From: Solirubrobacteraceae bacterium
GTDB taxonomy: Bacteria; Actinomycetota; Thermoleophilia; Solirubrobacterales; Solirubrobacteraceae
Assembly: GCA_031177685.1 (NCBI GenBank)
Contig: JAPSGI010000002.1
Location: 186,001-250,000, forward strand
Reading direction: 5' to 3'
DNA length: 64,000 bases
Position 1 is the first letter of the stretch. Each line of letters begins with the position of its first letter. The position numbers and the translations under genes were made by a program. Below are positions 1 to 64,000 of this stretch, in pieces. The notes under the pieces are model-generated. The model was not told the origin of the DNA. It ran no database searches and was given only the letters and a program-made list of their open reading frames with translations.

Positions 1-14
1 GCTAAGTCAACAAT
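1..14. repeat. Partial copy of convergent-gene hairpin element
   Basis: The first 14 bases are the exact reverse complement of a 14-base stretch at 43374-43387, which is the first arm of a hairpin between two convergent genes. The element is cut by the window edge, so only one arm is visible. It lies 15 bases beyond the stop of the minus-strand gene ending at 30, the same gene-end position as the other copies. Confidence 0.5.
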
Positions 15-29
15 GCGCGGACGCGGCCG

Positions 30-881
30 TCACTCGAGCCCCGCCGCGCTGCGGGCGCGCAGCGCGGCCTCGAGGCGCTCGGCGGTCTCCCGCACCGCGG
101 TCGTGGCCTCGGCGGTCAGCGGGCCCGTGAGGGCCTGGTTGGCGGCGTCGCCGATGGCGCCGCGGCGCTCGCGCAGGTCGGCGAGGCGGTCGGGCATGTC
201 GGGCGCACGCCCCGCGGCGCCGCCGAGCTCGGCCAGGGCAGCCTCCAGCGCCACGCGGACCTGCAGGGCGGCCTCGCGCAGGCGGCCGGCGTCGAGGTCG
301 GCCCGGGCGCGCAGGACCAGGTCCTCGCAGGCCAGCGGCGTGTCGCGGCCGCCGAGCAGTGCGGCGAGGCGCTCCTGGGGGCGCAGCGCGGCCGCCCGGC
401 GCGTCCGGCCGCGCTCGCGGGACAGGGGGACCTCGACGGCCTCGTCCCAGCGGCCGTCCGCGACCTGGTCGCCACTGCCGTAGCCGAGGCGGACGACCAG
501 CGCCCCGTCGCGCGACACCTCGCGCACGTACGGATCGGCGCTGGCCACCCGCTGGGCGTGCAGGACGCGGTTGACGACGGCCAGCGCCGCCTCGAGTGCC
601 TCCTCGCCGGCATCGGACACCCAGGCGCGCGCCTCGGCGAGCGGCACCGCGGGCGTCTGGATCACCGTCACCGAGCCGGTCGGCACCGGCTCGGGCGGCG
701 GCTCGGGGTCGACGGTCCGCCCCCGGCGCCCGCGCAGCCGCCGGCGCTCCGGGGCGCCCTGGGTGCGCAGCACGACGACGTGGGTCTCCTCGCCGTCCAC
801 CCGCACGACGTAGCGCCCGTCGTCCGGCCCGAGCGCCCAAGGGAACTCGAGTTGAGCGAAGCGGAAGGCCTGGTCCGGCAG
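30..881 (-). CDS. Hypothetical protein, possible CTG start
   Basis: Product of about 283 residues that I do not recognise. The N-terminal part (roughly residues 1-45) reads as a small beta domain (LPDQAFRFAQLEFPWALG, then RYVVRVDGEETHVVVLR), followed by a basic and proline-rich linker and an alpha-helical C-terminal half rich in Ala, Arg and Glu. The reading frame becomes coding-like only from about 881, five bases after the stop of the upstream gene (887), and no ATG, GTG or TTG lies there. A CTG at 881 is the best start; the first in-frame GTG would remove the conserved-looking N-terminus. It is probably co-transcribed with the cell-wall hydrolase upstream. No signal peptide or membrane segment is seen. 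Confidence 0.6.
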   Translation of the reverse strand: MPDQAFRFAQLEFPWALGPDDGRYVVRVDGEETHVVVLRTQGAPERRRLRGRRGRTVDPEPPPEPVPTGSVTVIQTPAVPLAEARAWVSDAGEEALEAALAVVNRVLHAQRVASADPYVREVSRDGALVVRLGYGSGDQVADGRWDEAVEVPLSRERGRTRRAAALRPQERLAALLGGRDTPLACEDLVLRARADLDAGRLREAALQVRVALEAALAELGGAAGRAPDMPDRLADLRERRGAIGDAANQALTGPLTAEATTAVRETAERLEAALRARSAAGLE

Positions 882-886
882 GGCGG

Positions 887-3319
887 CTACTCGCCGCGGT
901 GGGCGCGGCTCGTCCTGCGGACCGGGATCGAAGCCTTGGAGGGCCGATGGGCGACCCGCGGGTTGTCGATCTCGTTGAGCCGGTCGATCAGCTTGATCCA
1001 CTGGCGCGGCTTCAGGGCGGCGTGGTAGCGGGCGGCGTTGTCGCCGTAGCTGGGCGTCCAGCCGACGTGGATGTGGTCGTGGTGATCGGACATGACCAGC
1101 GTGTTGTCGTGCCCCTCGAACTTCATCAGCGAGATGATCTGCGCGGGCCTCAGGTTCCCCTGGAGGGTCAGCAGCCGGCGGATCGTGATCTCGGTGATCG
1201 ACCCGCGTCCCTGGTGGCCGAGGATCGGGATGCCGTTGACCGCGGCGATGTCCACCGCGTTGCCCGAGGAGTGCATGCTCACCGTGCCGGCCTTCGTGAA
1301 GTAGGAATGGCCGCACTTCAGCGAGGTGACCGTCGGCTTCAGGCCGCTGGAGGTCAGGTGCAGGAGCGTGGCCAGGACGCGGCGGTCGATCTGCCCGCTG
1401 AGCACGTCGCGCCGGCCGCAGTCGTAGACCTCGATCCGGGGGTCGGCCAGCAGGCGGCGCTGCATCTGCTCCTTGCTCATCAGCAGGATCTGCCCGATCG
1501 TCGGGTTCTTGGCGTCGCGCCCCCAGAACGGGTTGCGGCCGGCCGCGCGGTAGACCGCCGTGGTCTCCAGCAGCTTCCAGCCGTTGAGGATCGGCATCGG
1601 GTCGATGGCCGGCGATCCCTTGCCCGCCGGCCGGATCGCGAAGTGCACGTGCGGCGCCAGGCGCGAGCCCGGCAGCTTGTCGATCCGGCCCAGGATCGTC
1701 CCGGCGATGACCCGCGCGCCCGGGCGCAGCGGCTTGAGCACGACGTCCTTGCGCGGCAGCCCGAGCACCTGCTTGAAGTAGGCCTCGAAGGTCGTGTAGC
1801 CGGCCACCGGCTTGCCCGCCTGCAGCAGCTGCTGCTCACCGCCGTTGCGGTAGGAGGAGCGGCGGCCCGGATGGGCGAACAGGCGCTCCTTGGAGACCTG
1901 AACGGTGCGCGCCGCGGCGGCGGGCTTCCCCTTGCCCTTGCCCTTGCCGTTGCCACGACCTTCCGGTGCGCCCTGACGCGGCTGCTCGCCGGCCGAGGCG
2001 GGCTGCTCGGGCTTGGGATCGGGCGGCTTGGTCGGCAGCTCGAGCTCGCGACGGATCGAGGCGGGGGAGACGTCGCGCGGCTTGGGCGACGGGTAGGTGG
2101 AGGCGATGCGCCCCAGGCGCGCGTACGTGTAGCGGTTGCCGTACACGTCCTCTAGGACGACGTAGCGGCCGAGCTTGCGGTTCGCCCCGACCTTGCGGAT
2201 GACGCCGTCGTTGACCGCGATCACCGGCGCGCCGCGCTTGGAGTAGATGTTGATGCCGCGCCGGGTGGGGGAGCTGACCACCGTCTTGGCCGCGTTGCCC
2301 ACGCGCGAGCGCCGCAGCGCCTCGCGCTCGGAGACGTCGTCGGCGTACGTCGCGCGCGCGGCCACGGGGAAGCGCCCCTGGGTCAGGCCGGTGAGCGCGC
2401 CGACCAGCGGGTCGGGCAGGCCGCACACCAGCTTGGAGCGCAGCATCACGGAGTCGACGTACCAGTTGGCGTGGTTGTAGGCGAAGATCGCGCGCCGCAG
2501 GTCCTCCTTGGCGCCGGCCGCGTTGAGGTAGCGCGCCGCGGCGAAGATCGCGTCGACCGGGTTGTACGGGTCCTTGACGCCGTCGCCGTTGGCGTCCACG
2601 CCGTAGGCCTTCCAGGAGGACGGGATGAACTGCATCCAGCCCTGCGCGCCCGCGGAGGACACGTTGAGGTTGCGCCCGTAGTCCGTCTCGATCTCGTTGA
2701 TAGCCGCCAGCACGCACCAGTTGACGCCGTACTCGATGCCGGCGGCCTGGTAGATGGGCAGCAGGAAGGGCGGGATGCGGAACTTCTCGATGAAGAAGTT
2801 CGGCACGCCGATCGGGGCGGGGCCCGGGGCGGCGACCGTGAAGCTCGGGTTGTCGGGGGTCGGCGCGCCGTCCTCCGTACGGGCGCGCGCGCGACGCTCC
2901 TCGCGCTGCGCGCCGAGGTCCTCCACGCGCGTCGCGCCCAGGCGGGTCTTCGGCTTGGGCTTGGGCTCGTCGGGGGTGGTCGTGGTGGGCGACGTGGGGG
3001 TCGTGCCCGGCGGCGCCGGCTGCGTCGGCGTCGTGCCCTCCGGCTCGCCGGAGGGGGCCGGGCCGGAGGGCGGCGGCGGCGGCGTGGCGGGAGCCGGGAC
3101 GTCGGTGCAGGACACGGAGGCGGCCGGGGCGGCCAGCGGGCCCATCGACTCGGCGGTGCAGGGCGTTCCCGGCGGGACGGTGACGCTCACGGTCTGGCCC
3201 GTGACGAGCGTCGCCGTGATCACGCGCTGCTGGGCGGACGCGGGTCCCAAGGACGAACCGAGGCCGACGGTGAGCCCGCCGGCCGCGATCAGACTGATGA
3301 ACAGCTTGGTTCTCTTCAT
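887..3319 (-). CDS. Secreted cell-wall hydrolase: lytic transglycosylase + degenerate M23 + M15-like domain
   Basis: An 810-residue exported protein, predicted to act on peptidoglycan. A signal peptide occupies residues 1-29 (MKRTKLFISL... ending PASA). A Pro/Thr-rich linker runs to about 170. An SLT/MltB-type lytic transglycosylase domain spans about 175-300, with the catalytic-type Glu in INEIETDYG and the GWMQFIPSSW motif. An M23/LytM-like fold is split: residues 350-405 and 535-575, separated by a Lys/Gly/Pro-rich insertion. Its usual HxGxD zinc ligands read RRGIN, so this domain is probably not catalytic, although HVHF is kept. The C-terminal region (about 640-760) has SMHSSGNAVDI and HDHIHVGW, the ligand pattern of M15-type peptidases. 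The start at 3319 is chosen because the signal peptide begins there; an ATG is absent upstream. Confidence 0.85.
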   Translation of the reverse strand: MKRTKLFISLIAAGGLTVGLGSSLGPASAQQRVITATLVTGQTVSVTVPPGTPCTAESMGPLAAPAASVSCTDVPAPATPPPPPSGPAPSGEPEGTTPTQPAPPGTTPTSPTTTTPDEPKPKPKTRLGATRVEDLGAQREERRARARTEDGAPTPDNPSFTVAAPGPAPIGVPNFFIEKFRIPPFLLPIYQAAGIEYGVNWCVLAAINEIETDYGRNLNVSSAGAQGWMQFIPSSWKAYGVDANGDGVKDPYNPVDAIFAAARYLNAAGAKEDLRRAIFAYNHANWYVDSVMLRSKLVCGLPDPLVGALTGLTQGRFPVAARATYADDVSEREALRRSRVGNAAKTVVSSPTRRGINIYSKRGAPVIAVNDGVIRKVGANRKLGRYVVLEDVYGNRYTYARLGRIASTYPSPKPRDVSPASIRRELELPTKPPDPKPEQPASAGEQPRQGAPEGRGNGKGKGKGKPAAAARTVQVSKERLFAHPGRRSSYRNGGEQQLLQAGKPVAGYTTFEAYFKQVLGLPRKDVVLKPLRPGARVIAGTILGRIDKLPGSRLAPHVHFAIRPAGKGSPAIDPMPILNGWKLLETTAVYRAAGRNPFWGRDAKNPTIGQILLMSKEQMQRRLLADPRIEVYDCGRRDVLSGQIDRRVLATLLHLTSSGLKPTVTSLKCGHSYFTKAGTVSMHSSGNAVDIAAVNGIPILGHQGRGSITEITIRRLLTLQGNLRPAQIISLMKFEGHDNTLVMSDHHDHIHVGWTPSYGDNAARYHAALKPRQWIKLIDRLNEIDNPRVAHRPSKASIPVRRTSRAHRGE

Positions 3320-3624
3320 CCTTGCCGCTCGTCTCCTCCCCCCAACGCCCCGAACTGAGCGGCGTTTCGGAGCGCTGACCCTACCAAGGCGAAACTGGAC
3401 CCGCGCCAGCACGCTACTCGGGGGTATCGACGTTTGCAACGTTGAACCGTCGTGAGGACACCTTCTCGTACCCGGGCTCGGGCCCTCGTGAACCGCGTGA
3501 AGCCTCCACCACGCTGGAGCTAACCCTCGACTCGAGCGTTATCCTCGCCTCGGAGCCGGTTTCGGCGCCACGTCCGTCCGGTATCGTCCCGCCGCACCTG
3601 CCGAGCGAGCGGAGGAGGGGCACG
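3320..3624. other. Divergent intergenic region
   Basis: About 300 bases between the divergently transcribed cell-wall hydrolase and the coiled-coil gene. It must hold both promoters, but no clear sigma-70 pair stands out. A short palindrome-like stretch, GTTTGCAACGTTGAAC, lies at about 3431-3446. A stretch at about 3518-3530 (GAGCTAACCCTCG) recalls the end of the c-di-AMP (ydaO) riboswitch but sits on the wrong strand for the hydrolase and lacks the rest of the aptamer. A good Shine-Dalgarno (GGAGGAGGGG) precedes the + strand gene. Confidence 0.5.
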
Positions 3625-4071
3625 ATGAGCGAGGAGAGCGCCGAGGAGGGGCTGCGCAGCCGCCTGACGCGTCAGGGCGAAGATGCCCTGGGAAAGCTGG
3701 CCCAGGACCTGCTGGAGAACCCGCTGGTCAACGGCGCGATCACCCGCGCGTTCGAGGCCCGCGAGAAGGCCGCCGCCGCGCAGGAGGTGGCGATGGGGGC
3801 GCTCAACCTTCCCTCGGCCGCCGACCTCGAGCGGCTGACGCGGCGCGTGCGGTCCGTCTCCCAGCGCCTGGAGGGCATCGAGGACGGGGTGGACCGCCTC
3901 GACGAGCGCCTGCAGGACGTCGCCCGCAACGGGCTGGCCGAGCAGCTGACCCGCATCGAGGAGCGCCTGGAGTCGCTGGCGCGCGACCTCGCCGCCCTGC
4001 GCGAGAGCGTGCCGGGGTCCACCGAGCCGGTCCCCGCCGGCCAGGAGCGCCTGCGGGTCCCCCAGGGCTGA
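3625..4071 (+). CDS. Small coiled-coil protein, phasin-like
   Basis: 148 residues, almost entirely predicted helix. The segment from about 65 to 125 shows heptad-like spacing (LERLTRRVRSVSQRLEGIED, then repeated RLDERLQD and RIEERLES), which suggests a coiled coil. The overall build (small, helical, amphipathic N-terminus with a basic/alanine-rich middle) resembles phasin or polyhydroxyalkanoate granule-associated proteins, but no diagnostic motif proves that. The start at 3625 follows a strong GGAGGAGGGG ribosome site. The stop overlaps the next ATG (TGATG), so the two genes are translationally coupled. Confidence 0.7.
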   Translation: MSEESAEEGLRSRLTRQGEDALGKLAQDLLENPLVNGAITRAFEAREKAAAAQEVAMGALNLPSAADLERLTRRVRSVSQRLEGIEDGVDRLDERLQDVARNGLAEQLTRIEERLESLARDLAALRESVPGSTEPVPAGQERLRVPQG

Positions 4072-4496
4072 TGGCGACCCCGTTCAAGTCGCCGGAGGAG
4101 TTCCGCGAGGTCATGGACCGGACCTTCGCGATGATGAGCGAGGACGCCGACATGGGGCCCAAGCTGCGCGAGGCCGACGTCCCGCAGCGCTTCGAGTTCG
4201 ACGACCTCGAGCTCGTCGTCAACATCCGCGCGGCGCGCACCGGCGAGGAGGGCGAGCTGCACTGGGAGTGGACCGATCGCGTCGACTGGGAGCCCAAGGT
4301 CCGCATGACGATGACCTCGGAGGTGGCCAACAAGTACTTCCAGGGACGCGAGAACGTGCCGATCGCGATCGCGCGCCGCCGCATCAAGGCGGGCGGCGAC
4401 GTCAAGTCCGCGCTCAAGCTCATTCCCATCACGAAGCCCCTCTACGAGCGCTATCGCGACATGGTGGAGGCGGACTACCCGCACTTGAGCATCTGA
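4071..4496 (+). CDS. SCP2-type lipid-binding domain protein
   Basis: 141 residues without signal peptide. The beta-rich middle (FEFDDLELVVNIRAARTGEE, then LHWEWTDRVDWEPKVRMTMT) followed by a helix and the pattern VPIAIARRRIKAGGDVKSALKLIPITKPLY matches stand-alone SCP2 sterol/lipid carrier domains, which end with a statement of low-level conserved Gly and helix packing against a hydrophobic tunnel. A ligand cannot be assigned. It is coupled by a one-base overlap to the coiled-coil gene; both may act at a lipid or storage-granule surface, which is inference. The promoter of a candidate small RNA begins ten bases after the stop. Confidence 0.65.
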   Translation: MATPFKSPEEFREVMDRTFAMMSEDADMGPKLREADVPQRFEFDDLELVVNIRAARTGEEGELHWEWTDRVDWEPKVRMTMTSEVANKYFQGRENVPIAIARRRIKAGGDVKSALKLIPITKPLYERYRDMVEADYPHLSI

Positions 4497-4505
4497 CCGG
4501 CGGCG

Positions 4506-4534
4506 TTGACTTCGGCGCGCCGGAGGAGTAGACA
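4506..4534 (+). promoter_or_regulatory. Sigma-70-type promoter for candidate small RNA
   Basis: TTGACT at 4506-4511 and TAGACA at 4529-4534 are separated by exactly 17 bases. This is the best -35/-10 pair seen in the window. The predicted start of transcription is near 4541. It faces a run of hairpins and no start codon with a ribosome site. Confidence 0.6.
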
Positions 4535-4540
4535 ACACCT

Positions 4541-4685
4541 CAAGAGTTCAGCAGGCCGGAGAGTGGGCGGCTCGACCGCCCGCCAGGCGCCGCCGCCCAG
4601 CGACGAGCGCCGTCGGCCGACGAAGCGGGCCGTGAGCCCGCAGCGGCGGGGTCTCCCTCGAGGCGGTCCCGCCGCTTCTCGTCTC
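4541..4685 (+). ncRNA. Candidate structured small RNA
   Basis: The stretch contains no coding-like frame but a series of compact hairpins: GGGCGG-CTCGA-CCGCCC (4565-4581), CGACG-AGCGC-CGTCG (4601-4615), GCGGGC-CGTGA-GCCCGC (4625-4641) and a final 9-bp stem AGCGGCGGG/CCCGCCGCT (4642-4676) followed by TTCTCGTCTC, which could terminate transcription. The three small hairpins all have 5-base loops. With the promoter at 4506-4534 the transcript would be about 140 nt. It does not match 6S, tmRNA, SRP RNA or RNase P features that I know. It could also be the leader of the downstream cyclase gene. Confidence 0.45.
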
Positions 4686-4731
4686 GGCGTCCGTTCGTCT
4701 GGGCGCCCGGTCTCTACGATCAGAGGTCCCC

Positions 4732-5910
4732 GTGAGCCCGCTGACCCTCAGCGAAGCCGCCGCGCGGGCGGGCGTGAGCCCCGCGACCCTGCGCCGCTGG
4801 GCCGACCAGGGCGTCATCCCTCAGTACGACGGCGCCTGGACCCCCTCCGCGACGGCGCACGCGCGCATCGTCGCGCGGCTGCGCGACCGCGGTCACTCGC
4901 TGGACGACATCCGGCGGGCCGGGGAGACCGGGCGGCTGGCCTTCGGCTACATCGAGGACCTCTTCCCGCCCCAGACGGACGGCCGTACGCTGGAGGAGGC
5001 GGCGCAGGACACCGGGCTGGAGCCGGCGCTGATCGAGCGCATCTACTCCACGGTGGGCTTCAGCGCCCACGCGCTGGAGAATGTCAGCGAGGACGACCTC
5101 CAGTTCCTGCGCTACGTCGCGGCCGTGCTCGCGGCGGGGTTCCCACTCGTGGCCTTCCTGCAGCTGCTGCGCGTGTACGGACAGGCGCTGGCCCAGCTCG
5201 CGGACGCCGAGGTCCGGCTGTTCCACCTCTACGTCCACGAGCCGCTGATGCGCGACGGCCTCGGCGGCCTGGAGATGGCGGAGGAGATGGAGGCGCTGGC
5301 GCGCGAGCTGCTGCCGCTCTCCTCGCCGATCATGGACCACGTCCACCAGCGCTTCCTCGCCCACTTCGTCGAGCAGGACGTGATCGGGCACATGGAGACC
5401 GACCTGGAGGGCGGCGAGCTCGACCTCGGGCGTCTGCGCGTGGCGATCGCCTTCGCCGACCTGGCCGGCTACACCCGGCTGACCGAGGAGCAGGGCGAGG
5501 AGCAGGCGCTGGACGCCGTGGAGCGCTTCGTGGAGTCCGTCGAGCACACGCTCCCCGACGACGCGCGCGTGATCAAGACGATCGGCGACGAGGTGATGGT
5601 GGTCGGCTCGGACCCCGCGGCGCTGACCGACTGGGCGGTCGGGTTCCAGGCGCTGCACGCCGAGCGGCCGCTGCCGCGCATCGGCGTCCACTACGGGGAG
5701 ACGCTGTACCGCGACGGCGACTACTACGGCCGCGAGGTCAACCTGGCGGCGCGCGTCGCGGCGCGCGCGGCGGGCGGCGAGGTGCTGGTCACCCGGCCGG
5801 TGGTCGAGCAGGCCGGCGGGCACCTGGAGTTCGAGCCCATCGGCGAGGTGCGGCTGAAGGGGTTCCAGCAGGTCACGGAGATCTTCGTGGCGCGCGGCGC
5901 GGAAGACTGA
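4732..5910 (+). CDS. MerR-type HTH fused to regulatory domain and class III nucleotide cyclase
   Basis: 392 residues, GTG start with a TACGAT -10-like box 11 bases upstream. Residues 1-70 form a MerR-like winged helix (LTLSEAAARAGVSPATLRRW). Residues about 80-215 (LEEAAQDTGLEPALIERIYS, then a helical block) resemble the regulatory domain of Rv1264-type adenylate cyclases. Residues about 225-390 are a class III cyclase domain with both metal Asp residues (AFADLAGYTRL and TIGDEVM), the substrate Lys (VIKTIGDE) and the catalytic Asn/Arg pair (GREVNLAARVAAR). It should make cAMP (or cGMP) from the nucleoside triphosphate in the cytoplasm. The adenine-selecting Asp of classic enzymes is replaced by Arg/Glu in YGREVN, so specificity is uncertain. 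Confidence 0.85.
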   Translation: MSPLTLSEAAARAGVSPATLRRWADQGVIPQYDGAWTPSATAHARIVARLRDRGHSLDDIRRAGETGRLAFGYIEDLFPPQTDGRTLEEAAQDTGLEPALIERIYSTVGFSAHALENVSEDDLQFLRYVAAVLAAGFPLVAFLQLLRVYGQALAQLADAEVRLFHLYVHEPLMRDGLGGLEMAEEMEALARELLPLSSPIMDHVHQRFLAHFVEQDVIGHMETDLEGGELDLGRLRVAIAFADLAGYTRLTEEQGEEQALDAVERFVESVEHTLPDDARVIKTIGDEVMVVGSDPAALTDWAVGFQALHAERPLPRIGVHYGETLYRDGDYYGREVNLAARVAARAAGGEVLVTRPVVEQAGGHLEFEPIGEVRLKGFQQVTEIFVARGAED

Positions 5911-5939
5911 CGCGTCGGCGCGGGTCCTACACTCGCAGC

Positions 5940-7250
5940 GTGGATCCCGACCGGCTGGTCCAGGAAGTTCGCGCCGGGGGCCTGTTGCCGGCCGGCCAGC
6001 CGGTGCTGGTCATGCTCTCCGGCGGGCGCGACTCCGTCTGCTTGCTCGACGTGGCCGTGCGGGTCGCCGGCGCCGGCGCCGTGTCGGCGCTGCACGTCGA
6101 CTACGGGCTGCGCGCGGAGGCCGCCGAGGACGCGGCGCACTGCGCGCGGCTGTGCGAGTCGCTGGGCGTTCCGCTGGAGACGGTCCGCCCCGCGCGCCCC
6201 GAGAGCGCCGGCAACCTGCAGGCGTGGGCGCGCGACGTGCGCTACGGCGCCGCGGCGCAGCTGGCGCTGCGCCTGCACGCCCGCGTTGCGGCGGGGCACA
6301 CCGCCACCGACCAGGCCGAGACCGTGCTGTACCGGCTGGCCGCCTCTCCGGGACGGCGAGCGCTGCTCGGGATGGCGCCGCGCGACGGGCGGCTCGTGCG
6401 CCCGCTGCTGAGCTTCACCCGCCAGGACACCGCGGACTACTGTCGCGCGCGGGGGTTCACCTGGCGCGAGGACCCGTCGAACTCCGATCGCTCTCTCTAC
6501 ACGCGCGCGCGCGTGCGTGAGGACCTGATGCCGGCGCTGCGCTCGCTGCACCCGGCCGCGGAGGCCAACGTGGTCCGCACCGCGCAGCTGCTGCGCGACG
6601 AGGCCGCGGTGCTCGACGCGCTGGTGGACGACGTGCTGGAGCGCCGCGACCGCATCGAGCTCGAGCGCCTGCGCGCGCTCCCGCCCGCGCTGGCGCGGCT
6701 CGTCGTGCGCCGCCTGGCCTACGACGATCCCGCGGCGGCGTCGCGCCTGGGCGAGCTGCTGGCGCTCGGCCGGACCGGCGGCTCGGCCTCGCTGGACCTC
6801 GGCGGCGGGTTGCGCGCGGTCGTCGAGTACGGCGCGCTGCGCTTCGCCGCGGGCCCGCGGCCGGAGCCGCCCGCGCCGGTGACGCTCGCGATTCCCGGCG
6901 CGGCGGCCTTCGGCGACTGGTCCGTCACGGCCCGCGAGGCGGCGCCGCCCGCGCCGGGCGCGGCCGGGGCCGACACCGGCGTGCTCGACGCCGGCGCGCT
7001 GACGGGCCCCGTCACCGTCCGCGCGTGGCGCGCCGGGGACCGGATGGCGCCGCTCGGGCTGGACGGCACCCGCGCCCTGTCGGACCTGTTCACCGACCGC
7101 CACGTCCCGCGCGAGCAGCGGCGCGTGATCCCGCTGCTGGAGTGCGACGGCGAGATCGCGTGGGTGCCCGGCGTGGCCACGGGGCAGCGCTTCGCCGTCA
7201 CGGCGTCCACGGAGGAGGCGGTCCTGGTCACCGCGCGGGCGCCGGGGTGA
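5940..7250 (+). CDS. tilS: tRNA(Ile) lysidine synthetase TilS
   Basis: 436 residues. TilS converts C34 of tRNA-Ile(CAU) to lysidine using ATP and lysine, so that it reads AUA. The N-terminal PP-loop is present (VLVMLSGGRDSVCLLD, residues about 22-37) with the GHTATDQAETVLYRL motif further on; a C-terminal TilS domain follows (VRAWRAGDRMAPLG...ALSDLF). Length is in the family range. The GTG start is preceded by a TACACT box six bases upstream and no Shine-Dalgarno, consistent with a leaderless message. The stop overlaps the next gene as GTGA. It begins the housekeeping block tilS-hpt-ftsH. Confidence 0.95.
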   Translation: MDPDRLVQEVRAGGLLPAGQPVLVMLSGGRDSVCLLDVAVRVAGAGAVSALHVDYGLRAEAAEDAAHCARLCESLGVPLETVRPARPESAGNLQAWARDVRYGAAAQLALRLHARVAAGHTATDQAETVLYRLAASPGRRALLGMAPRDGRLVRPLLSFTRQDTADYCRARGFTWREDPSNSDRSLYTRARVREDLMPALRSLHPAAEANVVRTAQLLRDEAAVLDALVDDVLERRDRIELERLRALPPALARLVVRRLAYDDPAAASRLGELLALGRTGGSASLDLGGGLRAVVEYGALRFAAGPRPEPPAPVTLAIPGAAAFGDWSVTAREAAPPAPGAAGADTGVLDAGALTGPVTVRAWRAGDRMAPLGLDGTRALSDLFTDRHVPREQRRVIPLLECDGEIAWVPGVATGQRFAVTASTEEAVLVTARAPG

Positions 7251-8590
7251 CCGCGCCGGGCCCCGCGCTCGCGCAGACGACGGCGCGCAAGATTCGCTTC
7301 CAGAACCGGGCGGTGCGCGTGCTGGCCGCGGTCGGGCTGGTCCTGATCGGGCTGATCACCATGCTGCTGATCGGGCTGGACGCCGGGCCGGTGGCCTTCG
7401 TAACGGGACTGGTGCTGGCCACGCTGCCGGTGCCGATCTACGTCCTGCTGGCGCTGCGCATCGATCGCTTCGAGCCCGAGCCCCCGCGGCTGCTGGCCTG
7501 GGCGTTCTTCTGGGGCGCCAGCGCCGCTACCTTCATCGCGCTGGTGCTCAACACCGCCGGCCAGGCGATCGTCGGCTCGCAGTTCGGGGCCGACGTGGGG
7601 GAGCTGTACGGCGGCTCGGTCTCGGCCCCCGTCGTCGAGGAGAGCGCGAAGGGGGTCGTCCTCTTCCTGATCTACCGCTGGCGGCGCTGGCAGCTGGACG
7701 GCGTGCTGGACGGGATGGTCTACGCGGCGATGGTGGGGCTCGGCTTCGCGATGACCGAGAACGTCCTCTACTACTCGCGCGCGGCGGTGGAGGGCGGCGT
7801 GCCGCTGGCCGCGACCTTCTTCATGCGCGGCGTGCTCTCTCCCTTCGGCCACCCCGTGTTCACGTGCATGACGGGGATCGGGCTCGGCATCGCGGCCACG
7901 ACCGCGCGGCCATGGCTGCGCGTCACGGCGCCCGCCCTCGGCCTGGCCGGCGCGATCGCGCTGCACAGCCTGTGGAACACCTCCGCCACGGTGGGCGACG
8001 GCGCCGCCTTCGTCGGCGTCTACTTCCTGATCATGGTCCCGCTGTTCTTCGGCCTGGTGTGCGTGGCGCTGGTCGCGACCGCCCGCGACGGCAAGGTGGT
8101 CCGCGAGCACCTCCAGCCCGAGGTCGCCGCCGGGGTGCTCACGGCGGGCGACGTGGAGCTGCTGTCCTCGATGGGGGATCGCCGGCGCTTTCTGAAGGCG
8201 GCGCGGCGCGACGGCCGCGGCGCGCGGCGGGCCGCCAAAGCGTTCCAGCTCGCCGCCACCGAGCTGGCCTTCCAGCGCCGCCGCCAGGCGCGCGGGCTGC
8301 CGCCCGGCACGCCCACGCCCGGCGCGGACGCCGCCGAGTTCGCCGCCGCGCTGCGCGCGCTGGGGGAGAGCCTGGGCCCCAACGTCCAGGCGCTGCGCGG
8401 CCGGGCCGAGCAGGCGATGGCGTGGCGCGCCGCGTACGCGTCGGCGGCGCCGGAGGCCGTCCTGCGGCCGGCCTCCGGCGTGCCCGCGGCCGTGACCGGG
8501 CCCGTCCAGGGCTGGTATCCGGACCCCTGGGGCCAGGCCCGGCTGCGCTGGTGGGACGGGCGCGCCTGGACCGGCCACGTCGCCGGCTGA
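7247..8590 (+). CDS. PrsW-family intramembrane metalloprotease with C-terminal DUF2510 domain
   Basis: 447 residues. A multi-span membrane region (about residues 25-290) carries the PrsW/CPBP-like signatures: VVEESAKG after the fourth segment, a TEN motif (FAMTENVLYYS), FGHPVFTCMTGIG and LHSLWNTSA; these Glu, His and Asn/His residues are the expected metal site. The family cleaves membrane anti-sigma factors or similar substrates. A cytoplasmic helical region follows, and the last 30 residues are a DUF2510 module (GWYPDPWGQARLRWWDGRAW). It starts with GTG inside the tilS stop (GTGA). The substrate is unknown; the gene order tilS-PrsW-hpt interrupts the classic tilS-hpt pair. Confidence 0.85.
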   Translation: MTAPGPALAQTTARKIRFQNRAVRVLAAVGLVLIGLITMLLIGLDAGPVAFVTGLVLATLPVPIYVLLALRIDRFEPEPPRLLAWAFFWGASAATFIALVLNTAGQAIVGSQFGADVGELYGGSVSAPVVEESAKGVVLFLIYRWRRWQLDGVLDGMVYAAMVGLGFAMTENVLYYSRAAVEGGVPLAATFFMRGVLSPFGHPVFTCMTGIGLGIAATTARPWLRVTAPALGLAGAIALHSLWNTSATVGDGAAFVGVYFLIMVPLFFGLVCVALVATARDGKVVREHLQPEVAAGVLTAGDVELLSSMGDRRRFLKAARRDGRGARRAAKAFQLAATELAFQRRRQARGLPPGTPTPGADAAEFAAALRALGESLGPNVQALRGRAEQAMAWRAAYASAAPEAVLRPASGVPAAVTGPVQGWYPDPWGQARLRWWDGRAWTGHVAG

Positions 8591-8649
8591 CGCGGGCCGC
8601 GCGGAGCCCTTGGCGCGGCCGGCCGCGCGCGCTACGGTGCTCACGTCCC

Positions 8650-9078
8650 ATGACCGACGTGCCGCTGTGGCTTCGCTGCGTGTTCGCCGCCGTGCTGGTG
8701 ACGACGATGGCGCTGGCCTTCTGGGGCCGCCCGCCGCGCCGCCGCCCGCAGCCCCGGGTGTGGCGCCGGCTGGCCGCGGTGGGCGCCGCCTTCTACGGCG
8801 CCGGGTGCGGCGCGCTGCTGGCCGGGGAGGCGGTGATCAGCGCGGGCCTGGTCGGCGTGGGGGTCGAGACGCTGTCGGTCGTCGCGTGGCTGGGCCGTGG
8901 CCTGGGCGGCGAGGACGAGGACGACGGCGGTGGGGGTGGGGGCGGCTCGGATCCCGACGACCACGACCGCGACGGCGACGGCGACGGCGACGGGCCCGAG
9001 GCCTGGCGCCCCTCCGACGAGAACGCGTTCTGGGACTACGTCTCGCGCCACCGGCCCGGCGAGCCGGTCGCGGGATAG
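8650..9078 (+). CDS. Hypothetical membrane protein with acidic Asp/Gly tail
   Basis: 142 residues, not recognised. Two or three hydrophobic segments lie at about 5-25 and 38-78, then a low-complexity acidic stretch (GGEDEDDGGGGGGG, then repeated DGDGDGDG) at about 85-115, and a short C-terminus. Codons for the DG repeat are a run of GGC-GAC. A plausible promoter TTGGCG (8610-8615) / TACGGT (8633-8638) with 17-base spacing lies just upstream. Confidence 0.65.
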   Translation: MTDVPLWLRCVFAAVLVTTMALAFWGRPPRRRPQPRVWRRLAAVGAAFYGAGCGALLAGEAVISAGLVGVGVETLSVVAWLGRGLGGEDEDDGGGGGGGSDPDDHDRDGDGDGDGPEAWRPSDENAFWDYVSRHRPGEPVAG

Positions 9079-9102
9079 CGCTTCCCAATACGCTCCGCGC
9101 CC

Positions 9103-9633
9103 GTGCGCGACCCGGACATCGGCGAGATCCTCGTCCAGAAGGACGCCCTGGAGCACCGCGTCAAGCAGCTGGGCACCGAGATCTCGCGCGACTACGCGGG
9201 CCGCAACCCGCTGCTGGTCGGGGTCCTCAAGGGCGCGGTGTTCTTCCTCTCGGACCTCATGCGCCGGATCGAGATCCCCTGCGAGGTGGACTTCATGGCG
9301 GTCGCCTCGTACGGGTCGTCCACGGACTCGTCGGGCGTCGTGCGGATCCTCAAGGACCTCGACACGACGATCGAGGGGCGCGACGTGCTGATCGTCGAGG
9401 ACATCGTGGACTCCGGCCTCACGCTCCACTACCTGCTGCGCAGCCTGGGCGCGCGCGAGCCGGCATCGCTGGAGGTGTGCGCGCTGCTGGTCAAGCCGGA
9501 GCGGCGCAAGGTGGACCTGCCGATCCGCTACGTCGGCTTCGAGATCCCCAACCGGTTCGCGATCGGATACGGGCTCGACCACGCCGAGCAGCACCGCAAC
9601 CTGCCCTACGTGGCGGCGTTGCAATCGCGTTAA
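9103..9633 (+). CDS. hpt: Hypoxanthine phosphoribosyltransferase
   Basis: 176 residues. Transfers phosphoribose from PRPP to hypoxanthine or guanine in purine salvage. The PRPP motif VLIVEDIVDSGLTLHYL (about 90-106) is intact, as are the N-terminal LVGVLKGAVFFLSDL loop and the C-terminal FEIPNRFAIGYGLD segment. Family length is about 180. GTG start; a TACGCT box at 9089-9094 ends eight bases before it, which suggests a leaderless message. It lies between tilS and ftsH, the same placement as in many Gram-positive genomes. Confidence 0.95.
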   Translation: MRDPDIGEILVQKDALEHRVKQLGTEISRDYAGRNPLLVGVLKGAVFFLSDLMRRIEIPCEVDFMAVASYGSSTDSSGVVRILKDLDTTIEGRDVLIVEDIVDSGLTLHYLLRSLGAREPASLEVCALLVKPERRKVDLPIRYVGFEIPNRFAIGYGLDHAEQHRNLPYVAALQSR

Positions 9634-9689
9634 CGCCTGCCTGAGCGGCGGGACCACCCTGCTACGCTGAATCTCCGAACAGGGTCCCG

Positions 9690-11681
<1,992 letters not shown>

Positions 11682-11702
11682 CCGCGGGCGGCGGGTGACC
11701 TC

Positions 11703-12470
11703 GTGTCGCTGGTCGCGCTGCGGCTGCTCCTCGCGCCGGCACTGGTCGTGGCCGCGTCGCTGGCCGCGCGCCGGTGGGGTCCCCGCGCGGCGGGCGTGGC
11801 GGCGGGGATCCCGATCGTCGCCGGGCCGATCCTGCTGGTCGTCGCCCTCGACCACGGACCGCGCTTCGGCGGCGGGGTCGCGCGCGCGGCTCTCCTCGGA
11901 ATCGTCGGCAGCGCGGCCTTCGCCGTGGCCTACAGTCACGTCGCGGGTCGGGCGGGCTGGCCGCCCGCGCTGCTCGCGGGCTGGGTGAGCTTCGCGGCCG
12001 TCGCCGTCGTGGTCGCGACCGTCGCCGTGCCTGTGGGACTCGCGCTGCCGCTCACGCTGGCGGGTGTCTTCCTGGCTCGCCAGGCCCTGCCGCGATCGGG
12101 TGGCGCGGTTCCGGAGCCGCGCCGCCCGGCGTGGGACCTGTGGCTTCGCGCGCTCAGCGCAGCCGTGCTGGTCCTGGTCGTGACCGGACTCGCGGCAACG
12201 CTGGGCGAGCGGGCCACGGGCGCCCTGGCTCCGTTCCCCGTGGCGGCGAGCGTGCTGAGCGTCTTCACACACGCGCAGTACGGAGCCTCCGCCGTCATCG
12301 CCCTGCTGCACTCCATGCTGCTGTACTTCGGGGCGTTCGCCGCGTTCTGCTTCGCTCTCGCCGTCGCCCTGCCGCCGCTCGGCACGGCCGCCGGGTTCGC
12401 CGTCGCGCTCGGCGCGCTCGCGCTGGTCGCGACGGGCCTGGCCGCAGGCGCGCGCCGGGCCGCTCTGTGA
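11703..12470 (+). CDS. Multi-span membrane protein of unknown function
   Basis: 255 residues, mostly hydrophobic, with about eight predicted membrane segments and short basic loops (AARRWGPRAAG, PRSGGAVPEPRRPAW). No transport or catalytic motif is recognised; the overall look is of a small permease-like family. GTG start, 21 bases after ftsH. Its last codons form half of the GTGACCGCGGTCAC palindrome that precedes the orphan atpE gene. Confidence 0.7.
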   Translation: MSLVALRLLLAPALVVAASLAARRWGPRAAGVAAGIPIVAGPILLVVALDHGPRFGGGVARAALLGIVGSAAFAVAYSHVAGRAGWPPALLAGWVSFAAVAVVVATVAVPVGLALPLTLAGVFLARQALPRSGGAVPEPRRPAWDLWLRALSAAVLVLVVTGLAATLGERATGALAPFPVAASVLSVFTHAQYGASAVIALLHSMLLYFGAFAAFCFALAVALPPLGTAAGFAVALGALALVATGLAAGARRAAL

Positions 12471-12480
12471 CCGCGGTCAC
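12467..12480. promoter_or_regulatory. CRP-like palindromic site before atpE
   Basis: A perfect 14-bp palindrome GTGACCGCGGTCAC overlapping the stop codon of the upstream gene. It matches the CRP/FNR-family core GTGA-N6-TCAC, and the flanks read T...G, close to TGTGA-N6-TCACA. It lies about 55 bases before the atpE start and nine bases before the TetR-type operator. Confidence 0.45.
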
Positions 12481-12488
12481 GGAGGGGA

Positions 12489-12508
12489 GATACATACAGG
12501 CTGTATGT
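12489..12508. promoter_or_regulatory. TetR-type operator before atpE
   Basis: GATACATACAGGCTGTATGT holds the inverted repeat ACATAC-N5-GTATGT. It agrees at 18 of 20 positions with the site in the tetR divergent region (14046-14065). It ends 27 bases before the atpE start codon, where binding would be expected to block transcription. Confidence 0.65.
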
Positions 12509-12535
12509 TGGGTCCCCAGAGACGAGGAGGAACCC

Positions 12536-12817
12536 ATGGACGTCGGAATGGTCACGACATTTGCGCAGGCCGCCGCGGCGGAGGAGACGAAGAAGGGCTT
12601 GCAGGCGATCGCGCTGGGCGTGGGCGCGGGGCTGGGGACGATCGGTCCGGGGGTGGGCGTGGGCTACATCTTCGGGAAGGTGATCGAGTCGGTGACGCGC
12701 CAGCCGGAGATGCGTGACGAGATCACGTCGATCCAGTGGCTGGGCTTCGCGCTGACCGAGGCGATCGTCTTCTACGCGTTCATCTTCGGCCTGATCGCCT
12801 TCTTCCTGTCGGGCTAG
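12536..12817 (+). CDS. atpE: ATP synthase F0 subunit c, stand-alone gene
   Basis: 93 residues forming a two-helix hairpin: helix 1 is glycine-rich (ALGVGAGLGTIGPGVGVGYI), the polar loop is RQPE, and helix 2 carries the ion-binding Glu in LTEAIVFYAF. The Glu is followed by Ala and helix 1 lacks the Gln used by sodium-binding rings, so proton specificity is expected. An N-terminal extension of about 18 residues is longer than usual. A GAGGAGG ribosome site lies just upstream. No other ATP synthase gene is in the window; normally atpE sits between atpB and atpF. It is preceded by a TetR-type operator and a CRP-like palindrome and converges with the hydratase gene by four bases. Confidence 0.88.
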   Translation: MDVGMVTTFAQAAAAEETKKGLQAIALGVGAGLGTIGPGVGVGYIFGKVIESVTRQPEMRDEITSIQWLGFALTEAIVFYAFIFGLIAFFLSG

Positions 12818-13443
12818 GCGAAGCGCAGGGAAACGCGTCCCAGGGTGGCGAGGTCGACCTCGACCTCGTCGCCCGGCGCCACCGCGAGCGGCGGCGTGAG
12901 GGTGCCGGCGATGATCCGGTCGCCGGGGCGCAGCGCGGCTCCGTGCGCGTCGAGGAAGGCTGCGACGCGCGCCACCGTCTCGGCGGGGTCCTCGGTGGAG
13001 TCCGCCGAGCGGGCCGGCTCGCCGTTGTGCGAGACGCGGCAGGAGAAGTCCGCGAGCGAGGCGCCCTCGGTCGCGGACCCGAACGCGACGGCGCGGTGAA
13101 AGATGTTGCCGGCGAGGATCGCTTCGACGTCCTCGAAGGGCAGGTCCACGTCGACCACCTCGATGGCCGGCGCGAGCGCCGCGACAGCGCCGTCCTCGCC
13201 GACGGTGATCGCGATCTCGGGCTCGAGCATCGGCTTCGTCCAGCCGGCCAGGGACACCGCGGCGCCGGGCTCCACGACGGTGGCGCCGGTCAGGTAGCCG
13301 GCCACCGGCGCGTCGATCCCCAGCCGCTCCCATGCGGCGGGCAGGTTGAAGCCGACCTTCCAGCCGACCGCCTGTGCGCCCGCGCCCAGTTCGGCCTCGC
13401 GGCGCGCCAGCAGGGCCCGCATGCCGGCCGCGAGCTTCGTCAC
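12814..13443 (-). CDS. 2-keto-4-pentenoate hydratase / fumarylacetoacetase-family enzyme
   Basis: 209 residues. The motifs GWKVGFNL near the N-terminus, LEPEIAITVG, and LAGNIFHRAVAFG match the MhpD branch of the family, which hydrates 2-hydroxypentadienoate-type products of aromatic or steroid ring cleavage. It is about 50 residues shorter than MhpD at the N-terminus. The GTG start overlaps the tetR stop (GTGA), so both are one operon under the shared operator. The substrate is not known. Confidence 0.8.
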   Translation of the reverse strand: MTKLAAGMRALLARREAELGAGAQAVGWKVGFNLPAAWERLGIDAPVAGYLTGATVVEPGAAVSLAGWTKPMLEPEIAITVGEDGAVAALAPAIEVVDVDLPFEDVEAILAGNIFHRAVAFGSATEGASLADFSCRVSHNGEPARSADSTEDPAETVARVAAFLDAHGAALRPGDRIIAGTLTPPLAVAPGDEVEVDLATLGRVSLRFA

Positions 13444-14030
13444 GGACGCGGCGCCAGGTGGTCGAGGAACCGCTCGACGGACTCGCCGACCTCGCGCCGG
13501 GTGCGCCCGCCGTCGTCGGCGCGCGCCACCACCAGCGCCGCCTCGTCGATCGCGCCGACGATCAGGTGGGCCAGGGGCTTGACCGGCTGGCGCTCGAGCA
13601 GCCCGGCGTCCACGGCGGCCTGCAGCGTCCCCTCCACGAGTCCGAAGCCGTAGCGCATGCCGATCTCGCGCCACTCCTCCCAGCCCAGCACGGAGGGCGC
13701 GTCGAGCAGCGCGATCTGCTGGACCGCCGGCTCCTCGCAAGCGTCCAGCCAGGCGCGCGCGCCCGCCCGCAGCGCGTCCACGGGGTCCGAGGCGCCGACC
13801 GCGACGGCCGCGATCTGCTGCACGAGCTCGCCCTCGATCTCCTCGTAGACCGCGCGGAACAGGTCCTTCTTGTCCTCGAAGTGGTGGTAGAGCGCGCCGC
13901 GCGTCACCCCGGCGGCCCGCACGATCTCCTCGGTCCCCACGCCGCCGTAGCCGTGCTCGGCGAACAGGCGCCGCGCGGCGCTCAGGAGGGCCGCGCGCGT
14001 GGTCTCGGACTGCTCCGCCTTGACGCTCAT
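13440..14030 (-). CDS. TetR-family transcriptional regulator
   Basis: 196 residues. The N-terminal helix-turn-helix (AARRLFAEHGYGGVGTEEIV, then RAAGVTRGALYHHFEDKKDL, residues about 18-60) is canonical TetR; the C-terminal 130 residues are the ligand-binding, dimer-forming domain. It is divergent from a SnoaL/hydrolase operon, and the palindrome ACATAC-N5-GTATGT lies between the two starts, making it the likely operator. The same operator precedes atpE, so this protein probably also controls that gene. Ligand unknown; a CoA thioester or ring-cleavage product is a guess from the neighbours. Confidence 0.9.
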   Translation of the reverse strand: MSVKAEQSETTRAALLSAARRLFAEHGYGGVGTEEIVRAAGVTRGALYHHFEDKKDLFRAVYEEIEGELVQQIAAVAVGASDPVDALRAGARAWLDACEEPAVQQIALLDAPSVLGWEEWREIGMRYGFGLVEGTLQAAVDAGLLERQPVKPLAHLIVGAIDEAALVVARADDGGRTRREVGESVERFLDHLAPRP

Positions 14031-14045
14031 GCCCTCGTCATGTTA

Positions 14046-14065
14046 GATACATACTGTCTGTATGT
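14046..14065. promoter_or_regulatory. TetR operator in the divergent region
   Basis: GATACATACTGTCTGTATGT contains ACATAC-TGTCT-GTATGT. It lies 16 bases before the tetR start on one side and 22 before the SnoaL gene on the other, where it would cover both promoters and allow autoregulation. Confidence 0.7.
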
Positions 14066-14087
14066 CACCTACGGGAGGTCGCTTGCA

Positions 14088-14525
14088 GTGTCCGCCACCG
14101 CCACGCAGATCGAGGAGCTCGCCGGGCGCTACGGCGACGCCTGGAACGCCCAGGACCTCGACGCCATCGTCGCCATGCACGCCCCGGACGGCGTGTTTTA
14201 CCTGCACGCCCCGGGCGCCGCGCCCGTCGAGGGGCGCGAGGCCATCCGCGAGGCGTTCGCGGGGTTCCTCACGCAGCTGCCCGACATCCACTTCGAGCCG
14301 GTGCGCCTGCGCGCCGGGACGGACTTCTGGGTCCTGGAGTCGCGCATGAGCGGGACCGTCTCCGCGCCGATCGAGGGCGTCGAGGGCGAGCGCTTCGAGG
14401 CGCCGGGCACGCGCGTGGAGGTCGACTTCCTCGACGTGATCGTCGTGGAGGAGGGCCTGCTCGCCCGCAAGGACTCCTACCTGGACACGCTCGACTTCCA
14501 GGCCCAGCTGGGGGCGGCGTCGTGA
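14088..14525 (+). CDS. SnoaL-like / NTF2-fold protein
   Basis: 145 residues. The pattern of an N-terminal helix (IEELAGRYGDAWNAQDLDAI), then HAPDGVFYLHAPGAAPVEGR and EAIREAFAGF, is typical for SnoaL-like NTF2-fold proteins, which include isomerases, cyclases and hydrolases of small hydrophobic substrates. The GTG start has a GGGAGG ribosome site. It is the first gene of a four-gene operon controlled by the TetR operator, and its stop overlaps the next gene (GTGA). Reaction unknown. Confidence 0.78.
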   Translation: MSATATQIEELAGRYGDAWNAQDLDAIVAMHAPDGVFYLHAPGAAPVEGREAIREAFAGFLTQLPDIHFEPVRLRAGTDFWVLESRMSGTVSAPIEGVEGERFEAPGTRVEVDFLDVIVVEEGLLARKDSYLDTLDFQAQLGAAS

Positions 14526-15001
14526 GCGCCGTCGCCGAGCGCACCGACGCCGCCGCCTTCGTGGAGGCCTTCGCCGCCGGCTGGCGGGCCCCGACCAGCA
14601 TGGACGCGGTCACCGAGCGGTTCCTGCCGCTCATGCACCCCGACGTGCGGCTGGTGCAGCCGCAGATGCCGGTGGTGAACGGCCGCCACAACTTCCGCCG
14701 CGGCATGGTGGAGCCGCTGTTCACCTTGGTGCCCGACCTCCACGGCGAGGTGCTGGGATGGGCGGCGCACGACGACGTCGTCTTCATCGAGCTCGAGCTG
14801 AGCGGGACGCTGGGAGGGCGCCCGATCGCCTTCGTGTCGTGCGACAAGATCACGCTGCGCGACGGCCTCATCGCCGAACGCATCGCCTACATGGACCCCG
14901 CGCCGCTGCTGGCGGCGGCGCTGGCGCGCCCGCGCGCCTGGCCGGCGGCGGCCCGGATGCAGCTGCGCACCCTTCGCCAACGACTCGGGAGGCAGACATG
15001 A
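14522..15001 (+). CDS. Second SnoaL-like / NTF2-fold protein
   Basis: 159 residues with the same fold pattern as its upstream neighbour (helical start, HPDVRLVQPQMPVVNGRHNF, then the beta strands DDVVFIELELSGTLGG). It carries an extra basic C-terminal tail of about 25 residues. GTG start inside the upstream stop; its own stop overlaps the hydrolase start (ATGA). Two adjacent NTF2-fold proteins could form a heterodimer or act on consecutive intermediates, which is inference. Confidence 0.75.
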   Translation: MSAVAERTDAAAFVEAFAAGWRAPTSMDAVTERFLPLMHPDVRLVQPQMPVVNGRHNFRRGMVEPLFTLVPDLHGEVLGWAAHDDVVFIELELSGTLGGRPIAFVSCDKITLRDGLIAERIAYMDPAPLLAAALARPRAWPAAARMQLRTLRQRLGRQT

Positions 15002-15873
15002 GCACATGGGAAGAGGCGGCGGTGCACGAGGTCACCGTCCCGCAGGGCACGATCCGCTACCGCGAGCTGGGCACCGGCGAGTCGATCGTCCTCGTCCACG
15101 GCCTGCTCAACAACGGGCTGCTGTGGCGCGAGGTCGCGCCCGCGCTGGCGCGCGACTTCCGCGTGCTGGTCCCGGACTGGCCGCTGGGGTCGCACGACCT
15201 GCCGCTGCACGAGGCGACCGACCTCTCGCCGCCCGGGCTGGCGCGGATCGTGGCGGACTTCCTCGACGCGCTGAAGCTGGAGAACGTCACGCTGGTGGGC
15301 AACGACACCGGCGGGGCGATCTGCCAGATCGTCGTGACCAAGCACGCCGAGCGGGTGGGCCGCCTGGTCCTCACGCCCTGCGACGCGTACGACAACTTCC
15401 TGCCGCTGATGTTCCGCCCGCTCCAGCTCCTGGCGCGCGTGCCCGGCGCGATCCTCGCGATCGGGACCTCGCTGCGGCCGCGCCGCGCCCGGCGCCTGCC
15501 GTTCGCCTTCGGGTGGCTGTCCAAGCGCCCGCTGCCCGACGACGTGAGCGACGCCTTCCTGCTCCCGGCGCTGCGCGACAAGCGCATCCGCCGCGAGGTC
15601 GCGGCGGTCCTGCGGGGGATCTCCAAGGACCACACGCGCCGCGCGGCCGAGAAGCTCGGCGAGTTCGACCGCCCGGTGCTGATCGCCTGGGCGCCCGACG
15701 ACAAGGTGTTCCCGTTCGCGCACGCCGAGCGCCTCGCGCGTGACTTTCCCGACGCGCGCCTGGAGCGCATCGAGGACTCCTACACGTACGTCTCCGTCGA
15801 CCAGCCGCAGCGGACCGCGGAGTTGATCGCCGCCTTCGCGCGCGAGCCGGTGCCCGCGGCGTCCCGCGCGTGA
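14998..15873 (+). CDS. Alpha/beta hydrolase with Asp nucleophile and no usual His
   Basis: 291 residues. The oxyanion motif VHGLLNN, the nucleophile elbow VGNDTGG (Asp in place of Ser, as in haloalkane dehalogenases and epoxide hydrolases) and the acid region WAPDDKVFP are clear. The expected catalytic His near the C-terminus reads EDSYTYVSVDQP with Tyr at that position. This may mark a subfamily with a different chemistry. Third gene of the TetR-controlled operon, coupled by ATGA and followed by TGATG. Confidence 0.82.
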   Translation: MSTWEEAAVHEVTVPQGTIRYRELGTGESIVLVHGLLNNGLLWREVAPALARDFRVLVPDWPLGSHDLPLHEATDLSPPGLARIVADFLDALKLENVTLVGNDTGGAICQIVVTKHAERVGRLVLTPCDAYDNFLPLMFRPLQLLARVPGAILAIGTSLRPRRARRLPFAFGWLSKRPLPDDVSDAFLLPALRDKRIRREVAAVLRGISKDHTRRAAEKLGEFDRPVLIAWAPDDKVFPFAHAERLARDFPDARLERIEDSYTYVSVDQPQRTAELIAAFAREPVPAASRA

Positions 15874-16244
15874 TGGCGGACGTCGCGATCTGGGCGATCG
15901 CCGCCGCGTTCGCGGGCATGGGCCTGTACGCCCTGGTCGCGCCCGCGGCGGTGCTGGCCCAGTTCGGCGTGACCGTGGAGACGCCCGACGGGCGCAGCGA
16001 GGTGCGCGCCGTGTACGGCGGCTTCGGCCTCGCCGTGGCCGGCGTGCTGGGAGCGGCCGCCGCGGGCAGCGGCGGGGTGCGCGAGGGGATTCTCGTGACC
16101 GTCGGCTTCGCGCTGGCCGGCATGGCTGCCGGTCGCCTGGCGTCCCGCCTGGCCGACCGCCCCGCCAGCCTCTTTCCCGTCTGGACGTACTTCGCGATCG
16201 AGGTGGCCGCCGCCGCGATCCTCCTCGCCGCCGCCTGGACATAA
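15873..16244 (+). CDS. Small membrane protein, DUF4345-like
   Basis: 123 residues with four hydrophobic segments; the N-terminal part (LYALVAPAAVLAQFGV, then RSEVRAVYGGFGLA) fits small DUF4345-type membrane proteins. The ATG at 15873 overlaps the preceding stop (TGATG); a GTG three bases earlier is possible. It ends the operon and is followed after nine bases by folP, which has its own -10-like box. Confidence 0.7.
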   Translation: MADVAIWAIAAAFAGMGLYALVAPAAVLAQFGVTVETPDGRSEVRAVYGGFGLAVAGVLGAAAAGSGGVREGILVTVGFALAGMAAGRLASRLADRPASLFPVWTYFAIEVAAAAILLAAAWT

Positions 16245-16253
16245 CCTCCCGGC

Positions 16254-17051
16254 GTGGACTTCCGCCTCATGGGCGTGGTGAACGTCACGCCGGACTCGTT
16301 CTCGGACGGCGGGCGCTTCCTGGACGCGGACGCCGCCGCGGCGCACGGCGTGCAGCTGGCGCGGGAGGGGGCCGACCTTCTCGACGTAGGGGGCGAGTCC
16401 ACCCGCCCGCACGCCGAGCGGGTGGGCGAGGACGAGGAGCGCCGGCGCGTGATCCCGGTCCTCGAGCGGCTGGCCGACCAGGTCTCCGGCGTGCAGCTGT
16501 CGATCGACACGTCCAAGCTCGCGGTGGCGCGCGCGGCGCTGGCGGCCGGCGCCACGTACGTCAACGACGTCACCGCCTTCCGTCACGACCCGGAGCTCGC
16601 GGGGCTCGTGGCCGAGGCGAAGGCGGACTGCTGCCTCATGCACATGCTCGGCGACCCGCGCACCATGCAGGACGACCCGCGCTACGACGACGTGGTGGCC
16701 GACGTGAAGGCGTTCCTGGAGGCGCGCCTGGCTTTCGCGGTCGCCGAGGGCGTCCCCGAGGATCGCGTCATGCTGGACCCCGGGATCGGGTTCGGCAAGA
16801 CCGTTGAGCACAACCTGCAGCTGCTGCGCCGCCTGGACGAGATCGCCGCGCTCGGCCGCCCGGTGGTGATCGGCACCTCGCGCAAGTCGTTCCTCGGCAA
16901 GCTGACCGGCCGCGAGGTGGGGGAGCGGCTCGCGGGCACGATCGCCAGCAACGTCCTGGCCCTGGAGCGCGGCGCCACGGTCTTCCGCGTCCACGACGTG
17001 GCGCCCGTGCGCGATGCCCTGGCGGTGGCGGCTGCTACGGTCGCGCGCTGA
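16254..17051 (+). CDS. folP: Dihydropteroate synthase
   Basis: 265 residues. Joins 6-hydroxymethyl-dihydropterin pyrophosphate and p-aminobenzoate in folate synthesis; the sulfonamide target. Signatures: GVVNVTPDSFSDGGRF, DVGGESTRPHA, DTSKLAVARAAL, ILDP-type MLDPGIGFGKT and IGTSRKSFLG. GTG start with TAACCT ending six bases before it, consistent with a leaderless message. First gene of the folP-folB-folK operon. Confidence 0.96.
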   Translation: MDFRLMGVVNVTPDSFSDGGRFLDADAAAAHGVQLAREGADLLDVGGESTRPHAERVGEDEERRRVIPVLERLADQVSGVQLSIDTSKLAVARAALAAGATYVNDVTAFRHDPELAGLVAEAKADCCLMHMLGDPRTMQDDPRYDDVVADVKAFLEARLAFAVAEGVPEDRVMLDPGIGFGKTVEHNLQLLRRLDEIAALGRPVVIGTSRKSFLGKLTGREVGERLAGTIASNVLALERGATVFRVHDVAPVRDALAVAAATVAR

Positions 17052-17471
17052 ATGGACCTCGAGGACCACGACCACGACGACGACGAGCTCGACGAGGACG
17101 AGGGCGCCGAGAGCATCGTCACGATCGAGATCAGCGGCCTGTCGCTCTACACGCACCTCGGCGTCAGCGAGGAGGAGCGCAAGGTCGGCCAGCGCACGGT
17201 CATCGACCTGCGCCTGGACGTCGGCGAGTCCGACGCCACCCTGACCGACCGCCTGGAGGACACCGTCGACTACGCGGAGGTCTGCCAGACGGTCGCGCTG
17301 GTCGCCCAGCAGACCTTCCACACGCTGGAGCGCCTGTGCTCCGCGGTGGCCGACCGGCTGCTGGCCGAGTACGCGCTGGACAGCGTGTGGGTGAAGGCGG
17401 CCAAGCCCGAGCCGCCGATCGCGCTCTCGGTGGACGAGGTCGCGGTCGAGGTCTGGCGCGAGCCTGCGTGA
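17052..17471 (+). CDS. folB: Dihydroneopterin aldolase
   Basis: 139 residues. Cleaves dihydroneopterin to 6-hydroxymethyl-dihydropterin and glycolaldehyde. An unusual acidic N-terminal extension (EDHDHDDDELDEDEGAE) of about 25 residues precedes the normal domain, which starts at IEISGLSLYTHLGVSEEE; the conserved VDYAEVC and KPEPPIALSVDEVAVEV segments follow. The ATG lies directly after the folP stop, and its stop overlaps folK (GTGA). Confidence 0.93.
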   Translation: MDLEDHDHDDDELDEDEGAESIVTIEISGLSLYTHLGVSEEERKVGQRTVIDLRLDVGESDATLTDRLEDTVDYAEVCQTVALVAQQTFHTLERLCSAVADRLLAEYALDSVWVKAAKPEPPIALSVDEVAVEVWREPA

Positions 17472-17953
17472 CGGGGCACCTCGGACTGGGCTCCAACGTC
17501 GGCGAGCGCCGGCGCAACCTGCAGGCCGCGGTGGACGCGCTGCCGCGCCACGGCGTGCGCGTGCTCGCGTCGTCGTCGGTCTACGAGACCGCGCCGGTGG
17601 GCGAGGTGCTCGACCAGCGCGAGTTCCTCAACGCCTGCCTGCGGGTCGAGACCGACCTGGGGCCCGAGGAGCTGTTGGACGCCTGCAAGGCGGTGGAGCG
17701 CGAGCTGGGCCGCGCGCCGGGCGGCCCACGCCACGGGCCGCGCCCCATCGACGTGGACGTGCTGCGGCTCGGCGACGCGACCTACGAGTCGCCGCGGCTG
17801 CGCCTGCCCCACGCCGAGCTGACGACGCGGCGCTTCGTGCTCGTGCCGCTGTTCGAGCTGGACCCCGAGTTGCCCGGCCTCGGCGAGGCGCTGGCCGCGC
17901 TCGCGCCGGACGAGCAGCCCGTCCGCCGCGCCGGTCCGCCCCTGCGGGTCTGA
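17468..17953 (+). CDS. folK: HPPK, 2-amino-4-hydroxy-6-hydroxymethyldihydropteridine pyrophosphokinase
   Basis: 161 residues. Transfers pyrophosphate from ATP to hydroxymethyl-dihydropterin. Signatures are GLGSNVGERRRNLQ, SSSVYETAPVG, QREFLNACLRVET and the HPPK motif RHGPRPIDVDVLRLGD with both metal Asp residues, then LPHAELTTRRFVLVPL. The GTG start sits in the folB stop. Last gene of the folate operon. Confidence 0.95.
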   Translation: MTGHLGLGSNVGERRRNLQAAVDALPRHGVRVLASSSVYETAPVGEVLDQREFLNACLRVETDLGPEELLDACKAVERELGRAPGGPRHGPRPIDVDVLRLGDATYESPRLRLPHAELTTRRFVLVPLFELDPELPGLGEALAALAPDEQPVRRAGPPLRV

Positions 17954-17994
17954 ACCGGCAGTCACGCCGCCGGGCGCCCGCGGGTTGTTCGGGT

Positions 17995-19104
17995 ATGTCC
18001 GTCACCGTCGTGGGATCGATCGCCTTCGACTCCGTCACCACGCCGTTCGGCTCCGCCGAGCGCGAGCTGGGCGGCTCGGCCGTCTACGCCGCGCTGGCCG
18101 CGGCGCACTTCGGGCCCGTCCGCATCGTCGGGCCGGTGGGCGACGACTTCGGCCCCGAGCACCGCGACGTGCTGGCGGGCGGCGGCGTCGACGTGTCGGA
18201 GATCGAGCACGTCGCCCGGACAAAGACGTTCTCCTGGCGCGGGCGCTACGAGTTCGACCTCAGCGTCGCGCACACCGAGGAGACGGCGCTCAACGTCTTC
18301 GACGGCTGGCGGCCGCGCCTGAGCGAGGAGGCGCGCGCCTCCGACGTGCTGTTCCTGGCCGCCATGGACCCCGAGAGCCAGGCCGCCGTGCGTGCGGACT
18401 GGGGCGAGGGCCGGCTGTGCGCGCTCGACACGATCGCGTACTGGATCGAGCACGAGCGCGACGCGCTGGTGGATGCGATCTCCCGGGTGGACGTCGTGCT
18501 GCTCAACGACCAGGAGGCGCGCGCGCTCACGCGCACGCCGATGCTGCTGGGTGCCGCCCGCGAGATCGCCTCCTGGGGGCCGCGCGCCGTCGTGATCAAG
18601 CTCGGCGAGTACGGCTGCGCCCTGCTGCACGAGGACCGCTACTTCTCGCTGCCCGGCTACCCGCTCGAGCGCATCGCCGACCCGACCGGCGCGGGGGACG
18701 CGTACGCGGGCGGCTTCCTGGGCTACCTCGACCTCGCGCGCGGCGAGCTGACCGCCGAGGTGCTGCGCCGCGCGGTCACCTACGGGTCCGTGCTGGCGTC
18801 CTACTGCGTGGAGGACTTCGGGGCCCGGCGGATCGTCGGGCTCACCGACCACGAGGTGCAGTACCGCGCCGCGGACTTCAAGAACATGACGCACTTCGAG
18901 CACGTCCCTACGCGCACGCGCCCGCGCGAGGGCGGCGCGCAGGATGGCGTGCCACGGTTGGAGCGCCCGCCCAGCACGCCGAGCACGCGCGGCCACGAGG
19001 CACCGCCGCGCACGGCCGGCACGCCGGAGTACGGCTCGCCGCCGCGGACGCCCGGCACCGAGTCGCTCCCGCGGCCCGGCTCGCCGCTGGCCGACGACCG
19101 CTAG
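17995..19104 (+). CDS. PfkB-family sugar/nucleoside kinase
   Basis: 369 residues. The Rossmann-like kinase core (about 1-290) has the N-terminal GGSAVYAALAAAHFG glycine motif and the catalytic DPTGAGDAYAGGF motif with the base Asp. The residues between match a distinct bacterial branch often annotated as sugar or adenosine kinase; the substrate cannot be told. A low-complexity tail of about 60 residues rich in Pro, Arg and Gly (TRTRPREGG ... RPGSPLADDR) is unusual for this family. The 3' end overlaps the convergent GST gene by four bases. Confidence 0.85.
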   Translation: MSVTVVGSIAFDSVTTPFGSAERELGGSAVYAALAAAHFGPVRIVGPVGDDFGPEHRDVLAGGGVDVSEIEHVARTKTFSWRGRYEFDLSVAHTEETALNVFDGWRPRLSEEARASDVLFLAAMDPESQAAVRADWGEGRLCALDTIAYWIEHERDALVDAISRVDVVLLNDQEARALTRTPMLLGAAREIASWGPRAVVIKLGEYGCALLHEDRYFSLPGYPLERIADPTGAGDAYAGGFLGYLDLARGELTAEVLRRAVTYGSVLASYCVEDFGARRIVGLTDHEVQYRAADFKNMTHFEHVPTRTRPREGGAQDGVPRLERPPSTPSTRGHEAPPRTAGTPEYGSPPRTPGTESLPRPGSPLADDR

Positions 19105-19823
19105 GCCGCGGCGGGCAGGGTGCCGGCGGGAAGCCGGCCTTCGGCGTCCGGGAACAGGCGCAGCGCGAGCCGCCCGGCGGGGCGGTCCTCGATCTGCGGC
19201 CGCACGTCCTCGATGGTCATGAGCAGCCGCAGCGTCGTGGCGATCTGCAGGTCGGCGGCGTTGAGCTGCTCGCCGCCCAACACTCCCTCCTCGATCCAGC
19301 CGTCGATGCGGTCGAGGTGGCCCGGCAGGGCGGCCAGGTCGGCCCGCACGGCGTCCTCGGTCGCGCGGTTCAGCCGTCCCGCGCCGCGCGCGATCACCGG
19401 CGCCGACAGGCGTACCACCGCGGCGGGAAGCCGCGGCTTGGCCGTCTCCGAGTAGGACACCAGGGCGCCGGGGTTGCGCTTGATCCCGTGCCAGAACATC
19501 CGGCGGGGGATCGCCTGGAACGTCTCGTCGCCCCACGCCTCGGCCTCCTCGACGCGGCGGCGCAGCTCCGGGTCGGCCGGGTAGAGCGGCGGGTCCGGGC
19601 GCAACTCCTCCAGGCGGCGCAGGATCCGCCGTGAGCCCGAGAGCTTCTCGCCGTTCAGGCGCAGCGCGGGAACGGTGCGCTCCCCGAAGCGCAGGCGCTG
19701 GATCGGTGCGTGCAACGGTGGCGGGAGCTCGATCGTCTTGTACGAGATGCCCTTGAGCTCCAACGCGCGCGCCACCGTCGCGCACGGATGGGAGCCGTGT
19801 ACCACGTAGAGCCGCCCGTCCAT
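19101..19823 (-). CDS. Glutathione S-transferase-like protein
   Basis: 240 residues. The N-terminal thioredoxin-like domain (about 1-75) runs from LYVVHGSHPCATVARALELK through ERTVPALRLNGEKLSGSRRI, with the cis-Pro of VPAL; a helical C-terminal domain follows (INAADLQIATTL-type motif as LNAADLQIATTL). A single Cys in HPC replaces a CxxC pair, typical of GST-like rather than glutaredoxin enzymes. Actinobacteria of this kind generally use mycothiol, so the thiol partner is uncertain. ATG start, divergent from coaX. Confidence 0.8.
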   Translation of the reverse strand: MDGRLYVVHGSHPCATVARALELKGISYKTIELPPPLHAPIQRLRFGERTVPALRLNGEKLSGSRRILRRLEELRPDPPLYPADPELRRRVEEAEAWGDETFQAIPRRMFWHGIKRNPGALVSYSETAKPRLPAAVVRLSAPVIARGAGRLNRATEDAVRADLAALPGHLDRIDGWIEEGVLGGEQLNAADLQIATTLRLLMTIEDVRPQIEDRPAGRLALRLFPDAEGRLPAGTLPAAA

Positions 19824-19843
19824 GTGTGGAGCATAATCGCTGC

Positions 19844-20611
19844 GTGCTGCTCGCCGTCGACGTTGGGAACACGCAGACGCACCTGGGCGCCTTCCGCGGC
19901 GAGGACCTCGTGGAGCACTGGCGCTTCGCCACCGTGCGCGACTCCACCGCCGACGAGCTCGGCGCCGCGCTGCGGGCCCTGCTGGCGCTGCGGGGCCTGT
20001 CCTTCGAGGACCTGGAGGCCTCGATCATCTCCACGACGGTTCCCCAGCTGGGCCCGGAGTGGGGGCAGACGGCGGAGCGCTACCTCGGTCATGAGATGCT
20101 CGCCGTGGGGCCGCGGCTGAAGACCGGCATGCCGATCCGCCTGGACAACCCGCGCGAGCTGGGGCCCGACCGCCTGGTCAACGCGGTGGCGGCGCACGCG
20201 CGCTTCGGCGGTCCCTGCATCGTGGTGGATTTCGGCACCGCCAACACGTTCGACGTCGTCTCGGCCGAAGGCGAGTACCTGGGGGGCATCATCGCGCTGG
20301 GGGTGGAGATCTCGCTGGAGGCGCTGACCGAGCGCGCGGCGCGCCTGCCCAAGGTGGACCTCGACGAGCCGCGCGGGCTGATCGGCAAGTCGACGGTCGA
20401 AGCGATCCGCTCCGGCGTCATCTACGGCGTCGCGGCACAGGTGGACGGGATCGTGCGCCGCCTGTGGGACGAGCTGGGCGAGGAGGCCAGCGTGATCGCG
20501 ACCGGCGGCCTGGCCGACCACATCGTCCCGCACTCCGAGACGATCGACGAGGTCGACGACCTGCTCACGCTCACGGGTCTACGCTTGATCCATGAGCGAA
20601 ACGGCCACTGA
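19844..20611 (+). CDS. coaX: Type III pantothenate kinase
   Basis: 255 residues. First step of coenzyme A synthesis. Family signatures: LLAVDVGNTQTHLG at the N-terminus, LGPDRLVNAVAAHARFG, VVDFGTANTFDVV, and YLGGIIALGVEISLEAL. I chose the GTG at 19844 because the protein then begins exactly as other CoaX proteins; an in-frame GTG at 19826 would add six residues. CATAAT (19832-19837) ends six bases before this start, which fits a leaderless message. In Bacillus coaX follows ftsH; here it has moved next to dus. Confidence 0.93.
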   Translation: MLLAVDVGNTQTHLGAFRGEDLVEHWRFATVRDSTADELGAALRALLALRGLSFEDLEASIISTTVPQLGPEWGQTAERYLGHEMLAVGPRLKTGMPIRLDNPRELGPDRLVNAVAAHARFGGPCIVVDFGTANTFDVVSAEGEYLGGIIALGVEISLEALTERAARLPKVDLDEPRGLIGKSTVEAIRSGVIYGVAAQVDGIVRRLWDELGEEASVIATGGLADHIVPHSETIDEVDDLLTLTGLRLIHERNGH

Positions 20612-21602
20612 GCGCTCCCTGCGCGATTCCTGGCGCCTGGGCGGCCTCACGGTCCCCAACCGCGTCGTGCTGGCGCCGCTGGCCGGCATCGGCAACTGGT
20701 TCGTGCGCCTGCAGGCCAAGCGCCACGGCGCGGGGCTGTGCGTGTCGGAGATGGTGTCGAGCTTCGCGGTACACCACCGCAACGAGCGCACCTTGCGCGA
20801 GCTGCTGCGGGTGCACCCCGACGAGCGCGCCGGGGGGCCGACGGCGATCCAGCTGTTCGGCCACGACCCGGACGTGATGCGCTCGGCCGCGGCCACCGTG
20901 GCGCAGACGACCGGCGTGGACCTCATCGACCTCAACATGGGCTGCCCGGTTCCCAAGGTGTGCAAGACCGGCGCGGGCGCGGCGCTGCTGCGCGATCCCG
21001 GCCGGGCAGTCGAGCTCGCGGTGGCCGCGCGCGAGGGCAGCGGCCTGCCGGTGACCGTGAAGCTGCGCACCTCGCGCACCCACGACGACCGCGACGGAAT
21101 CGAGGTGGCGCGCCGCCTGGCCGCCGACGCCGGGGTCGCGGGCCTCACGCTGCACCCGCGCAGCGCGACGCAGCGCCACAAGGGCTTTCCCGACTACGCG
21201 CTGGTGCGCCAGCTGGTGGAGGAGCTGCCGGTCCCGATCGTCGTGTCCGGGGGACTGCAGGACGCGGCGTCGGCCCGAGAGGCCTGGGAGGCCAGCGGCG
21301 CCGCGGCGATCATGCTGGCGCGCGGCTCGCTGGGAAATCCCTGGCTGTTCGCCGAGCTGCTGGGCGAGCGCTCCGGCGAGCCGGCGCGCGCCGAGATCCT
21401 GGCCGAGCTGGACTGGGTGATCGATCGCGCGGTCGAGCACCTCGGCGAGCCCCGCGCCGCGCGCTACCTGCGCAAGTTCTACCCGTGGTACCTGGATCGG
21501 CTGGGCGCGGGGGCGGCCGAGCGCGACGCGCTGCAGCGCACCGAGACGACCGCCGGGGCACGCGCGGTGCTCGCGGGCGCCGGCCTCGCCAGCGCCGCTT
21601 GA
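20592..21602 (+). CDS. dusB: tRNA-dihydrouridine synthase
   Basis: 336 residues. An FMN-dependent TIM-barrel enzyme that reduces uridine in tRNA. Motifs: NRVVLAPLAGIGNW, DLNMGCPVPKVCKTGAGAALL with the catalytic Cys, and VVSGGLQDAASA and MLARGSLGNPWLF. The start overlaps the last 20 bases of coaX. The position before greA matches dus placement in many Gram-positive genomes. Exact subfamily (DusB) is by resemblance. Confidence 0.93.
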   Translation: MSETATERSLRDSWRLGGLTVPNRVVLAPLAGIGNWFVRLQAKRHGAGLCVSEMVSSFAVHHRNERTLRELLRVHPDERAGGPTAIQLFGHDPDVMRSAAATVAQTTGVDLIDLNMGCPVPKVCKTGAGAALLRDPGRAVELAVAAREGSGLPVTVKLRTSRTHDDRDGIEVARRLAADAGVAGLTLHPRSATQRHKGFPDYALVRQLVEELPVPIVVSGGLQDAASAREAWEASGAAAIMLARGSLGNPWLFAELLGERSGEPARAEILAELDWVIDRAVEHLGEPRAARYLRKFYPWYLDRLGAGAAERDALQRTETTAGARAVLAGAGLASAA

Positions 21603-21611
21603 AGCGGCGCT
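21591..21611 (+). terminator. Hairpin at the end of dusB
   Basis: AGCGCCGC-TTGAA-GCGGCGCT, an 8-bp perfect stem with a 5-base loop, overlaps the dusB stop codon. There is no T-run after it. TATACT (21611-21616), a possible -10 box for greA, begins at its last base. Confidence 0.5.
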
Positions 21612-21652
21612 ATACTGCCGCGCTCGCCGCACCCCCGCAGTACCCCAGAACC

Positions 21653-21674
21653 CCCGCCGGGACCGGCGGGTTTT
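21653..21674 (+). terminator. Terminator-like hairpin in the greA leader
   Basis: CCCGCCG-GGAC-CGGCGGG followed by TTTTCC, a good intrinsic terminator form. It lies between a TATACT -10-like box (21611-21616) and the greA ribosome site (GGAAGAGAG), so it would end a leader transcript of about 50 bases before the gene. Confidence 0.65.
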
Positions 21675-21691
21675 CCTTCGGAAGAGAGACG

Positions 21692-22168
21692 ATGCCCAAG
21701 GACGTACTCCTCACCCCCGACGGCCTGACCAAGCTCAAGGCGGAGCTCGAGCACCTGCAGAACGCCAAGCGCCGCGAGGTCGCCGCCCGCATCAAGGAGG
21801 CCCGCGAGTTCGGCGACATCTCGGAGAACTCCGAGTACAACGACGCCAAGAACGAGCAGGCGATGGTCGAGGCCCGGATCGCGCAGCTCGAGGACCAGCT
21901 GCGCTCCGCGTCCGTGATCGACGCCAAGGACCTCTCGACCGACCAGGTCCGCGTGGGGACCACCGTCCACGTCAAGGACGAGAAGACCGGCAAGTCGGTC
22001 AAGTACACGCTCGTCGGCTCCGCCGAGGCCAACCCGGCGGAGAACAAGCTCTCCAACGAGTCGCCCGTCGGCAAGGCGCTGATCGGCCACAAGCGCAACG
22101 ACACGGTCGAGGTCGCGGTCCCCCGCGGCCCCAAGCGCAAGCTGAAGATCACCAAGATCGAGGTCTAG
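21692..22168 (+). CDS. greA: Transcription elongation factor GreA
   Basis: 158 residues. Rescues backtracked RNA polymerase by stimulating transcript cleavage. The N-terminal coiled coil (about 8-75) contains the acidic tip FGDISENSEYNDAKNEQ, and the C-terminal domain (about 80-158) contains the GreA/B FKBP-like fold. ATG with a GGAAGAGAG ribosome site. The terminator in its leader suggests attenuation or release of a short RNA. Confidence 0.96.
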   Translation: MPKDVLLTPDGLTKLKAELEHLQNAKRREVAARIKEAREFGDISENSEYNDAKNEQAMVEARIAQLEDQLRSASVIDAKDLSTDQVRVGTTVHVKDEKTGKSVKYTLVGSAEANPAENKLSNESPVGKALIGHKRNDTVEVAVPRGPKRKLKITKIEV

Positions 22169-22171
22169 TGG

Positions 22172-23269
22172 GTGCGGCGACGGCTCGCCGTCGCAGTGCT
22201 CTCCTGCCTCGCCATCGGGTGGGTCGTCGTGTCGGAGCTGCGGCGCGACGACGCCCGGCACGGCGACGCGCCGGGGGCGCGCGCCGAGCGCCCGCCGGAG
22301 CCGCCGTTCCAGCGCGTGCCGGGGATCGTTTCCACCGCGCAGGCCGGGCTGTTCGAGGAGACCGGCCTCGCGGGATGGCGCGAGGAGGTGCCGGCGGCGC
22401 GCGAGCTTGCGATCCGCTCGTCCGCCGACGGCGCGCGCCAGCGCATGCTGTGGCTGCCGCCGGCGGGAGGCGGGCCGCGTCCACTGCTGGTCGTCCTGCA
22501 CTCGTGGACCGCGGGCTACGAGAACCGCGCCGGGATCCCGTACGCGCAGTGGGCGCAGCAGCGCGGCTGGGCGATGATCCAGCCGGACTTCCGCGGGGCG
22601 TTCGACGACCCGCAGGCCACCGGTTCCGACGTGGCGGTGCGCGACGTGCTGGACGCGATCGACTTCGCGGCGCGGAACCCCGGCGTGGATCGCGAGCGCG
22701 TGTTCGCGATCGGGTTCTCGGGCGGCGGGATGATGTCGCTGCTGCTGGCCGGGCGCCATCCCGAGCGGTTCCGGGGCCTGGCGTCGTGGGTCCCGGTCTA
22801 CGACCTCATCGCGTGGCACCGCCGCGCCGACCGCCACTATCCCGGCGAGATCGAGGCGTCGTGCGGCGGCGATCCCACGGAGTCGGTCGCCGCGGCGGCG
22901 CAGTGCGAGCGCCGCAGCCCCCGCGCCCACCTGCACCGGGCTCGCGCCGCCGGCGTGCCGGTGTACATCGGCCACGGCCTGGGGGACACCGTGGTGCCGC
23001 CCGACCACGCGCTGCGCGCGTTCAACCGCCTGGCCGCCGCGCGCGACGCGGTGCCGCCCGACGTGGTGGCCGCCGCCGCCGTCAACACGCTCCCCGCGCG
23101 CGTGCGCGGAAGCGTGCGCGGCACGACGTTCTTCCGCGCCCCCGACCCGCCGGTCGCCTTCGCGCGCCAGGCCGGGCCGGTCCGGGTCGTCCTGTTCGAG
23201 GGCGACCACGACATGGTCTACCACCCCGCGCTGGAGTGGATGGCCGGCCTGGCGTCTAGGCCCGGGTGA
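22172..23269 (+). CDS. Exported alpha/beta hydrolase, prolyl-oligopeptidase/esterase type
   Basis: 365 residues. A hydrophobic N-terminus (AVAVLSCLAIGWVVVSEL, residues 6-23) is a signal or anchor. The hydrolase core has LLVVLHSWTAGYENR, AIGFSGGGMMSLLLAG with nucleophile Ser, GHGLGDTVVPPDHALRAF with the Asp, and FEGDHDMVYHPALEWM with the His. It resembles esterase/prolyl oligopeptidase-like enzymes; substrate unknown. GTG start three bases after the greA stop. The 3' end overlaps the convergent P450 gene by 14 bases. Confidence 0.83.
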   Translation: MRRRLAVAVLSCLAIGWVVVSELRRDDARHGDAPGARAERPPEPPFQRVPGIVSTAQAGLFEETGLAGWREEVPAARELAIRSSADGARQRMLWLPPAGGGPRPLLVVLHSWTAGYENRAGIPYAQWAQQRGWAMIQPDFRGAFDDPQATGSDVAVRDVLDAIDFAARNPGVDRERVFAIGFSGGGMMSLLLAGRHPERFRGLASWVPVYDLIAWHRRADRHYPGEIEASCGGDPTESVAAAAQCERRSPRAHLHRARAAGVPVYIGHGLGDTVVPPDHALRAFNRLAAARDAVPPDVVAAAAVNTLPARVRGSVRGTTFFRAPDPPVAFARQAGPVRVVLFEGDHDMVYHPALEWMAGLASRPG

Positions 23270-24464
23270 GGCGCAGCGGCAGGGCGTCCATCCCGTAGAT
23301 GCCGGTGATCGTCCCGTACCGCGGCGCGCCGTCCAGCTCGACCGCCTCCAGGCGGCGCGCCAGGAAGGCGATCGCCTCCTGCAGCTCGGCGCGCGCGAGG
23401 TTGGCGCCCACGCAGTAGTGGATGCCGGCGCCGAACGTGAGGATGCGCGCCTTGCCGCGGTCGGCCGTGATGTCGAAATCCTCGCCCGCACCCTCGCGAT
23501 TGGCGTGCCACGCCGACACCATCACGACGGTGCCCGGCGGGAACGTGACGCCGCGGTACTCGACCGGCTCGACGGTGATGCGCGCCGTGAACGGGGTCAC
23601 CGGCTCGTGGCGCAGGGCCTCCTCGACCGCGGCCGGCGCCAGCTCGTCCGGGCGCTCGCGCAGGGCGGCCCACTGGTCGGGGTGCTCGGCCAGCAGGCGG
23701 ACCGTGTGCGAGAGCTGGGACTGGGCGGTGTCGATCCCGCCGAGGATCAGGTCGAGCACCAGGTCGCGGACCTCGGCGTGCGAGAGCCGGTCGCCCGCGT
23801 CCTCCGCCGCCAGCAGGTCGCTGATCACGTCGGGGCCGGGATCGGCCCGCCGGCGCTCGAGCAGCTCGTCCAGGTAGGCGTAGGCCTCCACCACGGCCCG
23901 CTCGATGCGGGCGCGCTCGGACACCAGCGAGGCGGCGTCGAACTGGCGCTGGATCCAGTTGGACCACTCGTGCAGCCGCGGCGCGTCCTCCAGCGGCGCG
24001 CCGAGGACGTGGGCGATCGACAGCGACGGATAGGGCTTGGCGAACGCCTCGACGAACTCGCAGCGCCCGTCCGCCGGCAGCGCGCCCAGCAGCTGCTCCA
24101 GGAAGCCGCGCATGGCCGGCCGGTGGCGGTCCGCCGCGCGCGGCGACAGCGCGGGGTTGACCAGGTTGCGCAGGCGGCGGTGGTCGTCGCCGTTGACGTT
24201 GATGACGTTGCCCTCGATCTCCTCGCGCAGCGGGCCGTCGTCGATCCCGAACAGCTCGGCGATGGTCAGGCCCGGGAAGACGGCCGACTTGGTGCGCAGG
24301 AAGAACTCCCCGGCCTCGCGGTCGAGCACCAGGAACCCGAGCGGGCCGGACACGATCCAGCCCTGCCCTTCCAGCGCTCGCATCGCCTCGCGATAGCCCT
24401 CGCCGCGCAGCGACTGGTCGGTGTAGTCGAACGACGGAAGGTCGAGCTCGGTGATTGCGGGCAC
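23256..24464 (-). CDS. Cytochrome P450
   Basis: 402 residues, soluble bacterial class. The heme-ligand motif is FGAGIHYCVGANLARAEL near residue 350, the ExxR motif is EEALRHEP, and the I-helix oxygen motif is GGIDTAQS, with Ala where most have Thr/Ser after DT. It needs a ferredoxin partner, none of which is nearby. GTG start at 24464. Substrate unknown. Confidence 0.93.
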   Translation of the reverse strand: MPAITELDLPSFDYTDQSLRGEGYREAMRALEGQGWIVSGPLGFLVLDREAGEFFLRTKSAVFPGLTIAELFGIDDGPLREEIEGNVINVNGDDHRRLRNLVNPALSPRAADRHRPAMRGFLEQLLGALPADGRCEFVEAFAKPYPSLSIAHVLGAPLEDAPRLHEWSNWIQRQFDAASLVSERARIERAVVEAYAYLDELLERRRADPGPDVISDLLAAEDAGDRLSHAEVRDLVLDLILGGIDTAQSQLSHTVRLLAEHPDQWAALRERPDELAPAAVEEALRHEPVTPFTARITVEPVEYRGVTFPPGTVVMVSAWHANREGAGEDFDITADRGKARILTFGAGIHYCVGANLARAELQEAIAFLARRLEAVELDGAPRYGTITGIYGMDALPLRLTRA

Positions 24465-24515
24465 AGGCTGACCCTATCCCCCCGGGAACGCCGAGGCGCG
24501 TTGGTAGACTGGCGC

Positions 24516-24578
24516 ATGCCCGTCATCCGACCCCCGATCGCTCATCCAGTTGGTCCTCTCGGCCGAAAGAGGAAGTGA
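24516..24578 (+). CDS. Possible clpC leader peptide
   Basis: A 20-codon frame MPVIRPPIAHPVGPLGRKRK with its ATG five bases after TAGACT (24505-24510), as a leaderless start would have. It ends 48 bases before clpC. Its last codons carry a CCTCT...AGAGG hairpin. No ribosome site. It could be translated to sense stress or be chance; no homology is claimed. Confidence 0.35.
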   Translation: MPVIRPPIAHPVGPLGRKRK

Positions 24579-24626
24579 GCGTCGGGTTTCAGGCGACCCC
24601 GTAGCAGGAAGGAAGCACCAGCAGCG

Positions 24627-27206
<2,580 letters not shown>

Positions 27207-27252
27207 CGCCCTCGCGTGCGACATTCGCTACCGCATAGGTAGTCAATGCAGC

Positions 27253-28548
27253 ATGCGCCGGGCGCTCCCGGTGGCCGTGGCGCTGGTGATCCTTGGGGCG
27301 CCGGCGGAGGCGCGCGCGCTGGAGTTCGGCTTCAACGACGCCGCGTCGCCGCAGCGGCTGGACCGTGCCCGGGCGCTGGGGGCGACGACCGGGCGGGTGT
27401 TCGTGTGCTGGTGCGACCTGGAGCCCGCGCCCGGCGAGTACGCCTTCGGCACGCTGGACCGGATCGTGGCGGACTTCGCGGCGCGGAGGATGCGCCCGGT
27501 GCTGAACGTCGTCGGCACGCCGTCGTGGGCGCGCGCGGAATGCGCGACGCTGCCGCGGCCGTGCCTGTACCCGCCCGACGAGGCGCGCGTGCCGCGCTGG
27601 CGCGAGCTGTTCCGCCGGCTGGCCGCGCGCTACCCGCGCCTGCTGGGCGTCGAGGTGTGGAACGAGCCCAACCTCACGCACTTCTGGAAGCCGCGTGCCG
27701 ACGTGGCGCGCTACGTCCGCCTCCTGCGCGCCGCGCACGCCGGCGCGCGGGCCGGCAACGCGCGGCTGCCGGTGGTGGCCGGGGCGCTGTGCCTGTGCGG
27801 GGGCGGGCCGGGCGGCGTGCACGACTTCGTCTTCCTCGACCGCCTGTACCGCCTGGGCGCCGCCCGGTGGTTCGACGCGATCGGCGTGCACCCGTATCCG
27901 ACCGACCTGCCGGCGATCGCCAACGCGCGCGACAAGATGGCGCAGATGCGCCGCGTCCGCCGCCGCTGGCGCGGGCGCGAGCCGTTCTGGGTGACCGAGG
28001 CCGGGCTGTCGAGCGCGGTGGGAGGGACCGGCGGACATCCCCGGCTCTCCGAGCCCCTGCAGGCGCGCGCGCTGGCCGCGCTGGTCAAGACGCTGCGCCA
28101 GATGCCCGACGTGCCGGTGGTGATCCTGTTCCGCTACGCCGACATCACCGGCGGGTTCACCACCTGGGAGGACGGGCTGGGGATCGTGGAGCGCGCCGAC
28201 GGCTCCCCCAAGCCGGCCGGGCTGGCGGTGGCGGCGGCGCTGCGCTCGCGCCGGCCCTACCGGCGCCCGGCGCCCGTCCGCGTGGTGCCGGTGCCGCGGC
28301 GCGTGGAGGTCGGGCGTCCCGTGGTGCTGCGGGCGCGCGGCTTCCCGCGCCGGCCGCGCCACGGCACGCGCCTGTTCGCCTGGGACGTGGGCGGCGGCGG
28401 CTTCTGGGCCTACACGGGCGCCCGTCCCTGGCGGGTGCGGGTGTGGCGCGCGCCCGGGCGCTACCGCGTGGGCGTGCGCGCGGGCGACGAGCTGGACGCC
28501 GGCGAGGGGTTCGCGACGGTGGTCGTCACCCCGCGCCGGCGCCCCTGA
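27253..28548 (+). CDS. Secreted glycoside hydrolase-like protein (clan A type)
   Basis: 431 residues with a signal peptide (PVAVALVILGAPAEARA). The TIM-barrel region (about 22-320) has VEVWNEPNLTHFW (acid/base Glu after Asn) and FWVTEAGLSSAVGG (nucleophile Glu), as in clan GH-A enzymes such as GH5 or GH39. The Arg/Pro-rich C-terminal part (about 330-431) looks like an Ig/PKD-like domain. Polysaccharide target unknown. Convergent with the following minus-strand gene with one base between stops. Confidence 0.8.
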   Translation: MRRALPVAVALVILGAPAEARALEFGFNDAASPQRLDRARALGATTGRVFVCWCDLEPAPGEYAFGTLDRIVADFAARRMRPVLNVVGTPSWARAECATLPRPCLYPPDEARVPRWRELFRRLAARYPRLLGVEVWNEPNLTHFWKPRADVARYVRLLRAAHAGARAGNARLPVVAGALCLCGGGPGGVHDFVFLDRLYRLGAARWFDAIGVHPYPTDLPAIANARDKMAQMRRVRRRWRGREPFWVTEAGLSSAVGGTGGHPRLSEPLQARALAALVKTLRQMPDVPVVILFRYADITGGFTTWEDGLGIVERADGSPKPAGLAVAAALRSRRPYRRPAPVRVVPVPRRVEVGRPVVLRARGFPRRPRHGTRLFAWDVGGGGFWAYTGARPWRVRVWRAPGRYRVGVRAGDELDAGEGFATVVVTPRRRP

Positions 28549-28549
28549 C

Positions 28550-29194
28550 TCAGCCGATCTGCGAGACGCGCCCGTAGTTGATGCAGCGGGCGGCGCCGGT
28601 GTTGCGCCCGTCCTGGCGCACGACGCCCTCGAGGATCACGTTCGTCCCCAGCTTCTGGACCTGCAGGTCGAACGTGTTCGAGGCGTTGATCGTGAAGGCG
28701 GCCGCCTGGCTGGGCGCGAGGATGCGCACGTCCACGCCGCCCGAGCCCGTCGCGCGGCTGAACTCCATCGGCTGGCCGGACGTGTTGCCGAAGGAGATCG
28801 TGGTGCGCGGGTCCTCCCGTCCGGGCACGTTGCTCTGGTCCGAGCAGGTCGCGGTGAGCACGCCGAAGCCGCGCACGCTGGCAATCGTGAACGGCGTCTC
28901 GGCGCCGTTGTCCACCACGTCGACGGTCCGCCCGAACACCCTCGCGCGCGGCACTCCCGGGTCCAGGTACTGCGCCGGGATCGTGCCGTGCGCCCCGCCC
29001 AGCCGGCGCGTGGCCACGAGCTTCCCCGCGGCGCGGGCGTTGCTGACCCCGGCCGGGACGGCGCTGCGGCCGTCCACCGCTCCCGCGTTGCGCGCGAAGC
29101 TCACCACCGCGGCGGCCGAGCCCGTCATCGCGAGCACCAGCGCGATCGTCGCCACCACCAGCGCGGGTGACGGCTTCCCCAAGATCCTGCGCAT
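28550..29194 (-). CDS. Secreted or membrane-anchored protein of unknown function
   Basis: 214 residues. A single N-terminal hydrophobic segment (SPALVVATIALVLAMTGSAA) acts as signal or anchor; the rest is beta-rich with conserved-looking segments (GRTVDVVDNGAETPFTI, RTTISFGNTSGQPMEF). I chose the ATG at 29194, preceded by GGGAGG four bases upstream. A longer reading with 26 extra residues lacks such a site. This type is frequent in related high-GC actinobacteria as an unannotated surface protein. Confidence 0.7.
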   Translation of the reverse strand: MRRILGKPSPALVVATIALVLAMTGSAAAVVSFARNAGAVDGRSAVPAGVSNARAAGKLVATRRLGGAHGTIPAQYLDPGVPRARVFGRTVDVVDNGAETPFTIASVRGFGVLTATCSDQSNVPGREDPRTTISFGNTSGQPMEFSRATGSGGVDVRILAPSQAAAFTINASNTFDLQVQKLGTNVILEGVVRQDGRNTGAARCINYGRVSQIG

Positions 29195-29298
29195 GTGGCC
29201 TCCCATTTCGTGGTCCTGGTAACCGCGCAAACAGGTCGGGCCGGAGAAAGTCGCGCGGCGGGCGTTTGGCATCCCGCGGGGCGGAAAAGCCCCCTGCG

Positions 29299-30186
29299 AT
29301 GGCGCAAGAGCGAACCGTGAGGCGAGAGGTCCGGGTGGACGACCCCGAGCTGTCCCCGCGCGCGCGGGAGCTGCTGACCGACGAGCTGCGCCGGGCCGTC
29401 GGCGCAGACCACGTGGAGGTGCCCGAGTCCGTCGCGCGCGCGTCGGACGGCGGGCGGCCGCACTCCGTCACGGCGGCGTTGCTGCGCAGCCCGCTGTTCC
29501 TCGTCACCTTGGCCGCGGCGCTCGTGGTGGGGGCCGTCCTGTCCCTGGTGGTCGAGTCGTGGTGGCTGCTCGGCGCAGCCGTGGGCGCACACGCGCTGCT
29601 GACGCTGGCCATCGTGGCGATCACGCTGACGCTCACCAACCAGGCCGTCCGTCCGGATCCGAGCACGGTGGCCGAGCTGCAGAACGAGGGCGTGATCGAC
29701 CCCGAGCGCGAGCTCAACGACCGCCTGACGGACCTGGTGGGCGACGCGCAGCAGTCGCGCTACGCCCGCACGGTGGAGCACGGCGGCGACGTCGACCGCC
29801 CGGCGATCGACGACCCCGCGGGCACCGCGGCCGAGCAGCAGGTCGCGGTCACCCCGTCCGCACGCCCCACCGAGGAGGCGCCGGTTCCGCCGTCGCGCCA
29901 CGCCGCCCTCGCCGTCATGGCCGTGGTCGTCGTGGCGGCCGCCGTGGCCGGCCTGGCGGTGCACTGGGGCGCCGGCGTGACGGTTCTGCTGCTGGGCGTC
30001 ATCGTCGCCATGGCCGTCGCCTTCGTCGTGCCCACGCTGCGCCGGCGCGGCCTGCGGGGCGTCGTGACCACCGATCCGCGGCCCACCGTCGACTCGCCCG
30101 GCATCGAGGAGCAGCTCAGCCCGCACGATCTGCCTCCGGGCGATCCCGCGCGCCGGGCGCTGGAGGAGCGCCGGGACGGCCGCTGA
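29299..30186 (+). CDS. Membrane protein with four predicted spans
   Basis: 295 residues, not recognised. A basic cytoplasmic N-terminus (about 1-58), two close hydrophobic segments (LFLVTLAAALVVGAVLSLVV and the next), an acidic loop of about 100 residues (EHGGDVDRPAIDDPAG), two more segments near 210-255, and a Pro-rich tail. No catalytic motif. ATG start; divergent from the secreted protein with 104 bases between. Confidence 0.68.
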   Translation: MAQERTVRREVRVDDPELSPRARELLTDELRRAVGADHVEVPESVARASDGGRPHSVTAALLRSPLFLVTLAAALVVGAVLSLVVESWWLLGAAVGAHALLTLAIVAITLTLTNQAVRPDPSTVAELQNEGVIDPERELNDRLTDLVGDAQQSRYARTVEHGGDVDRPAIDDPAGTAAEQQVAVTPSARPTEEAPVPPSRHAALAVMAVVVVAAAVAGLAVHWGAGVTVLLLGVIVAMAVAFVVPTLRRRGLRGVVTTDPRPTVDSPGIEEQLSPHDLPPGDPARRALEERRDGR

Positions 30187-30211
30187 GCCGCCGCGCGTAT
30201 CCTCCGCGGCG

Positions 30212-30433
30212 ATGGCGGAGGTGGAGATCAAGGTCCGCGACGACGGGCCCTACAAGGTCACCGGGCCGGTTCGGCTGATAGACGCCGACGGCGGCGTGTT
30301 CGAGGTCGAGGCGGGCCGCCCGATCGCGCTGTGCCGCTGCGGCCAGTCCCGGACCAAGCCGTTCTGCGACGCCTCGCACAAGGCGACCGGCTTCGCGTCG
30401 TGCCCCCGGGCGCAGGGGGCGGAATCGTCCTGA
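30212..30433 (+). CDS. CDGSH-type iron-sulfur protein
   Basis: 73 residues. The motif CRCGQSRTKPFCDASH (C-x-C-x2-S-x3-P-F-C-D-x-S-H) is the 3Cys-1His ligand set for a [2Fe-2S] cluster. Single-domain bacterial forms work in iron or redox metabolism. TATCCT ends eight bases before the ATG, suggesting a leaderless message. It precedes radA by 20 bases and may be transcribed into it. Confidence 0.88.
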   Translation: MAEVEIKVRDDGPYKVTGPVRLIDADGGVFEVEAGRPIALCRCGQSRTKPFCDASHKATGFASCPRAQGAESS

Positions 30434-30453
30434 GCGTCGCCTAGTCTCGGGCG

Positions 30454-31791
30454 ATGGCTCGTCACGTCTGCTCGCAGTGCGGGCACTCCTCGCCCAAGTG
30501 GTTCGGCCAGTGCCCCGGCTGCGGCGAGTGGAACACGCTGGTGGAGGAGGCCGCCCCCGCCCGCGGCGCGCGCCGCAAGGGCGCCGCCGGGCCGGTCCGG
30601 CCGGTCGTGCTGCGCGACGTCACCGCGCCGGCGGTCGCGCGCCTGCAGACCGGCATCGGCGAGCTCGACCGCGTGCTGGGCGGCGGCCTCGTCCCCGGGT
30701 CGCTGGTGCTGCTCGGGGGCGCGCCGGGCATCGGGAAGTCCACGCTGACCGCGATGGCGCTGGGGCGCCTGGCCGCCGCGGACCGGCGCACGCTGTACGT
30801 GACCGGCGAGGAGTCCGCGGCGCAGGTGAAGCTGCGCGCCCAGCGCCTGGGCGACGACACGCTGCGCGTCCCGATCGTCGCCGACACCGACCTGGAATCG
30901 GTCGCGGCCACGCTGGAGGCCGAGCGCCCCGAGGTGTGCGTGATCGACTCCGTGCAGACGCTGCACGCCGCCGCGCTGACGGGGGCCGCCGGCTCCGTCG
31001 GCCAGGTGCGCGAGGTGGCCGACCGCGTGGCGCGCATCGCCAAGGGCCACGACGTGGCGGTCGTGCTGGTGGGCCACGTCACCAAGGAGGGGGCGCTGGC
31101 GGGGCCCCGCGTGCTCGAGCACCTGGTGGACTGCGTGCTGCAGTTCGAGGGCGAGCGCGAGCGGACCTACCGGACGCTGCGCGCGCTGAAGAACCGCTTC
31201 GGCTCGACGGACGACGTGGGCGTCTTCGAGATGCACGACGACGGCCTGGCCGAGGTGCTCGACGCCTCCGCCCGCTTCGTGGCCTCGGCCACCCGGGCGC
31301 CCGGGAGCGTGGTGCTGGCGGCGATGGAGGGCTCGCGCCCGCTGCTGGTGGAGGTGCAGGCGCTCGTCTCGCCCTCTGAGCTGGTCCCGCCGCGGCGCGT
31401 GTGCGCCGGGATCGACCGCAACCGCCTCGCGCTCGTCCTCGCCGTGCTGGCCCGGCACGCCGGGATCGCAGCCGGGACCGCCGACGTGTTCGTCAACGTG
31501 GCCGGCGGCGTGCGCGTGGACGAGCCGGGCGCCGACCTCGCGATCGCCCTCGCCGTGGCCAGCGCGGCGCGCGGAGTGCCCGTCGCGGGAGGCGCTCCCG
31601 AGGCTCCCCCGGCCGCCTGCTTCGGCGAGCTGGGCCTCACGGGCGAGCTGCGCCCGGTGGCCCACGCGGAGCGCCGCCTGGCCGAAGCCGGGCGCTTCGG
31701 CCTGTCTCCGGTGGTCTCCCCGGACACCGCGCCGGACCTCCGCGGCGCCCTGCGCGCGGCGCTCGCTGCCCCGGCTCGCGCCGCCGCCTGA
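30454..31791 (+). CDS. radA: DNA repair protein RadA
   Basis: 445 residues. A branch-migration helicase that aids RecA. A Cys4 zinc finger is at residues 6-25 (CSQCGHSSPKWFGQCPGCGE), Walker A is GGAPGIGKSTL, the RadA motif is LKNRFGSTDDVGVFEM, and a Lon-protease-like domain covers the C-terminal third (DLAIALAVASAARG). TAGTCT ends six bases before the ATG, a leaderless arrangement. It is followed by disA, as in Bacillus and mycobacteria. Confidence 0.96.
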   Translation: MARHVCSQCGHSSPKWFGQCPGCGEWNTLVEEAAPARGARRKGAAGPVRPVVLRDVTAPAVARLQTGIGELDRVLGGGLVPGSLVLLGGAPGIGKSTLTAMALGRLAAADRRTLYVTGEESAAQVKLRAQRLGDDTLRVPIVADTDLESVAATLEAERPEVCVIDSVQTLHAAALTGAAGSVGQVREVADRVARIAKGHDVAVVLVGHVTKEGALAGPRVLEHLVDCVLQFEGERERTYRTLRALKNRFGSTDDVGVFEMHDDGLAEVLDASARFVASATRAPGSVVLAAMEGSRPLLVEVQALVSPSELVPPRRVCAGIDRNRLALVLAVLARHAGIAAGTADVFVNVAGGVRVDEPGADLAIALAVASAARGVPVAGGAPEAPPAACFGELGLTGELRPVAHAERRLAEAGRFGLSPVVSPDTAPDLRGALRAALAAPARAAA

Positions 31792-31828
31792 CGGCGCAAC
31801 GCGGAAATCACCCGAAAACGCTCGGGAA

Positions 31829-31852
31829 ATGTCCGCTAAAATCCGCTTTTAG
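31829..31852 (+). CDS. Possible seven-codon upstream ORF before disA
   Basis: MSAKIRF with an ATG in the AT-richer leader of disA; its TAG ends one base before the disA ATG. disA itself has no visible Shine-Dalgarno, so reinitiation after this frame could start it. A CCCGA...TCGGG hairpin lies just before. May be chance. Confidence 0.25.
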   Translation: MSAKIRF

Positions 31853-31853
31853 A

Positions 31854-32966
31854 ATGGCTTCCAGAACCGGGGAAGAGCTCTCAGAGCTCGAAAGTCGCCA
31901 AGAGCCCCGGCTCGTAAAGGCACTTGAGATGGTCGCCCCCGGCACGTCGCTGCGCGAGGGCATCGACCATATCCTGCACGCGCGCACGGGCGGGCTGATC
32001 CTCATCGGCGACCCCGACGAGCTGTCGTTTTTGTACTCGGGCGGCATCCGGCTCGACGTGGACTACACGCCGGCGCTGCTGTACCAGGTCGCCAAGATGG
32101 ACGGGGCGATCGTCCTCAACCAGAACGTCACCAAGATCGTCTGGTCCAACGTCCAGCTGATGCCGGACCCGACGATCCTCTCGGTCGAGACGGGGACCCG
32201 CCACCGCACGGCCGAGCGCGTCTCCAAGCAGACCGACGCGGTGGTGATCGCGTGCTCGCAGCGCCGCCAGGTCGTCTCGCTCTACGTGGACGGGGCGAAG
32301 TACATCATGGTCGACATCCCCGTCGTCCTGGCCAAGGCCAACCAGGCCCTGGCCACGCTGGACAAGTACAGGACCCGGCTCGACCAGGTCTCGACTCGCC
32401 TGACCGCCCTCGAATTCGAGGGCGGTGCCACGCTGCACGACGTGCTCACGGTCCTCCAGCGGGCGGAGCTCGTCACGCGCATGGCGGTGGAGATCGAGCG
32501 CTACATCGTCGAGCTGGGGACCGAGGGCCGCCTGATCGAGATGCAGCTCGACGAGACCATGGTCGGCGTCGCGTCCGACAAGACGGCGCTCGTTCACGAT
32601 TACCTGGTGGAGGACTCCGACGAGGCCTACGCCACCGTGCTGGACCAACTTGCCCGCCTGCCCCACCAGGACCTGCTCGACTTCGGTCGGCTGGCGGAGC
32701 TGCTCGGCTACGACCGCAAGGTCAACACGCTCGACTACCCGGTCTCGCCGCGAGGCCACCGCATCCTCGGACGGATCCCGAGGCTGCCCAAGCTCGTGGT
32801 GCACGAGATCGTGAGGGAGTTCGGGCGGCTGGACGAGATGCTTGCCGCCACCGACGCCGAGCTGGAGTCGGTCGAGGGCGTGGGCGAGATCCGGGCGAAG
32901 GACATCCGCGAGGGCCTTCGCCGGCTACAGGAGATCAACCTCGTGGACCGGTACCTACAGACCTAG
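31854..32966 (+). CDS. disA: Diadenylate cyclase DisA
   Basis: 370 residues. Makes c-di-AMP from two ATP and scans DNA. The DAC domain (about 15-145) has the catalytic MDGAIVLNQ and GTRHRTAERVSKQTDA (DGA and RHR) motifs; a linker domain and a C-terminal helix-hairpin-helix domain (VEGVGEIRAKDIREGL) follow. It is immediately downstream of radA. The start at 31854 gives the normal N-terminus but has no ribosome site. c-di-AMP regulates osmolyte transport and cell-wall enzymes in Gram-positives. Confidence 0.96.
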   Translation: MASRTGEELSELESRQEPRLVKALEMVAPGTSLREGIDHILHARTGGLILIGDPDELSFLYSGGIRLDVDYTPALLYQVAKMDGAIVLNQNVTKIVWSNVQLMPDPTILSVETGTRHRTAERVSKQTDAVVIACSQRRQVVSLYVDGAKYIMVDIPVVLAKANQALATLDKYRTRLDQVSTRLTALEFEGGATLHDVLTVLQRAELVTRMAVEIERYIVELGTEGRLIEMQLDETMVGVASDKTALVHDYLVEDSDEAYATVLDQLARLPHQDLLDFGRLAELLGYDRKVNTLDYPVSPRGHRILGRIPRLPKLVVHEIVREFGRLDEMLAATDAELESVEGVGEIRAKDIREGLRRLQEINLVDRYLQT

Positions 32967-32981
32967 AACACGGAGGCAGTC

Positions 32982-33551
32982 ATTCCCGAAACCACTGTCG
33001 AAGAGCACGTCGAGGACCTCGAGGCCACCGTCGAGGTCGAGAACATCGCTTTCGAGGTGGGCGACAACGTCGTCTATCCCCACCACGGAGCCGGCAAGGT
33101 CCTCAAGAAGGAGCGCAAGGAGATCTTCGGTGAGCAGCGCGAGTACCTCACAATCAAGATCCTCCACAACGACATGACCGTCATGGTCCCGTGCGACAAC
33201 GCCGGCAAGGCCGGCCTGCGCCGCGTGATCGACGAGATCACGGTCAAGAAGGTGCTGGCCGTGCTCCAGGACGACGTCTCGGAGATGCCCAAGAACTGGA
33301 ATCGCCGGTTCAAGCACAACCGCGACAAGATCAAGACCGGCGACATCTACGAGCTCGCCGAGGTCGTGCGCAACCTGGCCATCCGCGAGCACGAGAAGGG
33401 CCTTTCCACGGGTGAGAAGCAGATGTTCACCCGGGCGAAGAAGATCCTCGCCTCCGAGCTGATGTACGCGCTCGACAAGGGCGAGGAGGAGGCCGAGGAG
33501 CACCTCGACGACCTCCTGGCCCGGTCGGCGAACGACCAGGTCGCCGTCTAG
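32982..33551 (+). CDS. carD: CarD-family transcriptional regulator, apparent ATT start
   Basis: 189 residues from an ATT at 32982. CarD binds the RNA polymerase beta subunit and stabilises open promoter complexes. The N-terminal Tudor-like domain (FEVGDNVVYPHHGAGKVLKK) and helical C-terminal domain (NWNRRFKHNRDKIKTGDIYEL, then GLSTGEKQMFTRAKKIL) are clear. No ATG, GTG or TTG lies in frame between the disA stop and the GTG at 33057; that GTG would delete the first beta-strand and has no ribosome site, whereas GGAGG lies five bases before the ATT. An acidic extension of about 20 residues results. Confidence 0.88.
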   Translation: MPETTVEEHVEDLEATVEVENIAFEVGDNVVYPHHGAGKVLKKERKEIFGEQREYLTIKILHNDMTVMVPCDNAGKAGLRRVIDEITVKKVLAVLQDDVSEMPKNWNRRFKHNRDKIKTGDIYELAEVVRNLAIREHEKGLSTGEKQMFTRAKKILASELMYALDKGEEEAEEHLDDLLARSANDQVAV

Positions 33552-33563
33552 CGCGGGAACGTC

Positions 33564-34211
33564 ATGGCGGTGGCGCTGCTCGTCGCCGCCGGGAGCGGCG
33601 AACGCCTTGGAGCCGATCGGCCCAAGGCGTTCGTCGCGCTGGGCGGCAAGTCGATGCTGCAGTGGAGCCTGGAGGCGATCGACGCCGCCGGCATCGACGA
33701 CGTGGTGATCGCCATGCCGCGGGAGATGCTCGTCTACTCCAGCGAGGGCGCCACGGTCGTGGCGGGCGGGGCCGTGCGCTCGGAGTCCGTGCGCAACGCG
33801 CTGGAGGCGTGTGACGGCGACCCGGTGGTGGTCCACGACGCCGCGCGCCCGCTCGCGCCGGCGGCGCTGTTCCAGCGCGTCCTGGACGAGCTGCGCGGCA
33901 GCGGCGTCGACGGCGTCGTGGCGGCCGCGCCGGTGACCGACACGGTCAAGCGCGCGCAAGACGGCGACGTGGTGGAGACGCTGGACCGCTCCGCGCTGTG
34001 GGCGGTCCAGACGCCGCAGGCCTTCCGTCGCGAGGCGCTGGAGCGCGCCCTGGACGTGCCCGACGACGTGCTGGCCGCGGCGACGGACGACGCCTGGCTG
34101 GTCGAGCGCGCGGGCGGGCGCGTTCGGGTGGTTCCCGGCCCGCCCGAGAACCTCAAGGTGACCACCCCCCGCGACCTGCGGGTGGCCGAGGAGCTCCTGC
34201 GTGCTGACTGA
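33564..34211 (+). CDS. ispD: 2-C-methyl-D-erythritol 4-phosphate cytidylyltransferase
   Basis: 215 residues. Third step of the MEP isoprenoid pathway. Motifs: LLVAAGSGERLGADRPKAFV at the N-terminus, VHDAARPLAPAALF, VKRAQDGDVVETLDRS, and WAVQTPQAF. It follows carD by 12 bases, as in many actinobacteria, and overlaps the next gene by 11 bases. Confidence 0.96.
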   Translation: MAVALLVAAGSGERLGADRPKAFVALGGKSMLQWSLEAIDAAGIDDVVIAMPREMLVYSSEGATVVAGGAVRSESVRNALEACDGDPVVVHDAARPLAPAALFQRVLDELRGSGVDGVVAAAPVTDTVKRAQDGDVVETLDRSALWAVQTPQAFRREALERALDVPDDVLAAATDDAWLVERAGGRVRVVPGPPENLKVTTPRDLRVAEELLRAD

Positions 34212-35028
34212 CTACCACGTCCATCTGCGCCCCGACGAGCCCGGCACGGACGCCGAGCGCTACTTCACCGCCGCCAACGCGCAGCGCTACCGCGAGGCCG
34301 CGGAGGAGCGCGGGATCGCCGAGCTGGGCGTCTCCGAGCACGTGCACCGCTTCCGCCAGGCGCTGGACGTGTGGCGCCACCCCTTCTGGGAGGACAACGC
34401 CGTCGACGACCTCGACGCATACTGCGCGTTCGTGCGCGAGGAGACCGACCTGCGGCTGGGCATCGAGGCCGACTGGGTCGCCGGCCGCGAGGACCGGATG
34501 GCCTCGCTGCTGGAGGACTACGACTGGGACTACGTGGTCGGCTCGGTGCACTTCCTGCGCGACGCCGCGGTCGACCATCGCGACTACGACGTGTGGAGCG
34601 CCGCGCGCAGCGCCGACGACGTGTGGCGGCGCTACTTCGAGACGCTGGGCCACGCCGCCGCGTCGGGCATGTTCGACGTCCTCGCCCACCCCGACCTGGT
34701 CAAGGTGTGGGGCGCGGAGAGCCCGCGTCCGGAGGGCGACCTGCGCCGCTTCTACGAGCTGGCCATGGAGGGGATCGACGCCACGCGCCCGGCCATCGAG
34801 GTCTCCACCGCCGGGCTGCGCAAGCCGGTGGACGAGATCTACCCCGACCCGGCGTTCCTGCGCTGGTGCCTGGAGTGCGGCTGCCCGGTGGCGCTGAGCA
34901 GCGACGCCCACGTCCCGGAGCACCTGGGCTACGAGTACGACCGGGCGCTGGAGCTGCTGGGCGAGCTGGGGGTCACGGAGCTCGCGGTCTTCGAGCGCCG
35001 GCAGCGGCGGTTGGAGCCGCTCGCATGA
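34201..35028 (+). CDS. PHP-domain phosphoesterase, histidinol-phosphatase-like
   Basis: 275 residues. The PHP metal-binding motifs are DYHVHL at the N-terminus, SEHVHRF, a GIEADW and GSVHFL motif, AHPDLVKVWG and SSDAHVPEHLGY. This resembles HisJ-type histidinol phosphatases, though no other his gene is nearby. GTG start within the end of ispD and GTGA/ATGA-type overlap with ispF, so it is in the isoprenoid operon. Function there unknown. Confidence 0.85.
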   Translation: MLTDYHVHLRPDEPGTDAERYFTAANAQRYREAAEERGIAELGVSEHVHRFRQALDVWRHPFWEDNAVDDLDAYCAFVREETDLRLGIEADWVAGREDRMASLLEDYDWDYVVGSVHFLRDAAVDHRDYDVWSAARSADDVWRRYFETLGHAAASGMFDVLAHPDLVKVWGAESPRPEGDLRRFYELAMEGIDATRPAIEVSTAGLRKPVDEIYPDPAFLRWCLECGCPVALSSDAHVPEHLGYEYDRALELLGELGVTELAVFERRQRRLEPLA

Positions 35029-35504
35029 CCGTGTGCACCGGCATCGGCTACGACGCGCACCGCCTCGTGGAGGGCCGGCGGCTCGTGCTGGGCGGCGTCG
35101 AGCTCGACCACGAGCTCGGCCTGGAGGGCTGGTCGGACGCCGACGTGCTGACGCACGCGGTCATCGACGCCCTGCTCGGCGCGGCCGGGCTCGGGGACGT
35201 CGGCGAGCACTTCCCCGACACCGACGAGCGCTGGCGCGACGCCGACTCGCTGGAGCTGCTGCGCACGGTGGCCGCGCAGGTGCGCGCGGAGGGCTGCGCG
35301 ATCCGCCACGTCGACGTCACGGTCGTCCTCGAGGCGCCGCGCCTGGCGCCGCACCGCGCCGCGATCCGCGCCAACCTGGCGGAGATCCTGGGGCTCGCGC
35401 TCCCTCACGTCAACGTGAAGGCCACCCGCGGCGAGGGGATGGGCTTCGTCGGCCGCGGGGAGGGCATCGCCGCCCTCGCGGTGGCGACGGTGGAACGGGA
35501 CTAG
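35025..35504 (+). CDS. ispF: 2-C-methyl-D-erythritol 2,4-cyclodiphosphate synthase
   Basis: 159 residues. Forms the cyclic diphosphate in the MEP pathway. Metal ligands and motifs: GIGYDAHRL, GWSDADVLTHAVIDALLGA, DVGEHFPDTDERW and VKATRGEGMGFVGRGEGI. ATG overlaps the PHP gene stop (ATGA). The 3' end overlaps the convergent SRPBCC gene by four bases. Confidence 0.96.
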   Translation: MTVCTGIGYDAHRLVEGRRLVLGGVELDHELGLEGWSDADVLTHAVIDALLGAAGLGDVGEHFPDTDERWRDADSLELLRTVAAQVRAEGCAIRHVDVTVVLEAPRLAPHRAAIRANLAEILGLALPHVNVKATRGEGMGFVGRGEGIAALAVATVERD

Positions 35505-35992
35505 GCGGCGCCGGCTCTGGCTTGGCGCCGTGCGGCGGCGCGGCGGCGGGTCTGTTCCTGCTCGACCTGGCGCTTGAGCTGGCGCACGGTGCGCTGCAGG
35601 TGGCCGCGGACGGTGGGCGCGCCGACGCGCTCGGCGATCCAGCCGAAGATCCCCGCCCCGGCCACGCCGTAGGAGAGGCGCAGCTCGACGTGGGTCCGCC
35701 CGCCCGGGCGCCGGCGCAGGCGCCAGCGCCCGCGCTGGTCGAGACCCAGCACCGACGTCCACGCCAGGTCGCGGTTCTCGCTGAACTCGATCACCTCGAT
35801 CAGCCCGCCGACCTCGGCCGAGCCGACCCGCAACAGCATCCGGTAGCGGGCGCCCAGTCCCATCGCCGGCTCGCCCACCACCTCCCAGCGGGTGACCCCC
35901 GAGAAGAAGTGCAGCGCCTTGGTGGGGTCGGAGACCCACTCCCAGACGGCCTCGGGCGGCGCGGCGATCTCGATCGGTGCGCTGACCCTCAT
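35501..35992 (-). CDS. SRPBCC (START-like) lipid-binding protein
   Basis: 163 residues. The START/Bet v1 pattern is clear: VSAPIEIAAPPEAVWEWVSD at the N-terminus, VIEFSENRDLAWTSV and GRTHVELRLSYGVAGAGI, then a C-terminal helix and an Arg/Ala-rich tail. Such proteins bind hydrophobic ligands in a cavity. Last gene of a three-gene minus-strand operon with the acyltransferase (ATGA overlap) and an SCP2-hydrolase fusion; all three suggest lipid handling. Confidence 0.8.
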   Translation of the reverse strand: MRVSAPIEIAAPPEAVWEWVSDPTKALHFFSGVTRWEVVGEPAMGLGARYRMLLRVGSAEVGGLIEVIEFSENRDLAWTSVLGLDQRGRWRLRRRPGGRTHVELRLSYGVAGAGIFGWIAERVGAPTVRGHLQRTVRQLKRQVEQEQTRRRAAARRQARAGAA

Positions 35993-36906
35993 CCCAGCAC
36001 CGGGAAGCGCCGCTCGGCCGCCAGCCCGTCCAGCGTCTCCTGCATGACGCCCGTGACGTAGTCGTAGACCTCGTCGAGGTCGGGGCGCTCGCCGAACTCC
36101 TCGCGCAGGTGGATCGGTGGCAGCGCCTCGACGGTGATCTTGGCCGGCAGCGGGAGGTGCCCCATGAAGTCGCCGACGTTCAGCCCCCACGGCAGGGCGA
36201 GCGAGATCGGCAGGACCTTCAGGCGCAGCGCGCGGTCCAGGCCCAGGCCGCGCGCGATGCCCTTGCCCTGGGAGAGGAAGAGCGCCGTCTCCTGCCCGCC
36301 CACCGAGACGACGGGGACGATCGGCACGTCGTGCTGCAGCGCCAGGCGGATGAACCCCTTGCGCCCGTCGAAGTCGACGCGGTGGCGGTGCCAGCTGGGG
36401 CGGTGGACCTCGTGGTCGCCGCCCGGGTACACCAGCAGCGCGGCGCCGGACTCCAGCGCCTTGCGCGCGTTCTCCGGCGAGGCCGCGACGGTCCCGTAGC
36501 GGCGCAGGAAGCCCAGGCCCGGCATCGAGAGCACGAGGTTGTGGGCCAGCTGGTAGAAGGCCCGCTCCACGCCGAAGTACGCGCTGAAGGCGAGCGTGAA
36601 GACGGTGGTGTCGGGGGTCAGGTTCCCGCCCGAGTGGTTGCCTACCAGCAGGACGCCGCCCTCCTCGGGGATGTTCCCCAGGCCGCGCACCTCCCCACGG
36701 AAGTACAGCGAGGACAGCAGCCACAGCCGCGGCAGCGTGTCGCGGATGTAGTCGGGATCGCGCTCGTCGAGGTCGGCGGTCGGGATGCGGCTCTGCAGCT
36801 GGCGCGAGAGCTCTCCCAGGACGCGCGCCGCGAAGCCCGGCCGGCCGGCCTCCTCGCGCGCGTGCCCGTTGTGGGCGGCTCGCTCGGCGATGCCCGCTTC
36901 GCTCAT
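35989..36906 (-). CDS. Glycerol-phosphate-type acyltransferase (PlsC-like)
   Basis: 305 residues. The acyltransferase core carries GGVLLVGNHSGGNLTPD (NHxxG with the Asp displaced to TPD), the FYQLAHNLVL segment and LLVYPGGDHEVHRP in place of FPEGTR; this set matches the lysophospholipid acyltransferase-like branch common in actinobacteria. Membrane association is probable via hydrophobic helices. Second gene of the minus-strand operon. Acceptor lipid unknown. Confidence 0.82.
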   Translation of the reverse strand: MSEAGIAERAAHNGHAREEAGRPGFAARVLGELSRQLQSRIPTADLDERDPDYIRDTLPRLWLLSSLYFRGEVRGLGNIPEEGGVLLVGNHSGGNLTPDTTVFTLAFSAYFGVERAFYQLAHNLVLSMPGLGFLRRYGTVAASPENARKALESGAALLVYPGGDHEVHRPSWHRHRVDFDGRKGFIRLALQHDVPIVPVVSVGGQETALFLSQGKGIARGLGLDRALRLKVLPISLALPWGLNVGDFMGHLPLPAKITVEALPPIHLREEFGERPDLDEVYDYVTGVMQETLDGLAAERRFPVLG

Positions 36907-36917
36907 CCGGGTCGATT

Positions 36918-38159
36918 CTAGGCGGCTCGGCGGGCCCGCGCGGCACGGGCGGGCGCCTCGATGGCCTCCACGCGGGCGAAGAAGCGCTGCAGCAGGCCCG
37001 CGGTCTGCTCCGGGCGCTCGACCTGCGGCGCGTGGCCGCAGGCGTCGATGACGATCTGCTCGGCCGCGGGCAGCCATTCGGACACGTGGCGCGAGAAGCC
37101 CGGGGGGATCAGCCGGTCGTGCGAGCTCCACACGAACAGGGCGGGTCGGCTCAGCTCGCTCAGGCGCGGATAGAAGCCCTTGTCCCCGAACGGCGTGTCG
37201 AGGTAGACGTTGCGCGCCGAGGACAGGAAGGCGAGGCGGGCGCCCGCCGAGCCGTAGATGCGCTGGAACTCGTCGACCACGATGTCGGCCACGCTGGGAT
37301 CGAGCACGCTGGGATCCGCGAACAGGTCCATCAGCTGGCGCTCGACGGTGCCGCGGGCGAAGCGGTGGGGCAGGATGCCCAGCTCGGGGCGCAGGAGCCG
37401 CACGATGGGATGCAGGCCGCGTTTGACGAAGGCCACGGCGGGACACAGCAGCCCCAGGCCGGTCACGCGCTCGGGCGCGGCGAGCCCCACCTCGATCGCC
37501 ACGCGGCCCCCGAGCGAGTTGCCGACGACGTGCGCGCGCTCGATCTCCAGCGCGTCCATCCAGCCCAGCACGTGGCGCGCGAACCAGGGCGCGTCGTAGG
37601 GGGCGGTGAGCGGCTTGTCGGAGGAGCCGAACCCCGGCAGGTCGATCGCGTGGACGCGGTAGCGGCGGGCGAGGATCGCCGCGGTCTCGAAGAACGAGGC
37701 CTTGGTCGCGCCCAGGCCGTGGATCAGCAGCATGTCGCGGCCCTCGCCGAGCGTCAGCGTCGAGATGCGCCGGCGCCCCACGCGCACGTCGTGCACGCGC
37801 TGGCGCGGCTCGCGGCCGTTGGGGAGGCGGAACAGACCCTCGAAGGCCACGGCGAGGTCGAGGTTGCCGCGGGCGTACAGCAGCCGCTGCGAGAAGGCCT
37901 CGATGCCGGACAGCTCGCCCTCGCGCAGGCGCAGCCACGTCTCGGAGTCCGTCCCGATCGTCACGTCCGGTTGGCGGCTGGTCCCGCCCTTGCGCACGCG
38001 GGCGCCGTGCGGCGTGGCGCGGACTTCCCACTGGTGCCCTACGTCGGCCAGGCGGATGTGGAACGTCGCGTCGAAGCCGGGGTCCGCGCCGAGGTAGCGA
38101 TCCGGCAGCGACCGAAACGCCGCTTCGATCTGCGACAACCGACTTCCGTGGGAGTCCAT
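36918..38159 (-). CDS. SCP2-domain / alpha-beta hydrolase fusion
   Basis: 413 residues. Residues about 10-110 are an SCP2-like lipid-binding domain (FDATFHIRLADVGHQWEVRA, then QPDVTIGTDSETWLRL). Residues about 135-400 are an alpha/beta hydrolase with LLIHGLGATKASF, nucleophile elbow VVGNSLGGRVA, acid VWSSHDRLIPP and His in DACGHAPQVERP, so the triad Ser-Asp-His is complete. The two domains together suggest lipid presentation and hydrolysis, which is inference. ATG at 38159; a TTG at 38204 would add 15 residues. First gene of the operon, divergent from cysS with 86 bases between. Confidence 0.86.
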   Translation of the reverse strand: MDSHGSRLSQIEAAFRSLPDRYLGADPGFDATFHIRLADVGHQWEVRATPHGARVRKGGTSRQPDVTIGTDSETWLRLREGELSGIEAFSQRLLYARGNLDLAVAFEGLFRLPNGREPRQRVHDVRVGRRRISTLTLGEGRDMLLIHGLGATKASFFETAAILARRYRVHAIDLPGFGSSDKPLTAPYDAPWFARHVLGWMDALEIERAHVVGNSLGGRVAIEVGLAAPERVTGLGLLCPAVAFVKRGLHPIVRLLRPELGILPHRFARGTVERQLMDLFADPSVLDPSVADIVVDEFQRIYGSAGARLAFLSSARNVYLDTPFGDKGFYPRLSELSRPALFVWSSHDRLIPPGFSRHVSEWLPAAEQIVIDACGHAPQVERPEQTAGLLQRFFARVEAIEAPARAARARRAA

Positions 38160-38245
38160 CCCTGACACGGCCCATGAAGGGTATAGGTCCGGGCGGCGAT
38201 CCAAAGCAGCCGAATCGCCGCAGTTTGCGGGTAGGGTGGCGCGCG

Positions 38246-39595
38246 ATGCGGCCGATCTCCCTGCACGACACGCTCTCGGGGCGCCGGCGGCCGCTGGAGC
38301 CGCGCGAGCCGGGGAAGGTCGGCATCTACGCCTGCGGGCCGACGGTCTACGGCCGCATACACGTCGGCAACGCCCGCCCGTACGTCGTCTTCATGGTCCT
38401 CAAGCGCTTCCTGGAGCACGAGGGGCTGGCCACCACGCTGGTCGTGAACGTCACCGACGTCAACGACAAGATCTACGACGCCGCCCGCACACAGGGCGTT
38501 CCCAGCGCCCGGCTGGCGCAGGAGATGACCGCCGCCTACGTGGCCGACACCGACGGCCTGGAACTGGGGCGCCCGGACCACGAGCCGCTCGCCTCGGAGA
38601 CGATCGGGCCGATCGTGGCGCTGATCGCGGACCTCATCGAGGCGGGGCACGCGTACGCCGCCGACGGCGACGTGTACTTCCGCGTGCGCTCCTACGACCG
38701 CTACGGCGAGCTCTCGCACCGCGACGTGGAGCAGATGGACCAGGGCGAGGGCGTGGAGGGCGCGGAGCGCAAGGAGGACCCGCTGGACTTCGCGCTGTGG
38801 AAGGCGCACAAGGAGGGTGAGGACACCTCGTGGGAGGCGCCGTGGGGACGGGGCCGGCCCGGCTGGCACATCGAGTGCTCGGCGATGGCGGAGGAGCTGC
38901 TCGGCGTGGGTTTCGAGATCCACGGGGGCGGCTCGGACCTCGTCTTCCCCCACCATGAGAACGAGGCGGCGCAGACGCGGGCGGCGCGCGGAGAGCCGCT
39001 CGCGCGGCTGTGGATGCACAACGGCATGGTGCAGATGGGCGAGGAGAAGATGGCCAAGTCGGTCGGCAACATCCGCCTGCTGCACGTCGCGCTGCAGCAG
39101 TTCGGGCGCGACGCGCTGGTGATGTACGTCCTCGGCGGCCATTACCGCCAGCCGCTGGCCTTCTCCGAGGAGCTGCTGGACGAGGCCGACCGCCGCGTCC
39201 AGCGCATCCGCGACGCCCTGCGCCGCGTGCAGCCGGGCCCCTCGCCGCCGGACATGGCGCCCCTGAAGGAGCGCTTCTTCGCCGCCCTGGCCGAGGACCT
39301 CAACACGCCGCAGGCTCTGGCCGCGCTGTTCGAATGGGTGCGCGAGGCCAACCGGCGGCCGGGCGTGGGAGACGCCGATCTGCGGGAGATGCTGGCGGTG
39401 CTGGGCTTCGAGCGCCTGGAGGCGGCGCGCGGTTCGGTCGATCCTGCGGCCGCGGAGCTGCTGGAGCAGCGCGAGGCGGCGCGCGCCGCGCGCGACTTCG
39501 AGCGCGCCGACCGGCTGCGCGACGAGCTCGGCGCGCTGGGCTGGGAGGTCCGCGACGGGCCGGACGGCGCCGAGCTGGTCCCTCGCGGCCGGTGA
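38246..39595 (+). CDS. cysS: Cysteinyl-tRNA synthetase
   Basis: 449 residues. The class I signature is YACGPTVYGRIHVGNAR and the KMSKS motif reads KMAKS (GEEKMAKSVGN). The zinc site residues are in CGP and WHIECSAMA plus the HHENE segment. TAGGGT ends eight bases before the ATG, consistent with leaderless transcription. It is part of the ispD-ispF-cysS-rlmB order shared with Bacillus. Confidence 0.96.
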   Translation: MRPISLHDTLSGRRRPLEPREPGKVGIYACGPTVYGRIHVGNARPYVVFMVLKRFLEHEGLATTLVVNVTDVNDKIYDAARTQGVPSARLAQEMTAAYVADTDGLELGRPDHEPLASETIGPIVALIADLIEAGHAYAADGDVYFRVRSYDRYGELSHRDVEQMDQGEGVEGAERKEDPLDFALWKAHKEGEDTSWEAPWGRGRPGWHIECSAMAEELLGVGFEIHGGGSDLVFPHHENEAAQTRAARGEPLARLWMHNGMVQMGEEKMAKSVGNIRLLHVALQQFGRDALVMYVLGGHYRQPLAFSEELLDEADRRVQRIRDALRRVQPGPSPPDMAPLKERFFAALAEDLNTPQALAALFEWVREANRRPGVGDADLREMLAVLGFERLEAARGSVDPAAAELLEQREAARAARDFERADRLRDELGALGWEVRDGPDGAELVPRGR

Positions 39596-39605
39596 GGGCC
39601 GGCAC

Positions 39606-40298
39606 GTGATCGTCTACGGGGCCAACCCCGTTCGCGAGGCGCTGCGCGGCCCGCGCGCGGTCGAGCGGGTGTGGGCGACGGAGCGGGTGGCGCGCGAGGC
39701 GTGGCTCCGGGACGCCCCGGTCGCGGTGGCCGACGTCGCGGAGATCCAGCAGCGCTGCGGGTCGGATGCGCACCAGGGCGTGTGCGCGAGCGCGGACCCC
39801 TACCGCTACGCCGATCCGGCGGCGCTGCTGGCGGGAGACGAGCCGCTCGTCGTGGCGCTGGACGAGGTGACGGATCCGCAGAACCTCGGCGCGATCTGCC
39901 GCACCGCCGAGGTGGCGGGCGCGACGGGCGTGGCGATCCCGCAGCGCCGCTCGGCCGAGGTCACGCCGGCCGTGTGCAAGGCGTCGGCGGGCGCGGTCGA
40001 GCATCTCGCCGTGGCGCGGGTGCCCAACCTCGCCGACTTCCTGTCCGACGCCAAGGCGGCCGGCTGCTGGTGCTACGGGGCCGACGCCGCGGCGACGGTG
40101 GGATACGACCAGCCCGACTTCCAGGGGGGCGTCGTCGTGGTCCTGGGCGCCGAGGGGAGGGGGCTGCGCCCCCGTGTCGCCGCCGCGTGCGACGAATTGC
40201 TCGCGATCCCGCGGCGCGGCCGGATCGAATCGCTCAACGTGAGCGCCGCCGCCGCCGTCCTGGTGTACGAGATCCTGCAGCGCCGCGGCGGGGCTTGA
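39606..40298 (+). CDS. rlmB: 23S rRNA Gm2251-type methyltransferase (TrmH/SpoU family)
   Basis: 230 residues. SPOUT methyltransferase with motif 1 ALDEVTDPQNLGAICRTAE, motif 2 VVLGAEGRGLRPRVAAACDE and motif 3 IPRRGRIESLNVSAAAAVLVYE, plus the N-terminal substrate-binding domain. GTG start ten bases after cysS. Position between cysS and sigH is the same as in Bacillus subtilis. Confidence 0.94.
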   Translation: MIVYGANPVREALRGPRAVERVWATERVAREAWLRDAPVAVADVAEIQQRCGSDAHQGVCASADPYRYADPAALLAGDEPLVVALDEVTDPQNLGAICRTAEVAGATGVAIPQRRSAEVTPAVCKASAGAVEHLAVARVPNLADFLSDAKAAGCWCYGADAAATVGYDQPDFQGGVVVVLGAEGRGLRPRVAAACDELLAIPRRGRIESLNVSAAAAVLVYEILQRRGGA

Positions 40299-40449
40299 CA
40301 GGACTCCATAACTGTGGGACCGTGCCCGCCACATAAGGTTGGACTCGAGGGTTATGGGACTTGAGAGTTCAGCGAGGGTGCGGCGCCAGGGGAGGTAGCG
40401 CGCCTAGAGCAGAACCGGGCGATTTGCTCGGGGAAAGGTCGTTCCGCTC
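40299..40449 (+). other. AT-richer leader upstream of sigH
   Basis: About 150 bases with lower GC than the neighbours. It holds an inverted repeat CCATAAC (40306-40312) / GTTATGG (40351-40357), and AGAGTTCAGC (40364-40373), a 10-base stretch also found near the start of the candidate RNA at 4544. A GGGGAAAGG-type ribosome site precedes the sigH ATG. A TTGACA at 40295-40300 overlaps the rlmB stop but has no convincing -10 partner. Confidence 0.45.
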
Positions 40450-41097
40450 ATGGCTCGTTTCTCCCCTAAGGCTCAAGCTGAAGGCCAGCTTGACGACGGT
40501 TATCTCATCGCGCTGGCCAAGCAGGGCAGCGCTCCGGCCTACGACGCGATCGTGCGGCGCTACTACGGATTCGTCCGGCTGAAGGCGTCGTCGTACTTCC
40601 TCGCGGGCGGGGATTCCGACGATCTCGTCCAGGAGGGCCTCGTCGGCCTCTACAAGGCCGTCCGCGACTACCGGACGGACCGCGAGTCCAGCTTCCGCAA
40701 CTTCGCGGAGCTGTGCATCACGCGCCAGATCATCACCGCGGTCAAGACCGCCTCGCGCAACAAGCACGTCCCGCTCAACCGCTACGTGTCGTTCTCCAAC
40801 AGCCCCGCCGGCGCGGCGGAGCCCGAGCCGACGCTCGACGAGATCCTGCCGGGTCCGACCGCGCACGACCCGATCAACGTGGCGATCTCCTCCGAGGAGC
40901 TGCGCGCGCTGATCGCCTGCCTGTCCACGGTGCTGTCCGAGCTGGAGTCGCGCGTGCTCGGCCTGTACCTCGACGGGCACTCCTACCAGGAGATCGGCGA
41001 GCAGATCGGATGCGAGGCCAAGACGGTGGACAACGCCCTGCAGCGCGTCAAGCGCAAGGTGGCGGCGCACCTGGACTCGCGGGCCGTGCCCGCGTAG
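40450..41097 (+). CDS. sigH: RNA polymerase sigma factor, SigH (sigma-30) type
   Basis: 215 residues. Region 2 (GGDSDDLVQEGLVGLYKAVRDY, then SFRNFAELCITRQIITAVKTA) and region 4 (SELESRVLGLYLDGHSYQEI, then KTVDNALQRVKRK) closely match Bacillus subtilis SigH, including the LCITRQIITA core. In Bacillus it starts the sporulation cascade and stationary-phase genes. It lies after rlmB exactly as in Bacillus, which supports orthology. Non-endospore-forming actinobacteria would use it for another transition; its targets are unknown. Confidence 0.93.
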   Translation: MARFSPKAQAEGQLDDGYLIALAKQGSAPAYDAIVRRYYGFVRLKASSYFLAGGDSDDLVQEGLVGLYKAVRDYRTDRESSFRNFAELCITRQIITAVKTASRNKHVPLNRYVSFSNSPAGAAEPEPTLDEILPGPTAHDPINVAISSEELRALIACLSTVLSELESRVLGLYLDGHSYQEIGEQIGCEAKTVDNALQRVKRKVAAHLDSRAVPA

Positions 41098-41127
41098 CCG
41101 CGGGCCGCTCGCTACGGTGTGCGCCGC

Positions 41128-41517
41128 ATGTCCACGCTCGCGGTCGTCATCGTCGTCGTAGTCGCCCTCCTGGCGCTCCTCGCGCTGGGCGGGATGGTGG
41201 CCAATGCGCGGCGCCGGCGGGCCCTGGAGCCGCGCCTGGAGGCCTCCCTGGACGAGGTCAACCAGCGCCTGGCCGCCGCCCACGCCGAAGACAAGGGCTG
41301 GGAGCCGGGCGCCCTGGAGGCGGCGGCGCGGGCCGCGTTCGCCGAGCGCCGCCCGGGCGAGGAGATCCGCGAGCAGGTCCTGGTCCAGGTGATCGACCGG
41401 CCGGGCACGGACGAGGACAAGGCGGTGTTCCGCTTCGGGACCGGCTCGGGCATCGCGTATCTGACCATGGGCCGGCGGGACGGAGCCTGGGTCGGCGAGC
41501 GGGTGGAGCCGGCCTGA
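41128..41517 (+). CDS. Small membrane-anchored protein
   Basis: 129 residues, not recognised. One N-terminal transmembrane segment (TLAVVIVVVVALLALLAL), a basic turn (NARRRRALEPRLEAS), then a soluble part of about 95 residues. TACGGT ends nine bases before the ATG. Its stop overlaps the apparent CTG start of nhaA (CTGA), so the two are probably translationally coupled. Confidence 0.65.
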   Translation: MSTLAVVIVVVVALLALLALGGMVANARRRRALEPRLEASLDEVNQRLAAAHAEDKGWEPGALEAAARAAFAERRPGEEIREQVLVQVIDRPGTDEDKAVFRFGTGSGIAYLTMGRRDGAWVGERVEPA

Positions 41518-43373
41518 ACCGGCCGGCCGCGGCCGGCCGCTTCTCGGGCCGCACGGCGTGGGCCCGCCAGATCGCCGCGCCGCTGCGGACGTTCCTGGAG
41601 ACGGAGACCGGCGGCGGGGTCGCAATCCTCGCCGCCGCGGTCGTCGCGCTGCTGTGGGCCAACCTCGCGGGCGACTCCTACGAGGACTTCTGGCACACCG
41701 CCGCGGCGCTGGAGGTCGGCGGGTGGCGGCTGGAGGAGGACCTGCGCCACTGGGTCAACGACGCGCTGATGGCGCTGTTCTTCCTGGTGATCGGCCTGGA
41801 GATCCGGCGCGAGCTGGACATGGGCGAGCTGCGCGAGCGCCGCCGGGTCGCGCTGCCGGTCGTGGCGGCGCTCGGCGGCATGGCGGCGCCGATCCTGATC
41901 TACGTGTCGGTGGTGGGGGGCAGCGCGTGGGGCGTGGTGATCGCCAGCGACACGGCGTTCGTGCTCGCGGTCCTGGCGGTGATGGGGCGCCGGACGCCGG
42001 TGCGCCTGCGCGTGTTCATGCTCACGCTGATGATCGTCGACGACGTCGCGGCGCTGCTGGTGATCGCCGCCGTCTACACCGTCGACCCGTCCGTGCTGTG
42101 GCTCGCCGTGGCGGTCGCGACGTTCGGGCTCGTGCTCGTGCTGCGCTGGGCGGGGGTCGGCCGCGGGCCGGTCTACGTGGCGGCCCGCGTGGGGCTGTGG
42201 CTCGCGGTGCGCGAGTCCGGGCTGCATCCGACGCTCGCGGGAGTCGCGCTGGGGCTGGCGGTGAGCGCGTACCCGCCCTCGCGGCGCGACCTGGCGCGGG
42301 CCGCGTCTTTGTGGCGGCGCTTCCGCGAGCAGCCGACGCCGGAGCTGGCGCGCTCGGTGCGCGCCGGGCTGAGCGGCGCGCTCTCGCCCAACGCGCGCCT
42401 GCAGTCGGTCCTGCACCCGTGGACGAGCTTCTTCGTCGTCCCGGTGTTCGCGCTGGCCAACGCGGGGGTGGCGCTGGACGGCGGCACGCTGGAGCGCGCG
42501 GCCGGCTCGACGCTGACGCTGGGGATCGTGGCGGCGCTCGTCGCGGGGAAGCTGTTCGGGATCTCGGGCGCCACGTGGCTGGCCAGCCGCGTCGGGCGCC
42601 TACCGATGACGGTCGGGCTGCCCTCGATCGTCGCGGCGGCGGGCGTGGCGGGGATCGGGTTCACGATCTCGCTGTTCGTCGCGGACCTCGCCTTCACCGG
42701 CGAGCGCCTGGAGGAGGCCAAGGCGGGAATCCTGGCGGCGTCGGTGCTGGCGGCGGGACTCGGCTGGCTGCTGTTCGGCGCGATCGCGCGGCTGCCGGAG
42801 GGGGTGCGGGCGCGTTCGGCGGCCGGCGAGCTGCCCTCGATCGAGGACCTCTCCGAGCCGGTGGATCCCCAGGTCGACCACGTCCGCGGTCCCGTCGACG
42901 CGCCCGTGACGCTGCTGGAGTACGGGGACTTCGAGTGCCCGTTCTGCGGCCGCGCCGAGCCGGTGATCCGCTCGCTGCTGGAGGAGTTCGGGTCCGAGCT
43001 GCGCTACGTGTTCCGCCACCTGCCGCTGCCAGACGTGCACGTGCACGCGGAGCTGGCGGCGCAGGCGGCCGAGGCGGCGGGCGCGCAGGGGCGCTTCTGG
43101 GAGATGCACGACCGCCTGTTCGAGCACCAGGACGACCTCGCGGCGCCCGCGCTGCTGGAGCACGCGGAGGCGCTGGGGCTCGACGTCGAGCGCTTCTGGG
43201 AGGACGTGCGCACGGGCGCGTTCGCCCGCCGCGTCGTCCGCGACGTGCGCAGCGCCGACGACAGCGGCGTCGCGGGCACGCCGACGTTCTTCGTCGACGG
43301 CCGCCGCCACCACGGCGCCTACGACCTCGACTCGCTCACCCGCGCCGTCCGCGCGGCCCACGCCGGACCCTAG
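41514..43373 (+). CDS. nhaA: NhaA Na+/H+ antiporter fused to DsbA-like thioredoxin domain, CTG start
   Basis: About 619 residues. Residues about 20-420 are NhaA with twelve predicted spans, including the LFFLVIGLEIRRE segment, the double-Asp site of LMIVDDVAALLVI, and the FALANAGVAL region. Residues about 445-615 are a DsbA/thioredoxin fold with CPFC (about 475) and the cis-Pro in AGTPTFFV. It exchanges Na+ for protons and carries an oxidoreductase domain of unknown partner, probably cytoplasmic. No ATG, GTG or TTG suits the N-terminus; CTG at 41514 overlaps the upstream stop and has GGTGGAG five bases before it. Confidence 0.88.
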   Translation: MNRPAAAGRFSGRTAWARQIAAPLRTFLETETGGGVAILAAAVVALLWANLAGDSYEDFWHTAAALEVGGWRLEEDLRHWVNDALMALFFLVIGLEIRRELDMGELRERRRVALPVVAALGGMAAPILIYVSVVGGSAWGVVIASDTAFVLAVLAVMGRRTPVRLRVFMLTLMIVDDVAALLVIAAVYTVDPSVLWLAVAVATFGLVLVLRWAGVGRGPVYVAARVGLWLAVRESGLHPTLAGVALGLAVSAYPPSRRDLARAASLWRRFREQPTPELARSVRAGLSGALSPNARLQSVLHPWTSFFVVPVFALANAGVALDGGTLERAAGSTLTLGIVAALVAGKLFGISGATWLASRVGRLPMTVGLPSIVAAAGVAGIGFTISLFVADLAFTGERLEEAKAGILAASVLAAGLGWLLFGAIARLPEGVRARSAAGELPSIEDLSEPVDPQVDHVRGPVDAPVTLLEYGDFECPFCGRAEPVIRSLLEEFGSELRYVFRHLPLPDVHVHAELAAQAAEAAGAQGRFWEMHDRLFEHQDDLAAPALLEHAEALGLDVERFWEDVRTGAFARRVVRDVRSADDSGVAGTPTFFVDGRRHHGAYDLDSLTRAVRAAHAGP

Positions 43374-43378
43374 ATTGT

Positions 43379-43409
43379 TGACTTAGCCGCCTATATCGCG
43401 GTCAAGTCA
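43379..43409. terminator. Hairpin between convergent genes with CTATATC loop
   Basis: TGACTT-AG-CCGC-CTATATC-GCGG-TC-AAGTCA: outer 6-bp stem, 2x2 internal loop, inner 4-bp stem. It lies between the nhaA stop and the histidine kinase stop (43402) and includes the kinase stop codon. It can act on both strands. A related hairpin is at 55393-55450 and a partial copy at 1-14. Confidence 0.6.
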
Positions 43410-44904
43410 CCAAAGCGCCCGGGAGGTCGGCGGTGGCGCGCGCGCCGCCGAGCGGCGACTCGTCGAGGCGCAGCGTGCCGCCGTGGCGCTCGGCCTGGGT
43501 GGCGGCGATCGCGAGCCCGAGGCCGGTCCCGGGCCCGTGCGCGTCACGGCCGCGGACGAAGCGCCCGAGCACCGCCTCGCGCTCGTCGGGCGGGATGCCC
43601 GGACCGTCGTCGTCCACGGCGATCCGCACGCCACCGCCGGGTAGGGACGCGACCGAGGCCCGGACGCGTCCGCCGGGCCGCCCGTGGCGCGCGGCGTTCT
43701 CGAGCAGGTTGTCGACGAGCATCCGCAGTCCTTCCGCGTCGCCGCGCACGACCGGTCCCGGCTCGGGCGCCTCGAGCGTCGCGCGCACGGCGGGATGCCG
43801 CGCCCGCACGCTCGCGAGCGCCGCGTCGACGAGCTCCGCCACGTCCACGTCCTCGGGCGCCACGGGCGCCCCCGCCTCACCCCGAGCGAGCGCCTGCAGC
43901 TGGTCGACCAGCGCCGCCAGCCGCCGCACGTCGGCCCGCGAAGCGTCGAGCGTCCCGGCGAACCCACTCCGAGCCACCCCCTGACCAGCCCCTGCCGTGC
44001 CCGGGCCCTCGGCCCCCAAAGTCGAAAGGTTCGCCTCCAGGCTCGTCAAGGGCGTGCGCAGCTCATGCCCGGCGTCGGCGGCGAAGCGACGGGCCGCGGC
44101 GAGCGCCGCCTCGCGCTCGGCGGCCGACGCGCCGATGCGCTCGAGCATCGCGTTGAGGTCGCCGGCCAGCTCGCGGACCTCGTCGGGGCCGTCGTCCGCG
44201 GGAACGCGGACGCTGAGGTCGGCGGTCTCCGCGACCCGGTCCGCCGCCGCGCGCAGCCGCGCCAGCGGAGCGAGCGCGAGGCGCACCAGCGCTCCCGCGG
44301 CCAGCGCCGTCCCGAGCAGCGCGAGCGCCGCGACGATCGCGACGATCCGCCGCAGCCGGCGCGCGCGGGCCTGGACCGTGTCCAGGCGCGTGGCGGCCTG
44401 CAGCGTCCCCCCGCGCGGCAGGTCGCGGGACACCGTGCGCCAGTCGTCGCCGCTCACCTCGACGGTCCGCGGTGGGCCCGAATCGACCAGCGGGAACTCG
44501 CGCGGGACCTCGGCTCCGGCGGACGCGACCGGCCCGAACGGCGAGACCGCGCGCACGAAGCGATCCGAGCCGGGGTCGAGCGGCCTCGACGGCATGCCGG
44601 CCGGCTCGATCGGCATCCGCCGCGGCGACCCGGAGCCCGGGTCGAACGGAGAGCCCGGCTCCCCACCCGGCTGCACCATCCCGGGCCTGCCGCCTTCCGG
44701 CGGCGCGAAGCGCGGCGGGCCCAGCGCGCGCAGCGCCGGTCCGCGGCGCGTCTGCACCAGGCGCTCGAGCTCGCGGTCGACGGCGTCGCGGTCGGAGCGC
44801 TCGGCCGCCACCACGACGGCGATCCCGCCCACCAGCAGCGCCGCGCCGACCGCCGCGACCGCGGCCGCCGTCACCCGGGCGGTCAGGCTGCCCGGGAGCC
44901 TCAT
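43402..44904 (-). CDS. Sensor histidine kinase
   Basis: 500 residues. Two membrane segments (about 7-30 and 185-205) enclose a Pro/Gly-rich extracytoplasmic region; then HAMP (about 205-260), the H-box ADAGHELRTPLTSLEANL with the phosphorylated His, the N-box DNLLENAARHG, and glycine-rich ATP motifs VDDDGPGIPP and GTGLGLAIAATQAE. Its ATG overlaps the regulator stop (ATGA), so they form one two-component operon. Signal unknown. Confidence 0.93.
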   Translation of the reverse strand: MRLPGSLTARVTAAAVAAVGAALLVGGIAVVVAAERSDRDAVDRELERLVQTRRGPALRALGPPRFAPPEGGRPGMVQPGGEPGSPFDPGSGSPRRMPIEPAGMPSRPLDPGSDRFVRAVSPFGPVASAGAEVPREFPLVDSGPPRTVEVSGDDWRTVSRDLPRGGTLQAATRLDTVQARARRLRRIVAIVAALALLGTALAAGALVRLALAPLARLRAAADRVAETADLSVRVPADDGPDEVRELAGDLNAMLERIGASAAEREAALAAARRFAADAGHELRTPLTSLEANLSTLGAEGPGTAGAGQGVARSGFAGTLDASRADVRRLAALVDQLQALARGEAGAPVAPEDVDVAELVDAALASVRARHPAVRATLEAPEPGPVVRGDAEGLRMLVDNLLENAARHGRPGGRVRASVASLPGGGVRIAVDDDGPGIPPDEREAVLGRFVRGRDAHGPGTGLGLAIAATQAERHGGTLRLDESPLGGARATADLPGALVT

Positions 44905-45590
44905 GTCCGCAGCGTGAACCCGACGCCGCGCACCGTGTGCACGATCCGCGGCTCGCCGCCGGACTCCAGCTTGCGGCGCAAATAGGAGACGAACACGTCC
45001 ACCACGTTGCCGTCCGTCTCCCAGTCGTAGCCCCACACCAGCTCGAGGAGCCGCTCGCGGGATAGGACGATCCCGGCGTTGCGCGCCAGCGCCTCCAGCA
45101 GGTCGAACTCGCGCCGGGTGAGTTCGAGGTCGCGCTCGCCGCGCCGCGCGGTGCGCGCCGCCGGGTCGACGACGAGGTCGCCGACCGACACCACCGCGGA
45201 CGGGTCGACGCCGTTGTCGCCGGCGCCCCGGCGCAGGAGTGCGTGCAGCCGCGCGACCAGCTCCTCGACCGCGAAGGGCTTGACGAGGTAGTCGTCCGCG
45301 CCCGCCTGCAGCCCGGCCACGCGGTCGGCCACCTCGTCGCGCGCCGACAGGATCAGGATCGGCGTGCGCACGCCGTCCGCGCGCAGTCGGGCGCAGACCG
45401 CACGCCCGTTGAGGTCGGGCATCGCCACGTCGAGCACGATCGCGGCGGGCGGGGACGCGGCCACCGAACCGAGCGCCGCCCGCCCACCGGCGGCGGTGGA
45501 CACGGCGAAGCCCTCGAGGCGCAGGGCGCGCTCGAGGGCCTCGCGGATGGCCGCGTCGTCGTCGACGACCAGGACCAGCGGCTGGCTCAC
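44901..45590 (-). CDS. OmpR-type response regulator
   Basis: 229 residues. The receiver domain (1-120) has the acidic DDD pocket, phospho-Asp in VLDVAMPDLNG, and the Lys in LVKPFAVEEL. The winged-helix DNA-binding domain (about 135-225) reads LTRREFDLLEALARNAGIVL and ends VRGVGFTLR. GTG at 45590. Upstream of it lies a secreted protein and downstream its kinase. Confidence 0.94.
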   Translation of the reverse strand: MSQPLVLVVDDDAAIREALERALRLEGFAVSTAAGGRAALGSVAASPPAAIVLDVAMPDLNGRAVCARLRADGVRTPILILSARDEVADRVAGLQAGADDYLVKPFAVEELVARLHALLRRGAGDNGVDPSAVVSVGDLVVDPAARTARRGERDLELTRREFDLLEALARNAGIVLSRERLLELVWGYDWETDGNVVDVFVSYLRRKLESGGEPRIVHTVRGVGFTLRT

Positions 45591-45622
45591 CGGCGCATCA
45601 TCCTCCGGCGGGCGGTCGGCGC

Positions 45623-46255
45623 CTACGGCATCATCGGGCCGGGGCCGGGGCCGGGGCCGGGGCCGGGGCCGCCCGGACCGGGGCCGCCCGGGCCGGGAGC
45701 CATCATCAGGTGGCCGTGGCGCCGTCCCCGCCGGCCGGGCTCGGGCCGCTCGGCTCGAAAGGCGCGCCGCACGTCGGCGGCGTCCTTCCCGAGCTCCTTC
45801 GCCACCGCGGCGAAGAACGCGTCGCGCTTGGCGCGCATGTCGCGTCGCATCGCACGGAAGTCGGGCGGCTCGTCGCCGCCGCGGCGGCGCCGCTCGAGCC
45901 GGTGGATCCGGGGCGCCGGCAGGTTGGAGCGGTCGCAGGTCAGCGGCCGGTCCTTGCACGCACGGATCGCATCGCGCTGGGCCGCGGTCAGCTTGCCGTC
46001 GGCGACCGCGCGGTCCAGCTGCGCCGAGCGGACCTTCTCGATCGCGTTCTCCAGGTCGTCCGCGGACACGTCCAGCCGCTTGGCGACGGCGGCCAGCCGC
46101 TCGCCGCGCTCGGCTTCGTGGCGCTCGAGCGCCTGCGCCATCGTGGGCGGCGGCTTGGCCTCGTCGTCGTCGCCCGACTGCGCCACGCTGGTGGCCGCGA
46201 TCGCGGCGCCCGTCAGCAGCGACGAGGCCACGGCGGCGATCAGGATCCTTCTCAT
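45623..46255 (-). CDS. Exported protein with Gly-Pro-Gly repeat tail
   Basis: 210 residues with a signal peptide (RRILIAAVASSLLTGAAIAA). The mature part is helical and charged with many Arg, Lys, Asp; the fragments ALERHEAERGERLAAVAKRL and AKRDAFFAAVAKELGKDA repeat a similar helix motif, loosely like the Spy/CpxP sensor accessory type. The C-terminus is a run of GPGGPGPG repeats encoded by a tandem GGGCCG-type repeat (about 45630-45702). First gene of the operon with the two-component system, 33 bases upstream; it may be its sensor accessory or target. Confidence 0.72.
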   Translation of the reverse strand: MRRILIAAVASSLLTGAAIAATSVAQSGDDDEAKPPPTMAQALERHEAERGERLAAVAKRLDVSADDLENAIEKVRSAQLDRAVADGKLTAAQRDAIRACKDRPLTCDRSNLPAPRIHRLERRRRGGDEPPDFRAMRRDMRAKRDAFFAAVAKELGKDAADVRRAFRAERPEPGRRGRRHGHLMMAPGPGGPGPGGPGPGPGPGPGPMMP

Positions 46256-46554
46256 GCGATTGGACCTCCAGGTTGGGGGAGTGCGATGCCGGGCAAGCTT
46301 CGCCCCCGTCCCTTGGAGGATCCTTAGAGCGGTTGATCCGCGACGACCCGTCACGCGGGTGCGACGGCTTGGGCTCCATGCCGGCGGGGCCCTCGGCCCC
46401 GGCGCTCCTCCCCGGCGGCCCGGTCGTCGTGACCGTGCGCCCGGGCGCAGCCTCAACCCGACCGTGCCCGCCAACGCGCGCGACTACCGCTGCGGGACGC
46501 GCGGAGGTACCTTCCACCCCTTCTTCGACGAGCCCGACAGCGGCCAGGCGCGGC
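46256..46554. other. Intergenic region between katG and the two-component operon
   Basis: About 300 bases downstream of katG and upstream of the exported-protein gene (both minus strand). It should contain the promoter of the latter. One + strand frame near 46450-46558 reads LNPTVPANARDYRCGTRGG, which looks protein-like but has no start, and may be a remnant or chance. GC-rich inverted segments (GGCGGGGCC...GGCCCCGGCG, about 46383-46404) could form a hairpin at the end of katG. Confidence 0.4.
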
Positions 46555-48968
<2,414 letters not shown>

Positions 48969-49108
48969 TGAGGCCTCCTCGTTCAGTGTCCGAGCCGCCG
49001 TCCCTTCAGCACGCGTGCTGCGCATGGAGGGCGCCCCTGCCCTGCTCGGATCAGCGAGCGCAGCCTACTGCAGGCCGCACCGTGGCGCAGGCGCGCACTT
49101 TCGCGAAG

Positions 49109-49181
49109 AGCCCGCCCCCGGAATCGAACCGGGAACCTCTTCATTACAAGTGAAGTGCTCTGCCAGTTGAGCTAGGCGGGC
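49109..49181 (-). tRNA. tRNA-Thr(UGU)
   Basis: A complete cloverleaf on the minus strand: acceptor arms GCCCGCC/GGCGGGC, D-arm GCTC...GAGC, anticodon stem CTTCA/TGAAG with loop CTTGTAA (anticodon TGT, reads ACA), and T-arm CCCGG-TTCGATT-CCGGG. CCA is not encoded. Confidence 0.97.
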
Positions 49182-49200
49182 CGGCGCAGACGAGTGTAGG

Positions 49201-49734
49201 TCAGCCGACGCGGTCGACGATGAAGATCAGCGTCGCGTTGGGCCCGATCGCGGGCGGCGAGCCCTCGGCGCCGTAGGCCAGGTCGGGCGGGATGACCAGG
49301 CGGCGCCGGCCGCCCTTCTTGATCCCGACCAGGCCGCGGTCCCAGCCGGGGATGACCATGCCGGCACCGAGCTCCAGCGTGAAGGGCTCCCCGCGGTCCC
49401 ACGAGGCGTCGAACTGCTCGCCCGTCCTGAAGTCGGCGCCGACGTAGTGCATCGTCAGCTGCTCGCCGGCCTTGGCGCCCGGACCCGTGCCCTCGACGAT
49501 GTCCTCCACGACGAGCTCCTTGGGCGGCGCGCCCGTGCCCTTCTGGACCGTCGGCTTCTTGGTCACGTCGGTGTTCTTCCCCGCGGTGGCCGGCTTCGAA
49601 GCGGTCTGCGTGGGCGCGGTGGGCGCCGTCGTCGTGGCGGCCGGATCCCCACCGTTCTCGTCGTCGTCGCCGCAGCCGGCGGCCGCGAGGGCGACCAGCG
49701 CGAGCAGCAGGGCGAGCGCACGGGGGAGGGACAC
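49201..49734 (-). CDS. FKBP-type peptidyl-prolyl isomerase lipoprotein
   Basis: 177 residues. A lipobox AAAGCGDDDE near residue 21 follows a hydrophobic signal, so it is lipid-anchored outside the membrane. A Thr/Pro/Ala linker leads to the FKBP domain (about 75-177) with MHYVGADFRTGEQFDASWDR, VIPGWDRGLVGIKKGGRRRL and PPDLAYGAEGSPPAIGPNATL. Residues for proline binding are in place. GTG start. Helps folding of exported proteins. Confidence 0.92.
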   Translation of the reverse strand: MSLPRALALLLALVALAAAGCGDDDENGGDPAATTTAPTAPTQTASKPATAGKNTDVTKKPTVQKGTGAPPKELVVEDIVEGTGPGAKAGEQLTMHYVGADFRTGEQFDASWDRGEPFTLELGAGMVIPGWDRGLVGIKKGGRRRLVIPPDLAYGAEGSPPAIGPNATLIFIVDRVG

Positions 49735-49744
49735 GGCGCGCAGC

Positions 49745-50665
49745 CTACCCGGACAGCTCGTCGCGCCACCACGCCACGGCGTCCGCCAGCGTCGTCTCCA
49801 GCGCGATCTCGGGCTCCCAGCCGGTGGCCTCGCGCAGTCGCGTGGCGTCGCCGCGGACCTCCATCACGTCGTGCGCGCGCACGCGCGCGGGGTCGACGGA
49901 GTGCGCGACCTCGCGGTCCGCGACGCGCGCCAGCGTCCGCATCAGCTCCGCCACCGACACCGCCACGCCGGAGCAGACGTTGTACGGCCCCGCCGGGGCG
50001 GCGCGTGAGCCGAGCAGCCGGTAGGCGCGCACGACGTCGCGTACGTCGGTGAAGTCGCGCCGCGGCTCGGGCGACCCGGTGACGACGGGGATGGGGTCCT
50101 CGCCGCGCAGGAGCCCCTCGGCGACCTGGCGCGTCAGCGTCGCGACCACGAACTCGTCGGACTGCCCCGGCCCGGCGTGGTTGAACGGCCGCGCGCGCAC
50201 GACGTCGAGCCCGTGCGCGCCCGCGTACATCGCCGCGAGCAGGTCCGCCGCCGCCTTGGAGACCGCGTAGGGGTTCTGGGGATTGAGCGCCGCGTCCTCG
50301 CCCACGGGCAGGGTGGACGGGGGACCGTAGGCCTCGCCGCTGCCCACGGCGACCACGCGGGCGCCGGGCGCGCCGGCGCGCACCGCCTCGAGCAGGTTGA
50401 GCGTGGTCTCCAGGTTCGCGGCGAGCGTCTCCCGGGGGGCGCGCCACGCCGCGGCCACGGACGCCTGGCCGGCGAGGTGATAGACGACCTCGGGCGCCGC
50501 TTCGCTCACCGCGGCCGCGGCGGCCTCGGGGTCGCGCAGATCGACCGCCACCCCGGACCTGCCCGAGCGCGACAGCGCGACCACCTCGTCTCTGGCCTCC
50601 TCGCACGCGCGCACGAGGTGGCCGCCCGCGAACCCGCCGGCGCCGGTGATCAGGACGCGGCTCAG
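49745..50665 (-). CDS. NAD-dependent epimerase/dehydratase (GDP-mannose dehydratase-like), CTG start
   Basis: 306 residues of the extended SDR family. NAD motif VLITGAGGFAGGHLV begins at residue 4; catalytic YAVSK is in LNPQNPYAVSKAAAD; RPFNHAGPGQSDEFV follows the GMD pattern, and the pre-motif with VGSGEAYG is present. It likely acts on a nucleotide sugar such as GDP-mannose or GDP-4-keto sugar. The CTG start overlaps the upstream stop (CTGA), and the protein then begins like related SDRs; no ATG/GTG/TTG suits. Confidence 0.86.
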   Translation of the reverse strand: MSRVLITGAGGFAGGHLVRACEEARDEVVALSRSGRSGVAVDLRDPEAAAAAVSEAAPEVVYHLAGQASVAAAWRAPRETLAANLETTLNLLEAVRAGAPGARVVAVGSGEAYGPPSTLPVGEDAALNPQNPYAVSKAAADLLAAMYAGAHGLDVVRARPFNHAGPGQSDEFVVATLTRQVAEGLLRGEDPIPVVTGSPEPRRDFTDVRDVVRAYRLLGSRAAPAGPYNVCSGVAVSVAELMRTLARVADREVAHSVDPARVRAHDVMEVRGDATRLREATGWEPEIALETTLADAVAWWRDELSG

Positions 50666-51228
50666 GAGCCCTCGGCGGTGCCGCCCACCTCGTCGGCGGC
50701 TCCGGCGGCGACCGCGTGCTCGATGCTGCCGTGCCCGTTGGACGAGACCATCGCCTCGTACGGCGGCGGCACGTCGCGCACCGGCGGGTTGAGCCGGCGC
50801 TCGAGCTCGCCCAGCACGACCCCGAACAGCAGGTGGCGCCACGTCGACTGCGCCAGCGCCGAGCGGTTGCCGTGCAGCGGCGGCAGATCGCGCCGCGCGG
50901 GATGGATCCGGTCGCTGAGCTGGCCCAGCGGCCATAGCCCGAAGTTCTCCACCAGCGCGGCCGCGGGGCCACGCGACCACGCGGGCAGCGGGACCAGCCG
51001 CGCGACGTTCGCGTAGACCGCCCCGAACAGCGCGCCGTTGGCCACGTGCAGCGCGAGCCCGGCGGGGTACCACGCCGGTCCGCGGGTCAGCGCCTTGCCG
51101 AGCAGCTCGACGTCGTCGTAGGAGCTGGCGAAGACGCGCTTGTCCAGCGGCTGCTGGGCCGCCCAGGCCCCGGCCGCGACGGCGCCGGCCAGCGCTCCGC
51201 GGGCGGTTCGGGCGCGATCGAAAGCCAT
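50662..51228 (-). CDS. Conserved protein of unknown function, probably membrane-associated
   Basis: 188 residues, not recognised. Hydrophobic stretches lie near the N-terminus (ARGALAGAVAAGAWAAQQPL) and near residues 55-75 (GLALHVANGALFGAVYANVA). The segment LPPLHGNRSALAQSTWRHLL may be an amphipathic helix. ATG start. Its stop overlaps the epimerase start (CTGA). It is divergent from the PlsC-GpsA fusion gene with 48 bases between the starts. Confidence 0.65.
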   Translation of the reverse strand: MAFDRARTARGALAGAVAAGAWAAQQPLDKRVFASSYDDVELLGKALTRGPAWYPAGLALHVANGALFGAVYANVARLVPLPAWSRGPAAALVENFGLWPLGQLSDRIHPARRDLPPLHGNRSALAQSTWRHLLFGVVLGELERRLNPPVRDVPPPYEAMVSSNGHGSIEHAVAAGAADEVGGTAEGS

Positions 51229-51276
51229 GCGAAGCAACTGTAACGAGCCGTCGCGCACGGGGTTGTCCCAGTTCAC

Positions 51277-52935
51277 ATGGACGCCGCCCGCTTGCACGCG
51301 CGCGCCCGCGAGCACGGCGCGAATCCCTTCGTGTACTGGCTCGTGCGCGCGGCGCTCCAGCCCTTCTTCCATCTGTACTTCCGCCTCTCGCGCGTGGGGC
51401 GCGAGCACATCCCCGCCGAGGGGCCGGTGATCTTCGCCGCCAACCACCGCTCCTTCCTGGACCCGTTCGTGATCGGGACGCTGATCCGGCGCCCGATGTA
51501 CTACGTCGCCAAGCGCGAGCTCTTCGAGCGCCGCTGGCAGGCGTGGCTGCTCAACGCGCTCGGCGCGTTCCCCGTTAACCGCGGGGCGTCGGACGAGGAG
51601 ATGGCCGCCACCGCGCGGGCGATCCTGGAGCGGGGCGACTGCGTCCTGATCTTCCCCGAGGGCACGCGCGTGCGCCCCGGCTCGCTGGGCCGTCCCAAGC
51701 GCGGTGTCGGGCGCCTGGCCCTGGAGACGGGCGCGCCGGTCGTCCCCGTGGCCGTCATCGGGACCGAGGCCGTGCGCCGCGGCTGGCGCATCCGTCCGCA
51801 CAAGGTGCGGATCCGCTGCGGGCGTCCCCTGCACTTCCCGCGCGTGGAGTCGCCGTCGGCGGCGCTGGCCGGCGCGGTGACCGAGCGCCTGTGGCCGTGC
51901 GTGGCGCTGCAGTGGGAGTGGCTCGGCGGCCTGCCGCCGCTGCGGCGCGCCGCGGTCGTGGGCGCCGGGGCGTGGGGGACCGCGCTCGCGGTGGCGCTCG
52001 CGCGCGCCGGCCTCGAGGTGGACCTCGGCTGCCGCACGCGCGAGCAGGCCGACGCGCTGTGGAAGAACCGCGCGAACGACGACTACCTGCCCGACGTGCC
52101 CCTGCCCGACGGGGTCCGGGTCGCGCGCGCGGACGAGCTCGACCTCTCCGCGCACGACCTCGTGTGCTTCGCCGTCCCCGCCCGCGCGCTGCCGGCGGTC
52201 GTCGCGGCCCACGGCCCGGCGATCGGCGCGCACGCCGGCGTGGTCGTCGTGTCCAAGGGGCTGGTCCCGCCGCTGGGCGCGCTCCCCAGCGTCTACGTGT
52301 CCGAGCGCACCGGGGCCCGCGCCATCGCGTGCATCGGCGGCCCGAGCCATGCGGGAGAGGCACTGCGCCAGGGCGCCTCGCTGATCCTGGGCTCCACGGA
52401 CGAGGCGTTCGCGCGCCAGGTCGCCGAGACGCTGGGGTCGGCGGGCCTGGATCTCACGACGACTCCCGACGTCACCGGCGTGGAGCTGGCCGGCTGCGCG
52501 AAGAACGCCGCGGCGTTCGCCGCCGCCGCCGCGGCACCCGCGGGGGCGAACGTCGCCGGCGCGGCGGCCGGCAAGGTGTTCGCGGAGGTCGAGGCGTTCG
52601 CGCGCCACCAGGGCGCGCGGCCCGAGACGTTCGCCGGGCTGGCCGGCGCCGGCGACCTGGTGGCGACTGTGCTCGCGGTCGGCAGCCGCAACCGCCGAGC
52701 GGGGGAGCTGCTGGGCAGCGGAGTCCCCGGCGATCAGGTCGCGCTCGCCCTCGGCCAGGCCGTGGAGGCGGTCGACGCGATCCCGCTCCTGGCCGGCGCC
52801 CTGCACGAGGCGGACGTCCACGCGCCCACGGTCGACGGTCTGACGGACGTGCTCGCAGGGCGCGTCGACCCGGCCTCGTGGTCGCAGGCCGTCGTCTCTC
52901 CCGGCCGGCGCCGAGCGCCGGTCAAGGCGGCCTGA
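51277..52935 (+). CDS. PlsC acyltransferase fused to GpsA glycerol-3-phosphate dehydrogenase
   Basis: 552 residues. Residues 1-220 are a 1-acylglycerol-3-phosphate acyltransferase with the HX4D box NHRSFLDP (His57, Asp62) and IFPEGTR (126-131). Residues 224-552 are an NAD(P)-dependent glycerol-3-phosphate dehydrogenase with the dinucleotide motif VGAGAWGTALAVALARAG, the SKG and GPSHAGE motifs, Lys409 in GCAKN, then ETFAGLAGAGDLV and SRNRR. The usual KAALITRG segment is poorly kept (NVAGAAAGKVFAEV). The fusion joins two steps in phosphatidic acid synthesis; active in the cytoplasm and at the membrane. Confidence 0.9.
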   Translation: MDAARLHARAREHGANPFVYWLVRAALQPFFHLYFRLSRVGREHIPAEGPVIFAANHRSFLDPFVIGTLIRRPMYYVAKRELFERRWQAWLLNALGAFPVNRGASDEEMAATARAILERGDCVLIFPEGTRVRPGSLGRPKRGVGRLALETGAPVVPVAVIGTEAVRRGWRIRPHKVRIRCGRPLHFPRVESPSAALAGAVTERLWPCVALQWEWLGGLPPLRRAAVVGAGAWGTALAVALARAGLEVDLGCRTREQADALWKNRANDDYLPDVPLPDGVRVARADELDLSAHDLVCFAVPARALPAVVAAHGPAIGAHAGVVVVSKGLVPPLGALPSVYVSERTGARAIACIGGPSHAGEALRQGASLILGSTDEAFARQVAETLGSAGLDLTTTPDVTGVELAGCAKNAAAFAAAAAAPAGANVAGAAAGKVFAEVEAFARHQGARPETFAGLAGAGDLVATVLAVGSRNRRAGELLGSGVPGDQVALALGQAVEAVDAIPLLAGALHEADVHAPTVDGLTDVLAGRVDPASWSQAVVSPGRRRAPVKAA

Positions 52936-52956
52936 CAGGAGGGTAGGGTCCAGTGC

Positions 52957-53499
52957 ATGTCCGCGCCGCCGAAGCCCAAGGCCGAACTGGACGCCGAATT
53001 CTCGGAGCTGTATCGCGCGCACTTGCGCGACGTGTACTCCTACTCCTTCTACCGCGTGGGCAATCACCACGACGCGGAGGACCTGACGGAGCAGACGTTC
53101 CTGCAGGCCTACCGCCACTTCGAGCGCGCGCAGCGCGAGAGCGACGGGCGCCCGCTGCGCCCGTGGCTGATCCGCATCGCGCACAACCTGGCGGCCAACT
53201 ACTACCGCGACCGCTCGCGCCGCCCGCAGACGGCGATCGACGACGCGCCCGCGCTGACCGCGCCGCACGACACCGAGCGGCTCGTGGAGGGCCGCGACGA
53301 GCTGCAGCGCATCCTCGACGGCATCGGGGAGCTGCCGGACGACCGGCGCGAGGCCTTGATCATGCGCTTCGCGCTGGGCATGGACAACCGCGAGATCGCG
53401 CGCGCGATGGGGCGCACCGACGGCGCCACGAAGGTCCTGCTGCACCGGGCCACGCGGCAGCTGGAGCAGATCGTGAAGGAGCGTGAGGAGGCCGCATGA
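52957..53499 (+). CDS. ECF-type sigma factor
   Basis: 180 residues. Region 2 (LYRAHLRDVYSYSFYRVGNH, then DAEDLTEQTFLQAYRHFER) and region 4 (LPDDRREALIMRFALGMDNR, then EIARAMGRTDGATKVLLHR) are typical of ECF sigma factors. TAGGGT ends seven bases before the ATG, in line with a leaderless message. Its stop overlaps the next gene (ATGA), the usual arrangement for a sigma factor and its anti-sigma factor. Confidence 0.92.
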   Translation: MSAPPKPKAELDAEFSELYRAHLRDVYSYSFYRVGNHHDAEDLTEQTFLQAYRHFERAQRESDGRPLRPWLIRIAHNLAANYYRDRSRRPQTAIDDAPALTAPHDTERLVEGRDELQRILDGIGELPDDRREALIMRFALGMDNREIARAMGRTDGATKVLLHRATRQLEQIVKEREEAA

Positions 53500-53846
53500 G
53501 CGAGCCCGCCGAGTTCGAGGTCCTGCTGCGCCGCGCGCTCGCGCCCGTCGAGCCGCCGGCCGACCTGTCCGCGCGCCTGGAGACCACGCTCGCCAACCTG
53601 ACCGAGCTCGCGGCGGCGGAGCTGGAGTCCTGGGAGTTGGAGACCATGCGCGACCCGCGCAACTGGATCCGGCCGGCCGCCGCGGTCGTCGTGGGGACGA
53701 CGGCGGGCGCCGCGTTGGTGCTCGTGCGGGCGCGGCGACGGGCGCGGCGACGGCGGACGGACAACGCCTTGGACGCCGCGGAGCGGGCCCTGCGCGACGT
53801 GTTCGGCGAGGCGCGGCGGCTTTTCGAAGGCGACCTGCGGCGCTGA
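53496..53846 (+). CDS. Small membrane protein, possible anti-sigma factor
   Basis: 116 residues. A short cytoplasmic N-terminal half (about 1-60, EVLLRRALAPVEPPADLSAR) precedes one membrane segment (AAAVVVGTTAGAALVLV) and a very basic juxtamembrane stretch (RARRRARRRR). It lacks the HxxxCxxC zinc motif of ZAS anti-sigma factors. Coupling to the sigma gene suggests an anti-sigma role, but the sequence alone does not prove it. Confidence 0.6.
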   Translation: MSEPAEFEVLLRRALAPVEPPADLSARLETTLANLTELAAAELESWELETMRDPRNWIRPAAAVVVGTTAGAALVLVRARRRARRRRTDNALDAAERALRDVFGEARRLFEGDLRR

Positions 53847-53881
53847 GCAACGGCGGCCGTCCGCTAGCGTCCGGCCGGCTC

Positions 53882-54685
53882 ATGGCGACCTGTTACCGGC
53901 ATCCCGATCGCGAGACCGGCGTCTCCTGCTCCAGCTGCGGGCGGCCGATCTGCCCGGACTGCATGACGCCCACGCCGGTGGGAATGCGCTGCCCGGAGTG
54001 CGCGCGCGAGCGCACGAAGGTGCGCACGGCGGCCAGCGTCACCGGCGGCGACCCGACCGCGACCTACGTCCTGATCGCCATCAACGCGCTGGCCTTCATC
54101 GGCTCGCTGGCCGGCGGCGGCGGCGTGACGGAGCGCGGTGGAGGCAGCGTGATCGACAACGGCGCGCTGTTCGGACCGGCGATCGCGGACGGCGAGTACT
54201 GGCGGCTGATCACGTCCGGGTTCCTGCACGCCGGACTCATCCACATCGCCTTCAACATGTACCTGCTCTACATCCTCGGCACGATGCTGGAGCCGGCGAT
54301 CGGCCGCGCCCGCTTTCTCGCGCTCTACTTCACGTCGCTGCTGGGCGGTTCGCTGGGCGCGCTGCTGATCGACCCCAACTCGCTGACCGTGGGGGCCTCG
54401 GGCGCCGTGTTCGGCCTCATGGGCGGCGCGGTGGTGATCATGCGGGCGCGCGGGTTTGACCCGATGGCCTCGGGAATCCCGATGCTGATCGGCCTGAACC
54501 TCCTGATCACCTTCGTCTTCCCCGGGATCTCCATCGGCGGCCACATCGGCGGACTCGCAGCCGGCGTCGTCGCCGCCTTCGTGCTCGAGGAGCTCGGCGA
54601 GCGCGTCCGCTCCGCCGCCCTCCCGGTGGCCCTCTGCACCGCCCTCGCCGCCGGCCTCGCGGTCGCGGCCGTCGTCGTGGCGTAA
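53882..54685 (+). CDS. Rhomboid-family intramembrane serine protease with N-terminal zinc finger
   Basis: 267 residues. A B-box-type zinc finger is at residues about 3-42 (CYRHPDRETGVSCSSCGRPI, then CPDCMTP and MRCPECARERT). A six- to seven-span rhomboid domain follows: WRLITSGFLHAGLIHIAFNM, GASGAVFGLMGG with catalytic Ser, and IGGHIGGLAAG with the catalytic His. It cleaves membrane proteins. ATG start 35 bases after the putative anti-sigma gene, which raises the possibility of a regulated cascade. Confidence 0.92.
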   Translation: MATCYRHPDRETGVSCSSCGRPICPDCMTPTPVGMRCPECARERTKVRTAASVTGGDPTATYVLIAINALAFIGSLAGGGGVTERGGGSVIDNGALFGPAIADGEYWRLITSGFLHAGLIHIAFNMYLLYILGTMLEPAIGRARFLALYFTSLLGGSLGALLIDPNSLTVGASGAVFGLMGGAVVIMRARGFDPMASGIPMLIGLNLLITFVFPGISIGGHIGGLAAGVVAAFVLEELGERVRSAALPVALCTALAAGLAVAAVVVA

Positions 54686-54749
54686 CCGACCGTCAGATTG
54701 CGCGGCCCTCGCGTGTTTTTGCGGGTAAGGCGCAGCGAAAAGGACGGTC

Positions 54750-55385
54750 ATGTCGACACGAAGATGGCTCATGGGCGCGGCCGTCGCGCTCCTGGCGGCC
54801 GCGGCGCTGGCGGCGCCGGCGCAGGCGACCCCGATTAAGGGCACATGCGTCTTCACGGGCGACGCGAAGGTGACCGACAAGGACAACACCGCCTACGGGA
54901 TGAAGCTGTCGGGCGGGAGGGGCAGCTACCGGTTCTCCGGGACCGTGAGCTGCACGGTAATGGTCAAAGGCGCTCCCGCCGTGGTCATTCTCGACTTCGT
55001 CTCGGAGGGCCACTACCACAACCTCCTGTGCGGGACGGGCAACGTGGTCAGCCAAACCAACACCCTGGAGTGGGTGGTCGCGGACACCGCGCGCAAGGGG
55101 TCGGAGTTCTGGGCGGGGCTCCTCGCCGGGCTGGACTTCAGCGCTCAGTTCGTGGGGACGAAAGGGATCTTCTTCATCAACCAGGCCGACTCGTTCCCGC
55201 TGATCAAAGCCAACAACGTCGGGACGCTGTTCCCCGACGACAAAGGAACCCCGGTGGCCGACCACGACATCGCCGGAACGATCAGCCTCGAGCCGCCTCT
55301 CCAAAAACCACCTTTGCTCTTGGGGCCACTCGACAACTGCGCCAAAGCCTTCTTCGTACACGCGGCGTTCAAGGTCGACCTCTAG
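54750..55385 (+). CDS. Secreted protein of unknown function, lower GC than neighbours
   Basis: 211 residues with a signal peptide (RRWLMGAAVALLAAAALAAP, ending AQA). The mature part is beta-rich with four Cys, likely disulfide-bonded (GTCVFTGDAK, VSCTVMV, HNLLCGTGN, DNCAKAFF). No family recognised. Codon use is less biased to GC (AAA, TTC, AAC common) than in the adjoining genes, suggesting recent acquisition or different selection. A GACCGTC/GACGGTC inverted repeat brackets the leader and could hide the ribosome site (AAAAGGA). Confidence 0.75.
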   Translation: MSTRRWLMGAAVALLAAAALAAPAQATPIKGTCVFTGDAKVTDKDNTAYGMKLSGGRGSYRFSGTVSCTVMVKGAPAVVILDFVSEGHYHNLLCGTGNVVSQTNTLEWVVADTARKGSEFWAGLLAGLDFSAQFVGTKGIFFINQADSFPLIKANNVGTLFPDDKGTPVADHDIAGTISLEPPLQKPPLLLGPLDNCAKAFFVHAAFKVDL

Positions 55386-55392
55386 CCGCCGC

Positions 55393-55450
55393 CGACGAGT
55401 TGCGTGCAGTTAAGCCGCTATAGCCGGCTTAACGACACGCAAGTTCGTCG
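55393..55450. terminator. Long hairpin between convergent genes with CTATAGC loop
   Basis: Arms pair in four blocks: CGACGA/TCGTCG, TTGCGTG/CACGCAA, a 2x2 internal loop (CA/GA), and GTTAAGCCG/CGGCTTAAC around the loop CTATAGC (55418-55424). It contains the TAA stop (55429-55431) and the last codons of the minus-strand glycosyltransferase. Palindromic, so it can terminate both genes. Confidence 0.65.
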
Positions 55451-56613
55451 TACACGGTTTGGACGCGGTCGAGGAGGCGGGTGACGCTGAAGCGGTCGGC
55501 CACGTCGGTGGCCGCGGCGTCGCCCAGGCGTTCGCGCTGGGACGGGTCGGACCGCAGCTCAGCGAGGACGCGGGCCAGCGCGGCGGCGTCGCCGGGAGGC
55601 ACGAGCCGCCCCGTGACCCCGTCGCGGAAGATCTCCGGCAGGCCCCCGTGCGCCGCCGCGACCACGCAGCAGCCGGCGGCGGCGGACTCCAGCGCGGAGT
55701 TGGGCAGCGGGTCGGGCCGCGTGGACGGGACCACGACGACGTCGGCGCCGCCATAGACGTTCTCCACGTCGTCGCGGAAGCCGGCGAAGCGCACGCGGTC
55801 GGCCACGCCGAGCGACCGCGCGAGCTCGCGCAAGCCCCGCTCGAAGCGCTCCTCGCCCGGCCACGCGTCGCCCGCGATGAGGGCGAGCGGCCGGCCGGCC
55901 CCGGGCTCATCCGCGGTCGCCGCCGGGAGCGCCGGCTCTGCCAGGGCGCGTACGAGGATCTCCTGCCCCTTCCACGACGACAGCCGCCCGAGCACCGCGA
56001 CGACGAAGGCGTCTTCGGGAAGGCCCAGAGCCAAACGGGCCGCGCCGCGATCGGCCCGGTGCGCGACGCCGGTGACGCCCTCGTGCACCACCCGCGCGCG
56101 AGGATTCCCCCCGAACTGCGCGCGCACCGGCTCCGACGAGCACAGCAGCGCGGCGGCGCGCAGCAGGAACCGGCGGTACAGCGGCCACCAGCGGGCGAAG
56201 TCGGTGTAGATCTCGCGCACCGACACCACCAGAGGGACCCCGGCCCCGGCCGCGGCGGCGTACGCCCCCACGGTCACGGACGTGTTCGCGTGCACAAGAG
56301 AGACCCCGCGCGACAAAGCGAACGCGCCCAGCTCACGACGGTCGACGACGTAGCGCCGAACAACCCGCGCCAGCCCGCCCGGCGTGAACAGAGCCCGCCG
56401 CAGCACCGACAGACCAGGCCGGACCACCACCTCGATGCCCGCCGTTTCCAGGTCCCGCGCCAACGGTCCGTCCTCGGCCAGAACGACGACCGCCCGAAAC
56501 CGCGCCGCATCGAGACCGCAAGCCATCGCCAGCAGCTGGCGATCTGCGCCATAGCGCCCGGCCGACGAGTGGACGAACAGGACCGTCCGCGGCCGCCCGC
56601 CCGCCGTGCTCAC
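55429..56613 (-). CDS. GT4-type glycosyltransferase
   Basis: 394 residues, two-domain GT-B fold. N-terminal VLFVHSSAGRYGADRQLLAM acceptor-side motif; C-terminal nucleotide-sugar side with VAVLGRLSSWKGQEILVRAL, the E-x7-E-type region PLPNSALESAAAGCCVVAA and GLPEIFRDGVTGRLVPPGD. It probably builds a surface polysaccharide or glycolipid. GTG start overlapping the upstream gene stop (GTGA). The two genes share an operon although their functions are not obviously related. Confidence 0.88.
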   Translation of the reverse strand: MSTAGGRPRTVLFVHSSAGRYGADRQLLAMACGLDAARFRAVVVLAEDGPLARDLETAGIEVVVRPGLSVLRRALFTPGGLARVVRRYVVDRRELGAFALSRGVSLVHANTSVTVGAYAAAAGAGVPLVVSVREIYTDFARWWPLYRRFLLRAAALLCSSEPVRAQFGGNPRARVVHEGVTGVAHRADRGAARLALGLPEDAFVVAVLGRLSSWKGQEILVRALAEPALPAATADEPGAGRPLALIAGDAWPGEERFERGLRELARSLGVADRVRFAGFRDDVENVYGGADVVVVPSTRPDPLPNSALESAAAGCCVVAAAHGGLPEIFRDGVTGRLVPPGDAAALARVLAELRSDPSQRERLGDAAATDVADRFSVTRLLDRVQTVYDELACR

Positions 56614-57512
56614 GCCAGCTCGAGCGCGCGCTGCTCGATCGCCGGCGGCGGCTCGGGGAAGCGGTCGGGGTGCAGCAGGTAGGCCAGCAGCTCCAGCCCA
56701 TCCACCAGCCGCGGGCCGGGTCGCGAGAAGTACGCGGAGGCGTCCACGGCCACGATCTGACCCGCCCCCACGCCCTCGAGACGCTCCCGGAAAGCCGACG
56801 CCTCGCGGTGGGCCCGCGAAGCGTCGTACCCGCACGGCATCACGACGACCACGTCGGGCCGCGCCGCCGCCACGGTCTCCCAGTCGGTGGCGAAGGAGTG
56901 CTCGCCCGCGAAGCCCAGGACGTCCTCGCCACCCGCCCAGTCGACCAGCTGCGGCGTCCAGTGCCCGGCGGCGAACGGCGGGTCCAGCCACTCGATCGCC
57001 GCCACGCGCGGGCGCCGCGCACCCTCCACCGCATCGCGCACCACGTCGATGCGCTCCGCGGCGTCCTCCAGCAGCGCCTCGCCCTCGCTCCAGCGGTCGA
57101 TCGCCTCGGCCAGGCGCCGGACGTCCTCCAGCACCTCGCCCATCGTCCTCGGGTCGAGGGACAGCACCTGCGGCGGCCCGGGGATGCGCTCCTGCGCGAT
57201 CGCCCGCACGTCGTCGTAGGAGACGGCGCACACCGTGCACAGCGCCTGGGTGACGATCAAATCGGGCTGCAGCTCGACCAGCCGCTCGACGTCGAGGGCG
57301 TAGATGGACTCGCCGCGCTCGGTGCGCTCGCGCACGGCGCGCTCGATCTCGCCCGCGCTCAGGCCCGGTTGGATCAGGTCGCGCGTGACGCGGTCGCGCC
57401 CGGCGGCCTCGGGAGGCCAGTCGCATTCGTGGGTGACGGCGATAACCTCGTCACCGGCCCCGAGCGCGAACAGCGTCTCGGTCGCCGACGGTACGAGGGA
57501 CACGATTCGCAC
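56610..57512 (-). CDS. Helical-backbone metal receptor/BtuF-like cobalamin-binding protein
   Basis: 300 residues of the helical-backbone class (TroA fold). It reads RIVSLVPSATETLFALGAGD, VTHECDWPP, LQPDLIVTQALCTVCAVS and VVVMPCGYDASRAHREA, the pattern of actinobacterial cobalamin-binding proteins. There is no signal peptide, so it may be a cytoplasmic relative rather than the periplasmic BtuF. GTG start 13 bases from the divergent pterin dehydratase gene, leaving no room for two ordinary promoters. Confidence 0.82.
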   Translation of the reverse strand: MRIVSLVPSATETLFALGAGDEVIAVTHECDWPPEAAGRDRVTRDLIQPGLSAGEIERAVRERTERGESIYALDVERLVELQPDLIVTQALCTVCAVSYDDVRAIAQERIPGPPQVLSLDPRTMGEVLEDVRRLAEAIDRWSEGEALLEDAAERIDVVRDAVEGARRPRVAAIEWLDPPFAAGHWTPQLVDWAGGEDVLGFAGEHSFATDWETVAAARPDVVVVMPCGYDASRAHREASAFRERLEGVGAGQIVAVDASAYFSRPGPRLVDGLELLAYLLHPDRFPEPPPAIEQRALELA

Positions 57513-57525
57513 GGGAGGGAAGGGT

Positions 57526-57804
57526 ATGGCAACGCTCTCCGAGGACCAGATCGCCGACCGCCTCGCCGCGACCGAGTGGGAGCGCGACGGCGAGATGATC
57601 GGCCGCGACTTCAAGTTCGCCGACTTCCGCGAAGCCATGGCCTTCGTCAATAGGGTGGCCGAGGTGGCGGAGGAGATGAACCACCATCCCGACATTCTCG
57701 TGCACGGCTGGAACCGCGTCCGGCTGACCGCCACGACGCACTCGGCGGGCGGCCTGACGGAGAACGACTTCGAGCTGGCGGGGAGAGTGGACGGGCTCGT
57801 GTGA
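57526..57804 (+). CDS. phhB: Pterin-4a-carbinolamine dehydratase
   Basis: 92 residues. Recycles the pterin cofactor; the signature FREAMAFVNRVAEVAEEMNH, HHPDILVHGWNRVRLTATTH holds the active-site His residues. GGGAGGGAAGGG precedes the ATG. It starts an operon with a Tat-exported protein and a GMC oxidoreductase (GTGA and TGATG overlaps). No aromatic amino acid hydroxylase is adjacent. Confidence 0.93.
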   Translation: MATLSEDQIADRLAATEWERDGEMIGRDFKFADFREAMAFVNRVAEVAEEMNHHPDILVHGWNRVRLTATTHSAGGLTENDFELAGRVDGLV

Positions 57805-58454
57805 TCGAGCACGGCGCGCTCACGGACGAGCTCACGCGCCGCGGCCTCCTGCGACGCGGCGGCCTGCTCGGCCTGGCCGCCCTCGTCGCCTCCGCCGCGC
57901 CGGTCGCCCGCGCGCTCGTCGAGGCGCAGACCGTCCACGCCGAGCCGGCGCTGCCCGACGCGACGCTCCAGGCCTTCGCCGACACGATCATCCCCGGGCG
58001 CAAGGCCTCGCGCACCGACCTCGGCAACGAGATCCACCCGCTGGCGATCGCCGGTGTGGACTCCGAGCCCGGCGCCGTGGAGGCCGACGCGCTCGCGCTC
58101 TACCACCACGACAAGATCGGGTTCGACACGCTCGAGGGGCCGTTCCTCGCCGACGTGGAGACGCGCGCGCTGCCGCACGGCGGATCCTTCCTGTCGCTGC
58201 CGTTCGACCTCCGCGTCGCCGTGTGCGTCGCCGGCCTGGACTTCGAGAACCCCAGCCGGGTCTTGTGGGAGGCGGCCGCGGCCGTCCCCTTCACCGCGTT
58301 CTGCGCCGCGGCGCTCATCCCGGACGCCACGGCGGACCGCGCCAGCGGCCTGCGCGTGATGGGCCTGCCCGGCACCGCCCCGCGCGGGTACCGCGACTTC
58401 TCCTACGGCCGGCGCCTGGCCCGCGAGCGCACCCGGCGGGGGTACCTGGCCTGA
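57801..58454 (+). CDS. Tat-exported small subunit-like protein
   Basis: 217 residues. A Tat signal TRRGLLRRGGLLGLAALVAS is at residues 13-32. The rest resembles gluconate 2-dehydrogenase subunit 3/DUF5987-like helper subunits paired with GMC or molybdenum dehydrogenases (TLQAFADTIIPG at about 55). GTG start within the phhB stop; TGATG overlap with the oxidoreductase. It may carry its partner across the membrane. Confidence 0.78.
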   Translation: MIEHGALTDELTRRGLLRRGGLLGLAALVASAAPVARALVEAQTVHAEPALPDATLQAFADTIIPGRKASRTDLGNEIHPLAIAGVDSEPGAVEADALALYHHDKIGFDTLEGPFLADVETRALPHGGSFLSLPFDLRVAVCVAGLDFENPSRVLWEAAAAVPFTAFCAAALIPDATADRASGLRVMGLPGTAPRGYRDFSYGRRLARERTRRGYLA

Positions 58455-60136
58455 TGGCCGAGCGCGTCGACGTCGTGATCGCGGGCTCGGGCTTCGGCGG
58501 CTCGATAACCGCGTTCCGGCTGGCCGAGCTGTATCGCGCCGCGGGCGCCGACGCGAGCTCGATCGTCGTGCTGGAGCGCGGCCGGCGCCTAGGCCACAAG
58601 GACTTTCGCCAGTCGATGGACATCGACCATCTCTCCAACGTCTACAACCTGATCCAGGGCAACGGCGCGCAGATCGTCACCGCCCAGGCGGTGGGCGGCG
58701 GCTCCAACCTCTACCTCGCCGCCTCGCTGCGCGCGCCGCGCGAGACGTTCGAGCGCCGCGACCGGCGGCCGGGCGACGGCGACGAGCGGCGGATGTGGCC
58801 CGCGGCCATCTCGCGCCGCACCCTCGACCCCTACTACGGCCGCGCCGAGCTCGGCCTGCGCGTGAGCCGGCCCGGCTGGGACCAGGTCTCCAAGTCCGGC
58901 GGCCTGTGGGCGCGCACGCTGGCCGCGGCCGGGCACACGTGCGACCGTGTCCCGCTGGCCATCAGCCCCAAGCGCTGCGTCAACGCGAAGTGGTGCCACA
59001 CCGGCTGCGTCTTCGGGGCGAAGAACTCGCTCATCACCAACTACCTGCCCAGCGCCGAGCGCCTCGGGGTGCAGATCCGGTCCGAGCTGGAGGTGCAGTC
59101 CGTGCGCCAGACGCAGGCGCGGCCCTGGCGCTACGTCGTCGGCGCGCTGCGCCCCGACGGCAGTGCCGTCGAGCTGGAGTGCAAGGTCCTCGTCCTCGCC
59201 ACGGGCGCGATGGGAACCGCGCCGATCCTCATGCGCTCGCGCAACGACCTGCCCTCGCTGTCCGACCAGCTGGGCCGCCATCTCGGCGTCAACGGCGACC
59301 ACATCGCCGCCATCGAGTACGACCCGCGCAAGGTGCGCGAGGTGCTCGGGCTGCCGGGCTACGCCGACTTCCACAAGGGCAAGCCGATCACGACCATGAC
59401 CTACGACTTCTGGGCCGGCCGCCGCGGCAACCGCTTCGACGGGACGCGCTTCACGCTCCAGGAGATCTTCCTGTCGGCGCTGACGAACTTCCTCTACGAC
59501 GACGGGCGCGACCCCGAGGGGGAGCCGTCGTGGTGGGGCCTGCAGAAGAAGCGCGCGATCGCCAACTGGGCGCAGCGGATCGAGCTGCTGGCCATGGTGG
59601 AGGACACCCACGACGGCCAGTTCTTCGGCGTGCCTCCGCGCGGCGGCGCCGCCCGGCCCAACGCCGGGCCGGTCGCCGTCGGGCTGTTCAACTACGCGCT
59701 CTCCGATCAGTCGGTGCGCGTGCGCGAGGCGGCGGACCGGGCGATGCGGCGGATCGCCGAGCGCCGCGGGCTCGGCCGCTTCATGAAGCTCACGGAGACG
59801 CAGGGCTCCTACGCCTCGCACCCGCTGGGCGGCTGCCGGATGGCGGAGTCGCCCGCCCTCGGCGTGACCGACCATTCCGGCGCCGTCTTCGGCTACGAGG
59901 GCCTCTACTGCGTCGACTCCTCGATCGTCCCGACCTCGCTGGGCGTCAATCCCTCCCTGACGATCGCGGCGCTCGCCGAGCGCTGCGCCGACCTGCTGGT
60001 GCGCCGGGCCGGCGACCTCGGCCTGCCCGCCCGGCCGTCCGGGCTGCGGCCCGGCGTGCCGCGGGAGATCGTGGGCGACCGCGTCGTCGCCCCGGTCGCC
60101 CCCCGGCGGCGCCGGCGGCGCCGAGCCGCCCGGTAG
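58454..60136 (+). CDS. GMC-type FAD oxidoreductase, cholesterol-oxidase-like
   Basis: 560 residues. FAD motif VVIAGSGFGGSITAFRLAEL, AQAVGGGSNLYLAASLRAP, a CHTGC motif (NAKWCHTGCVFGAKNS), VLATGAMGTAPILMRS and the C-terminal SHPLGGCRM...VDSSIVPTSLGVNPSLTIAALAER. These are the cholesterol oxidase/GMC signatures. It would oxidise an alcohol or sterol. The tail is basic. No signal of its own, but the Tat protein upstream may export it. Confidence 0.9.
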   Translation: MAERVDVVIAGSGFGGSITAFRLAELYRAAGADASSIVVLERGRRLGHKDFRQSMDIDHLSNVYNLIQGNGAQIVTAQAVGGGSNLYLAASLRAPRETFERRDRRPGDGDERRMWPAAISRRTLDPYYGRAELGLRVSRPGWDQVSKSGGLWARTLAAAGHTCDRVPLAISPKRCVNAKWCHTGCVFGAKNSLITNYLPSAERLGVQIRSELEVQSVRQTQARPWRYVVGALRPDGSAVELECKVLVLATGAMGTAPILMRSRNDLPSLSDQLGRHLGVNGDHIAAIEYDPRKVREVLGLPGYADFHKGKPITTMTYDFWAGRRGNRFDGTRFTLQEIFLSALTNFLYDDGRDPEGEPSWWGLQKKRAIANWAQRIELLAMVEDTHDGQFFGVPPRGGAARPNAGPVAVGLFNYALSDQSVRVREAADRAMRRIAERRGLGRFMKLTETQGSYASHPLGGCRMAESPALGVTDHSGAVFGYEGLYCVDSSIVPTSLGVNPSLTIAALAERCADLLVRRAGDLGLPARPSGLRPGVPREIVGDRVVAPVAPRRRRRRRAAR

Positions 60137-60245
60137 GTGTCCGAACGGCTGCTACCGTTCCCGGCGTCGGCTCGATGAACGACGACGACCTACCTCGAAG
60201 TAGCGGCTGCCAGCCGGCCGCGATGCCGCCCCCGAGGCTCGTGGC

Positions 60246-61547
60246 GTGACCGCGCTGTACCTGGTCGCGGTCGTCGTCCTCGTTGCGCTCAACGGGTTCT
60301 TCGTCGCGGCCGAGTTCGCGCTCGTGCGCGCGCGCAGGTCCCGCCTGGAGGCGATGGCGGAGGAAGGGCTGCCCGGCGCGGCCGCGGCGGTCGGCGAGAT
60401 CGAGGACATCAGCGAGACGCTCTCCGCGTGCCAGCTGGGGATCACGCTGGCCTCCATCGGGATCGGCTTCCTCGGGGAGCCGGCGATCGCGGCGCTGATC
60501 GAGCCGGTCTTCGGTGGCCTGTCGCACGGCGTGGCCGTCGCGCTGGCCGTGGTGATCGCCTACGTCATCACCACCTCGCTGCACATCACCGTGGGCGAGC
60601 AGGTGCCAAAGATCTTCGCCATCGTCAATGCCGAGACGGTGGCGCGGTGGGTTTCCCGGCCGCTGCGCGCCTTCCGCCTCGCCTTCCGCCCCGCGGTGGC
60701 CGCGCTCAATCGCGTGTCCAACGGGATTCTGCGCCTGGTCGGGGTCAAGCCCGAGGAGATCTCCGAGGAGGAGGGCGGCACGCCCGAGGAGCTCAAGCTG
60801 ATCATCGCCGAGTCGCTGCAGGGCGGGAAGATCGATCCCGGCGAGGCGGTGATGCTCTCGGGGGTCTTCCACCTGCACGAGCAGGAGGCGCGCCAGGTGA
60901 TGACGCCGATCCCCGCGGTCGTCACCGTCGACGTCGCGGCCACGGTCGAGGAGGCGCTGCGGCGCTGCGTGGAGACCGGACACACCCGGTTGCTGGTGAC
61001 CGAGGACGAGAACCCCGATCGCGTGCGCGGGCTCGTCCACGCCAACTCGCTGGCCCGCACGTTGCTCGAGCACGGCCCCGACGCCAAGATGGAGCCGCTG
61101 GTCAAGGACGCGCCGATCATCCCCGAGACCAAGGCGCTGGACGACCTGCTGGCCGAGCTGCAGCGCCAGCGCTCCAGCATGGCCGTGGTGGTGGACGAGT
61201 ACGGCCGCGTCGCGGGGATCGTGACCGTCGAGGACATCCTCGAGGAGGTCGTCGGCGAGATCGAGGACGAGACCGACCCGGCCGGCGGCGCGGTGCGCCG
61301 GCTGGCCAACGGCGACTGGTTCGTGCGCGGGCACGTGGCGGTCACCGACCTGGTCGACTACGGGCTCGACCTTCCGGTCGACACGGACGCGTACAACTCC
61401 GTCGGCGGCTACGTCTTCGACAAGCTGGGCCGCCTGCCGCGCCGGGGCGACACCATTCCGGCCAACGGGTACTCGATCCGCGTGGAGTCGGTGCGCGAGA
61501 ACCGGGTCGAGGCCGTTCGCATCCGCGAGCGCAGGCCGGTCGCTTAG
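60246..61547 (+). CDS. CNNM/CorC-type transporter with CBS domains
   Basis: 433 residues. An N-terminal DUF21 membrane domain with four spans (LYLVAVVVLVALNGFFVAAE, SACQLGITLASIGIGFLGEP), two CBS domains (MTPIPAVVTVDVAATVEEAL, QRSSMAVVVDEYGRVAGIVT, EDILEEVVGEIEDE) and the C-terminal CorC domain. The family exports Mg2+ or Co2+. GTG start. The 3' end is followed by TAGACT and a leader/terminator region. Confidence 0.9.
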   Translation: MTALYLVAVVVLVALNGFFVAAEFALVRARRSRLEAMAEEGLPGAAAAVGEIEDISETLSACQLGITLASIGIGFLGEPAIAALIEPVFGGLSHGVAVALAVVIAYVITTSLHITVGEQVPKIFAIVNAETVARWVSRPLRAFRLAFRPAVAALNRVSNGILRLVGVKPEEISEEEGGTPEELKLIIAESLQGGKIDPGEAVMLSGVFHLHEQEARQVMTPIPAVVTVDVAATVEEALRRCVETGHTRLLVTEDENPDRVRGLVHANSLARTLLEHGPDAKMEPLVKDAPIIPETKALDDLLAELQRQRSSMAVVVDEYGRVAGIVTVEDILEEVVGEIEDETDPAGGAVRRLANGDWFVRGHVAVTDLVDYGLDLPVDTDAYNSVGGYVFDKLGRLPRRGDTIPANGYSIRVESVRENRVEAVRIRERRPVA

Positions 61548-61614
61548 ACTGCGTGTGCATCATCACAACCGGCGGACCCATAGGCGGGGCTCCGACGGTT
61601 GAGGAGGAGAGACG

Positions 61615-61650
61615 GTGGGGCGACTCGAGAGGCTGCCTCCGCCGCGTTAA
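61615..61650 (+). CDS. Possible 11-residue leader peptide with PPP
   Basis: GTG-started frame MGRLERLPPPR with GAGGAGGAG five bases upstream. It ends four bases before a strong terminator. Three consecutive Pro codons before the last Arg would slow ribosomes. The Shine-Dalgarno can pair with the CTGCCTCC inside the frame. No database support is claimed. Confidence 0.35.
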   Translation: MGRLERLPPPR

Positions 61651-61654
61651 GCGA

Positions 61655-61682
61655 GACCGGCCCGCGGGGGAGCGGGCCGGTC
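61655..61682 (+). terminator. Strong terminator-like hairpin
   Basis: GACCGGCCCGC-GGGGGA-GCGGGCCGGTC, an 11-bp perfect stem with a 6-base loop, then TTGCT. It stands about 100 bases after the CNNM gene and directly after the leader frame, and is the strongest hairpin in the window. Confidence 0.65.
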
Positions 61683-61705
61683 TTGCTATGGGAGGAGGTG
61701 CGGCT

Positions 61706-61753
61706 ATGAGGTACGCACGGGCATGCTCCGCCGCGGCCCTCAACCCTCGCTAA
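61706..61753 (+). CDS. Possible 15-residue small ORF
   Basis: MRYARACSAAALNPR begins with ATG and has a very strong GGAGGAGGTG ribosome site at 61691-61700, but lies after the terminator and ends nine bases before a minus-strand stop. A longer in-frame reading starts at GTG 61553 (66 residues). May be chance. Confidence 0.25.
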   Translation: MRYARACSAAALNPR

Positions 61754-61761
61754 ACCGCGGC

Positions 61762-62565
61762 TCAGGGGTACGTATGGAATCCCCGGCCGGACTTGCGGCC
61801 GAGGGCGCCTTCGTCGAGCAGCTCGCGGATGCGCGCGGGGACCGGCGTGCCGATCGACTCGCCGATCGCCGCGGCGACGTCGAGGCCGACGAGGTCCAGC
61901 AGCGCCAGGGGGCCCATCGGGTGTCCGGCGCCGAGTTTCATGCAGGCATCGACGCCGGCGGCGGACATGCCGGTCTCCTCCAGCAGCGCGACGGCGGAGA
62001 ACAGGTACGGGAAAAGCAGCCGGTTGACCACGAAACCCGGCACGTCGGGCACCTCGACCGGCGTCTTGCCCAGCGCGCGGCACAGCGCGAGCGCGCGCTC
62101 GCGGGTCCGCGGGCTGGTGTCGGGGCCGGCGGCGACCTCCACGAGCTCCATCTTCGGGACGGGGTTGAAGACGTGCAGTCCGAGGAAGCGGTCGTGGCGT
62201 CCGGTGGCCGTGGCGAGGTCGGCGACGGACAGCGAGGACGTCGTGGTGGCCAGCACCGCGTCCGCGGGCAGCGCCGCGTCCAGCGCCGCCAGCAGCTCGC
62301 GCTTGGCGCCGGCGTCCTCGGCGATCGCCTCCACGACGAACGTGCGGTCCGCCGCGGCAAGCTCGGCGGGCTCCGTCACGACGTTCACGCGCGAGGGATC
62401 GGCCCCGTCGCCGGCGCGCTCGAAAGCCTTCTCCAGGCGCCCGGCGGCCCGCTCGGCCGACTCACGCGAGCGCGCGCACACCACGACGTCGGCGTGCCGC
62501 GCCGCCGTGACGGCGAGGCCGCAGGCGATCGTGCCGGTGCCGGCTATCCCCAGGCGCTCCTCCAA
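61762..62565 (-). CDS. 3-hydroxyacyl-CoA dehydrogenase
   Basis: 267 residues. NAD motif GIAGTGTIACGLAVTAA, LATTTSSLSVADLA, LHVFNPVPKMELVEV and DVPGFVVNRLLFPYLF are the family signatures, with catalytic His in LHVFNP and Asn in VVNRLL. The TTG at 62565 has no ribosome site; a CTG at 62553 has GGAGG five bases before it and would start GIAGTG, so it may be the true start. Oxidises 3-hydroxybutyryl-CoA. Divergent from a thiolase with about 104 bases between; both belong to beta-oxidation or PHB metabolism. Confidence 0.9.
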   Translation of the reverse strand: MEERLGIAGTGTIACGLAVTAARHADVVVCARSRESAERAAGRLEKAFERAGDGADPSRVNVVTEPAELAAADRTFVVEAIAEDAGAKRELLAALDAALPADAVLATTTSSLSVADLATATGRHDRFLGLHVFNPVPKMELVEVAAGPDTSPRTRERALALCRALGKTPVEVPDVPGFVVNRLLFPYLFSAVALLEETGMSAAGVDACMKLGAGHPMGPLALLDLVGLDVAAAIGESIGTPVPARIRELLDEGALGRKSGRGFHTYP

Positions 62566-62669
62566 AGCGCGCGGGATCGTAGAGGACGCCTCCTGGTTGA
62601 TCGGCCAGTCAACGGGAGGAGTAGGCTTTGGAGCCGCAACCGACTTGAAGACGGAGGGGCATCCAAGCC

Positions 62670-63842
62670 ATGAGCACTCAGCAGGGTCGCGAGGTCGTGA
62701 TCGTCGAGGCCGTCCGGACTCCCATCGGCCGTGGGCACGAGGAGAAGGGCTACTACAAGGACACGCACCCGAGCAACCTGCTCGCGAAGTGCTACTCCGA
62801 GGTGATCGAACGCGCCGGGATCCCCGCCGGCGAGGTCGAGGACGTCATCGCGGGCTGCGTGCAGCAGTTCGGGGAGCAGGGCTTCAACATCGGCCGCAAC
62901 GCATGGCTGGAGGCGGGCCTGCCGATCGAGACGCCCGCCACGACGATCGACCGCCAGTGCGGGTCGGCGCAGCAGGCCGTCAACTTCGCGGCGGCGCTGG
63001 TCGCCTCGGGCGTGCACGACGTGGCGATCGGCTCGGGCGTCGAGCACATGGGCCACATCTCGTTCGCGGACGGGATGCAGACCCAGTCCGAGCACGGCGC
63101 GGCGTTCTCGCCGCAGCTGCTGGAGCGCTACAACCTCGTGCCGCAGGGCCTGTCCGCCGAGATGATCGCCGACCAGTGGGAGATCCCGCGGTCCGAGCTC
63201 GACGAGCTCGCCGTGCGCTCGCACCAGCGGGCCGCCAAGGCGACCGAGGAGGGTCGCTTCGAGCGCGAGACCGTGCCCTTCCAGGTCAACGGCGACACCT
63301 ACATGGCCGACCAGGGGATCCGTCCCGACACGTCCCTGGAGAAGCTTTCCCAGCTCAAGCCGGCGTTCAAGCCCGACGGCAAGATCACGGCGGGCAACTC
63401 CTCGCAGATCTCCGATGGCGCCGCGGCGGTGCTGCTGATGACGCGCGAGAAGGCCGACGAGCTGGGCGTCACGCCGCGCGCGCGGATCGTGGACCAGACG
63501 ACGGTCGGCGTGGACCCGGTGATCATGCTCACCGGCCCCATCCCGGCGACCCGCAAGCTGCTGGAGCGCAGCGGGATGACGATCGACGACATCGACCTGA
63601 TCGAGATCAACGAGGCGTTCGCGCCGGTGGTCGCGGCCTGGCAGCGCGAGCTGTCGCCCGACATGGAGCGCGTGAACGTCAACGGCGGCGCGATGGCGCT
63701 GGGCCACCCCCTCGGCTCCACCGGCGCCCGGCTGATCACGACGCTGCTGCACGAGCTCGAGCGCTCCGACAAGGAGTACGGCCTCGTCACGATGTGCTGC
63801 GGCGGCGGGCTGGGCACCGGCACGCTGATCCAGCGGGTCTAG
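62670..63842 (+). CDS. Acetyl-CoA C-acyltransferase (thiolase)
   Basis: 390 residues. Catalytic Cys in DRQCGSAQQAV (about 91), INEAFAPV, NVNGGAMALGHPLGSTGARL and the C-terminal CCGGGLGTGTLIQRV. Condenses or splits beta-ketoacyl-CoA. TAGGCT lies at 62622-62627, 42 bases before the ATG. Likely works with the adjacent dehydrogenase. Confidence 0.94.
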   Translation: MSTQQGREVVIVEAVRTPIGRGHEEKGYYKDTHPSNLLAKCYSEVIERAGIPAGEVEDVIAGCVQQFGEQGFNIGRNAWLEAGLPIETPATTIDRQCGSAQQAVNFAAALVASGVHDVAIGSGVEHMGHISFADGMQTQSEHGAAFSPQLLERYNLVPQGLSAEMIADQWEIPRSELDELAVRSHQRAAKATEEGRFERETVPFQVNGDTYMADQGIRPDTSLEKLSQLKPAFKPDGKITAGNSSQISDGAAAVLLMTREKADELGVTPRARIVDQTTVGVDPVIMLTGPIPATRKLLERSGMTIDDIDLIEINEAFAPVVAAWQRELSPDMERVNVNGGAMALGHPLGSTGARLITTLLHELERSDKEYGLVTMCCGGGLGTGTLIQRV

Positions 63843-63852
63843 CCTTCGCTTC

Positions 63853-64000
63853 GTGGACCTCGGCGCGCCTGTCTCCTTCTACGTGCTGGAGACGGGCGTG
63901 CCCGTCTACGACTCCGGCGGCGCCGAGGTCGGCCGCGTCGAGCACGTCCTGGCCGACGAGGACGCCGACATCTTCGACGGGCTCGTGATCGACGCCCGGG
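63853..64000 (+). CDS. PRC-barrel-like protein, partial
   Basis: 49 residues are visible before the window ends. The reading DLGAPVSFYVLETGVPVYD, SGGAEVGRVEHVLADEDADI matches the beta-barrel start of PRC-barrel or DUF2171-like domains, with GxVxxVLADxxxxIFDGLVID. GTG start ten bases after the thiolase stop. Truncated by the window edge. Confidence 0.6.
   Translation, partial: MDLGAPVSFYVLETGVPVYDSGGAEVGRVEHVLADEDADIFDGLVIDAR

What the first reader, a model, noticed from the sequence alone, without database searches (positions are those of the whole stretch)
4506..4685. Candidate small RNA with a TTGACT-N17-TAGACA promoter and terminator
A promoter at 4506-4534 drives about 140 nt made of three 5-base-loop hairpins and a terminal stem, with no coding frame. 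AGAGTTCAGC near its 5' end also occurs before sigH, where it may mark a shared pairing site. It does not look like a known structured RNA.
Basis: partly seen in the sequence, partly recalled or inferred. Interest (0 to 1): 0.7.

Follow-up and report, generated by a model that had tools for sequence, protein, structure and literature searches.

The report
New conserved Solirubrobacterales structured small RNA
The gap before the cyclase gene holds a real, previously unlisted RNA of about 140 bases that many members of one order of soil bacteria keep with the same promoter, fold and place in the genome; what it does is not yet known.

Summary
The promoter TTGACT-N17-TAGACA (4506-4534) and a roughly 140-nt transcript (about 4541-4681) belong to a conserved RNA family. 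I collected 45 members from Solirubrobacterales (Solirubrobacteraceae, Conexibacter, Patulibacter, Thermoleophilaceae MAGs). The promoter is conserved in 44/44 testable loci (2.8% background). A 44-sequence, sequence-only alignment supports a three-way junction (P0 enclosing P1 and P2), a P3 hairpin with a conserved CG in its loop, and a GC-rich terminal stem P4: 94.6% of cells paired, 17 pairs with changes on both sides, 0/500 shuffles as good. No Rfam 15 family matches. It is not SRP RNA or 6S RNA, which occur at separate loci. It is single copy and was found only in this order. It heads the [cyclase]-tilS-hpt-ftsH cluster in 43/45 loci. In two genomes the next gene is convergent, yet the RNA is intact, so it is probably its own small-RNA gene. 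A leader or attenuator role cannot be excluded: in three genomes the cyclase start lies 3-4 nt after P4. The shared AGAGTTCAGC 'pairing site' is at chance level and not conserved. No expression data were available.

The parts
4506..4511 (+). -35 element TTGACT of the RNA promoter
   Evidence: Sequence; TTGAC present at this place in 44 of 44 relatives against 2.8% of background windows
4529..4534 (+). -10 element TAGACA, 17-nt spacer (relatives mostly TAnnn-type at 17-18 nt)
   Evidence: Sequence; alignment of 44 upstream regions
4541..4681 (+). The RNA, about 140 nt (5' end inferred about 7 nt after the -10; model span 4546-4681; 3' end after P4)
   Evidence: blastn, covariance models R1 and R2; ends inferred, not mapped
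4554..4558 (+). P0, 5' strand GGCCG (closes the three-way junction)
   Evidence: CG / UG / UA pair types at the third pair; 94% of cells paired
4563..4583 (+). P1 hairpin GTGGGCGG-CTCGA-CCGCCCGC, variable length in relatives, strongly covarying
4586..4611 (+). P2 hairpin GGCGC(CG).../...(CG)A-GCGCC; apical part varies and is shortened in distant members
4614..4618 (+). P0, 3' strand CGGCC
4625..4641 (+). P3 hairpin GCGGGC-CGTGA-GCCCGC; loop starts with a CG kept in nearly all members
   Evidence: pair types CG, GC, UA, AU at the sixth pair
4642..4676 (+). P4 terminal stem, 12 bp, GC-rich, weak T-rich tail: candidate intrinsic terminator
   Evidence: 95.8% of cells paired, 6 pairs with changes on both sides; tail composition
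4071..4496 (+). Upstream 141-aa protein gene, no Pfam or NCBIfam family; upstream neighbour in 25 of 45 loci
4732..5910 (+). Downstream gene: MerR-type HTH + adenylate cyclase regulatory and catalytic domains; next gene in 33 of 45 loci
5928..5933 (+). TACACT 6 nt before the tilS GTG (5940): leaderless-type -10, suggests tilS has its own promoter here

Best explanation
4506-4681 is the gene of a single-copy structured small RNA found only in Solirubrobacterales. Housekeeping RNA polymerase starts at the conserved TTGAC-N17-TAnnn promoter. The roughly 140-nt product folds into a three-way junction (P0/P1/P2) with a short unpaired 5' tail and a P3 hairpin, and transcription mostly stops at P4. 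I think it most likely acts in trans as a folded RNA that a protein or a small ligand recognises through the junction, the GACGnA linker and the CG in the P3 loop, because conserved sequence sits in helices, junction and P3 loop rather than in a long single-stranded seed. Shown: family, fold, promoter sequence, single copy, restricted distribution, location, retention when the downstream gene is not co-directional. Inferred: that it is transcribed, that P4 terminates, and that it acts in trans through a partner.
For: Conserved noncoding core in other genera. Covariation: 13 sequences, 10 pairs changed on both sides, 0/500 shuffles; 44 sequences on an unfitted MAFFT alignment, 17 such pairs, 0/500 shuffles, far above partner-slid controls. 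Promoter 44/44. One match per genome in 35 of 151 order genomes; in 296 phylum genomes hits only in this order. In genomes G019 and G130 the cyclase gene is gone and the next genes (LuxR/PspC cluster) are convergent by one shared rearrangement (75.5% identity over 3.1 kb). The two RNAs differ at 21% of positions but keep the fold (one double change, three single changes that keep the pair, one broken), and one of them is the best-scoring member of the family. Other genomes lack the RNA while the 141-aa gene and cyclase gene are contiguous (20-80 nt apart), so the cluster does not need it. No covarying alternative pairing that would undo P4 was seen. tilS (12/32) and cyclase (7/29) have their own leaderless-type -10 in a minority of loci, above background.
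Against: It sits directly before the cyclase or tilS gene, same strand, in 43 of 45 loci, while the upstream neighbour is kept in only 25, which is what a leader would show. In L004, L051 and G012 the cyclase start codon is 3-4 nt after P4, leaving no room for another promoter. P4 lacks a proper U-tract. No transcript data. The decoupled cases are two species of one genus and represent one event.
Confidence: 0.55

Rival explanations
1. It is a 5' leader (attenuator or orphan riboswitch-like element) of the cyclase-tilS-hpt-ftsH cluster: the promoter drives the cluster, P4 is a regulated terminator, and the junction domain senses something that changes readthrough. A short RNA would be the by-product.
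For: Immediately upstream of and co-directional with cyclase (33) or, where cyclase is lost, tilS (10) in 43 of 45 loci, through several apparently separate losses of cyclase, while the upstream gene varies. Start codon 3-4 nt after P4 in three genomes. P4 tail is weak, which would allow readthrough.
Against: RNA kept intact in G019 and G130, where the next gene is convergent and tilS is 4 kb away or not on the contig. No covarying antiterminator; P4 paired in 95.8% of cells and in the minimum-energy fold of all 44. tilS in the window has its own -10. Clean loss of the RNA in several genomes with the genes still present.
Confidence: 0.32
2. A base-pairing trans-acting sRNA whose unpaired 5' tail (AGGCAnCA-type) or GACGnA linker pairs with target mRNAs. 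This is a sub-case of the trans reading, so its probability overlaps with that of the best explanation.
For: Own promoter and terminator-like end, unpaired 5' tail of about 15-25 nt with a recurring AGGCA.
Against: The tail is only loosely conserved; the strongest sequence conservation is in helices and junction. The one proposed seed, AGAGTTCAGC, is not conserved.
Confidence: 0.2
3. A divergent member of a known housekeeping RNA (6S, SRP RNA, Ms1).
For: 6S is not detected in the tested genomes of the window's own family, so a missing 6S might have been this one. SRP RNA and 6S are also small and usually single copy.
Against: SRP RNA found on contig 13 of the same genome and in 20 of 21 genomes searched. 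6S found at other loci in six genomes that also carry this RNA (G050, G054, G055, G107, G118, G132). Fold is a branched junction, not a rod. Ms1 is about 300 nt and linked to a HAD hydrolase gene (PMC9130861; length partly from my own knowledge). No Rfam match.
Confidence: 0.04
4. Chance GC-rich hairpins plus the terminator of the upstream gene.
For: z-score only -1.35 in a GC-rich context.
Against: Cross-genus conservation, covariation and promoter conservation.
Confidence: 0.01

Closest known systems
6S RNA (RF00013) and Ms1 (Actinobacteria)
   Same: Stand-alone structured sRNA genes of bacteria, recognised by fold and gene neighbourhood
   Different: Those are longer rod-like RNAs; this one is about 140 nt, a three-way junction plus two hairpins, different neighbourhood, and coexists with 6S at another locus (PMC9130861)
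Orphan riboswitch / leader RNA candidates found by comparative genomics (e.g. PMC6429828)
   Same: Branched aptamer-like domain followed by a terminator-like stem just before a conserved gene cluster
   Different: Persists with a convergent next gene, no covarying antiterminator, no known ligand link
Bacterial small SRP RNA (RF00169)
   Same: Single-copy small RNA of similar size; CAGGCCGGA resembles part of the SRP loop by eye only
   Different: True SRP RNA is elsewhere in the same genome; no Rfam match here

Membership tests
Any Rfam 15 family | Covariance-model match at or near the gathering score | tested here: not met
   No match at E <= 5 for the window region; none at the RNA in 18 relatives at E <= 1
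6S RNA (RF00013) | CM match; long rod with central bubble | tested here: not met
   No CM match here; real 6S at other loci in genomes that also have this RNA; branched fold
Bacterial small SRP RNA (RF00169) | CM match with conserved apical loop | tested here: not met
   SRP RNA of this genome is on contig 13
Ms1 | About 300 nt, next to a HAD hydrolase gene | tested here: not met
   Size and neighbourhood differ (PMC9130861)
Ms1 | Binds RNA polymerase core | not testable with these tools
   Needs bench work
Stand-alone structured sRNA gene | Own conserved promoter | tested here: met
   44 of 44; promoter activity itself not measured
Stand-alone structured sRNA gene | Conserved fold with compensatory changes | tested here: met
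Stand-alone structured sRNA gene | Kept independently of the neighbouring genes | tested here: inconclusive
   Upstream gene varies and two genomes have a convergent next gene, but 43 of 45 keep the downstream cluster
Stand-alone structured sRNA gene | Discrete transcript | not testable with these tools
   No expression data held
Riboswitch / attenuator leader | Located in the 5' UTR of regulated genes | tested here: inconclusive
   True by position in 43 of 45; false in G019 and G130
Riboswitch / attenuator leader | Two mutually exclusive conserved structures | tested here: inconclusive
   Only P0-P4 are supported by covariation; invariant columns cannot be judged
Riboswitch / attenuator leader | Ligand binding | not testable with these tools
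   Needs bench work

The most novel reading that the evidence does not exclude
An undescribed RNA class specific to Solirubrobacterales whose conserved three-way junction binds a metabolite or protein and, where it precedes the cyclase-tilS-hpt-ftsH genes, couples that signal to their transcription, while in some species it has become (or remained) a free trans-acting RNA.
Probability: 0.2. Interest if true: 0.8.

Novelty: new member of a known kind. Interest (0 to 1): 0.6.

Why it matters
Solirubrobacterales are common soil bacteria, and a text search of the open-access library found no paper that joins this order with an RNA motif. A single-copy RNA with a conserved promoter, a covariation-supported junction and a fixed place before tilS, hpt and ftsH is a concrete new family that could be deposited in Rfam and tested in cultured strains (Conexibacter, Patulibacter). 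If it senses a ligand or binds RNA polymerase or another protein, it would add a regulator to a lineage in which 6S RNA is hard to find.

Tried and rejected
Thermodynamic significance alone: z = -1.35, not significant. AGAGTTCAGC as a seed shared with the sigma-factor gene: chance level and not conserved. Known RNA: no Rfam match; SRP and 6S occur elsewhere; Ms1 differs. Antiterminator pairing of P2's GCCGCC, or of the P3 arms, with P4: considered by eye; not kept when P3 becomes GCCGGG/CCCGGC (L013, L014) or when P2 loses GCCGCC, and no covariation supports it. Leader peptide starting at the GTG of P1: frame broken by a stop in L002 and by indels elsewhere. Matches of the pattern scan in Rhodococcus, Pseudonocardia, Streptomyces and Roseiarcus: no covariance-model support, chance. 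Weak hits outside the order (G197, G311, E 0.003-0.006 each in a search of 299 genomes): expected by chance; G197's is away from its tilS-hpt locus. Paper searches found no description of this RNA; only open-access papers were searchable.

Full report
What is there. The window lies on contig 17 of a 3.15-Mb, GC-rich genome; its relatives in the named collection are Solirubrobacterales, class Thermoleophilia. The gap 4497-4731 lies between a gene for a 141-aa protein without a Pfam or NCBIfam family (4071-4496) and a gene for a protein with a MerR-type HTH and adenylate-cyclase regulatory and catalytic domains (4732-5910). tilS, a PrsW protease gene, hpt and ftsH follow on the same strand.

Is it real? 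By folding energy alone it would not stand out (z = -1.35), and a strict terminator scan misses the terminal stem because its T-tract is weak. Comparison decides it. A blastn search of 60 relatives found the core, about 4549-4676, in other genomes, best E 4e-29 in the same genus and 7e-27 in another. RNAalifold on the first 13 members returned a three-way junction without guidance, with ten pairs changed on both sides and 0/500 shuffles as good. A model from these found one copy in each of 35 of 151 genomes of the order, E down to 1e-22. A pattern scan of 84,980 genomes added members from named Conexibacter and Patulibacter and unnamed Solirubrobacterales and Thermoleophilaceae; hits in other groups had no model support.

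The fold. On a MAFFT alignment of 44 sequences, not fitted to the structure, the structure has 94.6% of cells paired, 17 pairs with changes on both sides and 94 such cells against 24 in shuffles, 0/500 shuffles as good, and partner-slid controls far below. In window coordinates: P0 4554-4558/4614-4618 closes the junction; P1 4563-4570/4576-4583 varies in length and covaries most; P2 4586-4592/4604-4611 loses its apical part in distant members; P3 4625-4630/4636-4641 has a loop beginning with CG in nearly all; P4 4642-4653/4665-4676 is the terminal stem. The strongest covarying column pairs that can pair lie in P1, P3, P4 and upper P2. P2 and P0 vary mainly on one side (G-C to G-U), with some C-G to U-A exchanges in P0 and upper P2, so these two helices rest on weaker evidence than the others. 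The window's own minimum-energy fold is a rod 15 kcal/mol below the conserved fold. In the 44 sequences folded singly, P0-P4 appear in 30 to 44 of the minimum-energy structures. A few members (G012 and G032, one genus; G154) keep promoter, P3 and P4 but have replaced the junction interior.

Promoter and end. All 44 loci tested have TTGAC at the expected place with a mostly TAnnn-type -10 at 17-18 nt, against 2.8% of random windows for the -35. The six or so bases after P4 are T-enriched but do not form a good U-tract. A mycobacterial study, known here only by its title in a reference list, states that mycobacterial RNA polymerase needs a U-tract and is helped by NusG at poor terminators (Czyz et al. 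2014, seen). So P4 as a terminator is likely but not shown.

Neighbourhood. In 43 of 45 loci the RNA lies before, and on the same strand as, the cyclase gene (33) or, where that is lost, tilS (10, two of them with a longer stretch in between). The 141-aa gene is upstream in only 25. In L004, L051 and G012 the cyclase start codon is 3-4 nt after P4, so cyclase mRNA there must pass through P4. This is the best argument for a leader. Against it: in G019 and G130 the cyclase gene is gone and a convergent LuxR/PspC cluster follows by one shared rearrangement, with tilS 4 kb further on in G130. The RNAs still keep the fold while 21% of positions differ, and G019's is the top scorer of the family. 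Several genomes lack the RNA entirely with the flanking genes 20-80 nt apart. tilS has a leaderless-type -10 of its own in 12 of 32 loci, the window included (TACACT 5928-5933). I saw no covarying alternative pairing that would open P4, though invariant columns cannot be judged.

Not a known RNA. No Rfam family matches the window region at E <= 5, nor the RNA in 18 diverse members at E <= 1. SRP RNA is on contig 13 of this genome. 6S RNA is present at other loci in six genomes that carry this RNA. Ms1 is longer and sits by a HAD hydrolase gene (PMC9130861). Open-access literature searches found no description.

How it most likely works. My best reading (0.55) is a stand-alone structured small RNA that acts in trans, probably by binding a protein or ligand; a leader or attenuator of the downstream cluster is the main rival (0.32). 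Within the trans reading, pairing with mRNAs through the 5' tail is possible, so the listed probabilities overlap. The existence of the conserved structured RNA itself I hold at about 0.97.

Limits. The genome searches score only a few candidates per genome after a loose first look, so counts of carriers are lower bounds and divergent members outside the order could be missed. Loci from related genomes are not independent, and the two decoupled genomes represent one event. Ends of the transcript and its existence in cells are inferred.

Noticed in passing
window 40296-40450: Upstream of the sigma-factor gene (about 40450-41097) there is a TTGACA-type promoter-like sequence (40296) and a roughly 150-nt leader that contains the second AGAGTTCAGC; whether this leader is conserved was not tested.
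   Followed up: no
window 5928-5940: TACACT 6 nt before the tilS GTG: a leaderless-type promoter inside the cyclase-tilS junction; the same signal type precedes tilS in 12 of 32 related loci.
   Followed up: partly
L116 (G012) 1591-1684, L016 (G032) 1458-1556, L119 (G154) 2702-2754: Variant members that keep promoter, P3 and P4 but have replaced the P1/P2 junction interior; they might show which part is essential.
   Followed up: partly
G000, G002, G005, G008 and other genomes of the window's family (f1): 6S RNA is not detected by RF00013 in any of the f1 genomes tested but is in family f3 and some f2 of the same order; either lost or too divergent.
   Followed up: no
L090 (CAMCUD010000003.1): A MAG titled Bifidobacterium breve carries this RNA with Solirubrobacterales-like flanks; the record appears mislabelled.
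   Followed up: no
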